Under the pieces are notes generated by a model. That model searched no databases and was not told where the DNA came from. It worked only from the letters and a program-made list of their open reading frames with translations. 64,000 nucleotides of DNA from a virus. A program made the translations under genes and the position numbers. Below, piece after piece: positions 1 to 64,000 of the stretch. The stretch covers positions 1-64,000 of the IMG/VR virus record IMGVR_UViG_3300035698_010970; one strand, given 5' to 3'. Position 1 is the first letter of the stretch. Every line of letters begins with the position of its first letter.

Positions 1-282
1 ATAGTCTCCCGGGGACTCCGCGTAGTCATCCTCGAATACAAAGTCGTTTCCGGTGTTGTAGGGCGGATCGATGAAGATCATCTTCACCCTGTTTAGATGG
101 GTTTTTTGAAGCAGCTTCAATGCCTCCAAGTTGTCTCCCTCAATGTAGAGATTCTTCGTCCCATCAAAGTCTACACTCTCTTCAGGGTATGGTTTCAGCA
201 CTTTCGCAGTTGGTGCGCCTGCCTCGGCACGAGCTGCACGTTTCCCTGGCCAGTTTAGGCCATACCGTTCCTGGGAACTCAT
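1..282 (-). CDS. DNA N6-adenine methyltransferase, N-terminal part (cut by window edge)
   Basis: The first 94 residues are visible; the rest lies beyond position 1. They contain YIEGDNLEALKLLQ followed by the catalytic motif IV, DPPYNTGNDF, at residues 72-81. This arrangement is typical of type III Mod-like and related site-specific adenine methyltransferases, which transfer a methyl group from S-adenosylmethionine to adenine N6. The opening SSQERYGLNWPGKRAARAEA is also common in this family. The ATG (280-282) overlaps the helicase stop codon as ATGA, so translation is probably coupled. No restriction partner is visible. It may protect phage DNA from host restriction or mark it; the target-recognition region is not in view. 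Confidence 0.88.
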   Translation of the reverse strand, partial: MSSQERYGLNWPGKRAARAEAGAPTAKVLKPYPEESVDFDGTKNLYIEGDNLEALKLLQKTHLNRVKMIFIDPPYNTGNDFVFEDDYAESPGDY

Positions 283-3170
283 GATGAGAAAGCCTCGTCA
301 AGAGCGTTGCCAATATCCTCAGCCTCTTGCAGCTTCTGATCATCGCTCTTCTCTTCTCCCTCGATACCCTCAAGGTCCGTCAAGATCCGTCGACAATGCC
401 ACTCAACCCTCACGGCAAATCTCTCGAAAGGCGCAGAGTCCCGAGACTTCAAACACTGAATGTACATACGACCCTTTGCCTTCAGCTCCTCATCAAGCCA
501 TCCCGCTGTGACAATGTCCGAACTACGCTCGCAGTTATGAGAGAGTAGCGGTCCCGTCTGGTACTCGTGATCTCCGTCTACCTCGATGTCGTAAACCCTC
601 TCCGTCCGACCCGTAGGCTTCGAGGACACGACTCGGATCACCTGAAGGCGCAACACCTCTCGCAGCAAATCCGTTCTAGGGTCCTCGTGTCCGCCTTCTT
701 CCATGACACCCAAAAGCAGCTTCAGGGAACCGCGAGACACGAAACCCGTATCCCTAGCCTTCTCAACCGAGTTGTAGAAAGCCTTCTTGAGCCTTCCCTT
801 TGTGATGAGGGAATAAGGTGCGTAGTCTGCTGCTAGCGCAGCGAAGGTCTTACCCAAGGGTAGAATCTGAGTCTTCCGATTCCGTACGGGCTTAGTGTTC
901 CAGCAATTCAGGGTTTCTGCCTTGTGCGGTTCCGTGAATCCAATCTCCTCTTCAAACTGCTCGCGAGATTCAAAACCTCGCAGGCGAAGTGTCCAGCCCT
1001 TGTAGCGCTTTCCGGTAGCCTTGAGCATGCCCCATGCTGACGCCAGGTTCGTGTCGTATCCAAGAGTCTGCAGAAGGACCTGCACCTCTTGCAGGTATTC
1101 CTTCGAGGCCATCTTCAACCCAACAATGCCTTGGTTGTTGATCCACCCATCCGTGTCGAACAACCCTTGCAGGTAGCTGAGGACCATCGACTTGGGGGCT
1201 TGGAAAATGACGTCAGGCACCTTCTTACCTCTTGGGCCTGAGACATCCTCGAACCACCTTTTCAAGGGGAAACTGCTATGGATAAGGTCAAAGGAGCCTT
1301 GCCTCGAAGGGTTTTCAAGCAAATTAAGGTGCTGGCCAAACTCTTGCCGAAAGAGATCCCGAAGACGGTCTCGAATTGCGGCCTCTTTTCGATTGCCCGT
1401 GTATCCGATACCATCTCGATGGAGTTTTCCATCTCCATCATACGCACCTAGCAAGTAAGAAACTTCAGGGTTGAGCGTCTCAGGAGCGCACAGGGAAAGG
1501 CCCAGGCTTTGGCCTTTCCGAGCCACCTTACATTCCATTTTGTAGGAAGAAAGAGCCCGAAGTTTAGGTGCCTCAGTGGGGAAGGAGTGACAGCCAACGC
1601 TGAGCACGTGGTCTTGCGGGCTCAAGTCTTGAGCGCGTTTCCAAGCAATCTGCTCATTGTCTAACACCCGTACCCGGTGATTGCCCGTGACTTCGATAGA
1701 TGCTGCCGTGTTGAGCACCACTTCCCACGTCGGTCGCTCTCCTTGGTCGAAGAAGTCTAAGACGGGCTTCCATCCAGACCGGCTCCAAACTCTATCTCCT
1801 ATTTCAACTTCTTCTAATGGTTTCAAGCCTTTAGAGGTCCAAACCAAAGTGGCACCAATTGTGCACTCATTCGCGTAGCTGAGGTGCGTGAGGTTATAGC
1901 GGCCGTCTGCTTTCTCTGCGGAACGGAAACCTTCTCGTGAGATTTGGAACAGGCCAAGGATGGCCATTCCGAGTCCTCGGCGGAAGCTCATAGCGAGTCG
2001 CTTGAGGTCTCGGATTACCTCGTTGAGGTTTTCCGTGGTGTTCGACATCTTCTTGCGAGGCGACATGAGGCCCATGTGGTCGATGACCATCATTTTGAAG
2101 GGGTCGCGAGCGTATGTCAGTTCTGCTTTGGTCTTGAGGTCAGCGACGGTGAAGTCGGACTTGTCTGGATCGGCGACTTCGAGGTGGATAGCGCCATATC
2201 CGTTCGCGGGGTCGACGAAGTCCGGTTCGACGTAGTCGAAGAGGAATTTTTTCTCGTGGGGATCGAGCCTGGCGTTCTTGACCTTCTCGTAGTCTAGACC
2301 TTGGTCGTAGTGGATCATGCTCCCATCGGGAGCTTGCTTGCTGGGCTTTTGGATACCAAGCTGGATACGTACTTCACGGAACTTTTCGTGGTACGTATGC
2401 ATCGAGTGGATCATGTTGAGGCATTGGTGATAAGGCATCTCCAAGCTCAAGAAGAAAACACTGTAGCGATAGGTGATGGCTTGGTTGTAAGCCCATTGAA
2501 GTGCTAGGCTAGATTTTCCATGGCCAGTAAAGGCTGCATGGGTCCACAGCTCTGCTCTCTTAGCCCCAGCGAAGGCTTTGTCCATTTGGCTAATGCCTGA
2601 GAACTGTCCGATTCCGTGTGTTGGATCTGATTCGATCAGATCATAGTGGCTTCGGAACTCGGGAGTATCACTGATGAGGTCCCCTGTCAGCTTCGAGCCA
2701 AAGGCTGGAGCGATGAGGTCGTGGCTTTTTTCTTGGAAGAAGCGAGCGGCGTCGAAGGCACCTTTGAGGATTCGAGTCTCTCCGCGTTTCTCTTTGATCG
2801 TGTGACCTTCGGTAACGATGCGAGCCATCGTCTTGAGGTATTCGAGCAGGAGTCGAGAGCGGCGGTCTTCCACCTTCTCTTCGAGATGCCGAAGGAAGTC
2901 TCCTCGTGTTTTAGAGGGAAGGTTGATAACCGTTTCGATACGGTCAACGACTTCCATCTCTTTGAGGCGCTCGAAGTGTGAGCGCACGGTACTGATCTCT
3001 GGAACGTGCGTATGAGAGCTAAAGAAGTCTCGTACGTACTGCCAGATGAGGTTGTCTTCTTTGGTGTCGAACCCTAGGCCAGACTCTACCAGGGCAAGGT
3101 AGTTGCGTTGGAACAGTTCGACATCGTCTGCGGAGTCCGCGACGAATACAGAGCGAAGTAGTGTTTTCAT
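279..3170 (-). CDS. DnaB-type replicative helicase interrupted by an intein
   Basis: 963 aa precursor. An N-terminal helical domain precedes a RecA-like helicase core with Walker A FTGHGKSS (214-221) and Walker B MMVIDHMGL (360-368). The sensor-like LGLFQISREG and the DnaB-type stretch YANE/CERSSDIV follow, equivalent to RE..IEQDADVV of DnaB. Residues 436-879 are an intein inserted between E435 and C880. The mature helicase would be about 519 aa, close to phage DnaB/gp41-type helicases. It should unwind DNA at the replication fork. It overlaps the upstream loader-like gene by 4 nt and the downstream methyltransferase by 4 nt. Function is firm; assignment to an exact DnaB subfamily is inference. 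Confidence 0.93.
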   Translation of the reverse strand: MKTLLRSVFVADSADDVELFQRNYLALVESGLGFDTKEDNLIWQYVRDFFSSHTHVPEISTVRSHFERLKEMEVVDRIETVINLPSKTRGDFLRHLEEKVEDRRSRLLLEYLKTMARIVTEGHTIKEKRGETRILKGAFDAARFFQEKSHDLIAPAFGSKLTGDLISDTPEFRSHYDLIESDPTHGIGQFSGISQMDKAFAGAKRAELWTHAAFTGHGKSSLALQWAYNQAITYRYSVFFLSLEMPYHQCLNMIHSMHTYHEKFREVRIQLGIQKPSKQAPDGSMIHYDQGLDYEKVKNARLDPHEKKFLFDYVEPDFVDPANGYGAIHLEVADPDKSDFTVADLKTKAELTYARDPFKMMVIDHMGLMSPRKKMSNTTENLNEVIRDLKRLAMSFRRGLGMAILGLFQISREGFRSAEKADGRYNLTHLSYANECTIGATLVWTSKGLKPLEEVEIGDRVWSRSGWKPVLDFFDQGERPTWEVVLNTAASIEVTGNHRVRVLDNEQIAWKRAQDLSPQDHVLSVGCHSFPTEAPKLRALSSYKMECKVARKGQSLGLSLCAPETLNPEVSYLLGAYDGDGKLHRDGIGYTGNRKEAAIRDRLRDLFRQEFGQHLNLLENPSRQGSFDLIHSSFPLKRWFEDVSGPRGKKVPDVIFQAPKSMVLSYLQGLFDTDGWINNQGIVGLKMASKEYLQEVQVLLQTLGYDTNLASAWGMLKATGKRYKGWTLRLRGFESREQFEEEIGFTEPHKAETLNCWNTKPVRNRKTQILPLGKTFAALAADYAPYSLITKGRLKKAFYNSVEKARDTGFVSRGSLKLLLGVMEEGGHEDPRTDLLREVLRLQVIRVVSSKPTGRTERVYDIEVDGDHEYQTGPLLSHNCERSSDIVTAGWLDEELKAKGRMYIQCLKSRDSAPFERFAVRVEWHCRRILTDLEGIEGEEKSDDQKLQEAEDIGNALDEAFSS
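534..1865 (-). other. Intein with LAGLIDADG homing endonuclease (in DnaB-type helicase)
   Basis: Residues 436-879 (444 aa) of the helicase precursor. The first residue is C436 (CTIGATLVWTSKGLKPLEEV, block A). Block B is TGNHRVRV (495-502). The end is LLSHN with N879, followed by C880 as the +1 nucleophile. Two dodecapeptide motifs, LLGAYDGDG (573-581) and LQGLFDTDG (667-675), show an intact LAGLIDADG endonuclease with its acidic residues. All splicing residues look present, so self-splicing is expected. The site lies next to the last conserved helicase motif. Confidence 0.93.
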
Positions 3171-4249
3171 TTCTTCCCCCCTGTCCGGTCTTCCTCGTAC
3201 GTGTAGTCTATGGGGGTTGTTGTGCCGCTACCTGTAGAGAGTCGGATCTTCTTGTTTCGGACGTTGCCCGCTGCGGTGGTGGCCTGTGTTCCCGTATCGA
3301 GGATATCGTCTGGAGAGGAGTGTGCGACCATGGCTCCGGAGTTGTGTAGAACTCTGGTGAACGAATCTCTGAGTTTGGTCATGATCTCTGGGGAGTTACA
3401 GAGATGGGCAACATCGTCCACGAGATAGTTTGGTTGGTCGACAATCCACGTGGGTTTGTCGAGGAACTCTCGAATAGCGATGACTTCCATGAGGGTTTCG
3501 GGAGTCGCTGAGTTACGGGCTCGCTTCACGCCTAGGAGCAAGACCAGCAGGTCTGGGGCGTCTGCGAGATCGTGCAGGTCCATGTCTTTCGAGGCGGTTT
3601 CTGCCACGTCGACATCGAAGATCTGGATGGATTTTGCTTTGGCGGAAGCCAGCCATCCGGCCATCATTTGGGAGTCGGAGCGAACGCGGCAGAACCATCG
3701 TGGTCCCATTCGGAGGGCCACGTGACGCAGGTGAGCCTTGAATTCTTGGTCTTTAGCGGTGATCCAGACGCACTTGTCGACGAACTTCTTGAGCACGGAA
3801 GGCTTTTCGAGTCTGGGAGCCCTCATGAGGTCGACTCCGGGCCAAATCCTTCGTACGTTGCTCAGGACATCTCTAGCAAGGACGCAGCGACAACGGCGTC
3901 CGGCCAAGGGTTTGGGTTTGGGTTTGGCATTCTTGGGATTCTTGAGAGCGGCGGCATCAGGGATCTGAGATATGACATCGACCGTGATGAATCCTCGACC
4001 GTAGCAGAATTCGCAGTCGGGGTCTCCGTCGCCAGGGATGGATCTTTTGGTTGCCCCTAACTCCTTGAGGTCGCCTTTCTCTAGGAGACGCTCGAACCTC
4101 TTCTGCTTCTTGAGCACTTCCCAGCACACGTCTGGAACTTCGGCAACCTGGCCTCTCGTTAGGGTGAACGAGGGGGGAGTCTTGGTTTCCGCGGAGATCT
4201 TCGCAAACCGGATGGGGATGTCTTTCTCCCCCGTGTTCTGGATCTTCAA
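3167..4249 (-). CDS. Putative helicase-loader-like protein (DnaC/DnaI-like, no Walker A)
   Basis: 360 aa. A zinc-binding pattern CEFC (C79, C82) and CRC (C120, C122) resembles the zinc-finger region of DnaI/DnaC-type loaders. The C-terminal part contains APDLLVLLLG, like a Walker B strand, and WIVDQPNYLVDDVA, like a sensor 1 region of AAA+ ATPases. I find no GxxxxGK[ST] Walker A. It overlaps the helicase start by 4 nt and the SNF2 gene stop by 4 nt, placing it in the replication operon. The likely role is delivering the helicase to DNA, perhaps without hydrolysing ATP. That role is inference from position and a weak fold resemblance. Confidence 0.5.
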   Translation of the reverse strand: MKIQNTGEKDIPIRFAKISAETKTPPSFTLTRGQVAEVPDVCWEVLKKQKRFERLLEKGDLKELGATKRSIPGDGDPDCEFCYGRGFITVDVISQIPDAAALKNPKNAKPKPKPLAGRRCRCVLARDVLSNVRRIWPGVDLMRAPRLEKPSVLKKFVDKCVWITAKDQEFKAHLRHVALRMGPRWFCRVRSDSQMMAGWLASAKAKSIQIFDVDVAETASKDMDLHDLADAPDLLVLLLGVKRARNSATPETLMEVIAIREFLDKPTWIVDQPNYLVDDVAHLCNSPEIMTKLRDSFTRVLHNSGAMVAHSSPDDILDTGTQATTAAGNVRNKKIRLSTGSGTTTPIDYTYEEDRTGGKK

Positions 4250-7200
4250 CGCTTCAACCTCGTTTTGGCATCGTCCTGCATCATCTTGAACAGGTTGGAT
4301 ATATCGTTCTTACTCTCAATGTCGAGGTCTTGGTCGTCCTCTCCTTTGAGTCGTTTCCCGATGACGGCTTCCACGAGCTTCATTTTGCGTTTGAGGACTC
4401 CGATGACCTTCTCGTCGATGGTATCTCGGCATGCGAGGTGGATCGCATACACACGGTCGTGCATCGATCCGATGCGGAGCATCCTGCCTAAAACTTGCAA
4501 ATAGGTGCCTGCAGACCAGGGAGAGTCATAGAAAATGATAGCCTTGGCGCTTTGGAGGTTGATGGCTTCGGAAGCGGCATCCGTGATAATGCAAACTCTT
4601 GCGGGATCCTTGGGATCATTGAACCGTTTCATGGAGACGTCTCTCTCCGTCATCTTCTCGCTCTTAAACTTGACCGTTTTAGTCTCTCCTCCGGTGATGC
4701 GGACAGCGTCAATCTTGGCCTTCTTCAAAAGGGGCATGAGAAGGTCGACCATTTTTCGGAAACGCGTGTACACGATCACGTTCTCGCTAGAAAGATCCCC
4801 TTCTTTGAGTAGCTCCATGAGGCGGTCAAGCTTATTCGAGTCCCCCTCGCACTCCACCAGCTCAGGGTGGTCTGCAATTTGCTGGCAGTAGATGAGGGCG
4901 GTTAGCGGCGTTACCTCCTTAACGTCTCCTGTCTTGTCCAGCTCAAGCAAGCCTGCGAGGGCTTCGTGATACTTGTGGTGCTGCGATTTCGAGAGCTTCA
5001 CCCGATCCGTACGGATCGTCAGTGGCGGTATGTCCTTTGCTACGGCATGCTTTGCTCGGCCCAGGAAGAAGGGATCGATGAGGCTCTTGAACTTCTCAAC
5101 CGATCCTTTCTTCGGATAGACAGGGATTGGAATCTGGCGTCCGCCTTTCCCTATCTTCTGCAGCCTCATCACGTAGTAGTCGTTGAGGAACGCATTCATG
5201 GACCCGGGGAAGGGGTTGGCGTCTGTGCCGGCCAACATCACGCAGAAGATCCCGTAGCCTTCCGTGAGGTTGTTCTTGATCAACGTAGCGGTCAGGCACC
5301 AAACCCGGCTCGCTTGGGAGGCCATGTGTTTTGCGATTTTTGCGACTTGAGTCTTCGGATTCTTGAAGGCAGAGCACTCATCGAACACGATGACTAGGTC
5401 CTTCATGGCTTGCAATTTTGCGAAGTCCTGCCTCAGAGACCCATAACCCATCACCAAGACGGTGGGGCCGGTTGCTTCCGCGAACTTCTCGTAGATCTTG
5501 TGTCGCTTTGCTGGAGTCCCTTGGACCTTGAGGATGGTCATTCCATCCGTGTGGCAGAACTTTCCAAACTCGTCGCGCCATTGCCCCACGGCGGACTTCG
5601 TGGTGACCACAAGAACCTTGGCGTCGGGCTCTTTCGACCAAACGTAGGTGAGGGCACCTATTGTTTGAATTGTGTTATGGTTGATCAGGCCGTTGCCGAC
5701 AAAGCTGTGTTCAGGATCATCAACCTCGATATCCATGACCTCGGCTTGACCTGCTTCGATATCGGTGATGGGGTCGTAAAAGTGGTGACGATCAACGATC
5801 TCTTGTAGCTCCAGGTATTCTGGCAGATGTGTGAGCCGAAAGTCTCGCAAATGGGTCATCAACTCTCGAATCTTCGAATAGGTGAGGTCTCTCCTGCCGG
5901 CAAAAACATGCTGGAGGTTGTTGCGGATCACGTCTCCAAACTGCTTAAGACCGGAGCCTTTTCGTAGGCTATTATTGCCTTTAGCCGAAGTTGCTACCTT
6001 CAAGGCTGCCCACAAGGGCCTCAACAAATGGGCCACATGAGGCACGACGTCGTGATTAGGGTTGGAGTCCTCGCTCATTGAAGAGGTCAGGACTGCGGTC
6101 TTCCGTTGCGTTACGAACCCAACTTCGTCTCGGTATTTCCGAGCATCATCCCCAAACAGAGTCAGCCTCCAGTACATCTCCCCATTTACGGGTTTCTCGG
6201 CTATCCGAGAAACCATGCCAAAGCGAAGCAAAAGCGCTTGCACATCTTGAACGAGCTTGAGGCTCTTAGAGGAATACTCGATCCCGCCTTCTAGCGCATG
6301 CCCATCGCCCTCGAATAGCCCTCGGAGAAACTGGACCACGACCTCGCGTGGGGAGCGGAAGATCGTCCAAGGCACACGCTTAGAGCCCGAAGTGACGTGC
6401 CGTGCTCCGGTAGCAGCGAGATAATCACGCAAGACAACGCTAGAGATTACGATTTCCTCATGGTTGCCATCCCATGTCAGACTTTCTTGAAGCAGTGCTC
6501 GAATATCTTGGTGAGCTTCAGGATCGAACTGAGTAATGGTGAACCCGTACTCGTTTGCCGAGTTTCCTTCCGCGACAAAGTACCCTAGGAGCCTCCCCAG
6601 CTCAGGAGTGACCGTTTTTGGGATGACGTAGCGCTTTGCGTTAGCAGCTCGCGTGTCCACGAAGGGCACGACCACTTCTTGCTCTGGCCACGTAACCTCT
6701 CTTCGCTCAACGCACAGGTAGTCTCCTACCCGAAGAGAGGGAAGACGTGTCCAACCTTCTCCCTCGGATCCTCGAACCCTCAGAGGGTGTCTGTGAGAGC
6801 CCTCAACCTCAAACCCGTAACGAGTTTTGATCCGCAACGTGGGCTTCACTCCGCCATAGTAGAAGGACTTGAGGGGGGCCCACTTCGCTCCCGTCCAGAC
6901 CTTGCACGCAACAGCTTGTGTGAAGGTGTCGGGATCGAGCTTTTGTCCTCGGTCTTCGCGGAGGTCCTCGATGGGGACCATTCCACGATCTGTGAGCACA
7001 CGGGTGTTTCCCGTAACGCATTTTCCCAATCCCGTGTCGTCACCAAGAAGGAATCTCGACATCGTATACAGATGGAGAACGCCTTGAACTTGGTAGTAGC
7101 GAAATTGGAGGGGGTGTTCTTCGCCGTCAAAGCCGATAAAGGTTTTCTTGAAGTACTTTGAAGGCTTGAGCTTGAGGTCGTCCTGCTCTCGAATCCTCTT

Positions 7201-7323
7201 CAGTCGAAAGTAAGCAGCTCGGGCCTTCTCGTCGAGGGGCATCAAGAAGAGGTACCCCAGATTTTCGCACTTGGGCCTCTTTTTGAGAGGGGAGGGAAGG
7301 AGACCACCGCCGAGGCTTCCCAC
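4246..7323 (-). CDS. SNF2-family DNA helicase/translocase interrupted by an intein
   Basis: 1025 aa precursor from a GTG start with GGAG six bases upstream; an ATG at 7240-7242 (residue 28) is an alternative. The P-loop DDTGLGK/T is split by an intein (residues 102-550). After it come TIQTIGAL, DECS (Walker B), the motif III-like LTAT and a C-terminal RecA domain ending in QVLGRMLRIGS, the SNF2 motif VI region. The mature protein would be about 576 aa, a minimal SNF2 ATPase without accessory domains. Phage SNF2 proteins may remodel protein-DNA complexes or replication and recombination intermediates. The substrate is unknown. It overlaps the loader-like gene by 4 nt. Confidence 0.9.
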   Translation of the reverse strand: MGSLGGGLLPSPLKKRPKCENLGYLFLMPLDEKARAAYFRLKRIREQDDLKLKPSKYFKKTFIGFDGEEHPLQFRYYQVQGVLHLYTMSRFLLGDDTGLGKCVTGNTRVLTDRGMVPIEDLREDRGQKLDPDTFTQAVACKVWTGAKWAPLKSFYYGGVKPTLRIKTRYGFEVEGSHRHPLRVRGSEGEGWTRLPSLRVGDYLCVERREVTWPEQEVVVPFVDTRAANAKRYVIPKTVTPELGRLLGYFVAEGNSANEYGFTITQFDPEAHQDIRALLQESLTWDGNHEEIVISSVVLRDYLAATGARHVTSGSKRVPWTIFRSPREVVVQFLRGLFEGDGHALEGGIEYSSKSLKLVQDVQALLLRFGMVSRIAEKPVNGEMYWRLTLFGDDARKYRDEVGFVTQRKTAVLTSSMSEDSNPNHDVVPHVAHLLRPLWAALKVATSAKGNNSLRKGSGLKQFGDVIRNNLQHVFAGRRDLTYSKIRELMTHLRDFRLTHLPEYLELQEIVDRHHFYDPITDIEAGQAEVMDIEVDDPEHSFVGNGLINHNTIQTIGALTYVWSKEPDAKVLVVTTKSAVGQWRDEFGKFCHTDGMTILKVQGTPAKRHKIYEKFAEATGPTVLVMGYGSLRQDFAKLQAMKDLVIVFDECSAFKNPKTQVAKIAKHMASQASRVWCLTATLIKNNLTEGYGIFCVMLAGTDANPFPGSMNAFLNDYYVMRLQKIGKGGRQIPIPVYPKKGSVEKFKSLIDPFFLGRAKHAVAKDIPPLTIRTDRVKLSKSQHHKYHEALAGLLELDKTGDVKEVTPLTALIYCQQIADHPELVECEGDSNKLDRLMELLKEGDLSSENVIVYTRFRKMVDLLMPLLKKAKIDAVRITGGETKTVKFKSEKMTERDVSMKRFNDPKDPARVCIITDAASEAINLQSAKAIIFYDSPWSAGTYLQVLGRMLRIGSMHDRVYAIHLACRDTIDEKVIGVLKRKMKLVEAVIGKRLKGEDDQDLDIESKNDISNLFKMMQDDAKTRLKR
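5674..7020 (-). other. Intein with LAGLIDADG homing endonuclease (in SNF2 P-loop)
   Basis: Residues 102-550 (449 aa) of the SNF2 precursor. It starts at C102 (CVTGNTRVLTDRGMVPIEDL) and has block B GSHRHPLRV. It ends GLINHN (N550) before T551. LLGYFVAEG (245-253) and LRGLFEGDG (333-341) are the two endonuclease motifs. It sits exactly inside the Walker A motif, between GLGK and T, so the enzyme cannot bind ATP normally until splicing is complete. All splice residues look intact. Confidence 0.93.
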
Positions 7324-7397
7324 TCGGAACTCCGGGGTTTGAACCCGGTATTTTTGGCTCGCTTTTTGAAGCGCTTACTCTATTACGAGCCGTTCCA
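7324..7397 (-). ncRNA. tRNA-like fold, possibly a degenerate tRNA
   Basis: The minus strand has a perfect T-arm (CCGGG, loop TTCAAAC, CCCGG). It is closed by an outer stem of TGGAAC with GTTCCG, at a tRNA-like total length of 74 nt. The middle does not form a normal cloverleaf. A D-stem GCTC/GAGT with a 6-nt loop is possible, but the only anticodon-like hairpin (CGCTT/AAGCG) has a wrong loop size. GGCTCG/CGAGCC can also pair. No CCA is encoded. It may be a decayed tRNA, a tRNA mimic or a chance fold. It lies about 40 nt downstream of the promoter-like element at 7437-7465. Confidence 0.3.
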
Positions 7398-7436
7398 GCA
7401 CTATGAAACTACTGGTTAGAACTACGGTGGCAAACC

Positions 7437-7465
7437 CTCTACGCAGTCGCCGACGAAAAAAGAAC
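7437..7465 (-). promoter_or_regulatory. Promoter-like 29-bp element, copy 3
   Basis: Minus strand: left block GTTCTT, T-run, right block CGTAGAG, 29 bp in total as in the other three copies. It overlaps the stop codon of the preceding gene and lies upstream of the tRNA-like fold and the intein-bearing SNF2 operon. This copy is not next to an ATG, which argues that the conserved right block is not merely a ribosome binding site. Confidence 0.5.
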
Positions 7466-7698
7466 TACTTGGCGATTTTTTTAACGACTTCGTACCACTT
7501 GGGGTACCGAGACCGCAGCTCGTTAGGGTTGATGTGGTAGGCGGCGAAGCAGTCGGCAAAGGCTTCCTCGGAGTTGGACTGCCCGTAAGGCAAGTTGGGG
7601 CTGTCCCAGGGGTCGATCTCGTGCTCACTCGCTAGCTTTGAGGGGTTGAGCCCCACACAGGATGCATCGCCCTGTCTTCTTGCCTTCAGAGTCGACAT
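7465..7698 (-). CDS. Small protein resembling the C-terminal end of a zinc metallopeptidase
   Basis: 77 aa if the ATG at 7696-7698 is used; a frame-open ATG at 7774-7776 and an in-frame GTG near 7655 are alternatives. The segment SEEAFADCFAAYHINPNELRSRYPKWYE resembles the last helices of gluzincin-like metallopeptidases, where a Glu of such an E..FA..F pattern can bind zinc. No HExxH precedes it. It may therefore be a remnant or a free-standing scaffold. It overlaps the zinc-ribbon gene in another frame. Codon use is clean to the TAG stop, supporting it over the Ser/Thr/Pro frame that starts at 7628. Confidence 0.55.
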   Translation of the reverse strand: MSTLKARRQGDASCVGLNPSKLASEHEIDPWDSPNLPYGQSNSEEAFADCFAAYHINPNELRSRYPKWYEVVKKIAK

Positions 7699-7870
7699 CG
7701 ATCGTCCACTGGTGTGGGCACGGGGCCACTGCGGCGGGTTGTACGGGCGCACGTCGCAGGAGACTCGCCTCCTCACGATGGCTCCGAGTGCACATGTCGG
7801 ACAGTATGGACTGAACTGTCTCGTTGAAGACCTGCCGCTTGTGCCCCTCGGGGCCCCAATGCCTCTTCAT
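7625..7870 (-). CDS. Small zinc-ribbon protein, unknown function
   Basis: 81 aa. The start at 7868-7870 is chosen because it forms an ATGA overlap with the preceding gene's stop. The C-terminal half has CPH (C51) and CILC (residues 70-73), a partial zinc-ribbon or zinc-knuckle pattern; the N-terminal half is helical and charged. I do not recognise the family. It belongs to the block 15979-7465. Confidence 0.65.
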   Translation of the reverse strand: MKRHWGPEGHKRQVFNETVQSILSDMCTRSHREEASLLRRAPVQPAAVAPCPHQWTIDVDSEGKKTGRCILCGAQPLKASE

Positions 7871-8100
7871 CGCCCCTCGTCTTTCGCACGCATCCGGTCG
7901 CACACGTCGGCCACCAGCTCCAGCGCGGTGGATTCCCCCACAAGCAGGTCCCTGCAGAGCTCGCCCGGGCTACCTCGGAGCCACGAACCGCGCTCGTTCA
8001 GCATCTCAAGGAATGTGATGAGCACGTCCCGGGCGGTCTCATCTGCCGGTCGCAGGCCCCCGGATCGCGCAGCGTCCACGAGTCCTCGTAGGTCGGGCAT
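7867..8100 (-). CDS. Hypothetical small acidic helical protein
   Basis: 77 aa, predicted mostly helical (LVDAARSGGL, VLITFLEMLNERG, ELVADVCDRMRAKDE), with no motif I recognise. It is 6 nt downstream of the 216-aa gene and coupled by ATGA to the next gene. The length and the Leu, Glu and Arg content suggest a small regulator or inhibitor, but nothing specific supports that. Confidence 0.65.
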   Translation of the reverse strand: MPDLRGLVDAARSGGLRPADETARDVLITFLEMLNERGSWLRGSPGELCRDLLVGESTALELVADVCDRMRAKDEGR

Positions 8101-8106
8101 CTCTAG

Positions 8107-8757
8107 CTATTCCATTCTGAAGGCATCAAGCGCCTGAAGCATCAAGAGCCGATTTGGGCTTGTTTCGCTGCCCTGGCTCAACCGATGTTTGAAGTACGCA
8201 GAGACCTGAGAGGAGGCGTCTTGGAGAGCGTTTCCTTTGCCGTTCTCGCGCTTGAGAACCTTGAGGTGCTTCTTGGCAGCGCCTTCAACGGCATCGATAT
8301 AGAACGACTTCTTGATCTTGGGGGCCATCTTCTGCTGCACCCACACAGCCAACGACTTGAAAGCACGCTCGACAGCATCCTCCAGCTCCAGAGGGGGGAG
8401 GTGCATCCCAGCAACGGAGCCAAGGTGACCGCCCTTGATGATCATCCACTTGGCCAGTTCCAGGCCCTTTTCGTAGCTCGCAGGCAGAGGAGACAGAGGG
8501 GGCCAAGCCCGAGGTGGTGCGATCAGAGTCGCGACCAGGTACTTCGGATCGACGTTGGCTTTTTTGGCAGCCTTGTCCAGAGCAGCTCGAAACTCTTTGC
8601 CGTGCGCCATTAGCGCTTTCTCAAAGGTCTTGGAGACATCACTTGCCGCATTGTCCAGCGCTTGCATCTTCTCTTCCCGTGAAGCACGGTCCTCTTGCCC
8701 GTTTTCGATGCCTAGAAGGCGAGAGACCCAACCTGCTACTTTGATCTGTGAAGTCAT
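8107..8757 (-). CDS. Hypothetical 216-aa helical protein
   Basis: Lys/Ala-rich, helical protein without recognisable motifs. A coiled-coil-like segment (residues about 28-70) is followed by a Pro-rich turn (APPRAWPPLSPLPASYEKG) and a basic helical C-terminal half (KKHLKVLKREN). No signal peptide or membrane segment is seen. It sits between a peptidoglycan-binding-like protein and small unknown proteins in block 3. Function unknown. Confidence 0.75.
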   Translation of the reverse strand: MTSQIKVAGWVSRLLGIENGQEDRASREEKMQALDNAASDVSKTFEKALMAHGKEFRAALDKAAKKANVDPKYLVATLIAPPRAWPPLSPLPASYEKGLELAKWMIIKGGHLGSVAGMHLPPLELEDAVERAFKSLAVWVQQKMAPKIKKSFYIDAVEGAAKKHLKVLKRENGKGNALQDASSQVSAYFKHRLSQGSETSPNRLLMLQALDAFRME

Positions 8758-8761
8758 GAAC

Positions 8762-9580
8762 TCAAGGGATATCTACGACAATTCTCCCTGGACCTTTGAT
8801 GGTAAGGGCCGCTCCTGTAGCGGATTTAGTCGAGCTTATCTGACCAGAGCAAACAATAGAGAAACTAGGGTCGGGAAGCACTACATGACCCACCAGTTGC
8901 TTTTCAGGGTCTTTTGGCTTAGGGGGCTGCATTGTGACGAGCTTTTCAGCGGTTTCCGTCAGGGGGAGGTTCAGGAGCCCGGTTCTCTTGAGACCTTCGG
9001 TGGTGACCTCTCCCATCATGCCATCGATGGGGCCGACATTGATCCCGTTACGGTGCAGTTGAGCTTGGATGAAGCGCTCTAGAGCCTTGGGTCCTTCCCA
9101 GGTTCCCACATCGACTTGGCAAGCGGATGCCAGAGAGGGCCAGGCTTCCTCTCCTCGTCCCAGGCTCAGCAGGTGGTCATACAGGACCTGCCAGGGTCCA
9201 AGGTAGTGCATGAGCCCTGCAGTGGACGTTGGCATGGGGTACCGATCCCAGGGGGTGAATCCGCAGGGGATAGCGAGGCCCCACAAGAGAGCCAGCTCTC
9301 TCTCCTTGCGGGTTTTCTCTTCGCCCTCATCGTCGATGATCTGCAAGCCGAGGGTGACTTCTCGTCCAGAGGGTTTCATGGACCACTCAGGTTGGCATCC
9401 GGTCAAACCCGGATCTTCGGAAACTCGCTCCCAGGACATGTCTACCTTAGGAGTTCCTCCAAACTGGATGCGAACATTCCCTAGCTTGGCAGCGCGAGCT
9501 TCCAGCTTTCGCATGGCTTCGGCCATGTCGGAAGTGATGGCTGCTTGTCGATACTGTATGAGTCGTTCTCGGGAGATCAT
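8762..9580 (-). CDS. Protein with a peptidoglycan-binding-like repeat, unknown function
   Basis: 272 aa. Residues about 165-205 (LERFIQAQLHRNGINVGPIDGMMGEVTTEGLKRTG, read in parts) resemble a PG_binding_1 fold, whose usual core is xLQ..Ln..G...GpiDG.fG..T..al. The N-terminal part is helical. The C-terminal end (HVVLPDPSFSIVCSG through GPGRIVVDIP) is beta-rich. There is no signal peptide and no catalytic lysin domain. The gene is coupled by a 4-nt overlap to the SNF2 helicase, an unusual place for a cell-wall binder. The fold may serve protein binding here. Confidence 0.7.
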   Translation of the reverse strand: MISRERLIQYRQAAITSDMAEAMRKLEARAAKLGNVRIQFGGTPKVDMSWERVSEDPGLTGCQPEWSMKPSGREVTLGLQIIDDEGEEKTRKERELALLWGLAIPCGFTPWDRYPMPTSTAGLMHYLGPWQVLYDHLLSLGRGEEAWPSLASACQVDVGTWEGPKALERFIQAQLHRNGINVGPIDGMMGEVTTEGLKRTGLLNLPLTETAEKLVTMQPPKPKDPEKQLVGHVVLPDPSFSIVCSGQISSTKSATGAALTIKGPGRIVVDIP

Positions 9581-11274
9581 TTTTTCCGGCTTTTCAAGTA
9601 GGCTGTCGCAAGCTGTTTGATGTGCTCTGGATTAGCCTTTCCAGTGGAAAGAAGCTTAGCGTGAGGGTCACGCACCCCTTCTGCTTGTTGTCGCTTAACT
9701 CCTAGCACATCCACCATGATCGGATCGGCGCCGTCTCGCGCTATTAGATAGTACGCGAACACAGGCTCGCGTTGTCCGTCCCGAAGCACCCTTCCTACGC
9801 ATTGCTCAATAGCTTCAGGGCTCCAATCCAGTTCTCCGATAATGACGTTTGAGGTTACGTGCTGAAGCCCGTCCACTCCGGAGCCTGAACGTAGGGACAT
9901 TAGAAGGACTTTGGAATCCCCTTGCAAGAAGCTCTCTAGATTCCGTTGCTTCTGCACGGGGGTTTCCGATCCAGTGAACAACACCGGGTTGAGGTTCTTC
10001 AACTTCTCGCACCAGATAGAGTAAACATCTCGGTGCCACCCAAAGACCACCACAGGGCCGGATTGGTCTACGATCATGCGGATAAACTCCGCAACAAAAG
10101 GGGCCTTCGCCAGGCCTGTAATCTGGCGCATCTTGGAGTCGAATTGCCCGGCAGCGGAGAACCTATCCTCTTTTTTAGACTCCTGGCTCAAGATGATTGC
10201 TGCCAGCTCAGAAGCCGCATCCTTAGCTTCGGACAGAGCAGATGAGTCACTATCCACCTCTTCTACGATGCGCGTGATTGGAGGAAGCTCTCGCCCAACG
10301 TCTGCCTTCGTTCTGCGAAGCATGATCCCCGTTTCACGAAGATACATGCCAAAGGCTTTCGGGTCTCCAATCTGGCTCTTGTCAGTGTTGGAGCTTCGGC
10401 GGCACCACTCTCGGAGAAACTCCTCCTTTGTCCCCAGAGCACCCTGAGACAGGATGTTCAACACGTTCCAATACTCGACTCCATAGTTATATATGGGCGT
10501 CGCCGAGAGCCCTAGAAGCCAAGTAGCGGAAGCTGCGATAGTGTCCGCAGCTTCGTATTTGAGGCTGCCCTCTCTTCGTAGCTCTTGACACTCATCAAAA
10601 ACGACGGTCTTGAAGAGCTTCGAAAAGACGTCCACCCAACCCGACAACTTGTGGTAGGTGCTAATTACCACAGCGGTGTCATCTTCAAGGCTGTATGGGG
10701 CGGTCTTCTTTATGATGTGCGTCTTCAGCTCAGGAAGGAACTTCTTTAGTTGCTGTTTCCAGTGTGTCTGCAAGTGCGTAGGAACAACTACCAGAGCGGG
10801 CAACGTTCCTTCGAGAGCTAAGAGAGCTATTGCACTAACGGTTTTCCCAAGCCCCAGATCGTCCGCTAGGAGGAGACCTTTCGTATTGAAGCACAGTTGA
10901 GCTGCCTGAGCTTGGTATGGCCTTGGAGGCAACGCCATACCGGATATCTTGGGCACCGAATGCCCTTGGAGGATCTGCCAAGTTTTAGTGGCTCTCTGGT
11001 CAAACTCCTGAGCCTTTGTCACGAGAATGTCGGGGTGTGAGACATCCAGCGGGTAGCGCTGCAAGAACCACTCTAGGTCTCTGCAGTTCTCCTCTGTCGC
11101 AGACAGGTACAAGACCTTAGACGCTTTTCGAATCTTCTGGAAGACCTGCTTGGCCCGCATTGCTACATGTGGCTCTAGGTCTAGCTTCCAAGCTTTCTGG
11201 CTAGCGACGTACGTCGCTTTTCCGAAGGACTTCAAAACGGGTTTAGATAGATCACCTGCACGGGCTTCTCGCAC
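9577..11274 (-). CDS. Second SNF2-family helicase (intein-free)
   Basis: 565 aa. An N-terminal region (FGKATYVASQKAWKLDLEP) resembles the substrate-recognition part of HARP/SMARCAL1-like SNF2 proteins. Walker A is DDLGLGKT (138-145), Walker B is DECQ (227-230), motif III is LSATP (256-260), and motif VI is QCVGRVLRDGQ (491-501). All ATPase motifs are intact. It overlaps the 3' end of the small nuclease gene by 43 nt and the next gene by 4 nt. The pairing with a PD-(D/E)XK nuclease suggests the two act together on branched or damaged DNA, or against host DNA-bound factors; this is inference. Confidence 0.92.
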   Translation of the reverse strand: MREARAGDLSKPVLKSFGKATYVASQKAWKLDLEPHVAMRAKQVFQKIRKASKVLYLSATEENCRDLEWFLQRYPLDVSHPDILVTKAQEFDQRATKTWQILQGHSVPKISGMALPPRPYQAQAAQLCFNTKGLLLADDLGLGKTVSAIALLALEGTLPALVVVPTHLQTHWKQQLKKFLPELKTHIIKKTAPYSLEDDTAVVISTYHKLSGWVDVFSKLFKTVVFDECQELRREGSLKYEAADTIAASATWLLGLSATPIYNYGVEYWNVLNILSQGALGTKEEFLREWCRRSSNTDKSQIGDPKAFGMYLRETGIMLRRTKADVGRELPPITRIVEEVDSDSSALSEAKDAASELAAIILSQESKKEDRFSAAGQFDSKMRQITGLAKAPFVAEFIRMIVDQSGPVVVFGWHRDVYSIWCEKLKNLNPVLFTGSETPVQKQRNLESFLQGDSKVLLMSLRSGSGVDGLQHVTSNVIIGELDWSPEAIEQCVGRVLRDGQREPVFAYYLIARDGADPIMVDVLGVKRQQAEGVRDPHAKLLSTGKANPEHIKQLATAYLKSRKK

Positions 11275-11594
11275 ATTGCCTCCGGCATCCTTCGATGCGC
11301 TGTCTTAGTGGTAACCAAAACCAGCTCCACGATGTCCGGGTGTTGGGCATAGCGATGAAGCTGGCGTGTCACGGAAGTCAGGCTCTCTTGAATCTTCACT
11401 TCCAGCCCTAAACCCTCTCCGAGAAAGAAGTCGATACGATCGGTTCCGGCTAAAAGTCGCTCTCTCTCGTACGGAATTTCAAGCTCATCAAACAATTGAG
11501 CCAGACCTTTTTGCAAGTCTAGTTCGCAAGAGAAAGAAAAAGAACTGTTGAGCACCGCAGTGGTGAGACGTTGACACAAGTCTGGGCCGGTCAT
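11232..11594 (-). CDS. Small PD-(D/E)XK-type nuclease
   Basis: 120 aa. The core RIDFFLGEGLGLEVKI gives D55 followed by E65-x-K67, with E43 or E44 upstream: the metal-binding set of the restriction-endonuclease-like fold. The size matches VRR-NUC or small Holliday-junction-resolvase-like proteins. The remaining strands and helices (IVELVLVTTKT, VQVIYLNPF) fit the fold. It overlaps its upstream neighbour by ATGA and the SNF2 gene by 43 nt, so the two products probably work together. The preferred DNA substrate cannot be told. Confidence 0.75.
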   Translation of the reverse strand: MTGPDLCQRLTTAVLNSSFSFSCELDLQKGLAQLFDELEIPYERERLLAGTDRIDFFLGEGLGLEVKIQESLTSVTRQLHRYAQHPDIVELVLVTTKTAHRRMPEAMCEKPVQVIYLNPF

Positions 11595-11932
11595 GGGCCA
11601 ACCTTCAAACCGAGCTTCTTGGCTTCAGCAAGGAGTGCCGCCTTGCGTTTCTCTTTTTTGGCGTTTTGAGCCTTCTGCCACTTGTCGTAAGCCTTCTTTT
11701 CGGTGGCATAGCGCCAGTTGGCTTGCTCCTCAGTTTCGAGGGTCCTTGCCATCGCACAGAAGTAACCGTCATGCCCTTCGATCTCGAACTCCACAGTCGT
11801 CATGCCTTGCTCCTCCATCTGATCTGCAAGCTTGCGAAGGTCCTCCGGAGAGTACTCAAGGTACGACCCAAAGAGGGGAGTCTCGTGCCGCACGATTTGT
11901 GGCTTCTTGATTGCAAAGATGGGGCGCTTCAT
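11591..11932 (-). CDS. Hypothetical protein with basic C-terminal coiled coil
   Basis: 113 aa. The N-terminal half is beta/alpha (MKRPIFAIKKPQIVRHE; VEFEIEGHDGYFCAMART). The C-terminal third is a highly charged Lys/Ala/Glu helix, likely a coiled coil or nucleic-acid contact. No family recognised. It overlaps the chaperonin stop and the nuclease start by 4 nt each, so it is translated between them. Confidence 0.75.
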   Translation of the reverse strand: MKRPIFAIKKPQIVRHETPLFGSYLEYSPEDLRKLADQMEEQGMTTVEFEIEGHDGYFCAMARTLETEEQANWRYATEKKAYDKWQKAQNAKKEKRKAALLAEAKKLGLKVGP

Positions 11933-13530
11933 GGAGCCTTTGTGATGGAGATGGCGCAGGTCAGCAAGGTGGTAGAAACCGAAACAGCCGTTTCAATTGC
12001 CGACAGGACAACGGGGATAGGATCCAACAGCATTGGATCGTTGCGAAGATTTCGCATCTCCCCTTGTAGTACGTCAAAACCGAACATCTTGTGTTTCTTC
12101 ACAGAGAGGCTCTCAAGCTCCTGGAGGACGAGAGGAGCTTCGTACCCGGCATTGGTCACCAAGGCCACCACAGGAGCCCTGAGAGCTTCACACAAGGCTT
12201 GCTGAGCAGCTCGGAGGGTCTCATCACCCGCAGGCACAGTCCAACCTTCGATGGCTTGAGCGAGTCGCCAAGCGGTTGTGCCGGCGCCGAGGCAGACGCC
12301 TTCGTTGAGAGCAGCTCTCACGGCATGTAGGCCGTCTTCGATGCGCCCTTTGCGCTCCTTAGCCACGGCTGGGGTGACGCCTCCTACTCTGAGGACACAG
12401 AAACCATCCGTGAGCTTGGCAATGCGCTCTTGGAGCTTCTCCAGGTCGTGGTTTGAAGTTGTCCGCCCCTTCTCCTCTCGAAGCACCTTGACTCGGTTTT
12501 CGATGTTCTCGTAAGCGTCGTCAAAACAAACGAGTGTAGTCTTGTCTTGCTGGACAGAAACTTGCTGAGCTGATCCGAGCCACCTGGATTCGAAGTTCTT
12601 GATTGACATTCCAGCTTCGGGGTCGAACACCCTGGCTTGAGTGAGCGCGGCAATGTCTTCGAGGTAGACTCGCATCTTCGGAGTGATCTTGCCGGGAGCA
12701 CGGATTCCACACGAATGTAACACGTTTTGCTTCGTGTTCGTGACCATCGTTTTCAACGCGTCACCGTAAATCCCGTGGCTGACAATCAACAGGGGAAGGT
12801 TTCCTGGCACCATGGATGATGCCTCCAAGATGGGCACGATCTCCTCGAACTTAGTCAGTGTTGTGGCTACCACAGCAACGAGGCACACGTCTTTCGCCCA
12901 GGCTTCTCCCTCCGTGAAGTCGGAAGTTTCCCAGCCTTGATTCAGTTCCATGCCGTGCTTAGGCAGCACTTCGACCCCGAGACCTTTGCCATCTTCGACC
13001 ACGACCATGCCGTGTTTTCCAACTTGCAAGCAAGCATCTGCGAGAGCCTTGGCAACTTCTCGATCAGATTTGGTCGTGTGGAGAGCGATGTCTTCGAGCA
13101 TTTCCCGTTGGGTAACGTGAATCGTCGTCAACCACTGGTCTTTTCGTTCCATGTAGTGTTCGAGAATGCCTCGAACACATTGCACGAATTCTTGAGGATC
13201 GTAGCCCGCTGTCAAGTACTTGTGTCCGGACTCCAGGAGTTTGCCGGCGATGAGTGCGGTCGTTGAAGTGCCGTCTCCTGCATCTCGGCCGACTTTGAGG
13301 CAGGCATCCTGCAAAACCGAAGCACCCAACCTCTCGATAGGGTCTTGGGGGCAAACTTCCAGAGCCACGGCTACTCCGTCTCGCGTTGACAGGATTCCAG
13401 CCTGACGGTCGAGCATGACCGTGCGTCCTTGGGGGCCATAGGTTACGCGGACAGCCTTCACCAGTTGAAGGGCTCCCCGAACCATTGCTGCTCGATCCCC
13501 CGAGACTTGTACTGGTTTAGGTTTTCTCAT
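11929..13530 (-). CDS. groEL: GroEL-type (group I-like) chaperonin
   Basis: 533 aa, close to the usual 540-550. YGPQGRTVMLDR (31-42) matches the GroEL nucleotide loop. GDGTSTT (85-91) matches the ATP-binding DGTTT. IEDGLHAVRAALNEG places D399 at the position of the GroEL catalytic Asp398, so ATPase function looks intact. LQERIAKLTDGFCVLRVGG is also typical. The C-terminal GGM-repeat tail is missing. No GroES partner is seen in the window. Phage chaperonins are known from a few large phages and are thought to fold phage proteins; here it probably supports large structural or DNA-processing proteins. It overlaps both neighbours by 4 nt. Confidence 0.93.
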   Translation of the reverse strand: MRKPKPVQVSGDRAAMVRGALQLVKAVRVTYGPQGRTVMLDRQAGILSTRDGVAVALEVCPQDPIERLGASVLQDACLKVGRDAGDGTSTTALIAGKLLESGHKYLTAGYDPQEFVQCVRGILEHYMERKDQWLTTIHVTQREMLEDIALHTTKSDREVAKALADACLQVGKHGMVVVEDGKGLGVEVLPKHGMELNQGWETSDFTEGEAWAKDVCLVAVVATTLTKFEEIVPILEASSMVPGNLPLLIVSHGIYGDALKTMVTNTKQNVLHSCGIRAPGKITPKMRVYLEDIAALTQARVFDPEAGMSIKNFESRWLGSAQQVSVQQDKTTLVCFDDAYENIENRVKVLREEKGRTTSNHDLEKLQERIAKLTDGFCVLRVGGVTPAVAKERKGRIEDGLHAVRAALNEGVCLGAGTTAWRLAQAIEGWTVPAGDETLRAAQQALCEALRAPVVALVTNAGYEAPLVLQELESLSVKKHKMFGFDVLQGEMRNLRNDPMLLDPIPVVLSAIETAVSVSTTLLTCAISITKAP

Positions 13531-13826
13531 GGGATGAGAACCAACGTGGCCTTCTTATCAGAAAAACCGGAACCCGAGCCATTGCCAAAGCCAGAGCCAT
13601 AGCCGTCGCCACGGCCAGTGCCAAAACCATAGCCATTGCCATTGCCAGAGCCATTGCCAAAGCCACGGCCAGAGCCAATGCCAAGGCCACGGCCAGAGCC
13701 CTGGCCATCGCCTTCGCCACGGCCATCGCCAAAACCATAGCCATAGCCAGAGCCATAGCCACCGCCAAAGCCAATGCCAACGCCGAGTCCACGTTTCTCA
13801 ACTCGATCTGGGTCGAAGATTCTCAT
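13527..13826 (-). CDS. Gly-dipeptide-repeat protein, paralogue A
   Basis: 99 aa. I start it at the ATG 13824-13826 because its opening MRIFDPDRVEK matches the other two family members. The frame is open upstream, which makes it look like a C-terminal extension of another gene. The middle is almost pure GxGx dipeptides (Gly alternating with Tyr, Phe, Ser, Asn, Asp, Arg). The end is KKATLVLIP, again matching the paralogues. It is likely disordered or a cross-beta-like polymer, as in glycine-rich structural or phase-separating proteins. No function known. Confidence 0.7.
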   Translation of the reverse strand: MRIFDPDRVEKRGLGVGIGFGGGYGSGYGYGFGDGRGEGDGQGSGRGLGIGSGRGFGNGSGNGNGYGFGTGRGDGYGSGFGNGSGSGFSDKKATLVLIP

Positions 13827-13836
13827 AGTGTGTGAG

Positions 13837-14114
13837 CTATGCCGGAGTTTGGCCTTTGAGCAAATAGCAGGCATCCGTGTCTCCTTCGCAGGCCTTCTTC
13901 GCGAGAAATTTTTCCAGCTTGGCAACACACACTTCAGCTTCGGAAGGAGCCAACGGTTGCTGCCATCTCGGGTATTTTGCTTTTGCCGACGGACAGTATC
14001 GAGATTCTGGACAAGCTGGCTCTTCGCGTCCGTGTAGCTTGCCTCGGGATTAACTCTCTGAACGTACCGATCAATGGCGTGTGTGGTGAAGGTGAACTCC
14101 TGAACGTTGGCCAC
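13837..14114 (-). pseudogene. Small THAIDRYV-motif protein with an apparent frameshift
   Basis: It starts MANVQEFTFTTHAIDRYVQRV and reads naturally to TRDGSNRWLLPKL, a pattern I associate with small phage proteins starting TxHAxxRYxxRV. From about 13925 the open frame becomes unnatural (Arg/Ser/Lys-rich). The -1 frame instead reads VCVAKLEKFLAKKACEG and ends at a TAG (13837-13839) 10 nt before the next gene. A one-base slip near the KL codons would join them into a 92-aa protein. It could be a real mutation, a sequence error or programmed frameshifting. Without a shift, the frame runs through into paralogue A. Confidence 0.5.
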
Positions 14115-14135
14115 TATGTCCCTCTCGTTGGAAGT

Positions 14136-14327
14136 TTAGGGTACGAAAACAAGGGTGGGCTTCTCTCCCTTGGGTTTACCATGGGAGAGAACTTGGATGC
14201 TAAGAATTCGGGTATCTGGGTCTACACGAAAATCGTATTCAGAGCCCGCACCAGCCTCACCATGGCCAGAGCCAGAGCCAGAGCCACAGGTCCACTTCTC
14301 AACTCGATCTGGATCGTAGATCCTCAT
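14136..14327 (-). CDS. Gly-dipeptide-repeat protein, paralogue B (short form)
   Basis: 63 aa. It has the same opening (MRIYDPDRVEK) and ending (KPTLVFVP) as its neighbours but only a short GSGSGSGHG run. An ordinary segment, EYDFRVDPDTRILSIQVLSHG, follows. It may show the ancestral body of the family before repeat expansion, or a contracted copy. The start overlaps the stop of paralogue C by 4 nt. Confidence 0.72.
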   Translation of the reverse strand: MRIYDPDRVEKWTCGSGSGSGHGEAGAGSEYDFRVDPDTRILSIQVLSHGKPKGEKPTLVFVP

Positions 14328-14635
14328 GGGATGAACACCATGAGGGGTTTCCTCACGCCACCCACCTCGGAGTCCGAGCTACGACCTTCACCGGAACCAC
14401 CAGTGCCATAACCATAGCCAGAGCCATCGCCAAAGCCGTCTCCATAGCCAGCGCCATCGCCATGGCCTTCGCCATCGCCATAGCCATAGCCAGTTCCAAA
14501 GCCATAGCCAAAGCCTTCGCCATGACCCTCTCCAAGGCCCTTGCCCTCTCCATGGCCAGAGCCGTCGCCCGATCCAGATCCAGAACCGTAACCCAAGCTG
14601 CCCCTCCAGGCTCGGTCTTGATCCCAAACCCTCAC
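14324..14635 (-). CDS. Gly-dipeptide-repeat protein, paralogue C
   Basis: 103 aa from a GTG start that overlaps the previous stop as GTGA. The opening is MRVWDQDRA, then about 70 residues of G-[SYFHED]-G repeats (for example GYGSGSGSGDGSGHGEG), and the ending is KPLMVFIP. It carries the family ends of A and B, with strong Tyr and Asp/Glu content. The DNA under the repeats is nearly repetitive, so copy number could change by recombination or slippage. Function unknown. Confidence 0.72.
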   Translation of the reverse strand: MRVWDQDRAWRGSLGYGSGSGSGDGSGHGEGKGLGEGHGEGFGYGFGTGYGYGDGEGHGDGAGYGDGFGDGSGYGYGTGGSGEGRSSDSEVGGVRKPLMVFIP

Positions 14636-14847
14636 AAGGGACGTTCTTCCTCAAGAAACTTCGCTCCGTAGGAATCACAGTCGGCATCTGCCGGGTCTCC
14701 GAATGCTAAACACTCAAGCTCTAGCGCTCGTTCAACCATCCCGCAACGGTTGAGATAGTCCACAAACTGCTTCACGACAGCTTGCTCCTCAAGACTTGCC
14801 GGACCTCTAACCCTCTTGCGGCCTACCAAAATACTCTTGCGGCTCAT
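14632..14847 (-). CDS. Hypothetical 71-aa protein
   Basis: It starts MSRKSILVGRKRVRGPASLEEQ, with a basic N-terminus followed by helical and acidic parts (FGDPADADCDSYG). No known domain. It is coupled by 4-nt overlaps on both sides: ATGA with the 268-aa gene and GTGA with paralogue C. Confidence 0.68.
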   Translation of the reverse strand: MSRKSILVGRKRVRGPASLEEQAVVKQFVDYLNRCGMVERALELECLAFGDPADADCDSYGAKFLEEERPL

Positions 14848-15650
14848 CCCGACACGGGGTCCTTGAGGTTGATTTTCAACTCGGAAGCGGTGATGAAGAC
14901 CTCGTAGCGCTCTCCCGGCTCGAAAGGGTTGTTGGCCCGAGGAAAGAGCACACGACCGCGCTCCTTCTGCAGGTTGTACGGGTGGGCTCCGTCTTGGCTG
15001 TCGAGCGAGATCACCGCCTCATCATCCGTCACGAGCACGTACACAGGAGTGCCGGGGTGGATGGCTTGGCCGGAAGCCGCGATGAACTTGTCGAAAATCG
15101 GGCGAGTCAAGCAAAGTCGGCGATCCGTGTGGACGGTTGCTGTGACCATACTGGGCTGCGGCAGCGCCGGTTGCGCCGGTTGCGAAACTGCAGGCTTGGA
15201 GATGGCCGTGGGGTAGCCACTCTTGGGTCGGATAGGGTTGGACTGTGTGATCGCCTTGCCTCCTGGGGCAGGGATGTCGACCTCGAAGTCGTGGTTCTGG
15301 ATGTCGGCAGCGTCAGGGCCGTAAACGAAGACCGTGACTCCGGCAGGAGTGCGCCCAACACCTGATGTGGAACGTGCCATCTGAAGGCCAGGGAAGTCGT
15401 CTCCGTAGCTGTCTTTGTAGTTGACAGCCCCGTTGTAGTACAGATCCCGTACGTACTCCCCAAGAGAGAGCACCGAGAACCGCAGGTCTGTTCGATGCTT
15501 GCGAACCTCAGCAGCAATCTCTCCGCTGGAAAAGCAGAGGTTGTTGGCCGAGTAGAAGTCGATGCAGTCCTGAGCTGCATCGCGCCAGTTCTGGCTGTTC
15601 TGAATGGAGTCCTTGAGGGAAGTGCTGGTGGCTTTTGCGAGTGCGTTCAT
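14844..15650 (-). CDS. Hypothetical 268-aa protein, possible DNA-associated or regulatory protein
   Basis: Three parts are visible: an N-terminal helical domain (1-95: FSSGEIAAEVRKHRTDLRFSVLSLGEYVRDLYYNG, winged-helix-like in pattern), a Pro/Gln linker (about 145-170: PAQPALPQP), and a beta-rich C-terminal domain (RRLCLTRPIFDKF through ERYEVFITASELKINL). The last could be a swapped-hairpin or similar fold. An AGGA sequence lies about 9 nt before the ATG. The layout suggests a DNA-binding or modifying protein of the middle region; I cannot name it. Confidence 0.7.
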   Translation of the reverse strand: MNALAKATSTSLKDSIQNSQNWRDAAQDCIDFYSANNLCFSSGEIAAEVRKHRTDLRFSVLSLGEYVRDLYYNGAVNYKDSYGDDFPGLQMARSTSGVGRTPAGVTVFVYGPDAADIQNHDFEVDIPAPGGKAITQSNPIRPKSGYPTAISKPAVSQPAQPALPQPSMVTATVHTDRRLCLTRPIFDKFIAASGQAIHPGTPVYVLVTDDEAVISLDSQDGAHPYNLQKERGRVLFPRANNPFEPGERYEVFITASELKINLKDPVSG

Positions 15651-15739
15651 GCGAAAATTCCTGAGTGATCGTGGTCCTGAGGATAGATTAGTACTAAGGG
15701 TCTACACCAAATAGTGGTAAGGTAGCCTAATTTTCGAGA

Positions 15740-15979
15740 CTAATTTCCCCCAGTGGGGGTCGTCGATGGGGCCAGTGTCGCCGGCCATAGCGCCTTGCCA
15801 TGGACCGAGAATCGATCATCGGTGGTGGCACGCGTTAGGGTCTCGCGTACCTCGTCGGCTGAGAGTTTGATGCCTACGGCCGCCAGTGCGGTACGCGCCT
15901 TCTTCACATCTTTGGGAAGCCCGGCGGCGAGCGCGACCGCGACGTGGTCCAGAATTAGGCCGTATTCCTGCTTGCTCAT
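15740..15979 (-). CDS. Hypothetical 79-aa protein, first gene of block 3
   Basis: Helical start (MSKQEYGLILDHVAVALAAG), then AARTAL-type helices and DDRFSVHGKALWPATL, which looks like the end of a winged-helix domain (wing strand plus W). This hints at a small DNA-binding protein. The ATG is 6 nt after the right block of promoter-like copy 1, so the mRNA may be leaderless. A GC hairpin (15747-15759) overlaps the stop codon but lacks a T-run. Confidence 0.65.
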   Translation of the reverse strand: MSKQEYGLILDHVAVALAAGLPKDVKKARTALAAVGIKLSADEVRETLTRATTDDRFSVHGKALWPATLAPSTTPTGGN

Positions 15980-15985
15980 GCCCCC

Positions 15986-16014
15986 CTCTACGCGAACCGA
16001 GTCAAAAAATGCAC
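15986..16014 (-). promoter_or_regulatory. Promoter-like 29-bp element, copy 1
   Basis: Minus strand: left block GTGCAT, then six T, right block CGTAGAG, length 29 as in the other copies. Its right block ends 6 nt before the ATG of the 79-aa gene, placing a normal transcription start at or next to the A of the ATG. Confidence 0.55.
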
Positions 16015-16084
16015 ACCAGAGTCGGATTTGGCCTCTGCTCTCCCATCAGCAGGCTCCGTAAGAAATGAGGCATCGCGACCAACT

Positions 16085-16104
16085 AGACCTTCCCATGAAG
16101 GTCT
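16085..16104. other. Perfect 8-bp stem-loop after the PARP gene
   Basis: AGACCTTC, four-base loop, GAAGGTCT. It lies 31 nt beyond the stop of the PARP gene. On the minus strand no T-run follows, so it is not a standard terminator. It could protect the 3' end of the mRNA or act as a weak terminator. Confidence 0.4.
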
Positions 16105-16135
16105 TTCTCGCTTGGTCTCGAAGGATCAAAGAGTT

Positions 16136-17830
16136 TCAGCGCATCTCGCCTTCAATGATGTAGCGAATGCGTTGGTAGCTAGGATCGAAAATGATGTGCT
16201 CGTCATTGACGACGGTAGAGAAGCTCGACATGGCCGCAATCGAGTCTTTTCCATCGGGGGGAGTGCTCCACGAGCCTGTCCGTCTAGCCTTGTAGGCGTC
16301 TCCCATGATCACGTCATTGAGGAACATGAACCATCCGCGCCCACTGATGCTTCCTTGGTTTCCATAGTAAGATGCGCGATCCCCGCAATACCCGTGCGAT
16401 TTCAGGTAGTCTGAGGCAAAATAGCAGCCTCCCCCGAAGGCTGCGCCGGTAATTTGCGCCCCCGGAAGGGACCGGGGCAGGCGTAGGTTGGTCTGGAGGA
16501 TGGGAGCAATGTTGACGGCTCGTGTTCCGTGGATACCCAGAAACACATTTGCGTTTTCAGCGTAATCCGAAATATCCGAAAGATCTGCACGAGTCCGGGG
16601 CTGCAAGTTTGCAAATAGATCGAAGTCTCCCACGCGTTTCTTAGCCACCTTCTTGACAGCGTTGCGAAACTCTGTGTCACGGTCCGGCCGTTCAACAGTG
16701 AACATGTTGTGGATGATGAGCTTCTGCCCTCGCAGGTGCCCATGACGATTGTTCGTCATACCTCGATAGGTCTGTTCAACCCACTTGCCTTGCTTGCTCT
16801 TCGGGTCGAGCCAACGGACCGTTGCGTTGAGACGGGAGTCCACGTCCACACCTTGGACCTGGACCTTGTCCTCCACGTCGAAGTCCTCGTTGGCCAGAGC
16901 CGACTCAAACGTGTCGAGGTCTTGCTGGAGCTGGAGGATGTTGCCCGAAGACAGCACCATCTTGAGGGCCCGAGCTTCGGCATCTTTGCTACGACCTGGG
17001 TCGGGTCGAGGAACCAAGCTTGCGACGTAGTTGGACAGCTCCTGCAGCTTCTTGTCTTTCGTGCAGGCGACCGCCAAACGGCGGTCGTACTGGGTCTGGT
17101 CGTCGGCCACCTTCTTGGTCGTCGTCTTGCCCACGCGAACGATGTGTTGCAAAGCCGTCGGGAGCAGTGTGTCTCGAACCTCTTCGATGGCTTCTTTCGT
17201 AGGAGTGACGCCACCAGACTCCGAAACCGTTCGGCGCACGTAGCTCTGAACACCTCCAACAAGGTCCTTCACGAGGCGAACCTCTTCGGGGTGGAAGCTC
17301 TTCGTAGGGAGAGCCTTGGCTTTCTTGGCAACCTTTTTCTTGGTCACCTTCTTCGCCAGGCCAGAGCTATCCTTGATCAGGTAGGCGTCAGGAAGGCCGC
17401 TTTCCCGAGTTGCAAGTTTCTGGGCGACGTAGCCGTCTTTGCCGGATTTCCCGACCCAAATGCCGTCCTTTTGTACGAGACGTTTGACGTTCTTGGATTG
17501 GCACTGCTTCTGGAAGAAGGCGCGAGCTTCGTCCTCCGAGCTGCACTGCACGAACTGGTAGTCTTGGCCTGAGAAGGCGTCTCCAGACCAGGATTTCCCG
17601 GTCTTGGCCCGACCCCACTCCAAGTACACGAACCACCCACTGTCGTTCTTGACGACTCCTGCGTGGTAGTATTTGTTGTTGTTCGCACCGAACTGGTTGA
17701 CGCACTTCAGGTCAGCGATACCAACGTCGCTCCCAAAGTCGTCTTGGTCCTTGGCCGCACGGCCTTGGTAGGTGAAGTCCGAAGGGTTCTTCCCAGCTGG
17801 GAACTCTTTACGTCCTAGTTTAGTTGGCAT
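16136..17830 (-). CDS. WGR-domain poly(ADP-ribose) polymerase (PARP)
   Basis: 564 aa. A WGR domain (about 35-110) contains YLEWGRAKTGKS (W72, G73, R74). A Lys-rich linker follows (159-176). A PARP regulatory-like helical region (about 180-400) precedes the ADP-ribosyltransferase core (about 425-562). The catalytic H-Y-E set is present: H434 in GIHGTR, Y470 in GGGCYFASD and E544 in VNDEHIIFDPS, like the Glu of PARP1. It should use NAD+ to add ADP-ribose, possibly chains, to proteins or nucleic acids, perhaps triggered by DNA through WGR. It is the last gene of a block with an HExxH protein and a DUF3228-like protein. Its target is unknown. Confidence 0.92.
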   Translation of the reverse strand: MPTKLGRKEFPAGKNPSDFTYQGRAAKDQDDFGSDVGIADLKCVNQFGANNNKYYHAGVVKNDSGWFVYLEWGRAKTGKSWSGDAFSGQDYQFVQCSSEDEARAFFQKQCQSKNVKRLVQKDGIWVGKSGKDGYVAQKLATRESGLPDAYLIKDSSGLAKKVTKKKVAKKAKALPTKSFHPEEVRLVKDLVGGVQSYVRRTVSESGGVTPTKEAIEEVRDTLLPTALQHIVRVGKTTTKKVADDQTQYDRRLAVACTKDKKLQELSNYVASLVPRPDPGRSKDAEARALKMVLSSGNILQLQQDLDTFESALANEDFDVEDKVQVQGVDVDSRLNATVRWLDPKSKQGKWVEQTYRGMTNNRHGHLRGQKLIIHNMFTVERPDRDTEFRNAVKKVAKKRVGDFDLFANLQPRTRADLSDISDYAENANVFLGIHGTRAVNIAPILQTNLRLPRSLPGAQITGAAFGGGCYFASDYLKSHGYCGDRASYYGNQGSISGRGWFMFLNDVIMGDAYKARRTGSWSTPPDGKDSIAAMSSFSTVVNDEHIIFDPSYQRIRYIIEGEMR

Positions 17831-17841
17831 CTTGTTCGTTC

Positions 17842-18285
17842 CTAAGTGAAGCGGGCAGCGGAGTGGTGAATGAGGGTGACCGCGCTTTGAGCACGGTGGA
17901 AGGCAGCTTCAGTCTTGCTGAAGGCATGAACTTGGTCTTCGAGTTTGCTCACGTCGCACAGAAGAGCAGTGTCGAGGGTAGACATTGCGATGGCGTTGGA
18001 AACGTCGAACTTGAAAGGCATCACGCGGAAGAGGACAATTTCGGCGGCAAGAACTTTCTTTTCATCCCAGTCTCGTTGCTTACGCGTGGGCAGCTTTCGG
18101 ATAGCTTTGCTCACGAATATCTCAAGGCGCTTGACGGGGTGCCGTTTGAGGGTGACGCAGTGAAGATACTCGTGGCAGACAGCTTCTACAGCCACCTTGT
18201 CCGAGTTATCACCAAGACCGTGGAAGTCTGCAAGGCGGAGACAAGCGCCTCGAAAACCTCGACCAAGGTTGATACGTTGGATCAT
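17842..18285 (-). CDS. Small HExxH protein, putative zinc metalloprotease
   Basis: 147 aa. The ATG at 18283-18285 is chosen because it overlaps the DUF3228-like stop as ATGA; longer in-frame starts give an unlikely His/Arg-rich extension. CHEYLH (H38, E39, H42) is a HExxH zinc-metalloprotease signature within the helix VEAVCHEYLHCVTL. No obvious third ligand is certain. The rest is helical. It stands 11 nt before the PARP gene, so the two are co-expressed. A single-domain minigluzincin-like or SprT-like peptidase is possible; so is a chance motif. Confidence 0.62.
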   Translation of the reverse strand: MIQRINLGRGFRGACLRLADFHGLGDNSDKVAVEAVCHEYLHCVTLKRHPVKRLEIFVSKAIRKLPTRKQRDWDEKKVLAAEIVLFRVMPFKFDVSNAIAMSTLDTALLCDVSKLEDQVHAFSKTEAAFHRAQSAVTLIHHSAARFT

Positions 18286-18836
18286 TCCACACCTTCCACG
18301 AAAGACTTGTCTCTCCAGTAGGCGAAGGACTTGTGAAGAGCAGACACGAACTCTCCGTCGCTCATCTCGGTGGCTGTGCCTCCGCTCATCTCGAAGTGGT
18401 TGTACATCAGAGTCGAGGGATGCATGGGCATCTCTTCGTCCGTGATTCGAGCGTTGATGCTGATGATCTCCCACTCCGCATCCGAAGAGCGTTCGTTGTT
18501 CTCGTCGAGAACGTCGGCATGGTAGAGCACGATGTCCACGTGCTTGGCGGGCTGTTTCTCACCTTTGGTTTGGACGTTTTTGCGGGGCTCTTCGCCGTCT
18601 TGCCGGGCTTCGAAGGACCCTTGGAGGGTGTCGCCCTCTTTGAGGGTCACGACGCCTGAGAGGAACCCTTCCGCCGGTACAGGCACGAGGAGGACCCCTT
18701 CTCGGTAGCCAGGCTTGGCTTGGTCGAAGCAGTCTGTGGCGAGCTTCCGTACCTCTTCCCAGGAGCCTGTGTAGTGGCTGAACCGGGAGGCTGCGGTTTG
18801 TCGTTGGACAAAATGGCTGACTTCAATGTTGGGCAT
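18282..18836 (-). CDS. DUF3228-like protein
   Basis: 184 aa from the ATG at 18834-18836, preceded by AGGAAG. It contains AKPGYREGVLLVPVPAEGF, an EEPRK segment, KQPAKHVDIVLYHADVL, EWEIISINARITDEE, PMHPSTLMYNHFEMSGGTAT and YWRDKSF. These fit my memory of the DUF3228 family of bacteria and eukaryotes, whose biochemical role is unknown. It overlaps the zinc-ribbon gene by 14 nt and the HExxH gene by 4 nt. Its link with a PARP here is notable. Confidence 0.78.
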   Translation of the reverse strand: MPNIEVSHFVQRQTAASRFSHYTGSWEEVRKLATDCFDQAKPGYREGVLLVPVPAEGFLSGVVTLKEGDTLQGSFEARQDGEEPRKNVQTKGEKQPAKHVDIVLYHADVLDENNERSSDAEWEIISINARITDEEMPMHPSTLMYNHFEMSGGTATEMSDGEFVSALHKSFAYWRDKSFVEGVE

Positions 18837-19059
18837 GGTCTTCTTCCTCGTAGAGCCCGTAGTTTTCATCCCAGTCCAGCAGGGCTAACTCTGGATCAGA
18901 CCCATGGCCATGGCACTGGGGTCCGGCGTCCGGCGCTCCGTCATTGCAGTTGTCGCAGTACGCCTGGTAGTCCCAGTTTCGTTGGGGTGTGGGATTTACG
19001 GTCGGGGAAACCGTGGGCTCCCCTCCGCAAAAAGGGCATGGTTTGTGTGCTTTGCTCAT
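18823..19059 (-). CDS. Small zinc-ribbon protein, Lar-like
   Basis: 78 aa from the ATG at 19057-19059. CPFCGGEP (C8, C11) and YCDNCND form a two-knuckle zinc ribbon, followed by GPQCHGH and ALLDWDENYG. This is the layout of Lar-type restriction-alleviation-like phage proteins (CPFCGG ... C..C ... A...WN). Lar itself modulates type I restriction, but many homologues have no tested function. It is 2 nt downstream of the 124-aa gene. Confidence 0.75.
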   Translation of the reverse strand: MSKAHKPCPFCGGEPTVSPTVNPTPQRNWDYQAYCDNCNDGAPDAGPQCHGHGSDPELALLDWDENYGLYEEEDHAQH

Positions 19060-19061
19060 CG

Positions 19062-19436
19062 TTACGCCAGCCCGACTTGAAAAGCAATCGCGGGCGTGAT
19101 GTGGTGTCCGTAACCCTCGGCGATGGTATCCTTGGCTTCCCACATGGTCTCGTCAGACATCCGCTGCTCCAGCGTGGTGCGAGGAGCCGACCACCAGCAG
19201 TGGGGGTTCAGCTGGCTCGCGTCGACAACGAAAACGTCGTTCGTGTGAGCACTCACCGCTGCAACAACACACTTCACAGCGTTGTCGGCGGCTGTTGGAC
19301 TCTCGAAAGCGTGGAAATGAGTGTAAATCTCGGTCTCGGTTTGTACTACCATGAAGTACACGCAGTACGAGAAGGGTCCGTCTTCCCCGTAGCCTTCCCG
19401 AGCGTGGCTGATGACCCCGATGTCTCCCTTGTCCAT
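19062..19436 (-). CDS. Hypothetical 124-aa protein, first gene of the PARP block
   Basis: Starts MDKGDIGVISHAREGYGEDG; mixed alpha/beta with VYFMVVQTETEIYTHFHAFE and AVKCVVAAVSAHTNDVFVVD. It resembles no family I can name. The ATG follows the promoter-like copy 2 right block by 5 nt, so a leaderless mRNA is likely. It heads the operon of zinc ribbon, DUF3228-like, HExxH and PARP genes. Confidence 0.68.
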   Translation of the reverse strand: MDKGDIGVISHAREGYGEDGPFSYCVYFMVVQTETEIYTHFHAFESPTAADNAVKCVVAAVSAHTNDVFVVDASQLNPHCWWSAPRTTLEQRMSDETMWEAKDTIAEGYGHHITPAIAFQVGLA

Positions 19437-19441
19437 GCACC

Positions 19442-19470
19442 CTCTACGTGAATCGACTCAAAAAGTGAAC
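19442..19470 (-). promoter_or_regulatory. Promoter-like 29-bp element, copy 2
   Basis: Minus strand: left block GTTCAC, five T, right block CGTAGAG, length 29. The right block ends 5 nt before the ATG of the 124-aa gene. The left block overlaps the end of a possible small membrane protein gene. Confidence 0.55.
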
Positions 19471-19556
19471 ATGTTAGCCGTGATCTGTACGATCAACCCG
19501 AGCAAGGCGGCAAGGAGGAAGAGCCGTTTGGTATCCGCAAGCTGCGCCTTTCCCAA
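19458..19556 (-). CDS. Possible small membrane protein (TTG start)
   Basis: A frame from a TTG (19554-19556, AGGA just upstream) encodes 32 aa with one membrane helix (RLFLLAALLGLIVQI) and ends at the TGA inside promoter copy 2. The same frame is open further upstream (QEEQKEDLGKAQLADTK) without ATG or GTG, so the true start is unclear. It may begin in the ATG frame at 19598-19600 and shift. Holin-like or small regulatory membrane peptides look similar. Confidence 0.4.
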   Translation of the reverse strand: MGKAQLADTKRLFLLAALLGLIVQITANMFTF

Positions 19557-19596
19557 GTCTTCCTTCTGCTCTTCCTGAAATCTAGGCTTTTTGCGG

Positions 19597-20073
19597 TCAT
19601 GAGATCACCGTGATGAGGGTGAAGCCTTCCTCGACTGTGACAGGTTGAGACCGCATGTTGCTGATCATGACGCTCATGGTCGTCCATGGCACTCGACGAC
19701 ACATGTCTCTGGAAGCATTCCGGCGCCACACCTCGACCTCCGGGGTCAAGAACACCACCGCTTCAAGGGGAACCCCCGCTGCTTGAGCGAACCGGACCAA
19801 CACGGAGCGCCGGCCCATCTTGGTCAAAGTCGCATCAAAATAGATAGCGTTGTGGTCTAACGCATCGGTCTTCGCTTGCTGACGAAGCCAGGTGGTCTTC
19901 CCTGCCCCAGGAGGACCTACGAGGAGCACGAGCTTCGACACAGCGGGGTTTTCGAGGGTTTCCGCCAGGTCTGTGTATGCAGCCTCCCAAGCTGCGTCAA
20001 CACGGTCTGGGGTCCAGTAGTAGTCCCCCTCCTCGTCAAGGAGCAAGGCGTCCGGGGAGATTATGCGCGGCAT
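19597..20073 (-). CDS. P-loop kinase, polynucleotide-kinase-like (AAA_33)
   Basis: 158 aa. Walker A is GPPGAGKTT (53-61). AIYFDATLTKMGRR resembles the Asp-containing substrate strand of the 5'-polynucleotide kinase/zeta-toxin group. RRNASRDMCRRVP with EEGFTLITVI matches the lid and C-terminal strand of T4 Pnk-type kinases (RN..R...VP ... EGF). It probably phosphorylates a 5' nucleic-acid end or a small nucleotide. No phosphatase domain is attached. It overlaps the upstream 44-aa gene by 13 nt. Confidence 0.78.
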   Translation of the reverse strand: MPRIISPDALLLDEEGDYYWTPDRVDAAWEAAYTDLAETLENPAVSKLVLLVGPPGAGKTTWLRQQAKTDALDHNAIYFDATLTKMGRRSVLVRFAQAAGVPLEAVVFLTPEVEVWRRNASRDMCRRVPWTTMSVMISNMRSQPVTVEEGFTLITVIS

Positions 20074-20195
20074 GTGATCTTCTTGAGCTTTTCAGCGCTG
20101 TAGTGCAGCGAAGTGAGCACCCCAGCTGGGGTGCGATTCCAGGGAGTTTTTTGCGTTTTCCAGGGTTCACACTCTGCGAGATCTTGTAGGCTCAT
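20061..20195 (-). CDS. Hypothetical 44-aa protein
   Basis: Reads MSLQDLAECEPWKTQKTPWN and ends EKLKKITCRA before TAA. The ATG overlaps the 128-aa gene's stop as ATGA, and the stop overlaps the kinase start, so coupling supports it on both sides. No motif recognised; two WKTQKTPWN-type Trp residues are notable. Confidence 0.6.
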   Translation of the reverse strand: MSLQDLAECEPWKTQKTPWNRTPAGVLTSLHYSAEKLKKITCRA

Positions 20196-20578
20196 GCTTG
20201 GTCCTTGACCGCTTCGAAAGTCCAGAGGTGACCGTCAGCAGGCTCGCTGGGGAAGCTGTTGAGCCACTGGTCGACTTCGGGGTAGGGGGCAGGTTTCGAG
20301 TCGGTGCTGGCACTGTATTGCAGACCTCGAAAGGCCCGAGCAGAGATCCCAGCGCCGGCAAGGTCTTTGGCAGCGGGGCGCATGGCACCATGCTCAACCA
20401 TGCATCGCAAGAGATCGGCAGCATCCGCAGGAGCGGTGTTGTTGCGAACCTCCGAGAGGATCGCATGAACTCGCATCCCGTGGATGAGGCCATGGCCTGT
20501 GGCTTCCTCGTGCACACGCTTCCAAGCGGAGGCGTATGGCTCCACGGTTTTCTGCCAAGGCTTAGTAGTCTTCATCAT
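20192..20578 (-). CDS. Hypothetical 128-aa protein
   Basis: Starts MMKTTKPWQKTVEPYASAWKRV; the second Met is also possible. Helical N-terminal two-thirds (EEATGHGLIHGMRVHAILSEV, DAADLLRCMVEHGAM), then a Pro-rich C-terminus (PAPYPEVDQWLNSFPSEPADG). No family recognised. Coupled to the 44-aa gene. Confidence 0.7.
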   Translation of the reverse strand: MMKTTKPWQKTVEPYASAWKRVHEEATGHGLIHGMRVHAILSEVRNNTAPADAADLLRCMVEHGAMRPAAKDLAGAGISARAFRGLQYSASTDSKPAPYPEVDQWLNSFPSEPADGHLWTFEAVKDQA

Positions 20579-20608
20579 CCACTTCTTTTTCCGTCGAAGC
20601 GAGGCTGA

Positions 20609-20785
20609 TCACGATCGAGGCGATCGCGATGATCCAGGATCCGGACCGAAAGCGGCATCGAGGTGCTTGCGCGCAGCCTGGAGGCTCTCCCGGATCGGGG
20701 ATCCGCCATATTCTGCGTCAGGGTTCAGCGCATGGGCTGTAGCGTACAGCTTCGAGGCGGAGGAAAGAGAAGTCTTAGCGGGCAT
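20609..20785 (-). CDS. Hypothetical 58-aa protein, first gene of block 1
   Basis: Starts MPAKTSLSSASKLYATAHAL and ends FGPDPGSSRSPRS. Helical, with Ser/Arg-rich end. The ATG lies 8 nt after the right block of promoter copy 4 and there is no clear Shine-Dalgarno sequence, consistent with leaderless translation. No function known. Confidence 0.62.
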   Translation of the reverse strand: MPAKTSLSSASKLYATAHALNPDAEYGGSPIRESLQAARKHLDAAFGPDPGSSRSPRS

Positions 20786-20793
20786 TACAAAAA

Positions 20794-20822
20794 CTCTACG
20801 CCAACGGGATGCGAAAGTGAAC
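20794..20822 (-). promoter_or_regulatory. Promoter-like 29-bp element, copy 4
   Basis: Minus strand: left block GTTCAC, TTT, right block CGTAGAG, length 29. It lies between the late-operon terminator and the first accessory gene, as expected of a promoter restarting transcription after the terminator. Confidence 0.6.
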
Positions 20823-20908
20823 CTAGCTCAGCAATTTCAGGGTCTCAAAAAGGATAGATACGGACTGGGGGACGTACTCGGACATTGCAGTTCTCTACCC
20901 CCACCAAG

Positions 20909-20941
20909 AAAAAAGGCTGCCACCCCAAAAGGATGGCAGCC
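20909..20941 (-). terminator. Rho-independent terminator of the tail/lysis operon
   Basis: Minus strand: GGCTGCCA, 11-nt loop, TGGCAGCC (perfect 8-bp GC-rich stem), followed directly by six T. It is 18 nt after the holin-like gene and separates the tail module from the accessory genes. Confidence 0.93.
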
Positions 20942-20959
20942 AATAGGTTAGGGCTAGAG

Positions 20960-21529
20960 CTAATCTACGTCACCAAGCCAAGGTACGTGCTTGCCGATGA
21001 GGGACCACATTCCGGAGGCAGCTAGACCAGCCGTCAAGCCGGCTAGGACTCGCTCTAGCGAGAGCGCACCTCCTGTGGCAAGGTCCACGGCCAAGACAGT
21101 TGCGACACCAAGTCCCGCAGAAACCCATGGTACGACATTGCTGGGCAACTTCGAAAGGAGTTTGAAACGGCGTGCTCCTCCAATAAGAAGCATGAGAATC
21201 GCTGAAACGCCAAGAGCGTACTCTCCACCTTGGAATGCCTTCACAGCGTCTTCACCAGTGCTTACGAGATCGGTTTCCTCACCATCCGTATCGGCACTAG
21301 ATGATGTGTCCGTGTCTGTGTCAGCATCATCATATGCTCTGGGATCGGCCACTACGGCCAATTCTTTTGCGTCTTCGGTTTCCTCCTCAACTGCTTCGGT
21401 TGCTTTGGTTTCCTCAGCGGCTACCGCTTCGGTTGCTTCGGCGACCTTTGCCTCTTCCGGTGCAGCAAGAGCTGCTGGGGAGAAGGAAAAAGCGACCAGT
21501 AGGGTGAAAATTGACAGGACTCTATTCAT
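20960..21529 (-). CDS. Holin-like membrane protein with signal peptide
   Basis: 189 aa. A signal peptide (1-22, ending AALA/APEE) precedes an acidic, low-complexity stretch of Glu/Ala/Thr/Asp (24-95). Then come hydrophobic helices at about 105-122 (YALGVSAILMLLIGG), 133-150 (VVPWVSAGLGVATVLAV) and 155-178. This layout and its place as last gene before the terminator of the tail operon fit a holin or lysis-related membrane protein. The long acidic periplasmic part is unusual. No endolysin is visible beside it. Confidence 0.62.
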   Translation of the reverse strand: MNRVLSIFTLLVAFSFSPAALAAPEEAKVAEATEAVAAEETKATEAVEEETEDAKELAVVADPRAYDDADTDTDTSSSADTDGEETDLVSTGEDAVKAFQGGEYALGVSAILMLLIGGARRFKLLSKLPSNVVPWVSAGLGVATVLAVDLATGGALSLERVLAGLTAGLAASGMWSLIGKHVPWLGDVD

Positions 21530-21920
21530 GGGAAAAAACTCCTTGTTGGTTCAGAATGGCCTCGATGACCTGCGCCTTTGTGTGGGCAGTTTCCAGGTCT
21601 AGTTTGTTCTTTTCCGCGAATCGGAGAAGAACACCACGTGGAGTTTTGGCCAAAGACTCCACTGTGATCTCGAAGTCGAAGTCAAAGTTGGGCTCCGGCT
21701 TGGGCATAGGGCCCGGATCAATAGCATCCAAAGGTACAGGACCATCCGCCCTGTACGTTTTGGGCTTTCCCAACTTCTTCAGCTTGAGCCGCAGATCAGC
21801 GCGATGCTCTGCAGGAAGCGCAGGATTGCGAAGAGCCGTCGTCATTTCCTTTTTCCACCTTTGGAGGTGGGGACGACGGACCTTCATGTCAATCTGCTGC
21901 TGTGAGAGGTGTTGCATCAC
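21522..21920 (-). CDS. Small protein with SAP/HeH-like C-terminal motif
   Basis: 132 aa. Basic helical N-terminus (MQHLSQQQIDMKVRRPHL), a Pro-rich middle (DGPVPLDAIDPGPMPKPEP) and a C-terminal helix-extended loop-helix (about 88-126: TPRGVLLRFAEKNKLDL, TKAQVIEAILNQ), as in HeH/SAP/LEM-type motifs often seen in phage tail or packaging proteins. It overlaps the giant tail gene by 4 nt and the holin-like gene by 8 nt. Confidence 0.65.
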   Translation of the reverse strand: MMQHLSQQQIDMKVRRPHLQRWKKEMTTALRNPALPAEHRADLRLKLKKLGKPKTYRADGPVPLDAIDPGPMPKPEPNFDFDFEITVESLAKTPRGVLLRFAEKNKLDLETAHTKAQVIEAILNQQGVFSHE

Positions 21921-24900
21921 TCGTCTTTGGAGAAGGGTGCTAGCGGTGTTGTCGCAGGGTCTGGAGTGTTTCTCGTACGACCCTGATACATAGGCTTGCC
22001 GTTGAGGCGATACCTGTCCGCTGCGGTGGTTCCCTCACCATACCCCGTTCGGCTGATGATGCCCGAAAGATCGACGCCCTCTTTCAGCGTATCCCCATTA
22101 CCGGCTACAGAATGGGTCATAACGACCATCTGGATCTCATCTCCCTCAGTCGTGTCATCGTCTGTCGAGAACGCTTCTTCTGGGAAGTTGCGGACTAGCA
22201 GGGCCTTTCCTGCTAGCAAGGCGCCTTTGAGGACAGGGAGTTGATGGGGCTCCAAAGAGCCGCTATTCCAGTCCACAGGACCGCCAGGGTTCACTCCGTT
22301 GAGAACGAACACTGCTCCACCACCACGGAAGATGCGGTAGCGACGGGAGCCTCCTGGAGAGGAGTCCGTGAAGGCTCCATATTGCAGAATAGCGCCGTCT
22401 CCCATACCAATCAGCTCACCAGGAGCACCCGTATGGGGCGTGTACTCTTCTCCACCATTTTGAGTGAGAGGCAGCAAACGTTGTGAAGGACGAATCCCTC
22501 CCAGGAGTGTTTGGACCGCACTCGATGCATCGTTGAGCGGGTTTTCGCCCAAGAAGTCTGCGTCGTTGTAGAGAATGCCCATCGGCATTCTTTCTGTCAT
22601 TCCCGTGAGGTCGAACTTCGTAGTGCCACTACCTCCGTTGACCGGAAGATCAACGCCACCCGCAAGGTTCGCGGTGGTGATCGTAGCATCCAGAGTAGTC
22701 TCTCCCGACTTGGGAAGAAGCAACGTCAGGTTGTCCACGTCGTTGATCCGCACACGGATGCCGTTTCCTTCAGCACCAACAGTCCGGGAAATGATGTCGA
22801 TGACCTGGTCATCGACATCATTCCGAATGAAGACGGAGTTCTGCAACTCAGTCCTCGCGACCATCTTCGCAGCCAACTCTTTGGCCACAACCGTTTCGTC
22901 TGGCGACGAAGCATCAAACTCATCTTCAGCTACCGTCGCACCGTTGTTGGCACGGAAGCTTACAACGGTTCCATCGAGGCGAACCACATCCACTCGGGTT
23001 GCATTCGGGCTCGGGAGGAAGATCATCGTCGCGTTGTTTCCGTCAACACGCAAATCGACAGAAGCCCGGCTTGAGTTCTTCTTCTGACCTTCGGTGAAGG
23101 CCCGAGGTAGGAACCTCCATGCAGGCGTTCCTGGCCCGCTTGGGATACGAGAAGAAGCCTCTGAGGTGTTCTCCATGAACCCAACGTCTAGCTCCGTTCC
23201 CGGATAGACAACGCCACCAATGTTGCCCGAACCCATTGTCGTGTAGAAGTCCAAGGACGCTAACACTTGAAGGGAACGTGCATTGGGTCGTTCGGGGATT
23301 TGATTCCCGCTTGCGTCATACTGCTGAATGTGTGTATTAACTGCGTAAGCATCCGATTGTGCAACTTGCCCAGGACGATGCTCATAGTCAGAAGTGGTGC
23401 GAGTCACTCCCGCACGAGTCATGAACGGGTCACCCTGGTAGACCGTGCGCTCGTAAGCGACGTACAGAGTCGAGGAGTCCGGAGCGGCATGAGGAAGAAC
23501 CAAGCTGGCACCCTCAAGCTCTGGGTTATCGCCATCCGTGATGAGAGCACCCTCTCCGTTGTGGCGTCGAGCCATGACGAAGTTGTTCTCCGTGATCCAC
23601 CCTTTGGCAAACACGAACACTGTGCACTCCACGACGTACTCTAGGTCTGCGAAGTCCTCCCCAGACGTGAAGCTGGGGGACTTGGTGATGTCGACGACGT
23701 TCTCAGGAATGATGTACGTATGGTCTCCACGCTCACCAGTCAAGTCGTAGGCTCCGTCTTCACAGATGAAGAGAGTCTGACGTTTGGCGTCGCGGCGCAA
23801 AAGGTTCGTTGCTCGACCCGCTTGAGGCGTCACACGGTCAACACCGAAGGACACGCCCCCTTGAGCTACGAAGTCACGACGGTCGTAGACCCCATACACA
23901 CGGGCCATACCAAGGTACGGAGGCATCATGATGCCTCGAAGACCTTTCCCGAAGTCGCTCGAAGACACGTTGGCAAGCTTGCCTGTGATCTCAGCCGCTT
24001 CTGGGCATCCAGATCCAATCGTCGTGGTCAAGCGACCCTGGTATGCTGGAGTAAGGGGGCCGGTGACGGTTCCATATTGTCCGTACGCAAACCCACTAGA
24101 AGACCCTGTCTGCACCAGCATGCGGGTAACAAGAGAGCCTCCGGACTGGTTGTCCTGACCTCCGATGGCAAAGAACGCAGGGTTCGAGGCATCAGTGGTG
24201 TCCGTGAACAGGTGGTTGATCCCCTCAAGGAAGGTGCCCGCACCAAACCCAGGACCGTTGTCCTGGTAGTAGGGAATATCCTGTCGACCAAAACGGGGCA
24301 TCCACTGCGGAGGAATCTGGTACCCCATTTGAAGACCTGTGGTCAACAGCTGACCGTCATCTTTGGCTCCGTCGAACCCGGTCGGGATGAGGGCGGGGTT
24401 AGGGTAGTTGCTATCGCCGAGCAGCGTCGGGTTATCGAGATCTCCCGTGTTGTCCGTCGTCATCCCCTGAAGTGTCATCTCCAAACGTTGGAACGGACGG
24501 AACATGAGAGTTTTCGACCCTCGGTCCAGGAAGGCTTCGGTTTCCCGGGTAATCTCCGAGTTAAGCACGACATTGCCACCGTAGGCGGGAGCTGTAGGAG
24601 CGTCAAGCCCGTTTGACGGGAGACGGTTCCACAGCTGAACGTGAGCCCGTGTGAAGTCAGCCTCTGGAGGACTACCAGGAGCGCCTGTGGCAGCTGGGAA
24701 GTCCGTGTCTAGGTTAGCCGGGCTTTGGTTCAAGACCGTGCCAGGAGGGCTCTGCATAGCTACACGGTGGACCCTATCAGGGACACGTGCAGTTGCACCA
24801 CGGTTGGAGTGGTACATCAAAGTCGTGTTGACGAGGCACTTGTAGTTAAAGGGAGTCTGCAAGGTGCGCCCAGGCAAGGCTCCAGGGTTGATGTTGGCAG

Positions 24901-27544
24901 AGTTCCAAGGGTTGGAAGCGCCACCTTCGTCGGCCTCGATGTCTGTCAGCGTGACCGTCATTGCAGAAGGACCGGAAGCAGAGCCGTTTCCGTCCTCTGC
25001 GTTGTGCTCCATAGAACGAGCTTGGAGCGTCAAGGTTCCCGGGGACGTCGTGTCGAAGGCTTGCACACCTTGAGAAAGGAAGCGCACTCGCAGGCTGTTT
25101 CCTGCAGAGGCCGAGCGGGTGGAGTATCCAACGGTTCCTGCACCAATGACTTGGAATGCTCCGTTGTTTTCGATGGCTTGGTCATCGCCAAAGACCACCA
25201 GGTACAGCTCCGAGGAGCTTCCTGTGAGATCTCGACCACCAGCGGTGATGAGATCAAATAAGGTCCGGCTTCCCCGAATGAGCGGGAAGCTCAAAATAGA
25301 TGGATCATCCACAAATTCCCCGAAGGAATCGAACGAATACCAGTCTCCCGCAACATCGAAGTTGAAGCCCGTAAGAACGATCTCACCTTCTCCGAGAGGG
25401 AGCGTTGCGGGGTTCGTATTGTTGTCTCGAAGGTCCGTTGTGGGGTCAATCCCAACAGCTTGAAAACGAGAGTTGACAAGACCACCAAGAACGATGAAAG
25501 GCTTCTCAAAGTTCAGCGACTGAAGCGGGTACATGGGACCCGGGTGCTCCACAGCCTCTTCGCCAGGACCTGCAGGAGCCATGCTCTGAAGGCCCGCTCC
25601 GGGAGCTTGAATGCCTTGGTTTGATTGCTCGGTGCTGAGCCAAGTCAAAGATATCGGGTGCTGCTTACCGACTTCGGAAGTTTTGTTATCGCTAGCTTTC
25701 CAGTACTCTTTGGGGCCTACGAAGCGGACGGCTCTCTCCGAACCATCTCGGAAGGTCTTCCGTGCCCCAACGTTTCCGGTGTCGCCACCGATGTACAAGA
25801 AGACCGTTGATCCATTCGTGAATCCTGGGGTCGTGTTGTTGAGGTTGTTGAGAAACCCGCTAGGTTTGAAATCTGCGCCGGCATTCCACGTTGTCAGATC
25901 GTCGAACGTATCAATGAACCCAGCGCTCATTGATCCCTCGTTGTCGAGCAGAGACGTTACGCGAGGTTGCAGAGCAGCAGCATCGGACCAGATGTAGCGA
26001 ATGCCGTCCGGGCCATCTTGGCCTTCCGTAGCATTGGGAGTCATTCCGTCTTGGTCAAGGAAGTCTACCTCTTCGATAGTCACACCTTGGGTGTCTCCAC
26101 CCGAGGCTCCTGCCGTTTTCCAAGTAGAGCGAAGACGGTTGCGCATCAAGGCTGCAACGTTGTGAAGCAGAAGACGCTCGTAGTCCCAGTCTCCAAGGTT
26201 GACGCCCCGACGCATGTCGAAGATGTCTTCTTCGTTGACCTCATCCGCGAACTTTCCGTCCGGTCGAGTGTTGAAGAATGTGACAGTCGTTCCCGTGCCT
26301 GCCGTCAGGACATCAGAGCGGCCCGTGTGGAGTGTGGGATCGGTTCCCCATTGTCCGCGTCCCCCTGCAGGGATTCGAATGATGTTGGGGTTGACCGTCG
26401 TGTCTACCGAATTGATGGCGATGACCTCGTCCTCGATGACCATGAACACGTTGGAAAGCGTGTGTCCAGTATCGTCAAAGCCGGAATTCTGAAGCCCATC
26501 AACTTCGATCTCCGTCAACAGAGCCGTTTGCTCCCCTGACAGATCGTTGATGAGAGCGACTTGGCTGAGAAGCTTTGCACCGTCGCGAGGGTTCGCCAAG
26601 GATGCGATGCTTGGTGTGCGGTTGAACGCTCCGTTTTGGTTGGGAGCACCCGCCAGGTTCACGGCTACGTAGGGCTGATTGTTGCGACGGAAGACAGCAC
26701 AGACGGGAATCGCGTAGATGTACCCGTCAACCGTTCCAAAGTCGTTGGAAGCGTCGCCATCTCCGGCACGCCACAAGGAAGGGTCTCCAAGCTGCTCTCG
26801 CATGTTTGCGAAGGCAGCATAGGATTGCGCGCTTGCTGTCGTTAGAGGACCTTGGGCCCGCACGTTCGGATCGTCAAGACCATCTGGGTAGACGTCGAGG
26901 TTGGGGCTGACCCCAGCTCCGGCGCCGTCTCCCACAACACGAAGACGGTACTGAATTTGTACGCGCTGGGTCGTCTGAGACCCGATCACAGGATCTTGGA
27001 GATCGTCCGTAACATTGGCCTGACCAAACTCCACGTTGCCGTATTTCCACACGGTAGCCGCAGAAGGCTTGTTGTCCGTCTTCGGGTTGGGAGCCACTAG
27101 GCTTCGCCAAACTTCTAGGAAAACGAAGTCCACGCGAGAGTCCGAATCAGGGGGCGGGAACAACTTGACGATGTTGTCCGTGGCACCGCTTTCCTGGTTG
27201 TTGGTGCCCGTGATAGGAACCACCATCCCGTTGACGTTGGCCCACACAACGGGATCAAACTCCTCAACTTCTCCGTCAGCGTTTCGACGCTGTTGCCCAA
27301 GACGGAACTGGTTGCTGTTGAGAGGATCCGTAACGTAGTCGTCTAGAGGACGAGTCGGATCGAGGAAGAAGCCAGAGTGTGCCTGGCTTCGGATGAACTC
27401 CTGAAATTGAGAGCTGCCCAGCTGCTGGGACAGGTTCAGTTCGGAGTCTAGCGGGGGCTTACCTGCCTGCCATACGACAGTTTGAAACTGCCGTGCAAGA
27501 GCAGAAAGGGTTCGGGAAACGCCATTTCCAAATTCTTCGGACAT
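21917..27544 (-). CDS. Giant tail/baseplate protein, DUF4815-like N-terminus (1875 aa)
   Basis: N-terminal region TVVWQAGKPPLDSELNLSQQ and SQAHSGF, then VDFVFLEVWRS, matches the start of the 1150-aa gene at 34916-38368 and resembles DUF4815-type tail proteins (xxGrxxldaELNxxQ). The remainder is beta-rich with many loops, as in fiber or tail-surface proteins. No enzyme motif seen. Part of the long co-oriented series of tail proteins; probably exposed on the virion and involved in host contact or baseplate structure. Confidence 0.75.
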   Translation of the reverse strand: MSEEFGNGVSRTLSALARQFQTVVWQAGKPPLDSELNLSQQLGSSQFQEFIRSQAHSGFFLDPTRPLDDYVTDPLNSNQFRLGQQRRNADGEVEEFDPVVWANVNGMVVPITGTNNQESGATDNIVKLFPPPDSDSRVDFVFLEVWRSLVAPNPKTDNKPSAATVWKYGNVEFGQANVTDDLQDPVIGSQTTQRVQIQYRLRVVGDGAGAGVSPNLDVYPDGLDDPNVRAQGPLTTASAQSYAAFANMREQLGDPSLWRAGDGDASNDFGTVDGYIYAIPVCAVFRRNNQPYVAVNLAGAPNQNGAFNRTPSIASLANPRDGAKLLSQVALINDLSGEQTALLTEIEVDGLQNSGFDDTGHTLSNVFMVIEDEVIAINSVDTTVNPNIIRIPAGGRGQWGTDPTLHTGRSDVLTAGTGTTVTFFNTRPDGKFADEVNEEDIFDMRRGVNLGDWDYERLLLHNVAALMRNRLRSTWKTAGASGGDTQGVTIEEVDFLDQDGMTPNATEGQDGPDGIRYIWSDAAALQPRVTSLLDNEGSMSAGFIDTFDDLTTWNAGADFKPSGFLNNLNNTTPGFTNGSTVFLYIGGDTGNVGARKTFRDGSERAVRFVGPKEYWKASDNKTSEVGKQHPISLTWLSTEQSNQGIQAPGAGLQSMAPAGPGEEAVEHPGPMYPLQSLNFEKPFIVLGGLVNSRFQAVGIDPTTDLRDNNTNPATLPLGEGEIVLTGFNFDVAGDWYSFDSFGEFVDDPSILSFPLIRGSRTLFDLITAGGRDLTGSSSELYLVVFGDDQAIENNGAFQVIGAGTVGYSTRSASAGNSLRVRFLSQGVQAFDTTSPGTLTLQARSMEHNAEDGNGSASGPSAMTVTLTDIEADEGGASNPWNSANINPGALPGRTLQTPFNYKCLVNTTLMYHSNRGATARVPDRVHRVAMQSPPGTVLNQSPANLDTDFPAATGAPGSPPEADFTRAHVQLWNRLPSNGLDAPTAPAYGGNVVLNSEITRETEAFLDRGSKTLMFRPFQRLEMTLQGMTTDNTGDLDNPTLLGDSNYPNPALIPTGFDGAKDDGQLLTTGLQMGYQIPPQWMPRFGRQDIPYYQDNGPGFGAGTFLEGINHLFTDTTDASNPAFFAIGGQDNQSGGSLVTRMLVQTGSSSGFAYGQYGTVTGPLTPAYQGRLTTTIGSGCPEAAEITGKLANVSSSDFGKGLRGIMMPPYLGMARVYGVYDRRDFVAQGGVSFGVDRVTPQAGRATNLLRRDAKRQTLFICEDGAYDLTGERGDHTYIIPENVVDITKSPSFTSGEDFADLEYVVECTVFVFAKGWITENNFVMARRHNGEGALITDGDNPELEGASLVLPHAAPDSSTLYVAYERTVYQGDPFMTRAGVTRTTSDYEHRPGQVAQSDAYAVNTHIQQYDASGNQIPERPNARSLQVLASLDFYTTMGSGNIGGVVYPGTELDVGFMENTSEASSRIPSGPGTPAWRFLPRAFTEGQKKNSSRASVDLRVDGNNATMIFLPSPNATRVDVVRLDGTVVSFRANNGATVAEDEFDASSPDETVVAKELAAKMVARTELQNSVFIRNDVDDQVIDIISRTVGAEGNGIRVRINDVDNLTLLLPKSGETTLDATITTANLAGGVDLPVNGGSGTTKFDLTGMTERMPMGILYNDADFLGENPLNDASSAVQTLLGGIRPSQRLLPLTQNGGEEYTPHTGAPGELIGMGDGAILQYGAFTDSSPGGSRRYRIFRGGGAVFVLNGVNPGGPVDWNSGSLEPHQLPVLKGALLAGKALLVRNFPEEAFSTDDDTTEGDEIQMVVMTHSVAGNGDTLKEGVDLSGIISRTGYGEGTTAADRYRLNGKPMYQGRTRNTPDPATTPLAPFSKDE

Positions 27545-27557
27545 CGGTCAAGCCTCT

Positions 27558-28361
27558 TTAGAACATGACGGCGTACGCCGCAATGCACTTTCTTCGTGTA
27601 GGAGCATTATTTCGGAAGGCGAGACGTACAGACGTCCCGGGGGTGCAAAAGGAAACGGGGACGAGCCTCTGAACTTCGGTCCAAGACACGCCATCATTGA
27701 TGGAGAGATACACTTGAAGGTCTGAAGGCTCTTGGTCGACTTCAAGAGCTGCGACCAGAGAGGGGGTATTGAGACCGGCCGTAGCTCCAAAATCGGAGCG
27801 AACGTCCTGCGTTGCGTCACAGTCGTAGATATACCAGTAGGCAACGAACTCATCGGAGCCAATGCCTCCCGTAAAAGGAGACACATCGATCGTGTCGGAG
27901 ATCACCAAACCCGGTGCGGTGGGTGCCGCCCCGGTATTCGCTGCTAGCATCGCAGTATTGTTCGGAGCCTGCCCGGCTGTAAAGGGTCCGCCTGTCCCCC
28001 GTCCAGTGATAGCCCTTGTACGGAAAGAGTCTCCCGTATCGGGATCCGTAAGGGTTGGAGCCGACGGACTACTCGCATCGACAACGATATCGTCCACATC
28101 CGCAGCTTCGAGAAGAGGGTTGTACAAGATGTTGTCGTATTGCGGGAACTGCGCTAGCAACCCCGCGTAAGCTTGGGCAACAACTGAGTTAGGGTTGTTG
28201 GACGGGAGTACGAAGGACGTGGGCTCAACATGCAAAGAGACGCCTTCAGGCGTGGGGAGCACGTATTTGCCATTTGTTGGCGCAAAGCGGCCAATTTCCG
28301 GAACCTTCTCTACTTCGAGAATTCCGTTTGTTGTCCTGTCTACAAGGATGCGCATCGTCAA
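27558..28361 (-). CDS. Tail-associated protein, 267 aa
   Basis: Starts MTMRILVDRTTNGILEVEKV; a second Met two residues on could be used. Beta-rich with VEPTSFVLPSNNPNSVVAQA, DEFVAYWYIYDCDATQDVRS and a C-terminal strand pair (VRLAFRNNAPTRRKCIAAYAV). No family recognised. Lies between two giant tail genes, 13 nt before the 1875-aa gene. Confidence 0.68.
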   Translation of the reverse strand: MTMRILVDRTTNGILEVEKVPEIGRFAPTNGKYVLPTPEGVSLHVEPTSFVLPSNNPNSVVAQAYAGLLAQFPQYDNILYNPLLEAADVDDIVVDASSPSAPTLTDPDTGDSFRTRAITGRGTGGPFTAGQAPNNTAMLAANTGAAPTAPGLVISDTIDVSPFTGGIGSDEFVAYWYIYDCDATQDVRSDFGATAGLNTPSLVAALEVDQEPSDLQVYLSINDGVSWTEVQRLVPVSFCTPGTSVRLAFRNNAPTRRKCIAAYAVMF

Positions 28362-28424
28362 AGTACCTTACCTGCAAGAGAGCGCAGGCGGCTCTACCAA
28401 CGCGCCTCTATAGACCCAAAAACG

Positions 28425-31400
28425 TCAAAGTTTGGGGGTCTTGTCTCGGAACCTGTTGACCAAGGATGCATAGAAAAAGCGATGATCAACACTTCCGACG
28501 CCTGTAACGTTGCGCCCAGCTTGCGTCACTTCCAAGCTTTGAAGGGTGATGAACGCAGGATCTACTACGTCAATCTCGCTCATCTTGTGCAACTCTTGGT
28601 CGAAAAGAGCCATCTTCAAACGAGATTGGTACTCAGAAGTTGCCGGCACGTAGTACTTGTCCGTCTCAATGACCAGCGTGTAGGGTATCGAGAAGCCTGC
28701 GTCTGACAGCCTCGCAAAACAGTTGGCAGGCTGCACGAGCGACGCTCCAAGCTGGTTTTGGACCGTCCACTCAAAACCTAGTGGGCCCGTGCTTGGGTCA
28801 CCCGTAAACCGTATTCCGGCATAGTCGGTAGTCGGGTCCAGTGGGTCTGCCGTGGCTTCGAGGGCCGACCCAGAAGGTCCGCACAACCCCGAGAAAAAGT
28901 TGTAGCCGTCGTTCGTGTTTGCCAGGACAGCAAACTTGATCACAAGACGGAAGGATTGCGTGAGGTAGATTTCGCTCTCAGTGTCAAACCCACCAATAAC
29001 GTTAGGTCCACCTCCTACAACTTGCCATTGTGCATACTGCCCGTGCTCTCGATCCGAACCAAATACTGGAAGCCCAAAACCTCCTTGCAACTGGAAGCTT
29101 CCGAGGATCCCGCTGGCAGAAAGGACGTCAGCGGGAAGGGCCGCTCCTGATGGCGTAATCAGGCCAGACTGGTGCCACTGATATGTGGAGTCTGCATCTA
29201 GCGTGATTGTGCCATCCACCTCCGAGTTAATTTGCCCTCGGTCTACTCGAATAGCTTTAACACGTTGGGAGCTGCCGTACGTGGTGTCGTATCGGTGGTC
29301 GTCATATCCGAAGTCCTTGTTGGAAGTCTGCGCGCTGAATGCAACATCCCTACGTAACTTGACCACAAGGTCAGTGGAGCCTGCAAAACTAGGATCCGAT
29401 GCCGTGGAAAGACTGCTAATACCGCCAAGAGCCGTAACCTCTTGTCCAGTCGTCACCACGTTGCGGGTCTCTGTGTACCCCCAAACGCCTTGAGAGACGC
29501 CCGTGTCTCGCTCCAAAATTTCGATAACGCCTGTGCGAGGAGCGTTAGCCCATTGTCGATCGAGAACGATCTCCACAGGGTTGGGTACAAGCAAGCTAGC
29601 TCCAACGTACGGAGCGAGAACAACGCTGGTGGTGTTGTTCCCGTCAACTCTGGCCACTACTGGAGAGCTGTAGACATCGACATCCTCAACAGTGCCTCCC
29701 GTGATGCGGACTCCCGTGCCTAGCTGGGATTCCTCCATGGAGTAAGGAATGCAAGCTGCGAAAAGGACAACCTCTTCCCGAGGGTTCGTCGTTCCCGGCC
29801 CACCGATGATATCGTTGGGAATCACGTCTCCGCCAGCGCGGTTTGGGGGGTGGCTCAGACGCACAAGCCCAGAAGAATAGTCCACCTCGATGTACTGCTT
29901 TTCCGCAAGCGTGCTATCGATAACCAACTCCCCGCGAGTGTCGATGGGGTTGCTGAAGTCTGGGATAGGGTTGCCGGCACCGTCATCTTGAGCTGGGAAG
30001 AGGACCATCCTAAAGCCTAGATCCAGCATGCTTCCTGGGTTGGAAGCTCCGGGAATACCTACGCCAGGGTCTGTCGCCGTATCGAAGATAGAGCGTTCAG
30101 GACGTCCATGGCTGGCTCCTCCAGGTTGGGAAAGCCCAGCGCCGCCAACATTGGAAACCTGCTTTTCGAAGCGCTCAACGTCATGGGGGTCGATGAGGTT
30201 TTTGATCCGAGCAGCTTCGATGACATCGGGATTGTAGTCCCCGAGCCAAGCTTCGGAAACCGGACGGTGTAAGGAGTAGACAAGACGGTGCCGAGGACCT
30301 GTTGCAGCGTCTTGGTAGTATGGACCTGGACCGAAAGTGATGCTTCCGCTTGCAGGATCTACCGTCGCTACAGATTGCAGCGTGATAGAGCCCGAGCCAA
30401 AGCTGTGATCCACGACGGGGAAGTAGCCAAATACGTCTTGACTCGCGCCGAACGTCAGAGGAGTGTCCCCACCGCTGTCTAGGTTGTAGACTTTGGCGAC
30501 GAGGCCAACATCTGTGGGGGAAGCTAGGGGGGACTGGACTCTCCAAAATCCGATGCCATCGGGTGGCAGGGCTCCGACGTCCGAGAAAACATTTTCTCCA
30601 ACGCCACCACGGGTCTCGTGGGGGAAGGGTAGGGGGAGGGCATTACGGCCACCGTAAGCACCAGGCTCACCCGTCAACCCTGTAGCTTCGAAGCCCCCTT
30701 GCAGCCAAGATCCGTCCCCTAAAACTCCGCCGTTGAAGGGTGGATACAGATCGGAAGTGGCGGAGAACTCCGGAGAGAGCGTGGCGAAGACTTGCTCTTG
30801 GCCTACCCCTGATCCTGAGCCTCGAATCGCTTGCAAGCGAGTGACGTATGGCTTGAGGAGTGTGACGGACCGACAAACGCGAGTCGTAGCCGGAGGTAGA
30901 TCAAAGAAACTGCTGAGGAGCTTGTTGGGGTGAAGCTCGATAACGTTCGCGTCAATGCTTGCAACTCGGAAAAGCTCGTATCGCGCAGTGTTCAGTGCTT
31001 CCGGAAGCGCTGAAAGAGCTGTGGGACCTACAGTGGGGATCGAGCCCGGATTCGTTCCGTCATCGGAGATAAGGACATAAAGCCCACCGTTAGGCTCTGT
31101 GGGACCGCCAATCGTGAAAACAGGTGCGTCAGGACCATATCCGTCAGTGACGTTGCTTATGACTGCGGATGCGCCATCCGGGCGGTCGCTCAGCTGAAGC
31201 TCGTCTCCCCCGTTAGGCCCAGTCTCTGCCGTGATCGTCCAAGTGTGGTCGCAAAATGGAGACTTGAGCGTAGGTCCAACAACCTCGTAGCTAATTGGGT
31301 GGCCTACAAGAGACGGCCCCTTGCTACCGGACCGGTTTGTACGCCAGTTGTAGGGAACAAAATCGATGTCTGGAACACCACGAAGCCCGAGCTTGGACGT

Positions 31401-31688
31401 CTTTGCTCGAACCGGAACAGGGGCAGCCTTCTCACCATACTTCTCGTCGCCGTAACCCAGAACAGGGGACGTGACAGAGCCAATCCCGTAATTATAGGAA
31501 GCGGCCCAAGAGCCCGAGAATCCTCGAATGATGTCCGTGGCAAGAGAGGAGTTATTCGCGACTACCGAAGTCTCTCGTGAGAAAGGCTCTTGCCACGGCG
31601 CATTGGACGAGACTCCGTCTCCGGTCTTAGCAAGAGCTTTCCGAAGCTCTTCAAGCTTCTTTTTGTCTTGGTCGCTGAGGGTTGCCAT
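28425..31688 (-). CDS. Large tail fiber/adhesin-like protein (1087 aa)
   Basis: A short helical start (DKKKLEELRKALAKTG) is followed by a long beta-rich body. Near the C-terminus (about 900-1080) a jelly-roll-like segment (LTQSFRLVIKFAVLAN; GIRFTGDPSTGPLGFEWTV) resembles concanavalin-type carbohydrate-binding folds. Two nucleotides separate it from the 1073-aa gene. Virion-surface binding is inferred from composition and position. Confidence 0.7.
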   Translation of the reverse strand: MATLSDQDKKKLEELRKALAKTGDGVSSNAPWQEPFSRETSVVANNSSLATDIIRGFSGSWAASYNYGIGSVTSPVLGYGDEKYGEKAAPVPVRAKTSKLGLRGVPDIDFVPYNWRTNRSGSKGPSLVGHPISYEVVGPTLKSPFCDHTWTITAETGPNGGDELQLSDRPDGASAVISNVTDGYGPDAPVFTIGGPTEPNGGLYVLISDDGTNPGSIPTVGPTALSALPEALNTARYELFRVASIDANVIELHPNKLLSSFFDLPPATTRVCRSVTLLKPYVTRLQAIRGSGSGVGQEQVFATLSPEFSATSDLYPPFNGGVLGDGSWLQGGFEATGLTGEPGAYGGRNALPLPFPHETRGGVGENVFSDVGALPPDGIGFWRVQSPLASPTDVGLVAKVYNLDSGGDTPLTFGASQDVFGYFPVVDHSFGSGSITLQSVATVDPASGSITFGPGPYYQDAATGPRHRLVYSLHRPVSEAWLGDYNPDVIEAARIKNLIDPHDVERFEKQVSNVGGAGLSQPGGASHGRPERSIFDTATDPGVGIPGASNPGSMLDLGFRMVLFPAQDDGAGNPIPDFSNPIDTRGELVIDSTLAEKQYIEVDYSSGLVRLSHPPNRAGGDVIPNDIIGGPGTTNPREEVVLFAACIPYSMEESQLGTGVRITGGTVEDVDVYSSPVVARVDGNNTTSVVLAPYVGASLLVPNPVEIVLDRQWANAPRTGVIEILERDTGVSQGVWGYTETRNVVTTGQEVTALGGISSLSTASDPSFAGSTDLVVKLRRDVAFSAQTSNKDFGYDDHRYDTTYGSSQRVKAIRVDRGQINSEVDGTITLDADSTYQWHQSGLITPSGAALPADVLSASGILGSFQLQGGFGLPVFGSDREHGQYAQWQVVGGGPNVIGGFDTESEIYLTQSFRLVIKFAVLANTNDGYNFFSGLCGPSGSALEATADPLDPTTDYAGIRFTGDPSTGPLGFEWTVQNQLGASLVQPANCFARLSDAGFSIPYTLVIETDKYYVPATSEYQSRLKMALFDQELHKMSEIDVVDPAFITLQSLEVTQAGRNVTGVGSVDHRFFYASLVNRFRDKTPKL

Positions 31689-31690
31689 AG

Positions 31691-34600
31691 TTACGGTCTC
31701 ACGATTTCAAGGCCAATCAACCCGCGAAGGCTCGATGTGTCCGCGTCAGGCCCAGCGCCCACGAAGTTGAGTGTAGCACCGGCGGCTCGGATAACGACTC
31801 GAACGAGAACGGGAACCTCTCCTTGAGAGTTGCTCTGGAAAGCAGCTTGAGGGCCTACGTTCACAAGCACATCAGCATACACGTGCCCATAGCGGGCTTC
31901 GATGCCATTCACAGTCTGAGTCGGGTCCACGACTTGGCAACCAGCCCCGTCAGTCATGGGATCTTGCTTGGAAGGGCCTTGACCATCAACGCGACCTACA
32001 TCCATCCAAGCCGTCAGACCTGGAACCTTGGCCAAGATGGCAACTTCCGCCGAACCGGGGCCCGGAGCAGCGTAAGAGAAGTCGCTCAAAGCTAATCCAT
32101 GCACCCGAAGCTTGAACTGCGAAGCTCCGACCATGTTTGCTACGATGGGCGAGGCATCTCTGGAGAACCCAAGATCGAGAACTCGAAGGTACTCCCTTTG
32201 AGGGTCCGCGACGCCAACATAGTTGGGTTGAGGAGTTGTCACATCGCCAACCGGAAAAGAAGGCCGGTGACCTGCGGAGTAGTCTGTCTCGGGATACCGG
32301 AGGAGTCCTCGGGAAGGGGCAGGACCTACTCCTGCAACATCAACCAAAGGTCTCCGCTCAGGGAGCCCGCTAACCTGAAGCTCGTCTGCTACACCGACAA
32401 ACGTCGAGAGGTCCTGCGTATGGAGAGCACCTTGCACGAAAGAGACCGCAGCAAAGGCCACATTCCCTCCGACTCTCACAGGAACCTCCAAGAAACCGCT
32501 CAGACCGAAAGGAAGCCCCGGACCTACGAGGTTTCCTCGAATGCCGTCGTAAGTGGGATCGAGCGCGCCTCCATTGAAGGCTCCTAGATCCCAACGGTAG
32601 ACCTCGTCCAAAAACCGTTCTTCTGTATCCTTGAGAGCGGTTTCCAAGTTGGCTCGTGCCACACCAGCAGCCAAGGTCAAGAAGTTTCCGTAGCTACCAA
32701 GGTCGTCCGTAGGGTTCTGAGACGTGCTGTGGTACAAGACGTTGCTCGCAGCAATTTGGTCGAAGTCCACCAAGCCCGCTGAGGTCGCGGGCAAGAGATT
32801 GCCAAGAGGCTTCTTCCACCATCCGATAAGGCGAGAGTTGGTCGAGAACTTCGGAGTCTCTTGCGAACCAACAAACGTCATAGGATCTCCTGGGAAGATT
32901 TGAAGGTCGGCACTCTCTCCAGGAATGGGGCCGTTAACTAGGCTGAAAGCTCCATGCCCGCTCTGCGAATCTAATTCATCATAGCGGAAATCGATTCGTG
33001 TGCTGTCTGTTCCTGTGCGGACAGTCCCTGCAAAGGATGAGGTTGCTGCGGGAGGTGTAACCGTCTCTCCGTAGTTTCCGAGATACAGGAAGAAGGGGGC
33101 ATCATGGTCGAGCCCAGGACTGATCTCCGAAGCTGTTGCAGAACGACCAAGACGGTAGGAGTTGTTCCAGGTATTATCTAGCTCCATGACTAGACTGGAA
33201 ACGGTCCACTCGCTTCCCGCAGTGCCTGGAACCCAGTACTGAACTCCAGACACAAACACGACCTCGTCCTGTGTCACGACAACATCGTAGGTAGTGGTCA
33301 GAGGGTTGACGACCTGGTTGTCTCCCTCAGGGTCCTCAAAGACTGCGGCTCGAAGAACGTGGTAGCCAGGAGCCGTCGTCGGAGGCACGACCGAAGCATT
33401 GACAATGTTGTCCACACTCTCTGGGTTCGCATAGTCTGTCAACGACGCAGACCACAGAGCGTAGCCGTTAGCGACGTCGTCTGGCATGACCCCATCTCGG
33501 GTGAATGCCTCGAAGTCCGACTCTCTTCGAAAGTGAAGAAGCAAGAAGCTACCTTGCTCGATAGGGTCCGGAGCAATAGGAGTGTTGCTCAAGAACTCGA
33601 ACCTGTGACGGTAACGAGCCACTTGAAAGTTCCAATAGTCCTTGCCCAAGCCGGCGTAGTTACCCGCTTGAGTCAGTGCGGTTAAGTGGCTCAAAGCCAC
33701 CGAGGGCTTGTTGAAGTACCTGAACTTTTCCGCGGCAGGAGTATAGGGCAACCCTGTGACTCCCCCAAAGCCGTCATCCGTGTCGCTGTAGTCCGTGAGA
33801 TACGGCAGACGGTAGCGAAAGAAATTGTTGTCGTTGGCTGCAAAGGGGAGGCTATCATCGCGCCCTCGACCCGCAGTTGTCGAGCCAAGGATGGGGATAC
33901 CGCCTGCCACCGGAGCGACTCCCGCCGTTGGGTCCTGACCCAAACGCACCTGACCCGCACCAGGTTCTGCCGCAAAAGAAAGTGCAGCGCCTGTGCCTTC
34001 CGCAAGCGCCGTGTGCAACTCTCGCAGCTGGTACTGACCCGAAGCCCGACCTGGGAAAGAGTTAAGATCCGGATCGCCCTCATTGAAGATGCCTCCGGGC
34101 TGTCCGTCACACTCTTCCGTGATACCTTGACCAAGCACAATCGCAGCAAGACATCGGTCAAGCAGAGGTTGAGCTAGGAACTCTGGAATGCTGCCATCGG
34201 CAGGCCAGTGGAACAGTGCTAGGACTCCCCGATCCGAAGGATACACAACTCCCGAAACAACATTAGGAGTGAAGGACCCTCCTCCCCCAGGCACAACTCG
34301 CATTGTTTCGATCACAGGGTTGTTTGCTGTCGGTGGTCGAGTGAACCCACCCTGATTCGTTTGACCTCTCCCTCCACCAGTATAGGTGGGGTCTCCCGTG
34401 CCTGCAGGATCAAGGTTGAAAACCGGGTCCGTTGCGGGGTCGTTGCCGATCGGGTTGAACGGAGGATGAGGGCTCGCTACGTCCGGCCGGTAATAGTAGT
34501 AGGGGTAAATGTCCTCATCCGTGTTTGGATCATTGGAATCCGGTGAGGAGACATTTCCTTTTGCGAGCTGACCTGCATCTGCCAACTTCAGGGATCCCCA

Positions 34601-34912
34601 ATCGGGAATCCCGCTGACAGGCAGCGTACTGCCAACATTCGAAAGGTGGTTCCCTACCGTGGGAGGGCGAGGAGGAACTAGGCCACCTAGCTCATCAAGG
34701 TTTCCTTGAACGTTGGTTCCATCGAAGACTCCTCTCGAAGTCGTCGAAGAAGTGGCTGACGCTGGGTGGGCATTAGCAGGGTTGTTGATGTGCGCGTTGG
34801 CTCCCGCATTTCCCGAAGAGGAGAGGTCTTGCGTAAAGGAGTTGGCATCAACACTATTCTGGTTGGCCTTACCTGTGCCGGTTCTGACGTCGTTTTCACC
34901 GTTGCGAGGCAT
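31691..34912 (-). CDS. Large tail fiber-like protein (1073 aa)
   Basis: The N-terminal 60 residues are Asn/Ser/Ala-rich and probably disordered (QDLSSSGNAGANAHINNPAN). GTNVQGNLDELGGLV, a common tail-fiber-like turn, and a Pro/Gly/Tyr segment (DIYPYYYYRPD) follow. The rest is beta-rich. No catalytic motif. Three nucleotides from the 1150-aa gene. I cannot name the family. Confidence 0.68.
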   Translation of the reverse strand: MPRNGENDVRTGTGKANQNSVDANSFTQDLSSSGNAGANAHINNPANAHPASATSSTTSRGVFDGTNVQGNLDELGGLVPPRPPTVGNHLSNVGSTLPVSGIPDWGSLKLADAGQLAKGNVSSPDSNDPNTDEDIYPYYYYRPDVASPHPPFNPIGNDPATDPVFNLDPAGTGDPTYTGGGRGQTNQGGFTRPPTANNPVIETMRVVPGGGGSFTPNVVSGVVYPSDRGVLALFHWPADGSIPEFLAQPLLDRCLAAIVLGQGITEECDGQPGGIFNEGDPDLNSFPGRASGQYQLRELHTALAEGTGAALSFAAEPGAGQVRLGQDPTAGVAPVAGGIPILGSTTAGRGRDDSLPFAANDNNFFRYRLPYLTDYSDTDDGFGGVTGLPYTPAAEKFRYFNKPSVALSHLTALTQAGNYAGLGKDYWNFQVARYRHRFEFLSNTPIAPDPIEQGSFLLLHFRRESDFEAFTRDGVMPDDVANGYALWSASLTDYANPESVDNIVNASVVPPTTAPGYHVLRAAVFEDPEGDNQVVNPLTTTYDVVVTQDEVVFVSGVQYWVPGTAGSEWTVSSLVMELDNTWNNSYRLGRSATASEISPGLDHDAPFFLYLGNYGETVTPPAATSSFAGTVRTGTDSTRIDFRYDELDSQSGHGAFSLVNGPIPGESADLQIFPGDPMTFVGSQETPKFSTNSRLIGWWKKPLGNLLPATSAGLVDFDQIAASNVLYHSTSQNPTDDLGSYGNFLTLAAGVARANLETALKDTEERFLDEVYRWDLGAFNGGALDPTYDGIRGNLVGPGLPFGLSGFLEVPVRVGGNVAFAAVSFVQGALHTQDLSTFVGVADELQVSGLPERRPLVDVAGVGPAPSRGLLRYPETDYSAGHRPSFPVGDVTTPQPNYVGVADPQREYLRVLDLGFSRDASPIVANMVGASQFKLRVHGLALSDFSYAAPGPGSAEVAILAKVPGLTAWMDVGRVDGQGPSKQDPMTDGAGCQVVDPTQTVNGIEARYGHVYADVLVNVGPQAAFQSNSQGEVPVLVRVVIRAAGATLNFVGAGPDADTSSLRGLIGLEIVRP

Positions 34913-34915
34913 AGC

Positions 34916-37900
34916 TTAGTCTCCGTTTCCTACTAGAAGTAGAAGGCCCCTGGTACGGTACACGCCAACGCATGCCCGGTTGTCATTCTCCACATCGAGA
35001 AACTTGACGGTGTTGTCTGCATCGAGTTCTGCCCACCGAGTGATTACGACCAGGAGTAACTCGTCTTTTCGGAAAAGGGCAGAATCCTGCTTGGACCGTG
35101 CCAAGAGTGGGAAGAACACTTTGTGACGGTTGAGGCCACTGAGAGGCTGTGCAAAAGCTGACGGACGATACGTGGTCTCGTTGACCACGGGATACGCAAC
35201 CCGGAACTCCGTATCCTGGATCGGAGTCTGGTTCACGTTGACTCCACCCAAGGTGTAGTTCTTCGTTCCGTCGGCCGGGATGTTGGGATGCAAAGATAGT
35301 AATCCCGTATCAGCATCGAAGTCGTCGATCGAAATCTGGGCAGAAGATACGAAGTACCACTCGCCGGGAAATTCTTGGCCAGGTGCGGGAGGGTTCGTTG
35401 AGCTGCTCTGGTCGTTGACCGGGATTTGGTCAAGGGGTGCTGCGTATGGGTACGAGGAGTCCACGGTGCCCATACCTGCGGTGCCTGTCCATAGCTCCTG
35501 AGACATCACCAGAGGTTCCACGGCCAGCTCAGCGGGCAGAGGAGCCCCAGCACCCATGTAGGGGAAACTCGTCACTGTGGTAGACACTACGCCCTCTTTG
35601 GTGCCAGCTGTTTGAGGCGCGTTTGAGCGATAGTAGACGCCAATTTGGTATCCTGCTCCGGCAGGTCCTGCTTGTGGGATCGCATCTTGCGAGAAGTACC
35701 CGACTGCAATTTGGGTCTGCCCAGCTCCAGACAAAGGAAGAGCCGGGGCAAATCCGGAGTTTCGTAGCTGAACGAATCGACTAGAGCTTCCGTACTCTGT
35801 GTTGCCATCATCCACAACGCGCCCACCAGCATCGTTCTGATCTATCACGCTTATGGGCTGAACAAAAGACCCCCAAGACCGTCGAGGCAACACGAAGGAA
35901 AGGTTGTCTCGACTCACGAGTGTCTCAGGTGTGACAGACCCGATGGGTGCTCCGTTGTTGCCACCGCCCCCCGAGGGATCATTGGACACGTACTCAAGAG
36001 CCACTTCTCTAAAACCTGCACGGAAGGAAGGCTGAAGGGGGCTCTCCATATCGAGAGGCCGCTGAGCCAGCGAGCTATCGTTCTCGACGAACGGACCAAA
36101 AGGGTAAACGTCTGTTGAGGCATTGCTGACCTCAAGGTCGGGGGTGTTGGTGATCCCGTTGCCCGCAGGGTAGGTAATTTCTAGCTCGATGAAGATGCGA
36201 CGTTGAGAGCCCTGATCTCCAACAGCCAGGGACCCCACCATACCAGCCGTAGGGCCAGGAAGGCCCTGGTTGACTTGGGCGTTGTTCGTATCTAGCTCGA
36301 TGGAGACGTGCTCAGTGCCCAAGCCTTGGATCACAGACGCCTGCACGTCTTGCGAAACGGCAGACGTGAAGTTTCCATCATCGTGGAAAGCCGTCAGTAC
36401 GTTGGTGATCTGAGTTCCTGCCGGCATGAAGTCGAAGATGTTTCCCGTAGGAAGATTGGCATCGGACAACAGGTAGTTTCCAAGCGTCGAAGCGTTGAGG
36501 TTTGCCAGGTCGAGGTGCAACACATCTTGCTCGGCCCAACCGAAGAAGGCTCCCGCATACCCTGCACGCTCCACGTATTTGCCAGGGTTGGCAACCTGTG
36601 TGTCGTTGGGGCGGAACTCGAACACCACACGCTCTACGACAGACTGATCTGCGAATCGTCGAGCTACGTGGTCAAAGTTTCGAACGGTTTCCCCGTTCGT
36701 GGTGTTGCCCGACAACGGAGCAACACCGTCTAGTCCCGGAGGGTTGGTCTCTGTGCGTCCAATCTGGTCGCACACCAAGAACTGTGTCGAGACATCTCCT
36801 GTTCCGTTCCCCAGCACCTGCTTCGTTGAGGTATCAATGGCCCACGTACGGTAGTTGCCGTCAAGCAGAGACTTCATTTGATGCTGAAGCTCCGCAGCAA
36901 GATCTACCCCATTTAGCATCACGTGGCGTCGAAGATCAAGAAGATCCGTGTCGACGATAGCGTCGGCAAAAGCGCTGTCGGGGCGGTCCGACTCGCCCTG
37001 GTCCACGATCCCATAAAGGGCGCTATTCGAGAACGCGGCATGGTCATGAGGAAGGGCACCATTGGTGTTGTTGGCTGGGCTCCACCCGGCTCCGGCTCCC
37101 GCGTTGTAGGCATCGTTTCTACGGAAGGCAAATGCGATGGGAATGGCGTAGACAAAGCCATCAACTGAGCCCAACGCGTTGGCAGAAGCCAGCGTGCCAT
37201 CTCCAGCGATGAACAAACCGTTGTCTTGCTTCCCGTATCCGATGCCTACTCCTGCAATCTGGTCCCGAGCGTCTGAGTTGCCTACAACAGACGTTAGATC
37301 CGCAGGAACGAAGGGGAAGCTCGCAACGGGGCTTCCTTGTGATCCCTGAGCCAAGATTGACGGGTTGCTGAAGCCATCAGGTTGCGTGCGGAAGTTGACA
37401 CCCTCTGCTACACCTGTAGCACGAATACGGTACTGAACCTGCACCCGACGAGCAGACTCGGCAACAAGGTTCGGGTCTGCCAAGTCGTCGGGTAGGGCGA
37501 CTGCTGGGGAGGACTGCACATTGCCGTGACGGTAGACGAGATTTTGGCCCGGCTTGTTCGCAGTGTCGCTACCACCCGAAAGCGTTGCACCCGAGGGGAT
37601 GATGACCGCTGGAATGGAGGAAGCCAGTGTGATGGCGTTCCCGACTGCACCCGAAGCCAGAGCAATGACCGTAACGATAGGGCCATTCACTTGGGCTCGT
37701 GCCGTTGGAACAAAGGTCGTGATGGCCGAGGCTAGCTCGATGGCCGTCGCAGGAGCGGAGCCAGCGATCAGGAATTCGTTGGGTACAGGAACGCCCGCAG
37801 TTGCCGTAAGGACGACGCCGTCAACCGTGACGGTGTCTCCGGGGTTGATTGACAGAGGGCTTCCCACTTGGAACGTTCCCGTTGCTGTCGGACTTGCCTG

Positions 37901-38368
37901 AACTTGAGCAAGCCAAACTTCTAGGAAAACGAAGTCCGTACGCTTGAAGCTGGGCGGAGTGCCGTTGAACGTCGTAGGAGGATCTAGCTGGATGAGGTTG
38001 TCCCCTGCCGTATCAGTGTTCGTGAACTCGATGTCCACGACATAGCCCGCAACAAGGGCTTGACGCCTCCGCATGTGGAAGGTGTCGGCTATGAAGTCGG
38101 GGTTGAGTGCGGGGCCTGCGAGCCATGGAGCATCGTAAGAGAAGTCTCCGTACGAGTCTGCCCGAGTCTGCCCACGCAACCATCCCGAATGAGACTGATT
38201 GCAGAGCAGGAGATCCTTGATTGACTTGCGAAGATCTTGGTCAAGGTTCAGTTCGGAGTCTAGAACAGGTCTTCCACTCTGGTAAACCACAGACGCGTAT
38301 CCCGTTTCTCCAGGAGGGAGATAACGAGACACGGCTGAGCCAGGGAAGTATCTGTTTCTAATGGGCAT
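34916..38368 (-). CDS. Tail/baseplate protein, DUF4815-like N-terminus (1150 aa)
   Basis: Paralogue of the 1875-aa protein by its N-terminus: SVVYQSGRPVLDSELNLDQD, SHSGW and TDFVFLEVW. It starts MPIRNRYFPGSAVSRYLPPG. The body is beta-rich with sequence such as VRRVQVQYRIRATGV, also shared with the 1875-aa protein (RVQIQYRLRVV). Start ATG at 38366-38368. The shared N-terminal part may dock both proteins to the same place in the tail. Confidence 0.75.
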   Translation of the reverse strand: MPIRNRYFPGSAVSRYLPPGETGYASVVYQSGRPVLDSELNLDQDLRKSIKDLLLCNQSHSGWLRGQTRADSYGDFSYDAPWLAGPALNPDFIADTFHMRRRQALVAGYVVDIEFTNTDTAGDNLIQLDPPTTFNGTPPSFKRTDFVFLEVWLAQVQASPTATGTFQVGSPLSINPGDTVTVDGVVLTATAGVPVPNEFLIAGSAPATAIELASAITTFVPTARAQVNGPIVTVIALASGAVGNAITLASSIPAVIIPSGATLSGGSDTANKPGQNLVYRHGNVQSSPAVALPDDLADPNLVAESARRVQVQYRIRATGVAEGVNFRTQPDGFSNPSILAQGSQGSPVASFPFVPADLTSVVGNSDARDQIAGVGIGYGKQDNGLFIAGDGTLASANALGSVDGFVYAIPIAFAFRRNDAYNAGAGAGWSPANNTNGALPHDHAAFSNSALYGIVDQGESDRPDSAFADAIVDTDLLDLRRHVMLNGVDLAAELQHQMKSLLDGNYRTWAIDTSTKQVLGNGTGDVSTQFLVCDQIGRTETNPPGLDGVAPLSGNTTNGETVRNFDHVARRFADQSVVERVVFEFRPNDTQVANPGKYVERAGYAGAFFGWAEQDVLHLDLANLNASTLGNYLLSDANLPTGNIFDFMPAGTQITNVLTAFHDDGNFTSAVSQDVQASVIQGLGTEHVSIELDTNNAQVNQGLPGPTAGMVGSLAVGDQGSQRRIFIELEITYPAGNGITNTPDLEVSNASTDVYPFGPFVENDSSLAQRPLDMESPLQPSFRAGFREVALEYVSNDPSGGGGNNGAPIGSVTPETLVSRDNLSFVLPRRSWGSFVQPISVIDQNDAGGRVVDDGNTEYGSSSRFVQLRNSGFAPALPLSGAGQTQIAVGYFSQDAIPQAGPAGAGYQIGVYYRSNAPQTAGTKEGVVSTTVTSFPYMGAGAPLPAELAVEPLVMSQELWTGTAGMGTVDSSYPYAAPLDQIPVNDQSSSTNPPAPGQEFPGEWYFVSSAQISIDDFDADTGLLSLHPNIPADGTKNYTLGGVNVNQTPIQDTEFRVAYPVVNETTYRPSAFAQPLSGLNRHKVFFPLLARSKQDSALFRKDELLLVVITRWAELDADNTVKFLDVENDNRACVGVYRTRGLLLLVGNGD

Positions 38369-38444
38369 CTAGGACGCTTTCTTCTCTTCTCTTTTGCGGG
38401 AGGACGGGTTTGTCAGTCTCGCATGAGGGACAAGTTAACATAAG

Positions 38445-39092
38445 TCAAAATGAAATTCGCCAAGTTATGCTCAAAATTGCAGTCGCTGGCTTTACAACGG
38501 CTCCAAAGGTGAGGTGATTAACCTCGGAATCGTACTGTGAAACATCGATGGTCGGATCATAGGGTTGACCCCCTTGTCCGGATGTGTTCGGATTAGGGTT
38601 GGTGATGGCGGCGTTCGCAGAGAGAGTGGAAAGAAGCGCCATCTCGTTGAGGGGTCCAACAGCTTCGCTCTCGTTGAAGACCGTGGTGAAGTCCACCACG
38701 TTCGTAGCGATCGAAGAGGCCGCGCCTTGAGCATCACGGAACGTGGTGTTCTCAAAAGCCTTGCGAGCAATCTCTTGGTTGAGAGATCTCTGCTGATTCG
38801 AGGGCGTGTCAGGGTTGAGAACGGCACCCAAAGCCCCCGTCCCCACGGCAAGCATGTTGATCCCGTGCGCGGGTTCCGCATTATCCTTGCAGAGACGAGC
38901 AACAAGGATCCCAGCATCAAGCGTGATGATGTTGTCCTTCTGCCACTCCACGAGGCTTTCTCCAGAACGAGCGTCCCGCATATCGAAAAAAACGGTTCCG
39001 TGAAGTTGGACTCCCGTTTCCCGATATCCGGTATGCAACCCCAGAGCAACGGCTGTGTTGGCTCTCTTCATGTGTTCTCGTCCGCGCATCAA
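38445..39092 (-). CDS. Tail-associated protein, 215 aa
   Basis: Reads HGTVFFDMRDARSGESLVEW, KDNIITLDAGILVARLCKD, INMLAVGTGALG and ends in strands (LTFGAVVKPATAILSITWRISF). This mix of an opening beta strand with a conserved GTVFFD and AVGTG resembles small structural tail proteins. A later Met (HMKRANTAVAL) is a possible start. The 76-nt gap after it shows no convincing promoter. Confidence 0.65.
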   Translation of the reverse strand: MMRGREHMKRANTAVALGLHTGYRETGVQLHGTVFFDMRDARSGESLVEWQKDNIITLDAGILVARLCKDNAEPAHGINMLAVGTGALGAVLNPDTPSNQQRSLNQEIARKAFENTTFRDAQGAASSIATNVVDFTTVFNESEAVGPLNEMALLSTLSANAAITNPNPNTSGQGGQPYDPTIDVSQYDSEVNHLTFGAVVKPATAILSITWRISF

Positions 39093-39135
39093 GCTCTCCG
39101 CTGCTGTTTGAGGAATACCATAGGCCAGATACCGC

Positions 39136-42100
39136 CTATGGAAAGCTTATTCCGGCTGTGAAAAATAGGGTCGTGGAAACCAAAGTTCCTGTGTCGTACA
39201 TGACCCCAACGACGCCCCATCCAACAATACCGGGAGTCCCAGGTACAGGCGGGGATGTGACGCTCGAAGCGGTAAACGGAGGATAAAGGAGCGCTTCGGA
39301 GAGGTCCCCACCCAGAGGAGCTGTGCCGCCACTGGCCATGAGGAATCCTCCGGAGAGCGCTGCTCCAGATCCAGCTCCCGCGGCTCCAGGAGAGCCTGGA
39401 GTGCCGTCTGAGAGGAAAAAGCCACCTGTTTCTGTGAACGCTAGGCCACTGAAGCTGAGGTCTCGAAGACCTGCAAGCTTGCTCTGATCATCGCAGAACG
39501 AGGAGAGCTGCCCCGACAGACCTCCGTTGTCGACCTCCAAGAATTTCAGGTCTTCGTAAAAGGCATCAGAAGGGACATTCGCAAATTGTACCGTGCGATA
39601 CGGGCTGTTGTCGATCGTGTCGGGATCACCGGAGATATCTGTAGGATCTTCGACAACCGTACCAAAGATTGCTTCTGCAAGGGTCTCGCAGATCCTGCTC
39701 TTGGGGACAGGAGGCGTTCCTTCGTTGAGAAGCGTGACGCCACTGAGGAGGGGCTGCGTGTTTAGGTACGTACAGGTGACGGGTTTGCCCGGCGCAAACG
39801 TAACCGTGACAGGGATGTTGATCAGGTTTTGTTCAAGCTCGATCTGCTCGAAGTCACCTTCGTCTGAAGGGTCTCCCCCAATAGCGCTGAACAGGACGCC
39901 ATTATCCAAGTCGTCTATTAGGACGGGGGGCCAAAGGAAGACACCATCATTGAGGGTAACGGTTTGGGACGTTAAATCCAGCGTGAAGCTATCGGGGAAG
40001 AGTGTTGCGGTGGATCCGTCGAAATTCGTGTATGTCAGCGAGAAGACACGGTCTGCCGTGATCCCTCCGGCCTTGAGAGAAATGGTCTGGTTGTCGAGGG
40101 AGGTAACAACCAGTGTCTCAAACGTTGTGTCTTTGGTCAGCTCACCGCTGTTGATCACATTCCACTGGTTTAGCACCATGTGGTGGGGAGCAATGAGGGT
40201 CTCGTCAGGGTATTGGTATATCCGATACCGAACATCTTCCCACCTTTGCTGCGTAACTGAGGCAGGATCAAGGGCGCCAAACGCTACGAACCCGATAGGA
40301 GAGCTGTCTCCAAGTCGTGGAAGGTCTTGGTACTCCACGTTGATCCAGCCAGCACTTGGCTCAGTGATCTGCGTCGCAAAATTGCCCGAGAAGAAGGGAG
40401 GAGGAGGCAAATCCGGACGGATAATCGTCACGCCCCAAGTCGGATCGCGATGGATACGGACCTGAATATCCGCTGTCCAGTCCATGGGCTCGATAGCGGC
40501 ACCCAAATCAGAGTTGGAGAACATCAGAGCATCCGTACGTGGAAGCTCCCAGTTGTCGATATTCGACAAGTCTCCGCCCAACCAAACGCCCAAAGTTCGA
40601 AACACGTTAGAGGCAGGGAGCGTTGAGACGGAGAAGGACCCCAGAGCAACACTCGCCTCCGTCGAGCTACCCGTGAGCCCGAAGAGGACCTGGTCATCCG
40701 TAGGCGTAACCGTGAAGTTTGCACCGTATGCGACGACCCCCAAAACTAGGTCATCAATGACCACCGTCACGGAATCTGTTGACGGATCGATGAGGGCACG
40801 GTAGGTGTGCTCGCTACCGTCAGCAAAATCAAAGCTGAACGCGGAAACCTCCACTCCGCTATCGATATCGAAGAGCACGACCTGTGCTGGGAGAATCCCG
40901 ACAGGTATGTGTAGTTTGATGCCTACTCCTCGTGCTGATCCCGGGGGTCCGGCATCCGTTCCCCACAGAATGCCCGTGTCTCCCGTCAAGTCCGAAGTTA
41001 TCGCCGAGTCTACGCGAATACGAGCTTCGAGTATTCTTCCGCCTGAAGGTAGAAGCTCGGCGAAGTAGTCAGAGAAATTGGCGGTGTAAGAGAGGGATTC
41101 TCCAGCAACCTGCCCGAACTGGATGACTTTCCCTTGAACCCGCTCAACCGTCAAAGAACCGCTCTTGACCCACCCCTGAGAAGTTGGATCGCCCGGAAGG
41201 AGAAGACCGGAAAGCGATATAGAGGGGAGATCCGTGACCAGGCGACGCTCTGTAGCCGTTTCTTCGTACAAGACGGTCGAGAGGCGAACTTCTCGCTCTC
41301 CATCTCGGACAATGATCTGAGCATCTCCCGATCCCTGTGTGCCAGACTCCACTCGGAAAATGGCATCCAGATCCAGACTCTCCGTCTTATCTAAGAACGC
41401 CTCAAGTCGAGCATAACCAAAGGAGAGATCGAGCCCCTCTACTCCAGGCATGTTGTTCGACGCAACGCTCTTGAGAAGGAGAGCATCTCCTGACGAATCG
41501 ATTTCGGAATATCCGAACCCTTGAGTCACGAACCAGACGTTATTCAGGTGCTCCTCGGGAAGCTCCGTCATGTCTGCTTCCGCAACAATGCCTTTAAACT
41601 TGAACGTGGACAAGTCCGGCTCTAGGCTGTACTGGACAAAGCTCCAAAGGCTGTTGCTAGCAGCTTGGCGGTCGAGATGGCCAAAGAACACTTGACCTCT
41701 ATCGGAAGTCGGGAAGGTTAGGACAGAGTTCGCAGGAATAGCGAACTTCGGTGCTCCATCCAAGGTCAAAGATAGACCTGTGAGGCTTCCTCCCAAGAAG
41801 AGTTGAGCAAAGCCAAGAGGGGAACGCTTCCGGTCATTGCGGATCGCAAGACGATACGTAAAAGGTTGCGTTCCCTCTACCCCTCCATCCCATTTGACCT
41901 CGAAGTAGGCTGGGAAGAATGTATTCCCAAAGACGGAAGGGTCTTCAGGGAAGGTGTTGTCGGAAGTTAGCGTAACCGTCGACACGCCATCAGAACCGTC
42001 CAAGATGTTTTGGATCGTGTATACGCCGGCTTGCGTGCCTTCTAAAATTTGAAATCGCTGGTCAAGGGGCCCAGTCTCTGCGCACTTCCGACGGACAAAG

Positions 42101-44565
42101 TCTGGAATAGCAGAGGTAGCAACCGTGAGGGTTGTCGCATCCACGACCGTGATAGAAGCGCCTCCGGCAAGCTGCCAGGAATCGATAAGATCTGGTCGAT
42201 CGGGTTCGACCAACATGCCAATGTGTTGCACGTCGTTGCACAACAAGGCTCCTACGAGGTAAAGGTGGTCGTCGTTGTGGGCTCCGAACCCTACGCCCGA
42301 AAATACTCCGTCGTACGTGACAGAGACGGCATTCACATAGAATCGCGAAGCTACGACAATCGAAGAGGGAGTCGAGACATCGATTTCCCGACTCCAAACA
42401 GCCGGGATACCCGTGCCAAACGGGCCAGGAGTTTGGGCTACGACCGGGTAGACGCCTGACTCAAACGTGAACTCCGGAGATCCGATAGGTTCCAAGTCCT
42501 CGCTATTCGTTGTCTCGTCAACCCCAAACAGGTTCCACGGGGGGTTGGCCTCGAAGGGGGCAAGTGTTCCATCGAAATTGACCGTCTCACCTTCAGGGGT
42601 GATCTCCGCGGATGGGAGCGCAATCTCGTGGTTGCTGCGGTTGAGCAGCAGCGTTGTTGGGCTGTTGATAGCAGCCGTATAGGACTTCTCAAAACCTAGG
42701 TATCGGTGACTGATGTGTAGCGGCTTACGAGGCTTCTTTGGTCCAAGAACAACGGCAAAGGGGTAGCGCTGGTCGGCTTGCGATCCTCCGCCGGGGAGGC
42801 CCACTCCCGAAGAGAACACGACATTTCCTCCGGTCTGGATATCATACTTGTTGAGTACGAGTCCCAAGGAGTTGAGACCCACCATCTCCATGATGGGAGA
42901 AGGGAACCAAACGTAGTCAACCTCCACCTCCATAGCCCCTAGAGGCATGAGCGGGATCGGGATGACTGTCCTCACCAGTCCGAGATAAGGGTTGACTGCG
43001 AGGACTTCGACCTCGACGCCGTTGACTCGAACGGTAACGTCCTGAGCTGAAGCGGGAGAGCCATCTCCCCAACCTTTGACGAGAGGGCCGCAGTCAGTCT
43101 TGAAAGTGTTCTGAGCCAGGGCACCGCTGCCTGTGAACGGGCTTTCTTGTCCATGCAGGAAGTTCCACGCTGCCGAGAAGACCGTTTGAGACGATGTGTA
43201 CCTCAGGTCCGTGATCTGGAAGTTAGCAACTTCGTACGATCCAGAAGGGTCCAGTACGAACTCAGCCCCAGCAGCAATCGTAGGGATACCCGTGAAGAAG
43301 TCTATAGTGTTAGAGACGACGGGGCAGTCGTCTATGACGACCGTCATGGTGTTGGCTTGCTGATTCCTTACCAAGCCAAACGTAGTAGGTTGCGTGCTCC
43401 AACTCTGGGGGACGTTGACGATGTAGGGGCCCGACGAGACCTGAATGAAGTCGTTGCCACCAATCCTCTGAAGAGAGATGAGGGTCTGAACTCCGCCGTC
43501 TGAAACCGTGAACGTTGCGACCGTGCCGTCAAACAGTGCTGGGCTGAACGCCGCAGTCGTGGCGTCAATACCAACCTCAACTCGGAAAGATGACCCAGGG
43601 AGAACCTTCCCGCTTGTGTCTTGGAAACCCCAACCGTAGCTTACTCCGGCTTGTTTTTGGAGGATCAGGTTCGAGTTGATGATGTTTGAGGATCCCGTCC
43701 CTACTTCCGTTCCAAGGAAGGAACTCGCAGCACTAGGAAGCGTGGAACCGTCATAGACGACAGCATCAGCAGGACTGATACTCATCGTATACTGTGTTTC
43801 CGTCATCCCTTGGACGCCAAGCTCAACTTGCGAGAAGTCTCCGGCAACAGGATGGGCCACGCCTAAGACCGTGATAGGAACGGGGAACGTTGTCAGGAAC
43901 GCGTAAGCCGTCGGGTCTTCGATGCCCGGAGAGAAGGCCACCTCCGGAAGCATGTCCTGCTCAAAGTCGACGAGAATAGTATCGCCATCAACGGGCGTAA
44001 CCGTGTAAAGAGGCGGCTCCCCTTTGCTCAGGATGTTACGAGCAACATTATCGGGAGGCATCATCGGGGCGCCCGAGCTTGTGTAGACGTTGCTGACCGT
44101 GACGTCGTACAAGCCTCCAAGCGTTGTTCCCGTGTGGTGGATCAACGCTGAAGTGGCTCCTGCAGATCCGGTCATTCCTACTTCGATCGAGGTGGGAGTC
44201 GAAGGAGCCGCACCGAAGATGTCTGTCAGGGCATAGTTTGTTGGATCAAAGAAGTCTGCATCCGTGAGCATCTCAACCGAGAAGAAAACCTCGATGGTGT
44301 AGCCCGTGATCGAAACAGCACTGGTGACTGCACCAAAGACTTGTCCAAGGCAGCCGTAACTACTTAGCCCGTAGGGCTTTCCACCGTAGCCTCCAGAGAC
44401 ATAGGAAGGCACTGGAGGAGGGTTTACAGAACCGTAGGGGCCATGACCATAAGGTTCTCCCCCATACCCCGAGCCAGGCCCGTGAGGTTGCGGTACAAGA
44501 ACCCCACCTACGGAGCCGTATGGACCCCATCCGTAGGGATCCTGTCCGTTTCCTTGCAGGGGCAT
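39136..44565 (-). CDS. Giant fiber/adhesin protein with PYG repeats and lectin-like domains (1809 aa)
   Basis: N-terminus (1-85) carries three G-x-PYG-xx-YG(S/C) units (DPYGWGPYGS, EPYGHGPYGS, KPYGLSSYGC). Fibronectin/Ig-like strands follow. Two regions look like LamG/concanavalin folds, at about 320-440 (SFRVEVGIDATTAAF) and about 1155-1315 (ARIRVDSAITSDL, HTYRALIDPSTDSVTVVIDD). The tail end is Gly/Ser/Pro-rich. Probably a receptor-binding adhesin that contacts cell-surface sugars. No enzyme motif. Eight nt upstream of it lies the beta-helix gene stop. Confidence 0.75.
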   Translation of the reverse strand: MPLQGNGQDPYGWGPYGSVGGVLVPQPHGPGSGYGGEPYGHGPYGSVNPPPVPSYVSGGYGGKPYGLSSYGCLGQVFGAVTSAVSITGYTIEVFFSVEMLTDADFFDPTNYALTDIFGAAPSTPTSIEVGMTGSAGATSALIHHTGTTLGGLYDVTVSNVYTSSGAPMMPPDNVARNILSKGEPPLYTVTPVDGDTILVDFEQDMLPEVAFSPGIEDPTAYAFLTTFPVPITVLGVAHPVAGDFSQVELGVQGMTETQYTMSISPADAVVYDGSTLPSAASSFLGTEVGTGSSNIINSNLILQKQAGVSYGWGFQDTSGKVLPGSSFRVEVGIDATTAAFSPALFDGTVATFTVSDGGVQTLISLQRIGGNDFIQVSSGPYIVNVPQSWSTQPTTFGLVRNQQANTMTVVIDDCPVVSNTIDFFTGIPTIAAGAEFVLDPSGSYEVANFQITDLRYTSSQTVFSAAWNFLHGQESPFTGSGALAQNTFKTDCGPLVKGWGDGSPASAQDVTVRVNGVEVEVLAVNPYLGLVRTVIPIPLMPLGAMEVEVDYVWFPSPIMEMVGLNSLGLVLNKYDIQTGGNVVFSSGVGLPGGGSQADQRYPFAVVLGPKKPRKPLHISHRYLGFEKSYTAAINSPTTLLLNRSNHEIALPSAEITPEGETVNFDGTLAPFEANPPWNLFGVDETTNSEDLEPIGSPEFTFESGVYPVVAQTPGPFGTGIPAVWSREIDVSTPSSIVVASRFYVNAVSVTYDGVFSGVGFGAHNDDHLYLVGALLCNDVQHIGMLVEPDRPDLIDSWQLAGGASITVVDATTLTVATSAIPDFVRRKCAETGPLDQRFQILEGTQAGVYTIQNILDGSDGVSTVTLTSDNTFPEDPSVFGNTFFPAYFEVKWDGGVEGTQPFTYRLAIRNDRKRSPLGFAQLFLGGSLTGLSLTLDGAPKFAIPANSVLTFPTSDRGQVFFGHLDRQAASNSLWSFVQYSLEPDLSTFKFKGIVAEADMTELPEEHLNNVWFVTQGFGYSEIDSSGDALLLKSVASNNMPGVEGLDLSFGYARLEAFLDKTESLDLDAIFRVESGTQGSGDAQIIVRDGEREVRLSTVLYEETATERRLVTDLPSISLSGLLLPGDPTSQGWVKSGSLTVERVQGKVIQFGQVAGESLSYTANFSDYFAELLPSGGRILEARIRVDSAITSDLTGDTGILWGTDAGPPGSARGVGIKLHIPVGILPAQVVLFDIDSGVEVSAFSFDFADGSEHTYRALIDPSTDSVTVVIDDLVLGVVAYGANFTVTPTDDQVLFGLTGSSTEASVALGSFSVSTLPASNVFRTLGVWLGGDLSNIDNWELPRTDALMFSNSDLGAAIEPMDWTADIQVRIHRDPTWGVTIIRPDLPPPPFFSGNFATQITEPSAGWINVEYQDLPRLGDSSPIGFVAFGALDPASVTQQRWEDVRYRIYQYPDETLIAPHHMVLNQWNVINSGELTKDTTFETLVVTSLDNQTISLKAGGITADRVFSLTYTNFDGSTATLFPDSFTLDLTSQTVTLNDGVFLWPPVLIDDLDNGVLFSAIGGDPSDEGDFEQIELEQNLINIPVTVTFAPGKPVTCTYLNTQPLLSGVTLLNEGTPPVPKSRICETLAEAIFGTVVEDPTDISGDPDTIDNSPYRTVQFANVPSDAFYEDLKFLEVDNGGLSGQLSSFCDDQSKLAGLRDLSFSGLAFTETGGFFLSDGTPGSPGAAGAGSGAALSGGFLMASGGTAPLGGDLSEALLYPPFTASSVTSPPVPGTPGIVGWGVVGVMYDTGTLVSTTLFFTAGISFP

Positions 44566-44572
44566 TCGTTCC

Positions 44573-47500
44573 TTATGCCGTACCGGTGATTGCTACCACT
44601 AGACCATCACCTTGCGTGAGAATTGGGGCGCCGCCACCGTGGGTCATCCGAATGTTGAGAACCGAGTTGGTTGGGATAGGGGAGACTCCCCCATAGGTGA
44701 CTGCGGGTGTCGCAACAACTCCCGCAGATAGCGTGTCTGCAAAGAAAGGTGCAATCACTGCACCAAGCAGTGCTCCAGCAGGGCTGTAAGCTTCCACCTC
44801 TACAATAACGTTACCCGGCCCCAGAGGAAGAATGGCAAGGTTAACGTAGACCGCCACCTGCGTGATGGTAAACCCTGCGCTATATGCCAAGATGCTGTAT
44901 TCGTCCACCACGTTTGGAGAAACAACTCCAACAGGCACTAACAGGTTCCGAGAGATGACCTTCTCAGCGGATCCTCCTACTCCGGTCGAGGCTGCCGTGA
45001 CTCGGCCTTGGGCATCAACCGTGATGTTAGAGTTTGTGTATGAGCCAGCCGCAACGCCAGAGTTGGGGAGACCCAGTGTAACGTTGGAGTTCGCGCCACC
45101 ATCAAGAAGCGTAAGGTGAGCGGGCGTGACCTGAAGGGCTCGCTCCGCCGTCAACACGCCCGAGTTGCCAATAGTGACGTACGGAGCACCTATTGGCGCC
45201 CCGCCGCCGCCAGCGGCAGTCAAGTCGTAAAGCGTTCCCGCAGTGTCCTTGTAGTAGGGGATGTCCGCACTAGCAGCACCACCGCTACCGTCGGAGACAA
45301 AGATGCCGTTTTGGCCGAGGGGAATCGAAGCCTCACCAATCTGCTCAAAGCCAAGCACAGAATCTAGGATGAGAATTTGGTTTAGTCCAGCATAGAGTCT
45401 AGCTTGGTCCGGGTACGTACCTGGAGTAGTTAATGCTCCACCACCGATGGAGAAGTCGCCAAGAAAAGCATTGAGCGCCCCAGCCACCGTGTCTGCCACG
45501 AACGCCACATCAGCCATGGGGCCAGATTCCGTGGTCGTAAGGGTGATGGGGTTGCCTGCACCTGGCCAGGTCGCGACCAGACCCGTGTTGTGCTGGAGCA
45601 GGTCCTGGATCCCTCCAACACCGGCAAACAGCTCACCGCCCGCAAACGTGACATCTACTCGACCATGACTCGTCGAGAAAGTGGCGACTCCTGCCAGGGC
45701 ACCCGAGTCCACGAAGTTACCTGCGGCCGTAAGAGACGCCGGAGTTGCCGTTGTGGGGTTGGCCACTCGAATCGCACCAAAGGGCTCGACTGCGACAGGA
45801 GCACTTGTGAGTCCAGGAACAAGGTAAAGGTCTCCAGCAGTCGCCGCAAGGCCGACCGTTGACGCATCCACGTTTCCGCCGAGCACAAAGACCGAACCTC
45901 CCGCAGGACTGTTCGCGCCAGATATAGCATGAGAGTTACCCGCACCCACCACCACGTTGCCCATAGTGGCGGAGCCGCCAATCGCTGCGGAGTTGCCCTG
46001 GCCGCTTGCCGTCTGAAGGCGGAGGTTGTAATTGCGAAACAGGGGACCACCAGGGGCGTTCTGAGAAGCCTGAAGGATAACACTCGCCCCGGGAACGCTA
46101 TCGTTCCAAAGCAAGTTGCCCATTTGAATCAGAGGTCCGCCAAAGGCGTTGGCCTGAATTCGGATCTCTTCTGCGTTGATCGCTCCAACGCCGATACCCT
46201 GAACAACTCGAAGGGTACCGTCACCGCTTACGGGGTCTGCAAGCGGTGGCGGGTTCGAAGCCACCCCTGAACCGTGGATCTCAACAGCGTCGGCATCCGC
46301 AATGATAACACGGCCAGCGCCGACAAGACGAAGAGGTACCATGCCTGCGAAGGTGAAGCTATCGTAGGCATCGTCCAAGGTTGCGATTGCGGTGCCCGCA
46401 GCCGCCGAATAGGAGATCGCGTCTTGAACGTTTTCTGCCGGGATGCCAGACAGCGCGTTGTTGTAAAACAACGACGTGGGTTGCGTGAGTGCAGATAGAA
46501 CAACCGTAGGACCGTTGGTAATCGGTCCGTACTCTGAGGCCCCGAGACCAAGAGTAGCGCTGCCGACCACCGCCGTGTCGTCCATGTTGATACCGAGAAG
46601 GCTGGCGGGATCGTTCCCCGTACCAAGCAGGCTTTCTCGCAACATGACACGGAGATCGCCAGGAACACCAAGGGCTCCCGGGTTTCCTCGGATAGCATCG
46701 GAGATCGTGAGGTCTTCTTTGAGAAGCTGGCAGTCCTCGAACCGCACCATAGGTGCAAAGGTGTCGACGCAGAACCGAGTAGCTCCAACGCCGGTCTGCT
46801 CGAAAAGGCAGTTGCGGAAGTTGGCTTCAGTGCCCGCTCCGCCAACTCGCTGAGCGTCCATGATGGCAGCAGAGTTACCGCTAAACCGACACTCGATCGC
46901 AGAGATGAATCCCGTGTTTCCCGGAGCCGCGTCTAAAGCTAGAGCAACAGCCGTGTCTTGCGTTGCAGCATTTTGCAGAGCCGAGGTCTCATACATGACC
47001 ATGGAACCCTGCTCGACACCAATAGCTGCGCCTTGACCTGCTCCGTCACCTGTGTTGATGACCTTGCAGTTGGTCATGTAGACCGTGCCAAGACCAACCT
47101 TGCGGAAAGTAGGGTTGGTTGTCGAACCACCGTTCTCAAACACAAGACCATGCAAATGTACGTTGTCCGCGAGGTCAGTCATAACTGCCGAGAACGTTGC
47201 AGCAGGAGCGCCGAGGTTCAAGGCTCGCACACGTACCGAGTAATCCGTGGAGCCTTGGAACCCGCCCGTCGATGGCCATGCCATGACGTGAACGAAGGGA
47301 GCAAAGAGGATGTCCTCAACGTACAACCCAGGTCGTACGGCGACGATGACTGGGTTGTCTTCGCTGGGGACTACCCCGCCGTTGAAGGTAGGATCGAGCT
47401 GCGCAGCTTGAATAGCATCGGAGATGGTCGAGAAGTTCGCATACCCCTCAGCTACCGCTGGATCGTTTGGAGCGTTGGAGTAGTCACGTCCTCGGTTCGC

Positions 47501-47980
47501 GTCAACGTAGATGATGCGACCACTAGCCGCTACAGGTTGTACCAACCCTAGAAGAGCTTGAAGGTTCTTGTTCTGGTCGTCAGCCCATCCCGTGGCGTCG
47601 GCATCGATCGGAATGATCGCTGTCTCGTCTCGTCGCTCCCCTGCGGATACGAGACAAAGGTTTCCTAAGATAGTTTGGAAGCGTACTCGAATGTACTCTT
47701 CGGTAACTGTGGCACCATCGTCGACAACTTGACGAACCTGGTAAGCACCTTCGTTATCCACCGTGAAGGTGATAGGTCCTGGTCCCGTTGCGGAAGACAG
47801 CACCGCAGCTGACGGAGTCCGCGCGGGAGGCGGGCCATCTGGCGTGAAGGTGAGCGCCCAGCTGACCGTAACAAACGGTCCACCGACGTAGCTGAGGGTA
47901 ATTACATCCCCAGCCCGTGCATCTTCACGGCTCTGGGAGACTAGGGGTACAAGTCCGTTTACGAGGCTCTGAATCGCCAT
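44573..47980 (-). CDS. Tail spike/fiber with parallel beta-helix (1135 aa)
   Basis: From residue about 155 the sequence reads RIIYVDANRGRDYSN, FSTISDAIQAAQ and NPVIVAVRPGLYVEDILF, the usual opening of pectin-lyase-like right-handed beta-helix proteins. Helix turns continue to about 460 (VHLHGLVFENGG, AVALALDAAPGNTGFISAIECRF). The C-terminal part has LGLPNSGVAAGSYTNSNI and VDAQGRVTAAS, a repeat common at tail-fiber ends. A role in binding or trimming surface polysaccharide is likely; catalytic residues are not obvious. Confidence 0.8.
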   Translation of the reverse strand: MAIQSLVNGLVPLVSQSREDARAGDVITLSYVGGPFVTVSWALTFTPDGPPPARTPSAAVLSSATGPGPITFTVDNEGAYQVRQVVDDGATVTEEYIRVRFQTILGNLCLVSAGERRDETAIIPIDADATGWADDQNKNLQALLGLVQPVAASGRIIYVDANRGRDYSNAPNDPAVAEGYANFSTISDAIQAAQLDPTFNGGVVPSEDNPVIVAVRPGLYVEDILFAPFVHVMAWPSTGGFQGSTDYSVRVRALNLGAPAATFSAVMTDLADNVHLHGLVFENGGSTTNPTFRKVGLGTVYMTNCKVINTGDGAGQGAAIGVEQGSMVMYETSALQNAATQDTAVALALDAAPGNTGFISAIECRFSGNSAAIMDAQRVGGAGTEANFRNCLFEQTGVGATRFCVDTFAPMVRFEDCQLLKEDLTISDAIRGNPGALGVPGDLRVMLRESLLGTGNDPASLLGINMDDTAVVGSATLGLGASEYGPITNGPTVVLSALTQPTSLFYNNALSGIPAENVQDAISYSAAAGTAIATLDDAYDSFTFAGMVPLRLVGAGRVIIADADAVEIHGSGVASNPPPLADPVSGDGTLRVVQGIGVGAINAEEIRIQANAFGGPLIQMGNLLWNDSVPGASVILQASQNAPGGPLFRNYNLRLQTASGQGNSAAIGGSATMGNVVVGAGNSHAISGANSPAGGSVFVLGGNVDASTVGLAATAGDLYLVPGLTSAPVAVEPFGAIRVANPTTATPASLTAAGNFVDSGALAGVATFSTSHGRVDVTFAGGELFAGVGGIQDLLQHNTGLVATWPGAGNPITLTTTESGPMADVAFVADTVAGALNAFLGDFSIGGGALTTPGTYPDQARLYAGLNQILILDSVLGFEQIGEASIPLGQNGIFVSDGSGGAASADIPYYKDTAGTLYDLTAAGGGGAPIGAPYVTIGNSGVLTAERALQVTPAHLTLLDGGANSNVTLGLPNSGVAAGSYTNSNITVDAQGRVTAASTGVGGSAEKVISRNLLVPVGVVSPNVVDEYSILAYSAGFTITQVAVYVNLAILPLGPGNVIVEVEAYSPAGALLGAVIAPFFADTLSAGVVATPAVTYGGVSPIPTNSVLNIRMTHGGGAPILTQGDGLVVAITGTA

Positions 47981-48036
47981 GTGACGCTCTCCAAGGGGTT
48001 CACTGGGGCGCAGCTATAGGCCGAGCACCGAAAAAA

Positions 48037-49443
48037 CTACAAGACAAATTGGGCTGAAACGTCCTCTCCCGTAACGGCCTGAGGAACACGGACCCCAAGA
48101 CGATCTACCGCAACTCGGTAAGTCTGACCTACGGCAACGACTGGAGGGCGCGAATCGAGTCGCAACAGACTATGAGCAACACGAACATTGGTGATGTTTG
48201 ACCCGCCCGCAATAGCACCCACAGGCCCTCCCGTGGGGCCTAGTAGAGCCTCAAGACGGTAGCTCCCAGCGTTCGGACCTGCTGCAAAAGTGACTATCTC
48301 ACCCTCTTGAGCATTGGACCAGTCTTGGGACAGGTCTTGAATCTCTCCTCCCTCTAGAATGTGGGCATCCCCTGAAAGGTTTGATGGGGATGTGGTGTAT
48401 GCGCGAGGGGAGCTATCCGCTCCAAATACCATGCGCAGAACTTCCACGACACGATGTTGCCCGAGGGTGAAGACATCGGATCCTCCGTTCGTCCCTGAAG
48501 CATTCTCGCCACTTAGGATCTCAAGGATAGCTCCGGGGCAAATGTTGCGGAAGTCGCGCATAGGATCGGAGAACAAAGTCCGGTCCGTAAGCGTGATCCC
48601 TCCCGTTCCCGTGACTGACTTAGCCCCTGTACAGAACTTTCGGAAGTCTTCGTAGTAGTAGGAGTTTAGCTCCCAAGAGACCGTGTCCTCGAATTGGTCC
48701 CCGAAAAACTCCCGAAACAAATGCAGGTAATCGTACAGGGTGTGTGCAGGCTTGAGTGCTCGAAGCACCATTTCAGCGTTTTTCTGCGTACGGAAGGGGT
48801 CTTCGGGGAAACCCGTTCCGAGGGAACCCTGAATGGTGTTTCCAGTGTTGGGGTCGGTCCAAACAGAGCAATCGCTAAGAGTAACTTCGAACTCGAACTG
48901 CTCCGGGAAACCCCACGCAGAGTTGGGATCTCGCTGAAAGGAGGCTTTCTCCAATACTTCGACTGTCGCTTGGGTAATCAGATCAACGCCGCTCTTCTGT
49001 ACGTCTAGCTTTGCGCCTTCCAGGAGGAGGCCAATCATCCGCTCAAGGAAAGTTCGATAGCTGACGTCTCCAGGGATATCGGGAACCCCAACCTTGGGGT
49101 CTATCTCAGGGAAGATCAACGTTCCGACGGTCTGCCACAAGAACTCCGGACGCGTGAAGTTGATGCTCCCATCGAGGTGGGCCATCTCGGCCGTGATTTG
49201 GATTTGAGCAAGCGTCTCGGCAATAGCTTGAAACTGCAGGGAATAGTAAGGACCTGTGATCTGCGAGACGTAGTTCGACGGCAACACCTGGTAGAAGGTG
49301 TTCATGATCTGGTCTGTCAGATCCTGAAGGTTGTTGGTAGCGTTCTGGCCTTGCAGGAGGGCGGGAGCAGGGTTCTGATTAAGAACAAAGGGAATCAGAC
49401 TGGTCGCGCGGTTGGGATCAGGCTTGCCCTCTACGCTCGACAT
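48037..49443 (-). CDS. Baseplate/tail protein next to baseplate J (468 aa)
   Basis: The N-terminal half is helical (DLTDQIMNTFYQVLPSNYVS, LQFQAIAETLAQIQITAEMA), as in tail protein I or other wedge proteins that follow J-type genes. The C-terminal half is beta-rich (VGQTYRVAVDRLGVRVPQAV). It starts at an ATG overlapping the J-like gene's TAA by one base. Position is the main evidence. Confidence 0.65.
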   Translation of the reverse strand: MSSVEGKPDPNRATSLIPFVLNQNPAPALLQGQNATNNLQDLTDQIMNTFYQVLPSNYVSQITGPYYSLQFQAIAETLAQIQITAEMAHLDGSINFTRPEFLWQTVGTLIFPEIDPKVGVPDIPGDVSYRTFLERMIGLLLEGAKLDVQKSGVDLITQATVEVLEKASFQRDPNSAWGFPEQFEFEVTLSDCSVWTDPNTGNTIQGSLGTGFPEDPFRTQKNAEMVLRALKPAHTLYDYLHLFREFFGDQFEDTVSWELNSYYYEDFRKFCTGAKSVTGTGGITLTDRTLFSDPMRDFRNICPGAILEILSGENASGTNGGSDVFTLGQHRVVEVLRMVFGADSSPRAYTTSPSNLSGDAHILEGGEIQDLSQDWSNAQEGEIVTFAAGPNAGSYRLEALLGPTGGPVGAIAGGSNITNVRVAHSLLRLDSRPPVVAVGQTYRVAVDRLGVRVPQAVTGEDVSAQFVL

Positions 49444-52400
49444 TAGGAGATCTCCGTATAGGTGAAGTTAAAGTTGCCCGTCTCGAAGAACTCAATGTCG
49501 AATGCATTGAGGTTTTTCGCTCCCGCATTAGTCGGCCCTACAACATAGGTAACTCGGTAGACATAATTCGTCGGACTATCGCCAACAGGTAGAGAGATTA
49601 GAACCCGGTTAGAGGTTCTCCGCAACCTCTCCTCTTCGATCTCAAGGTTGCCTGCTGTGGGAAAGGCAAGCGTTAGGGTAGCGTCGTCAGAGAATCCGGG
49701 GATGCTCAAGCCTTCAGCTCCAATGATGAACGCTTTGCCTGGTTGTGTTCCCAAGGATAGCGGGTCTACAATTTGTAGTTCCAGCGGTGTGTCACCTTGG
49801 AACACGCCTCGAAACTCTGTCTCCGGCCCCCCACCTGTTGTGGTTGCTGAGTTCAGCTCCTCATCGAGAAGCCACACCAGCACTGTTTCCGTGCTGATAG
49901 GCGCAAAGTCCGAGCCTCTAATGAAAGTAGAGTCTCCAGACTGGCTAGACGCCAACAACTCGCGGACCACACAAGCATCCACACTACGAGCGAGCTTCAC
50001 CACGGGGACTTCTACGAAGTCAACACCTTCGGTGTTCTTTAGGAGACTAACCACGTCAGATTGACGAATCGACGAGCCAAGAGGAGAGTTGGAGAAGAAC
50101 TGTGCAAGGTTCGAGCGAACTCTGCGATCAACAATCGATGTCGGAACTCCCGCCCTCTTGACGATGGTGGCTGTGATGTCCACCGGAACAGCAACCGTCT
50201 CTTTGACCAGAACATCTGCCGTGATGTGTTTGCTGTTGCTAACATCCTCTTGCGCAGCGATTACCGCCAAGTTGACGACGTACGAAACCGTGAAGTTTTC
50301 GTCGTGGAAGTAGTCGATGCTCAGACGTTGGCCCGAAGAAATGCCTCTCCCCAGTACGCGCTTGATGGACACCGCAGTCGTCTCGTTACCAGGAAGAATT
50401 GTGTAGTCACTCACTCCCGAGGGATCAAACGGACCCCGATACTCCACCGTGCGGTCAAGGTTAAAGACTCTAATCGTAAAGGAGTCTGCGCCCAGGTTGT
50501 TGAGAAACTCCGGGAACTCCCCAATGATCACATGCTCCTCGTTGAGAACTCCGATTTTCTCTCCCGTGGGTGCTCCGTTGACTTGGAAGATCTCGATGGC
50601 GCTCTGAGCCTCGACAGACTTTCCGTCCTTGAGAGGGTCGTCAAGGCGGAAAAGGCCGTAGGCGTCCTCTTCGAGAGACCCGGTCACAACACCTGTAACG
50701 GACTGAATCTCTCGCACAGGCTGACGTGGCAAAACGAACCGGCGGCTCGCCACAAGGCGGTAGTCGCCCAGTACGATATCTCCGAACGTGACCGTTGGCT
50801 GCGGTTGTGTTGTATCAAGTTTGATGGTCTTGAAGTTTTCGACTACAGCGTTTGAAAGGTTGAACTCCACGCCTGTAGACGCATTCCGCAAGCCAAGGCT
50901 TGCATTGGGGAAGTTCAACATCTCCGCAAGGGGGTTGTCTGCGGACAGATCTGAGTCGATAGCTTGGAAACGAAGATCGAGGATGTTGCCAACAGGCACG
51001 AACTGCACGTTGAACTTCCGCTCGAAGCGGAAAGCAAACGTGTCGGAAACCGTTGCAAGGCTCTCACCTCGAATGTATGCGTCTACCTTGCCCCCAGCAT
51101 GCTTGAGATAATCGGGATCGAAGTCTCGCTGCATCAAGTCGTTGCCTGGTGTAACGATGAAGCTCTCTAGAACTCCGGGAAGGTTTGCCAAGGTTTGGCG
51201 ATATCCCGCTTCCGTGCCCGAATCCACGGAGGCCAGAGCGTTCTTGCTACGCTCCGCCAGTTGAACGTTGGTTTCGACTTCCCGGCCCCCAAACGTTCGT
51301 CCTGGGTTCGTAACTGCGAGACTTCCCGTCGTGTTGGTTATGACAGTGTTGATTTGGCCAGCTGCCAAGTTCCCAGAGCTACCAGGGTTCTCGGCTCGAA
51401 TAGGTACATCGACGGAGAACAAGCCTGTTGAGGGGTTGAAAAAACTGGCAGCGTTCTCGACGGGAATCGATGCCTCCTCGGTGGAGACAAAGAAAACTCC
51501 TCCGGAAGAGATCCTTGTACCGAGAGGAATCGGGATGGTTGCTGAGGGTCGTCGGCTCGTGAAGAAGGTGCCCAGACCACGAGCCCGGATACCAGGTTTA
51601 CGCGTAACCCCCACATTGGAAGCCAGCTGCTCGAAAGAGTGGTCGATAAGCGCTTGAGTCTGGTTGCTCGTGATGCCGAATGCCTTCTTGAGCGCTAGCT
51701 TGTATGCCGAACTATCGACCGGAGTAGGGTTGCCGGAGGCTCCTACACCATCCACTCGTACGAGAGTGTCGAAACTCTGCGAACGGTGAAGGAAATCCAC
51801 TACGAAACGAACCTTCTCACTCTCCGCAGCAACAGGGTCGATCACGGTATCTCGAATAACCGCACCCGGCTGTAGGGCTAGCTGGGGGTTCGTTCGAAGT
51901 ACCGAGGAAATGAGACGGTTCGTGATATCCGAACGCGTAACGGTTGGGAAAGCTCCCAAGTTGAGGCTAATCGTCACCGGGTTGCCAAACACCTCGATTG
52001 AAAAGGGGCTTTCCAATTCGGTGTTTGTGGTCGCGTCGAACGTGATGGCCGTAACTACGTAGTAAAGAGGCTCGGAGATGGGTGTTGCTGCAAAGGCGCC
52101 AATAGGAACCGTAGGCGGCAAGCTTGAAGGGCCATTGTTTCGATTGTGTTTGAACCGAATGTACTCCACCTGTCGAACACTCTCCACCGTCACTGATGTT
52201 CGAATTCTGGCGGTAGTCTCTGGGACCTCGGACACGCTCGTGAAGTCCGACTGCAGAAGATTGGCTTGCTCGTCGTAGGTGATAGCTTCGGCAAGCTCGT
52301 CAGTCAGGGAGACGTCCTCAAGCTTCTCGATGACATCCCCCCCTCGGGTCTGCGTTTGCTTGATCTGCAAGAACAGCGGGTCGGCTGCGGGCTGTCCCGC

Positions 52401-52979
52401 CAAGGTGGTCGCGATGTTGGCGTCCGAGTCCACTTGCCGCAAGACAGTCACCTCTTCCTGAATGAAAGAGTCGATCACGGGGCTGAGGTTAACACGAGTG
52501 TAGCCTGTTGCTCCTCCGCCAGAGAACTGGGAAGCATAGAAGTTGAACCCGATAATGTTGTCGTTGTCGGGCTTCTCAACAGTGATCTCCACTTCCGCGT
52601 TGAAGCGCTCCACCTTGATGTTGGAGGGAGGGTCTACCGCAAGGACAACATCGGATTCTTGAACGAGGTTTGCTTGAACTACTGCCGAGTTGGAAACCGC
52701 TCCCGAGAAGGACACTGCGCGAAGCAGGATGTCGTTGCTGCCAGCCTGCAAATCTAGCCCGTCAGGAAAGACCGCAGGGTTAGGGACGGTGAACGACGTC
52801 CCTTCAAACACCACCAAATCAGGGTTGGAGGTGAATGGGCCTCCTCGCACGCTGATCTGCATATCCACGGTCGTCTCATCAACGGTCCCCGTGAAGATCC
52901 GTTCGGGGATAGTCGTCGTAAAGACAAACGTTTCTCTCCAAACCCCATCAGGGCCAAGAATTTGTGGGGTAAGGGTCAT
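49443..52979 (-). CDS. Baseplate J-like protein (1178 aa)
   Basis: The central part (about 440-640) carries the J/gp47 pattern: SNVGVTRKPG, IPLGTRISSGGVFFV, VPIRAENPGSSGNLAAGQIN, VTNPGRTFGGREVETNVQLAERSKN. The protein is about three times longer than P2 or Mu-type J, with beta-rich N-terminal extension (fibronectin-like, WRETFVFTTTIPERI) and a long C-terminal part. It should form the baseplate wedge of a contractile tail. It overlaps the gp25-like gene by 4 nt. Confidence 0.85.
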   Translation of the reverse strand: MTLTPQILGPDGVWRETFVFTTTIPERIFTGTVDETTVDMQISVRGGPFTSNPDLVVFEGTSFTVPNPAVFPDGLDLQAGSNDILLRAVSFSGAVSNSAVVQANLVQESDVVLAVDPPSNIKVERFNAEVEITVEKPDNDNIIGFNFYASQFSGGGATGYTRVNLSPVIDSFIQEEVTVLRQVDSDANIATTLAGQPAADPLFLQIKQTQTRGGDVIEKLEDVSLTDELAEAITYDEQANLLQSDFTSVSEVPETTARIRTSVTVESVRQVEYIRFKHNRNNGPSSLPPTVPIGAFAATPISEPLYYVVTAITFDATTNTELESPFSIEVFGNPVTISLNLGAFPTVTRSDITNRLISSVLRTNPQLALQPGAVIRDTVIDPVAAESEKVRFVVDFLHRSQSFDTLVRVDGVGASGNPTPVDSSAYKLALKKAFGITSNQTQALIDHSFEQLASNVGVTRKPGIRARGLGTFFTSRRPSATIPIPLGTRISSGGVFFVSTEEASIPVENAASFFNPSTGLFSVDVPIRAENPGSSGNLAAGQINTVITNTTGSLAVTNPGRTFGGREVETNVQLAERSKNALASVDSGTEAGYRQTLANLPGVLESFIVTPGNDLMQRDFDPDYLKHAGGKVDAYIRGESLATVSDTFAFRFERKFNVQFVPVGNILDLRFQAIDSDLSADNPLAEMLNFPNASLGLRNASTGVEFNLSNAVVENFKTIKLDTTQPQPTVTFGDIVLGDYRLVASRRFVLPRQPVREIQSVTGVVTGSLEEDAYGLFRLDDPLKDGKSVEAQSAIEIFQVNGAPTGEKIGVLNEEHVIIGEFPEFLNNLGADSFTIRVFNLDRTVEYRGPFDPSGVSDYTILPGNETTAVSIKRVLGRGISSGQRLSIDYFHDENFTVSYVVNLAVIAAQEDVSNSKHITADVLVKETVAVPVDITATIVKRAGVPTSIVDRRVRSNLAQFFSNSPLGSSIRQSDVVSLLKNTEGVDFVEVPVVKLARSVDACVVRELLASSQSGDSTFIRGSDFAPISTETVLVWLLDEELNSATTTGGGPETEFRGVFQGDTPLELQIVDPLSLGTQPGKAFIIGAEGLSIPGFSDDATLTLAFPTAGNLEIEEERLRRTSNRVLISLPVGDSPTNYVYRVTYVVGPTNAGAKNLNAFDIEFFETGNFNFTYTEIS

Positions 52980-54151
52980 CGTCCAAACACATCCTCTCTG
53001 CGGGTGTTAGGATTGACTCCGAAGCCTTCAAGGCCCAGAGACAACCCACTGCTTCCGACGAGTGCAGCCGTTCCCGGAGCTGCAAACACGGTGTTGACGT
53101 TGACAGGTTGCCCCGATGCATTCGTGCCGACGATCTCGACTTGAACGACCGTTGGGTCCCTAGGTGCTGGGGTTACTGTCAGCGACAAAACAGAGAAGAG
53201 GCGCTCCCGAGCTGTTAGCTCCTGGAAGCGACCTTGGATAGCCTGAAGCTTCTTGAAGGTGTCGACTGCAAACAGCACGTCTTCGTTAATCGATGTTACC
53301 GCCGCGGTAGAGTTTTTGGACCCAATACGGTCAAGCAACGTTGTGCCGTAAAACTCGTGGAAAGGGTTGGAACCTTTTCGGGTCGTCAAGATCTTGAGCA
53401 AAGCTTGGTTGAGCAAGTTCTCATTTCCGATGAGCAAGGCCTCTCCAGTGCCGTCGAAGCGATAGTCGTTCTCGATACCGAACGAGCGACATCGACGACA
53501 CCTTTGCTGTAGGGTCGCATACGTCACCTTGAAGACCGGGTTCGAACGCACCGGTTGGTTGAAGCGAATGTATCGAGTCGCAACTTGAACAAACTGGTTG
53601 ATGTTGACCGTGTTGAAGACGTCATTCCTCTCCGCAAAATCCCACCCAGGGAACAGTTCCTTACCCTTCGCCCCCGTGTTCAAGAGGAAGTTCAAGGATG
53701 CCGTTGCGTCGCCTGCGATTCGGATACGAGATTCTGGACCGTTGCGAGAGATGTCGGACAACGTCAGGTGGCCGTTGTTGTTGACCGCGATGACCCCCGC
53801 CCCCTCCGTGAGGAAAGCCCTTTGCAACACTTTGACCACCTGATCTGTGGTCACCCGAGTCCCTAGGGGGAGAGGCACGGTAACGGAGTCCGAGGAGTTC
53901 GAAACCGTTATGCGATTCTGATTCCGGCAGAGGGTGAAGGGGCCAGCCTTGCTTGAGATAATCCGAGCCTGGGAGAGCAAACCTTCAGAAGGGATAGACA
54001 AATCGAGATCGCTGTTGGCGAGAACCTGAATGAAGTCACCAGAGTTGATGGGCTGGCGCACTTCAAGAGACCGTCGATCAGAGCCCAAGGTTACCCGCTC
54101 CTCCACCGTCAGGTGGGGGCAAGGGAACGCCAGCTGGAAATCAACAGTCAT
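52976..54151 (-). CDS. Baseplate wedge protein, gp25-like C-terminal half
   Basis: 391 aa. Residues about 225-345 carry EALLIGNENLLNQALLKILT, TRKGSNPFHEFYGTTLLDRIG and later LSLTVTPAPRDPTVVQVEIVG, the layout of gp25/W-type baseplate proteins (G.e.L.Q.l..iL.T..G...p..yGt.L). A CRRC pair at about 217-220 could bind metal. The N-terminal 200 residues are beta-rich and specific. A gp25 gene next to a J gene is the usual myovirus order. Confidence 0.78.
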   Translation of the reverse strand: MTVDFQLAFPCPHLTVEERVTLGSDRRSLEVRQPINSGDFIQVLANSDLDLSIPSEGLLSQARIISSKAGPFTLCRNQNRITVSNSSDSVTVPLPLGTRVTTDQVVKVLQRAFLTEGAGVIAVNNNGHLTLSDISRNGPESRIRIAGDATASLNFLLNTGAKGKELFPGWDFAERNDVFNTVNINQFVQVATRYIRFNQPVRSNPVFKVTYATLQQRCRRCRSFGIENDYRFDGTGEALLIGNENLLNQALLKILTTRKGSNPFHEFYGTTLLDRIGSKNSTAAVTSINEDVLFAVDTFKKLQAIQGRFQELTARERLFSVLSLTVTPAPRDPTVVQVEIVGTNASGQPVNVNTVFAAPGTAALVGSSGLSLGLEGFGVNPNTRREDVFGR

Positions 54152-54190
54152 CGGGCTACCAACGCGAATCTATAGGAGAATTAGAGGGAA

Positions 54191-55252
54191 TTAGAGGGCA
54201 GTGAACGGATCGTCATCCGGCTCATCTGGCCACAAAGTATCGAATTCGGACAGGTTTTTCGTGTTGACCGTTTCAAAGTCCACAGTGTCTCCCTCGTAGG
54301 GCTTCGAGCCACCTTGTGCTTGTGCGAGGGATGCGCCCAATGACGTGATAAGATCCTCTTCTGGAAAGCCGGAGTCTCCTTTAGACAGTGCTGTAGCGGC
54401 ATCGTTGAGGGAAAGACCTGAAGCGGCGTTTCGCGGCTTCTTATCGTAGAAGATGTTGTCGATACTCTCGATGATGCGAACGATATGCAGATTCGCTTGG
54501 AATTCTCGGGGATCGGGAAGAGGAAGCCCTGAAACCGTGCCTCCGACCGCTTGCATGAGCATTTGATCCCGCTCTTGGGAAAATTGCTCACGAAGGTCCA
54601 TGAGCTTGATGATCTTGGCTTCCAAGTTGTTGCGACGCTCTTGGATCGCCGGGTTGAGCCACCTTCTCCCCCGCTCCACTTGGCTTGCAATTCTTCCGTC
54701 AGCATCGCTGAGGTTGATGATTCGTCCAATTCGACGGAAGGGGTAACGACCCCACCCTAGCCAGCCACCACTATCCGCCCCTCCAACTCCTCGACTGTCG
54801 CTGTCGGGAGCGATGACCCCAAAGTGGGGCTGGTCATTACGAGTGTCCGGGACTTCAACATCGTTGATTTGCACGGAAGGATCAACGTCGGGGTCCTCTT
54901 CGGGGTTCAGAACGGAGTTGAACTCTACAAAATCCGGCTTGAGAAACAGGGAGATCTCCATGGGGTTGCCACCTAAAGCAAGGTAGACACCAATGAGCTT
55001 CTCTAGACTCGATCCCGAAGTGACCGAGAAACCTGTCCGAACTTCCGTAACCTCGTCAGCGATATCGAAGCTGCTGTCCGCAGCTACTACGGATTTTTTC
55101 CGAGCATAGAAGACCGTGATCTCTCCGACCTTTTGGATCTCGGCGTCGAGCACTGCCAACCTTGCGTTGACAGCTCTGCGCTCTTCCAGTGCGAAGGTTC
55201 GAAATTCTCTCCACTGCGTTTGTCTGAAACTACCTAGCCATCCAAAAGACAT
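54191..55252 (-). CDS. Tail/baseplate protein, 353 aa
   Basis: Helical start (REFRTFALEERRAVNARLAV) and a second helical stretch (ERRNNLEAKIIKLMDLREQFSQER) flank beta and Gly/Asp-rich parts. Coiled-coil features suggest a tail or baseplate connector. The ATG shares one base with the upstream TAG-type stop junction (TAATG-like overlap). No homologue recognised. Confidence 0.65.
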   Translation of the reverse strand: MSFGWLGSFRQTQWREFRTFALEERRAVNARLAVLDAEIQKVGEITVFYARKKSVVAADSSFDIADEVTEVRTGFSVTSGSSLEKLIGVYLALGGNPMEISLFLKPDFVEFNSVLNPEEDPDVDPSVQINDVEVPDTRNDQPHFGVIAPDSDSRGVGGADSGGWLGWGRYPFRRIGRIINLSDADGRIASQVERGRRWLNPAIQERRNNLEAKIIKLMDLREQFSQERDQMLMQAVGGTVSGLPLPDPREFQANLHIVRIIESIDNIFYDKKPRNAASGLSLNDAATALSKGDSGFPEEDLITSLGASLAQAQGGSKPYEGDTVDFETVNTKNLSEFDTLWPDEPDDDPFTAL

Positions 55253-57837
55253 TAGCCATCTCCTTGTACAAGGGCTTTGAACAGCTCAAGGGCCACGTTA
55301 GGAATGCCACCAGCAAGCAAGACAACTCCAGCACCGTATGCCGCTGGACTATCGAAAGGCTTGTTCTGAGCAGACACCAGTGCCTGCAGAGTGCCGTCTG
55401 TGCCGTTGGCAATAGTTACCAACCCACTCGCAGCAGGGAGCCCCACAAACAGTCGGAGCAAGTTCTGGATCATCGAGTTGATACGGTTCAACAAAGCCTG
55501 AAGCTCAATGATCCGAGACTGTAGGAACTCGATAAATCGCCTGATGAGATCTGTGATAGCGTTGAGGGCTGCTCGAATGCTTTTCAGGATTGCGAGAAGC
55601 TCGTCGAAGAACCTGTCCACATCCGGAAGGCCTTGCGGGAAGAGACGGATAGCGATCCACCCCTTCTCTTGGGGCCGTACAACCGGTCCAATCGCAATTC
55701 GAAGAGCAAAGGCAGCTTGCTCTAACACGTTGTCGGGTACGAGGTTGCGAATGAACTGCAGCTCTTCGAACGTCGATTTTTCGCGCTCATACAGAACCGG
55801 AGCCTTGTCTTCGGAGCCGGCAACTACCAGGTTGTTCTTCTTGGACGCTGCTTGGAAGAAGTGCGGTTCCCGGGCTAGGACCGCGGGATTGACAGTTTGG
55901 GTCTTGACGGAGGAAACGTTGGGCGCTCCCGTGGCTTCGGGGTTCGGAGCAATGCCTTTCGTCAAGTCTGCCGAATAGAGCAGGCTCAGCAAGGACTCAT
56001 CATTCAAGGTGTAGTTGAGAAGGTCCTCGCAGGCGTCTACGACAACTTGAGCGATAGTCGGCGACGGTGGGTTCTCAACAAAGAGATCGTTAGCCAAGTT
56101 GAGGGCCGAGCGGGCAGTCTTCTTGCGCCACTTCGACAAGTTCTCAGTGGTGTTGTAGTACTTGTCAATACGACGATCTCGACCCACAAGACGAGACATG
56201 ATAAGGGCTGCTGCATCCTCAAGCTGTGTGGGGAGCCTTGCCGTGCCAACGTAATCCGCCCAAAATCTGCTTGGGAGAATTCCGTTCGCGTCAGCATTCG
56301 CCTCTGTGGGGGGAAAGCTGATCGTCTCTAGAGTTGGAGGTGCACCGTTTACTCCGGGAATCTCTCTCGTTCGGACAGGAAGGTCTGCTCGACATAGCAC
56401 CACAAGCAACAAAGCTTGTACGACGCACTTGAGGTACGCCTCAGTATTGGCGTCAGGAAAGACAATCTCAAACGGAGCAGAGGAAGGGCCAACGTCCTCG
56501 AAGTTGAACCCTAAAGCCATCGGGAACTCCACGGGGTCCGTACCATTGTCGATGGTGATCCTGTCAGCTTGGTATTGCCAATCTGCCTCGGATTCGATGT
56601 TGCGTGTTACGGCTCTAACCCGTACAAAGAACGAGTTTGGACGATCCCCAACTGTGACCTTAGTTTGACCACCGACTCCAATATCCCACGAAGCGCTCTT
56701 GGGCATCTCTTCAAAAGGAATGGTGATTCCGTACCCCTTACCGGGGAAGAAGAGGTTCTGACCAAAGGGAACGAAGAACGTTCGCTGTAGAAGGAACTCA
56801 TTCCCTTGTTGCAGATCGCTGAGCTGGATTGGAGCGGCATCAGCCAGGCTCTTCACGCCATAGACCCGAGCCCCCAAGGTCTTCCGTTCTCCCGTGAAAC
56901 TCGTAGCTTTGTTCCACTGAAGCTCGTCCGAGATCCGAAGTTGTTGGATGCCGCCGTAGAGCCGAATGGGCTGGCCATTGACGTTTACAGCTGTGCCAAC
57001 GTCCGTGCCCTTGTTGTCCGGAGAAGCCTCGATAGCCCCCTTGGTGGGTTTGTCGTACTGAAGCAAGATCCCACTTGCTTCCGTTGAAACTTCGATCAGG
57101 AAGCCTCGGGGAGGTAGTTGAGCAAAGTTCGTTACGAAGTTGCCAGGAGCTGAAGCCATCTGCCACGTCAAGTTGACGGCATTGACCGTAGTGCTGACGT
57201 TTTGGTCTTTTCGGAAAGCTCGTGTAGGTAGTACGCCAGGCTTTCCGAACGAGAAAATGGACGCACCATCAAGACCGTACTTCGCCTGGACATTGGCGGG
57301 AGTGCCAAGCAAGGGTTTGAGATCGATCTTCTGGTTGAAGAGATTCATGATGCCCCGAATGAGGGCAAGCAACCTATCAACAGCAGTCAGGTCAACCGAC
57401 AAGTACAAGAAGACCGAGATGACCGTGGATAGAGAAGAAATGTTCGGTCGGTTGGGATCTCGTCGGTCAACGAGACGAGAGATCATGCGCTTCTCGTATG
57501 CCGAGAACCCACCTCGAAGGTCCTTGAACTCAGGTCCTTCTAGGATGTAGAAGTCCCCGTGGATATACAGGCCCGCTTGTCTTAGGTCGTTGAGAATGGC
57601 TTCAATAAGCGCTAGGAGAGCTTCGATAAGCGCGATGATAGGATCGAGGAAGCCAATCGCAAAGGTCTTGAGGACCTCAAGGATCTGGAGAAGGATGTTG
57701 AGGATGTTGATGAGCGCCGTGAAGAACGCATCAACAGCTTGGCGAACACCTTCCAGAAAATCGGGAATAGCAAGATTGACAGTCTGCCATTCACCGACTG
57801 CTCCCGCTGCTCCTCCACCAAATTCTGGGTTCGCCAT
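55252..57837 (-). CDS. Large tail protein with hydrophobic amphipathic helices (861 aa)
   Basis: The N-terminus (15-80) is strongly hydrophobic and helical (FFTALINILNILLQILEVLK, IIALIEALLALIEAILNDL), as in tape-measure-like or membrane-contacting tail proteins. Another hydrophobic stretch sits near 760-800 (IIELQALLNRINSMIQNLL), and the C-terminus is VVLLAGGIPNVALELFKALV. The middle is beta-rich. It could contact the host membrane during injection; inference. Confidence 0.65.
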   Translation of the reverse strand: MANPEFGGGAAGAVGEWQTVNLAIPDFLEGVRQAVDAFFTALINILNILLQILEVLKTFAIGFLDPIIALIEALLALIEAILNDLRQAGLYIHGDFYILEGPEFKDLRGGFSAYEKRMISRLVDRRDPNRPNISSLSTVISVFLYLSVDLTAVDRLLALIRGIMNLFNQKIDLKPLLGTPANVQAKYGLDGASIFSFGKPGVLPTRAFRKDQNVSTTVNAVNLTWQMASAPGNFVTNFAQLPPRGFLIEVSTEASGILLQYDKPTKGAIEASPDNKGTDVGTAVNVNGQPIRLYGGIQQLRISDELQWNKATSFTGERKTLGARVYGVKSLADAAPIQLSDLQQGNEFLLQRTFFVPFGQNLFFPGKGYGITIPFEEMPKSASWDIGVGGQTKVTVGDRPNSFFVRVRAVTRNIESEADWQYQADRITIDNGTDPVEFPMALGFNFEDVGPSSAPFEIVFPDANTEAYLKCVVQALLLVVLCRADLPVRTREIPGVNGAPPTLETISFPPTEANADANGILPSRFWADYVGTARLPTQLEDAAALIMSRLVGRDRRIDKYYNTTENLSKWRKKTARSALNLANDLFVENPPSPTIAQVVVDACEDLLNYTLNDESLLSLLYSADLTKGIAPNPEATGAPNVSSVKTQTVNPAVLAREPHFFQAASKKNNLVVAGSEDKAPVLYEREKSTFEELQFIRNLVPDNVLEQAAFALRIAIGPVVRPQEKGWIAIRLFPQGLPDVDRFFDELLAILKSIRAALNAITDLIRRFIEFLQSRIIELQALLNRINSMIQNLLRLFVGLPAASGLVTIANGTDGTLQALVSAQNKPFDSPAAYGAGVVLLAGGIPNVALELFKALVQGDG

Positions 57838-57841
57838 CTAA

Positions 57842-58096
57842 CTACCTGCCCCCGCCGTACTTCAACCGGTTGAGCTTCATGTTCAGCTCAGCGATCTTGT
57901 TCTGGTCTTCCTTGATCTGATTGCCGAGAAGCTCCTTGAGGTTCTCAAGACCTCCAGCGATACGCTTGAACGAAGGGATCGTGAAGGCTTCAGCGTCCCC
58001 AGAAGGCTCCGTGTTCTCCCAAGTGCCCACAGGAATTTCCATCTCGTCCAGCACCTTCTGTGCTTCTTCGATCGTGATGTCTTCGTCCTTCTTCAT
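57842..58096 (-). CDS. Small tail-associated protein with coiled coil (84 aa)
   Basis: Acidic start MKKDEDITIEEAQKVLDEME and a C-terminal heptad-like helix (LENLKELLGNQI, EDQNKIAELNMKLNRL). Probably a chaperone or connector for its large neighbours; it overlaps the giant upstream gene by 4 nt. Confidence 0.65.
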   Translation of the reverse strand: MKKDEDITIEEAQKVLDEMEIPVGTWENTEPSGDAEAFTIPSFKRIAGGLENLKELLGNQIKEDQNKIAELNMKLNRLKYGGGR

Positions 58097-61000
58097 TCTG
58101 TCGCATCCTGTAGGGCTTTGGCCTTCTTCTGCTCGTTGGCTTGCTTGCGCAGCTGCTTCGGCAACTCTCGTTCCCGGATCGTGATCTGCCTAATGTAACC
58201 ATCTTCACGGTTAACGCGAGCGCTAATCCATGAGAGCCGCAAAGGTCGGAATTGGTCGTTGTTGTCCAACACGTCATCAAGGAGATCCGTCAACACAGGT
58301 CGTCCGTCTCCCTCCGGAGCCGCAGGGTTGCCCGCATTGTCCTCGAAGGTTGAGTACGTTGGTGCGCCAGGCTGTTGGAAAGGACGCTCAGCGTCCAGCC
58401 TCGTGTCTCCTACCCAGAACCGTCGGTCAAGGACCGAGAGACAGTCCGTGGCATTCGCAAAGGGGGAAACTTGCGCTACTCCCGCGAGACCTTCCACAAA
58501 GACGTTGCTGAGGACTCCGAGTCCTTCGTCAGGGATGAGTGGGTTCCCAAGGTCCGAGATGTGTGCGTCACGCTGGAACACGAAGTAGCTGCCGCCTTTC
58601 CTGCCTTGGAATAGTACGTTGAACTCCTCGATGAAGCTGAGGGTCCTCTCTCGCATCAACAAGACGAGATCGATAGCCTCATCACTAAACAGTGGTGAGG
58701 GCCTGAAAACTCGATAGGAGATAGGCGCCACGGAAAAGAGGTTGCCTCCGAACGAGTCCGCAGGGGAGCCCAGCTGTCCCGCGTATGCCGTGGGACGAAG
58801 GTCTTGCTGCCCCTCTTGACCCCCCGAGTTGAAGGCTGCCGCAGAGGCACTCACAGTTGGAAGTACGGCATACTCAGCGACACTACCGAAGGTAACGTTG
58901 TCTCCTGCAAATTCCCCGGAGAACTCCGAAGCCGGGCTCACCAAAATCTCGGCAGTCGTGGTCTCTCGAACCCGATACCAACCTCGGTTATCGTCTAGCT
59001 CGGAGGGTTGCCCAGCGATGAAGGGAACTTGCTGACCGACTGAAGCCACAGTTCGGTTGGGAACCGAACGATCTCCGAAGGGCCTCACACCGAACTCGGG
59101 ACCCGTCACCGGGATAGCCCCCCCGATCCCTGACAAGGCGCCGGAAGGATCAATCAAAAGGATGTCGCCCTCTTCGATTCCCAAGCTTCCAAAGTTGATT
59201 GACGTGTCCGTATCTCTCAACCCACGTGGTTCCACAGGATCAGTCTTCGCAGGAACGTAGCCTCCCTCTTGAGTCGAGAAGTCTCCCGTTCTCTCGAAGA
59301 GCACTCGGTCTGTGATGAGGTCTAGGAGCTGCGCGTTGCTTTGCTCATGGGGGACCGGCACAAATCTCAAGTAGATCTCGAAGGAAAGGCCCGCCACGTT
59401 TGGCGTCGCAACATTGACGATTCCGGGAGCCTTGAGCAGGATCCTTTCTGCGTCCAGCACAGCTGCAATCTCGACTTGATCGACAAGGTTCCCGTCTGCA
59501 TCGAGAAGACGCAGCATGTCTCCCGGGTTCACGTTGACATTGGGATCGTCAAACCCACCGAGCTGAGTACCTCCGGTAGACCGAAGAACGAAAGGCCAAA
59601 CGTCTCCCGTGGGAGGCACAGCCTGAGCACCGAAGGAAGCCACTGTTCCTCGACGGATCTCGTACACGTAACGTAGGGGCTCAATAGCAGCCGCAACGTC
59701 ATCTTGCTGTAGATGGAACCGTCGGATGCGGCGAACTTCAAAGGTGACGCGTTCCGGAGATACGGCACCAAAAGCCGTTGAGCTACGGAAGCCCACTGCT
59801 GCAAGCGCCGAGTTGTTGTTGATGTCGACCACACGAGACGCAATTCCCGTGAGATCGAGGACAGGTCGGGGAGACGTGGGCTCAAGGAAGACTCCAGCTT
59901 GCGCCCTGAAGCCTGGGTTCACGCCATCAGAAGTCGTGATGCGGTCTCCAGGGAACAAGCAGTCTACAGCCGTAGCCACACCACCATGGAGCGTTGTCCA
60001 GTTAGCCGTGGAGACATCCCAACGAAGAAGGGAGGCCACGCTAGGATACACAATCGCATCCTCGTCAATCTGGAAAGTTGTCGTAGCTACCGGAGTGTGT
60101 TCGAGAACACGGATCTCGTTTGCCGCAGGGTTGCCCCCTTCAAGAATGTCCCCATCCGGACCGCCAGCAAAGGAGAATGAGAGCGAGCCAATCAGGTCAG
60201 GGTTTTCGAAGGTGATCTCTCCGAACCCAAAAGCGGAGTTGTACGCACCAGCTTGGCGGTAACCTACGAGGTTCCGAGGAAGCCCCGTACCTGCACGGTC
60301 CATCCGTACCTCAGCAGCTGTGAACCCTGAAACGTAGGTGCCCTCAATACCGAGAAGAGCACCAATGGCAACGCCGCCACCGTTTGCGTCTTGCACCGGC
60401 GCAACGATATCGAAGACCCCCGTGTTTACGTTGAATCCTGTGTAGGCAACGCTAAGGGTTTGGGCGATATCTCCGGTGTTGACCAGGAAGTACAAGCGAC
60501 CCGTAGCTGGCCAAGCCGTTTCACCATTTGAAAGTCGCGCGGTGGAGAGGGTAATCTCTAACCCTAGGATGTTGACGCTCGTAACTGTGGGGAACTCCAA
60601 CTGGAGCCACCCTTGACCTGCGTTCAACGGAGCACTAGTTGCTGTTAACTCCAACGCTTGGAACTCCTCAGCAGCATCCGGTTGAATAGCGTGCTTTACG
60701 ACGTAGGTCCCGGCTTTCGTTGTTGCGGACGTCAAAGCAGCTTCAGACTGCGAAACGACCAGAACGTCTCCCGGCTCAATGCTGGCGAGGTTCCCTGCTG
60801 CCAGGTCTACGAAGTCTACGGCCACCCGGTTATCCAAGTCTGGATCAATAGAGGCAGCCTCGCAGGTACCGACACCTTGAGCGATGACGCCATCCTCATC
60901 TTGCGAGGAGGATGGCAGGGCCGAGAACGTGACGCCAGTCTCCTGGATTGGTGTGTTGCTGAAGCCCTCGAAAGCCGGAACTTTGACAGAGCCAATCCCT

Positions 61001-64000
61001 GTAAAGAGATCGAAGGTACCAACAGGCGGGAACGTGTTAGAGCGACTCAGGAACGTGAAGGGTGCTCCACCGTTTACAGACGCCGGAGCATTGACGGTGA
61101 TGTCTTCAGATCCGGGACCGGATACGAAGTCCACAGAGAGTTGGCTAAGAACGGGCTGCCCGTCGACCGCTCCAACGTCGCGCTCAATTACCGACCGCAT
61201 ATCGATGTTCTCCTGGAACGTCAAGCGGTCACCCAAGATGGCTCCGGACGTGGAGGACCCGCTTGCCGAGGTCGTGTCTACATCAACCGTGAACCACAAA
61301 GGCCGAGAGAATCCCGGGTTTCCCGGGTCTTCAGGTACGTCAGACGCACCAAGCCCGACGTTCAGAAAGGCTGCCGCGGTTTGCACAGTGAGCATTTGCT
61401 GCTCGAACGTCGGCTGCACTGCGACGGCTTGCGGACCTAGACCTGAGAACAATGCCTCAGCCGTGGGTGCACCGTTGTTCATTCGAAGCTCAATCGCGCC
61501 TACGTACACAACCGGGTTGACGCCATCTGAAGCAGTCCAAACATGGATTGTGATGATGTTGTCGTTGTTGGGGTAAGCGAAGGCTCCTGCAGGGCTCAGG
61601 ATATCGTTGAATCCTCCGTTGCTACCCGCGGGCTGGCCGTCGTTGAACACCTGGAAGCCGGGTGAAACCGAGGTCGTGTCAAACGTCGTGGTTGCAGCAC
61701 CAAAGGTGTTGATGACCATCCCAGGCGGGTTCCCTACCGGGCTCTGGTTGATGAAGCTCTGAATGGAGCGGAAGCTGTATCGGATACGGCTCGTCAGCGC
61801 TGTAGGCGTGACAAACCGGGGAGGCTCAAGGACACTTCCCCCTGCTCCACCGGAAACGGCTCCGACAGACAGCAAGCCTTGCGATCCAAAGGGGATGCCG
61901 GCTTGAGGGCTCTCCACAAACAAGAAGTCGAAGGCAGCAACGTCGCCGATTCCCGAGTTGGGAGCGTAGCCCCCAGCCGTTGCAACAGGAGTCGCATCCA
62001 AGCTCGTAAGAAGCTGTGCGGCTACGATTGCTCCGTCCAAGCCTTGAACCTCATCGGGATAGACTGCACCAGGCAAGGGTGAATCCAAGCCCAGCAGGTT
62101 TTCGAAAGCGATCTTTGCTTGCCCAAGACGGTCTAGCTCAGTGTTCTGAGCATACAGGTACGGAAGCGTGTAGTCTCCGTCATCATTGACGAACCCTCCC
62201 GTGAGTGCGGGAATCTTCGCAGGCTCCGTGAGGCTGTTCGAGAACCGAACGTCGGCTTCGAGGTACTCCAACGGGTTTGGAGTTTTCTGCCCAAAGATCT
62301 CCTTGACGGGGAAGAGCGGATCTCGAATCGAGGGCATGGAAATGTCCACGTACTCCCCATCTCCATTGTCCACGCGAACATCGAAGCCGACTCGGAAGTT
62401 CGGGATGCCTTCAGCCTGAGCTTCCTTCTCCGCATTATCCGGAGGATCTGAAGACTGGAAGTCTACTTGAGGGGGAGCAATGAAGATAGTGTCTCCGCGC
62501 TCCAGCGTCAGAGGTTCTGCGGTGTCCTCATCGAGCCCTTGCTCAAGGATATCTGCTGCGGTGGAGATGGAGTCTCCGTCATCATCCACAAACGTGATGA
62601 TGCACCCTTGCAAAATCTCCTCAACGAAGATGCGCTTAGGAAGCGTGATGTTATCCAGCCCAAAGGGCAGAGAGGACGTCTTTGACGTGACGATGTCGAC
62701 GATAGCTCCCGTAGGTCGTCCAAAAGTGACTTGTGGATAGCGTCGATCATCACTGTTGAACGTGAAGAAGGCGGGAGTCAGAAGATCCGGGTCTCCTGTT
62801 GTGAGGTCTGGAAGGTCTCCCCCGTTCGCTAGCAATTGCGCAACATCAGGGAAGCCGTCATCCCGGAGTGGGAAGTCGTGCAGAGGAAGAACCGTAGCGA
62901 TGACCGCAGGTCGGGGATCTCCAATGAACGAGATGTCGATCTCTGGGAACCCCGTAGGAGAATACGCAAAGATCCGAGCCCGAGGCAAACGCTTCCGAAC
63001 GGAGATACCGGAGATGCCTGTCAGCTGCCCTAGAACCGGGTTCCCAACATCGCCGATGGACTTGAAGAACGTCGAAGCTCGACGGCGGCCCCCTCCACCC
63101 TTGAAGTTGAGCAGCTCTTTGATCTTCAGGAAAGAGTAGACGCCGGGATTGACGGGTGAGGCGTCGAGATCAGATCCGATGCCCGGATCCGTAAGCGTGA
63201 AAGCTCCCGCAGACTCCGGGAACAGACGGGAGAAAGAGCTTGGCTCACTGGTCTTGCGGTATTTGCCAAAGGCTTCCAACCGGAAAGGATTAAGGCGCAG
63301 ACGCTTACGTGTACGAGATACCAGGACGATGTCGTCGATGTCGTTCGCCACCAAATCCCTTTGCTGGTTGATCAACTCTCCGAGCAAGTCAGGATCTATG
63401 AAACTTCCAACAACGCTGTCTCCCGACAAGCTTGCATCGTTTGGATCTACGAGTGGGTCTCGTGTCAGGTGAGTAATGCTGCGGTTGTAGGCGAAGAACA
63501 ACTCCGAGAATACGTTGCGACGGTTGAGATCACCAGTGATAGCGTTCTCGAAGCCGGGAGGAGGAATTTCTCGATCACGACCAACGTAGAACTGAAACTT
63601 ACCATCCCGGTCTCCTACGATGTCCCCCGTGATGGTCTCTCGAACCTGCTCGAAAGCCCGAATAGTGCGGTTGTAGAAGTCGATGAAAATACGAGCTGCC
63701 CGGTCTTGGTCTTCGATATCCGAAATCTGTGCTCGAAGGCCGACGTTGCCTTGGTCATGGTTGACGATTGAAGGCGGAATAGCAGCAATGGCTCCCCGAG
63801 AGGGTAGCCGTGCCACTGCGTCTTGAGCGATGTCCGTGCCAACTTCGGACAGGTAACCAAGGACCGGGACAGTACGGTAGAAGAAGTTGTCCGGGTTCGA
63901 GAACGTATACTTCGCACGAAGAATCTCCCCTGTGACCCCTGCTCCATCTTCTCCTTGGAGGTTCAAGACGCGCGTGTATGAAGCCAAGAACCGTGGCGTA
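58093..64000 (-). CDS. Giant tail/baseplate protein, 5' end outside window
   Basis: At least 1968 aa. The frame stays open to the window edge; a TTG at 63985-63987 is the only visible start and is probably not the real one. The body is beta-rich with long loops, as in giant fiber or baseplate proteins. The C-terminus is a basic helix (LPKQLRKQANEQKKAKALQD). No enzymatic motif or named domain recognised. It heads the visible tail series. Confidence 0.72.
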   Translation of the reverse strand, partial: TPRFLASYTRVLNLQGEDGAGVTGEILRAKYTFSNPDNFFYRTVPVLGYLSEVGTDIAQDAVARLPSRGAIAAIPPSIVNHDQGNVGLRAQISDIEDQDRAARIFIDFYNRTIRAFEQVRETITGDIVGDRDGKFQFYVGRDREIPPPGFENAITGDLNRRNVFSELFFAYNRSITHLTRDPLVDPNDASLSGDSVVGSFIDPDLLGELINQQRDLVANDIDDIVLVSRTRKRLRLNPFRLEAFGKYRKTSEPSSFSRLFPESAGAFTLTDPGIGSDLDASPVNPGVYSFLKIKELLNFKGGGGRRRASTFFKSIGDVGNPVLGQLTGISGISVRKRLPRARIFAYSPTGFPEIDISFIGDPRPAVIATVLPLHDFPLRDDGFPDVAQLLANGGDLPDLTTGDPDLLTPAFFTFNSDDRRYPQVTFGRPTGAIVDIVTSKTSSLPFGLDNITLPKRIFVEEILQGCIITFVDDDGDSISTAADILEQGLDEDTAEPLTLERGDTIFIAPPQVDFQSSDPPDNAEKEAQAEGIPNFRVGFDVRVDNGDGEYVDISMPSIRDPLFPVKEIFGQKTPNPLEYLEADVRFSNSLTEPAKIPALTGGFVNDDGDYTLPYLYAQNTELDRLGQAKIAFENLLGLDSPLPGAVYPDEVQGLDGAIVAAQLLTSLDATPVATAGGYAPNSGIGDVAAFDFLFVESPQAGIPFGSQGLLSVGAVSGGAGGSVLEPPRFVTPTALTSRIRYSFRSIQSFINQSPVGNPPGMVINTFGAATTTFDTTSVSPGFQVFNDGQPAGSNGGFNDILSPAGAFAYPNNDNIITIHVWTASDGVNPVVYVGAIELRMNNGAPTAEALFSGLGPQAVAVQPTFEQQMLTVQTAAAFLNVGLGASDVPEDPGNPGFSRPLWFTVDVDTTSASGSSTSGAILGDRLTFQENIDMRSVIERDVGAVDGQPVLSQLSVDFVSGPGSEDITVNAPASVNGGAPFTFLSRSNTFPPVGTFDLFTGIGSVKVPAFEGFSNTPIQETGVTFSALPSSSQDEDGVIAQGVGTCEAASIDPDLDNRVAVDFVDLAAGNLASIEPGDVLVVSQSEAALTSATTKAGTYVVKHAIQPDAAEEFQALELTATSAPLNAGQGWLQLEFPTVTSVNILGLEITLSTARLSNGETAWPATGRLYFLVNTGDIAQTLSVAYTGFNVNTGVFDIVAPVQDANGGGVAIGALLGIEGTYVSGFTAAEVRMDRAGTGLPRNLVGYRQAGAYNSAFGFGEITFENPDLIGSLSFSFAGGPDGDILEGGNPAANEIRVLEHTPVATTTFQIDEDAIVYPSVASLLRWDVSTANWTTLHGGVATAVDCLFPGDRITTSDGVNPGFRAQAGVFLEPTSPRPVLDLTGIASRVVDINNNSALAAVGFRSSTAFGAVSPERVTFEVRRIRRFHLQQDDVAAAIEPLRYVYEIRRGTVASFGAQAVPPTGDVWPFVLRSTGGTQLGGFDDPNVNVNPGDMLRLLDADGNLVDQVEIAAVLDAERILLKAPGIVNVATPNVAGLSFEIYLRFVPVPHEQSNAQLLDLITDRVLFERTGDFSTQEGGYVPAKTDPVEPRGLRDTDTSINFGSLGIEEGDILLIDPSGALSGIGGAIPVTGPEFGVRPFGDRSVPNRTVASVGQQVPFIAGQPSELDDNRGWYRVRETTTAEILVSPASEFSGEFAGDNVTFGSVAEYAVLPTVSASAAAFNSGGQEGQQDLRPTAYAGQLGSPADSFGGNLFSVAPISYRVFRPSPLFSDEAIDLVLLMRERTLSFIEEFNVLFQGRKGGSYFVFQRDAHISDLGNPLIPDEGLGVLSNVFVEGLAGVAQVSPFANATDCLSVLDRRFWVGDTRLDAERPFQQPGAPTYSTFEDNAGNPAAPEGDGRPVLTDLLDDVLDNNDQFRPLRLSWISARVNREDGYIRQITIRERELPKQLRKQANEQKKAKALQDATE

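Follow-up and report, generated by a model that had tools for sequence, protein, structure and literature searches.

The human DNA-damage enzymes PARP1, PARP2 and PARP3, which are DNA-dependent PARPs, share a domain order of WGR, helical domain (HD) and ADP-ribosyltransferase (ART) domain, together with an H-Y-E catalytic triad. Among phages, T4 Alt, ModA and ModB offer an analogy, as ADP-ribosyltransferases that modify host proteins with NAD+; they belong to a different ART clade (R-S-E) and, to our knowledge, have neither a WGR domain nor a winged-helix/AbrB partner. Phage PARPs are already known from Cellulophaga phi4:1, Aeromonas Aeh1, XacN1 (BBA65562.1) and Klebsiella FBKp34, the last annotated as WGR-PARP_reg-PARP_cat (Perina 2014, PMC4245714; Iyer 2021, PMC7824862). 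Bacterial PARPs of Herpetosiphon, C. difficile CD160 and Plesiocystis, the latter listed by Perina 2014 (PMC4245714), have a WGR-(reg)-cat architecture. Both phage and bacterial enzymes have long been listed without a partner, a regulator or a setting: the accessible parts of Perina 2014 and Iyer 2021 do not mention a conserved winged-helix neighbour of the phage PARPs, nor do those of the literature on bacterial PARPs mention a wHTH partner.

The window, a 64,000-nucleotide stretch of an IMG/VR virus record (IMGVR_UViG_3300035698_010970), encodes a 564-residue WGR-HD-ART protein of the poly(ADP-ribose) polymerase family (16136-17830, minus strand), recognised by a Pfam PARP match over the cut-off (1e-15, residues 360-539), a fold match and an alignment of 16 phage PARPs. 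Its ART catalytic domain (residues ~360-562; 16145-16753, minus strand) carries H434 in IHGTRAV, Y470 in GGCYFAS and E544 in NDEHIIF, and the triad is invariant in 16/16 aligned sequences. Pfam and the alignment place a WGR domain with an EWGR motif at residues ~30-114 (17489-17743, minus strand), in which G73 and R74 are invariant; the Pfam WGR match of 0.002 is just under the cut-off, which relatives exceed (2e-12 in L027, 2e-9). In the AlphaFold model (mean pLDDT 78.6), helices at residues ~181-313 (16892-17290, minus strand) form a regulatory-like domain that aligns with PARP1. The Pfam search did not detect PARP_reg in this protein and found it in the relative L027 (4e-13). We count this null result and the WGR score against the cassette proposed below.

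Human PARP1 bound to a DNA break (7s6h) aligns with the model over the entire WGR-HD-ART length (E 2.7e-21), although identity to PARP1, PARP2 and PARP3 is only 15-18% and no zinc fingers or BRCT domain were found in the window protein. Judging from sequence and model, three features of ARTD1-3 (an ART with H-Y-E, WGR and an autoinhibitory helical domain) are present. The known phage PARPs are likewise phage-borne with H-Y-E; the ones recovered by similarity match the window protein chiefly in the catalytic part. The bacterial PARPs so far described have a similar architecture and are mostly other sequences. The first-pass annotation had located the three catalytic residues correctly and taken the protein for a true enzyme of the chain-forming type. 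It is a real and probably active WGR-PARP; the chain-forming part of that claim goes further than the triad allows, as H-Y-E is required for chain formation yet insufficient alone.

The neighbour that is kept with PARP is the downstream gene at 14844-15650 (minus strand), not the four genes upstream. It encodes a 268-residue protein whose AlphaFold model (mean pLDDT 81) has a winged helix (residues ~20-110) and an AbrB/MraZ-like swapped-hairpin domain (~168-262). Both calls rest on this predicted model and on weak profile matches: the top PDB fold match is MraZ (probability 0.77, E 0.18), the AbrB profile reaches E 0.06, MazE from Pfam is under its cut-off in the L039 partner (6e-4), and a fold search of viral models gave weak matches only. 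Modelled in this way, the partner is probably a DNA-binding protein. Human PARP1-3 differ in this respect from the window PARP, whose conserved neighbour is this winged-helix/AbrB protein.

A profile built without LR756511, G008 or any bacterial sequence recovered a single full-length partner per genome in 19 of the 21 phage records with a window-type PARP, always downstream of PARP and on the same strand. The distance is at most 3.2 kb in 18/21 records; the two genes overlap by 4 nt in L012 and are adjacent in L039, and the G014 copy is truncated at the contig edge. No partner gene was found in L016 or L017, which, with a separation of 10.6 kb in L015, is counted against a two-gene cassette. 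The pair is retained even where the phage PARPs share as little as ~27-35% identity, and its two partner subfamilies are homologous (hhalign E 1.8e-12, 244 columns). In the phi4:1-like phages, a separate PARP clade, a winged-helix-like gene also lies directly downstream of PARP. The conserved partner yields a concrete two-protein system, with a counterpart in a cultured phage, gp031-gp030 of Cellulophaga phage phi4:1.

The same partner was present in 12/12 PARP-bearing bacterial genomes tested and adjoins PARP in nine; the genome contigs were searched with the A1 profile, whose two peptide patterns limit recall. Plesiocystis and Enhygromyxa PARPs share 53% identity with that of the window, and myxobacterial contigs hold the same PARP and partner pair without a reverse transcriptase (RT). 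In Planctomycetota, the RT of a type XIII retron, encoded beside PARP, bears the partner's winged helix as a fused domain; the locus is ordered HEAT-ARM/ncRNA/SWIM/RT/PARP/macrodomain. These loci match the PADLOC models RT_XIII (E 7e-156), HEAT-ARM_XIII (3e-160 to 1e-181) and SWIM_XIII (1e-180 to 1e-183), and a putative msr-msd-like structured RNA between HEAT-ARM and SWIM covaries (18 pairs changed on both sides versus 6.4 after shuffling, in 4 sequences). No model in PADLOC-DB was matched by the Planctomycetota PARP or macrodomain proteins. In the PARP tree, where the long branches of L037, L005, L022 and L023 call for caution, bacterial PARPs nest twice within phage PARPs, which suggests that the enzyme was exchanged between phages and hosts. 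WGR-PARPs of phages and bacteria were known before; we found no description of a winged-helix partner of PARP or of a PARP-bearing retron in the searchable literature, where absence is not proven.

We looked for a hidden type XIII retron in the phage locus and set the idea aside: it differs from the retron in having no RT nearby, no HEAT-ARM and no SWIM. The window record contains no RT, the window genes gave no retron matches, and the RTs in 3/36 PARP-phage records are never adjacent to PARP.

We consider it probable, with some reserve, that PARP and its dedicated winged-helix/AbrB-like partner form the functional unit: a cassette of two genes, carried by huge phages, for ADP-ribosylation in response to DNA ends. 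The WGR domain would bind DNA at nicks or breaks, such as those that nucleases leave in phage or host DNA, and binding would release the helical domain. Within the infected cell, the ART domain would then consume NAD+ and attach ADP-ribose to proteins or DNA ends. The partner, as a regulator, inhibitor or targeting subunit, may bind DNA, PARP or both and set the timing and place of PARP activity. Phage ADP-ribosylhydrolases, often encoded in the same region (at a distance from PARP of 3-8 kb in five records and of 19-25 kb in four), would remove the mark. DNA ligase genes near PARP in two clades also count in favour of the cassette. A macrodomain was considered as the phage eraser and dropped, being present in 6/36 records and never adjacent to PARP. 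Most likely, the cassette would let the infecting phage control its host or the defences of that host.

An alternative is that PARP acts with the genes upstream of it as one host-takeover or anti-defence operon, as the first-pass annotation proposed. PARP is the last gene of a tightly packed run, all on the minus strand: p124, a 124-residue protein (19062-19436); a 78-residue Lar-like zinc-ribbon protein (18823-19059, best start ATG 19059; phrog_599 1e-6); a DUF3228 protein (18282-18869); and a 147-residue orphan with a single HExxH motif, HEYLH (17842-18285, best start ATG 18285). The gaps and overlaps are as the annotation described, including an ATGA overlap between the HExxH and DUF3228 genes, and close spacing, start-stop overlaps and a common promoter-like element speak for an operon. 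Co-orientation carries little weight because nearly all window genes are on the minus strand. The DUF3228 assignment held up (PF11539, 6e-12, 46 bits against a cut-off of 25); Lar did not reach its thresholds (Pfam 1e-4, 22.7 bits against 28.6; TIGR03655 2e-5, 24.9 against 39.6), and by its sequence this protein is a zinc ribbon with a mere resemblance to Lar. The annotation had also suggested a partner peptidase, for which the lone motif of the HExxH orphan finds no backing in family, fold or homologue: there was no match in Pfam, PHROG, NCBIfam or PDB, and no relatives in IMG/VR, in 50,697 phage records or in other PARP phages. In L027 and L013, too, HExxH motifs occur close to PARP; the proteins that carry them are dissimilar. 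Relatives of p124 were absent from IMG/VR, and comparison of the upstream proteins with PADLOC and PDB gave no defence family and only weak DUF3228 structures.

What decides against the operon as a unit is comparison with the closest phages, whose PARPs are 70-73% identical and whose flanks are syntenic; the four upstream genes are absent there. In L008-L011 (PARP 70% identical; flanking t1 70%, p132 52%, p189 42%, GroEL 53%), HExxH, DUF3228, Lar, p124 and the kinase are all without a match, and only ~1.4 kb of unrelated DNA separates p189 from PARP. DUF3228 also turns up away from PARP in other PARP phages: in the 7 further records with a calculated distance, 21-288 kb separate the two genes. 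We reject the five-gene module because synteny and gene content show that these neighbours are not kept with PARP, the very outcome that the annotation had named as refuting it. The conserved partner lies on the opposite side of PARP, in a gene the annotation omitted, and the operon reading is very improbable. We read the four as local accessory genes, probably sharing the transcript. An NAD-dependent phage function of PARP, the remaining part of the takeover proposal, stays plausible.

Two further readings accept the enzyme and differ on its use. An NAD+-spending PARP toxin could be restrained by its AbrB/MazE-fold partner and freed when a competitor or a nuclease breaks DNA, giving a toxin-antitoxin-like or superinfection-exclusion cassette; the same logic would apply to the bacterial copies linked to retrons, where the macrodomain would be a safety eraser. 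AbrB, MazE and MraZ folds are typical of antitoxins or regulators, and this reading gains from the myxobacterial two-gene pairs without RT and from a PARP that lies within a type XIII retron locus which looks complete and includes a macrodomain. It remains doubtful: PARP precedes its partner, unlike the order in most toxin-antitoxin pairs, and a self-toxic enzyme in a lytic phage demands careful timing. Unlikelier still is a factor for phage DNA (or RNA) repair or replication, with PARP flagging nicks and gaps so that ligase, kinase and further end-healing enzymes of the phage can act on them. ATP-dependent DNA ligase genes occur near PARP in LR756511, phi4:1, L032-L035, L040 and L041, several PARP loci have genes for polynucleotide kinase, RNA ligase and Thg1 nearby, and the window encodes a PNK-like P-loop protein (19597-20073); genes of these kinds are, however, common in large phages and lie outside the conserved pair. 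Returning to the two-gene cassette, we regard it as possible, though short of probable, that it diversified in huge phages and passed twice to bacteria, and that the Planctomycetota copy became part of a type XIII retron, with the winged helix fused to the RT, PARP as NAD+-spending effector and the macrodomain removing the mark. The retron would then be an anti-phage system whose weapon is a phage enzyme. If true, the retron link would be a route for DNA-end-activated ADP-ribosylation into bacterial immunity.

A repeated element, TTTTTGASTCGNTTCNCGTAGAGG, occurs 5' of p124 (19441-19464, minus strand) and again behind PARP (15985-16008, minus strand), with a chance expectation of none. The annotated promoter in front of the run is a real repeat, which may act as a promoter. 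The second copy precedes a 79-residue ORF that is not conserved (15740-15979, minus strand). PARP and its partner may be transcribed apart because this ORF and repeat intervene in the window, which counts against the two-gene cassette. A weak third copy lies at 20792-20823. A phage GroEL-like chaperonin gene (11929-13530, minus strand; Pfam 2e-49, phrog_5725 7e-88) is 2.7 kb from PARP; as a universal PARP partner it fails, lying 139-280 kb off in G005 and G006, and it is found near PARP in several distant phages (4 phage groups).

The window encodes a 564-aa WGR-PARP (16136-17830, minus strand; Pfam PARP 1e-15, WGR 0.002) that also matches a PHROG 'polymerase' (7e-13) and, by sequence, human PARP1 (2e-7). 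The first-pass annotation held that the H-Y-E triad is kept, and the motifs bear this out: H434 lies in IHGTRAV, Y470 in GGCYFAS and E544 in NDEHIIF, and all three are unchanged across an alignment of 16 phage PARPs. The AlphaFold model made from that alignment has a mean pLDDT of 78.6; its match to 7s6h, PARP1 on a DNA break, spans 571 columns with E 2.7e-21. Because PARP3 is a mono-transferase despite retaining the triad, H-Y-E alone is no proof of chain formation.

PARP had also been grouped with p124, a Lar-like ribbon, a DUF3228 protein and an HExxH protein into a five-gene module (16136-19436). The upstream genes were described correctly, with two starts improved here (HExxH protein, ATG 18285; Lar-like ribbon, ATG 19059), and exact copies of a promoter-like repeated element at 19441-19464 and 15985-16008 bracket the p124-to-PARP segment. 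We compared PARP relatives drawn from IMG/VR, phage records and bacterial genomes. The closest phages (L008-L011) share with the window the order tail gene t1 (70% identical), p132, p189, PARP, winged-helix protein, GroEL and g6. Their p189-to-PARP interval of ~1.4 kb holds small ORFs unrelated to those of the window, with no match there to HExxH, DUF3228, Lar, p124 or the kinase-like gene. A search for relatives of the HExxH protein and p124 found none, and DUF3228, present in 9 of 36 records, lies 21-288 kb from PARP wherever the distance was worked out, the window excepted. We therefore reject the five-gene module.

Neighbour clustering singled out a 268-aa protein downstream of PARP (14844-15650, minus strand). 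Its model (mean pLDDT 81) combines a three-helix winged helix with a swapped-hairpin-like domain. Among solved structures MraZ is the top match to this domain, a weak one (prob 0.77, E 0.18); AbrB profiles also match weakly. Two subfamilies of this partner are homologous across 244 columns. Searched against whole records, the partner profile A3 picked out 19 phage records with a PARP of this type, each with a single full-length copy (the window, L008-L015, L018-L024, L027, L039 and LR756511; the copy behind L021 is truncated at the contig end). The partner is always downstream of PARP on the same strand, at a distance of at most 3.2 kb in 18 and 10.6 kb in one. The same whole-record search found no partner in L016 or L017. 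Exactly one partner was present in 12/12 PARP-bearing bacterial genomes tested, adjoining PARP in nine; in the other three, which are fragmented MAGs, it falls on a different contig from PARP. Because A3 was built partly from PARP neighbours, what counts as independent support is that genomes have just one copy each, together with LR756511, L015 and the bacteria. In the separate Cellulophaga phage phi4:1 clade, a winged-helix-like family directly downstream of PARP shows weak kinship to the first partner family (hhalign 62%). An opposite-strand ORF lies between PARP and partner, just behind PARP, in L002/L014 and L008-L011; the product in L002 is an HNH-type endonuclease, and the ORF may be a homing gene that entered the pair.

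In Planctomycetota loci L058-L064, the partner's winged helix forms the N-terminus of a reverse transcriptase encoded directly upstream of PARP (of the RT, the L062 contig carries only the end), which PADLOC classes as retron type XIII (7e-156). HEAT-ARM_XIII and SWIM_XIII genes lie upstream, and in the gap between them is a structured RNA whose long hairpin covaries: 18 pairs changed on both sides versus 6.4 in shuffles, from only four sequences. Next after PARP, L058-L061 and L065 have a gene for a macrodomain protein, giving, for example, an operon-like row at L060:14-8123 (HEAT-ARM_XIII, ncRNA-bearing gap, SWIM_XIII, wHTH-RT_XIII, WGR-PARP, macrodomain). Judged by sequence, the L058-L064 locus is a predicted type XIII retron with an ADP-ribose writer and eraser. 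Such PARPs are rare, found in 2/392 Planctomycetota and 1/284 Myxococcota genomes sampled, counts that take in genomes used as centres.

A maximum-likelihood tree of 32 PARPs nests three myxobacterial sequences within the window's phage group and nine planctomycete sequences within a second phage group, the starred branches forcing two changes. This favours two probable transfers from phage to bacterium; rooting, long branches and uneven sampling permit other histories. For phage PARPs, Perina et al. 2014 (PMC4245714) assumed the opposite direction.

The conserved active site, the architecture, the PARP-partner pair and the retron setting are established, and a mechanism may be sketched around them. 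WGR would sense DNA ends, PARP would carry out an NAD+-dependent modification, the winged-helix/AbrB partner would control PARP, and hydrolases could erase the ADP-ribose mark. Our first choice is that the phage turns PARP on its host or on host defence; less probably, PARP would belong to a toxin-antitoxin-like or superinfection cassette, or would serve in repair. Phage PARPs were already noted by Perina 2014 (PMC4245714) and Iyer 2021 (PMC7824862), PMC5966428 surveys bacterial WGR-PARPs, and GenBank annotates one phage WGR-PARP. The literature searched yielded no paper joining PARP with a retron or with the winged-helix partner; coverage is incomplete for key papers, so the novelty of both links is provisional.

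Other genes counted among PARP-bearing records provide leads. Of 36 records, 12 carry ADP-ribosylhydrolase genes. In five of them (PF03747; LR756511.1 at L003:15807-16799, L018, L019, L020, L023) the gene sits downstream of PARP, same strand, at a distance of 3-8 kb, and a further three have it 19-25 kb off, also on PARP's strand. Four phage groups, some distant, have GroEL 1-3.3 kb from PARP, and two have it far off; GroEL-like chaperonins near PARP include window 11929-13530 and those of L027, L037, L038 and L039. DNA ligase is close to PARP in LR756511 and the phi4:1 clade.

At 19597-20073 the window encodes a P-loop, polynucleotide kinase-like protein (AAA_33 6e-14), and similar kinases occur near PARP in L029, L031, L035 and L039. 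RNA ligase, Thg1-like and kinase genes are grouped no more than several kb from PARP in L029, L031, L035, L020 and L023, hinting at regions of nucleic-acid end repair. The products of three adjacent ORFs at window 13527-14635 are of low complexity and carry GxGxGx repeats of the GSGSGYGYGFGDG type, composed of 12-18 nt units.
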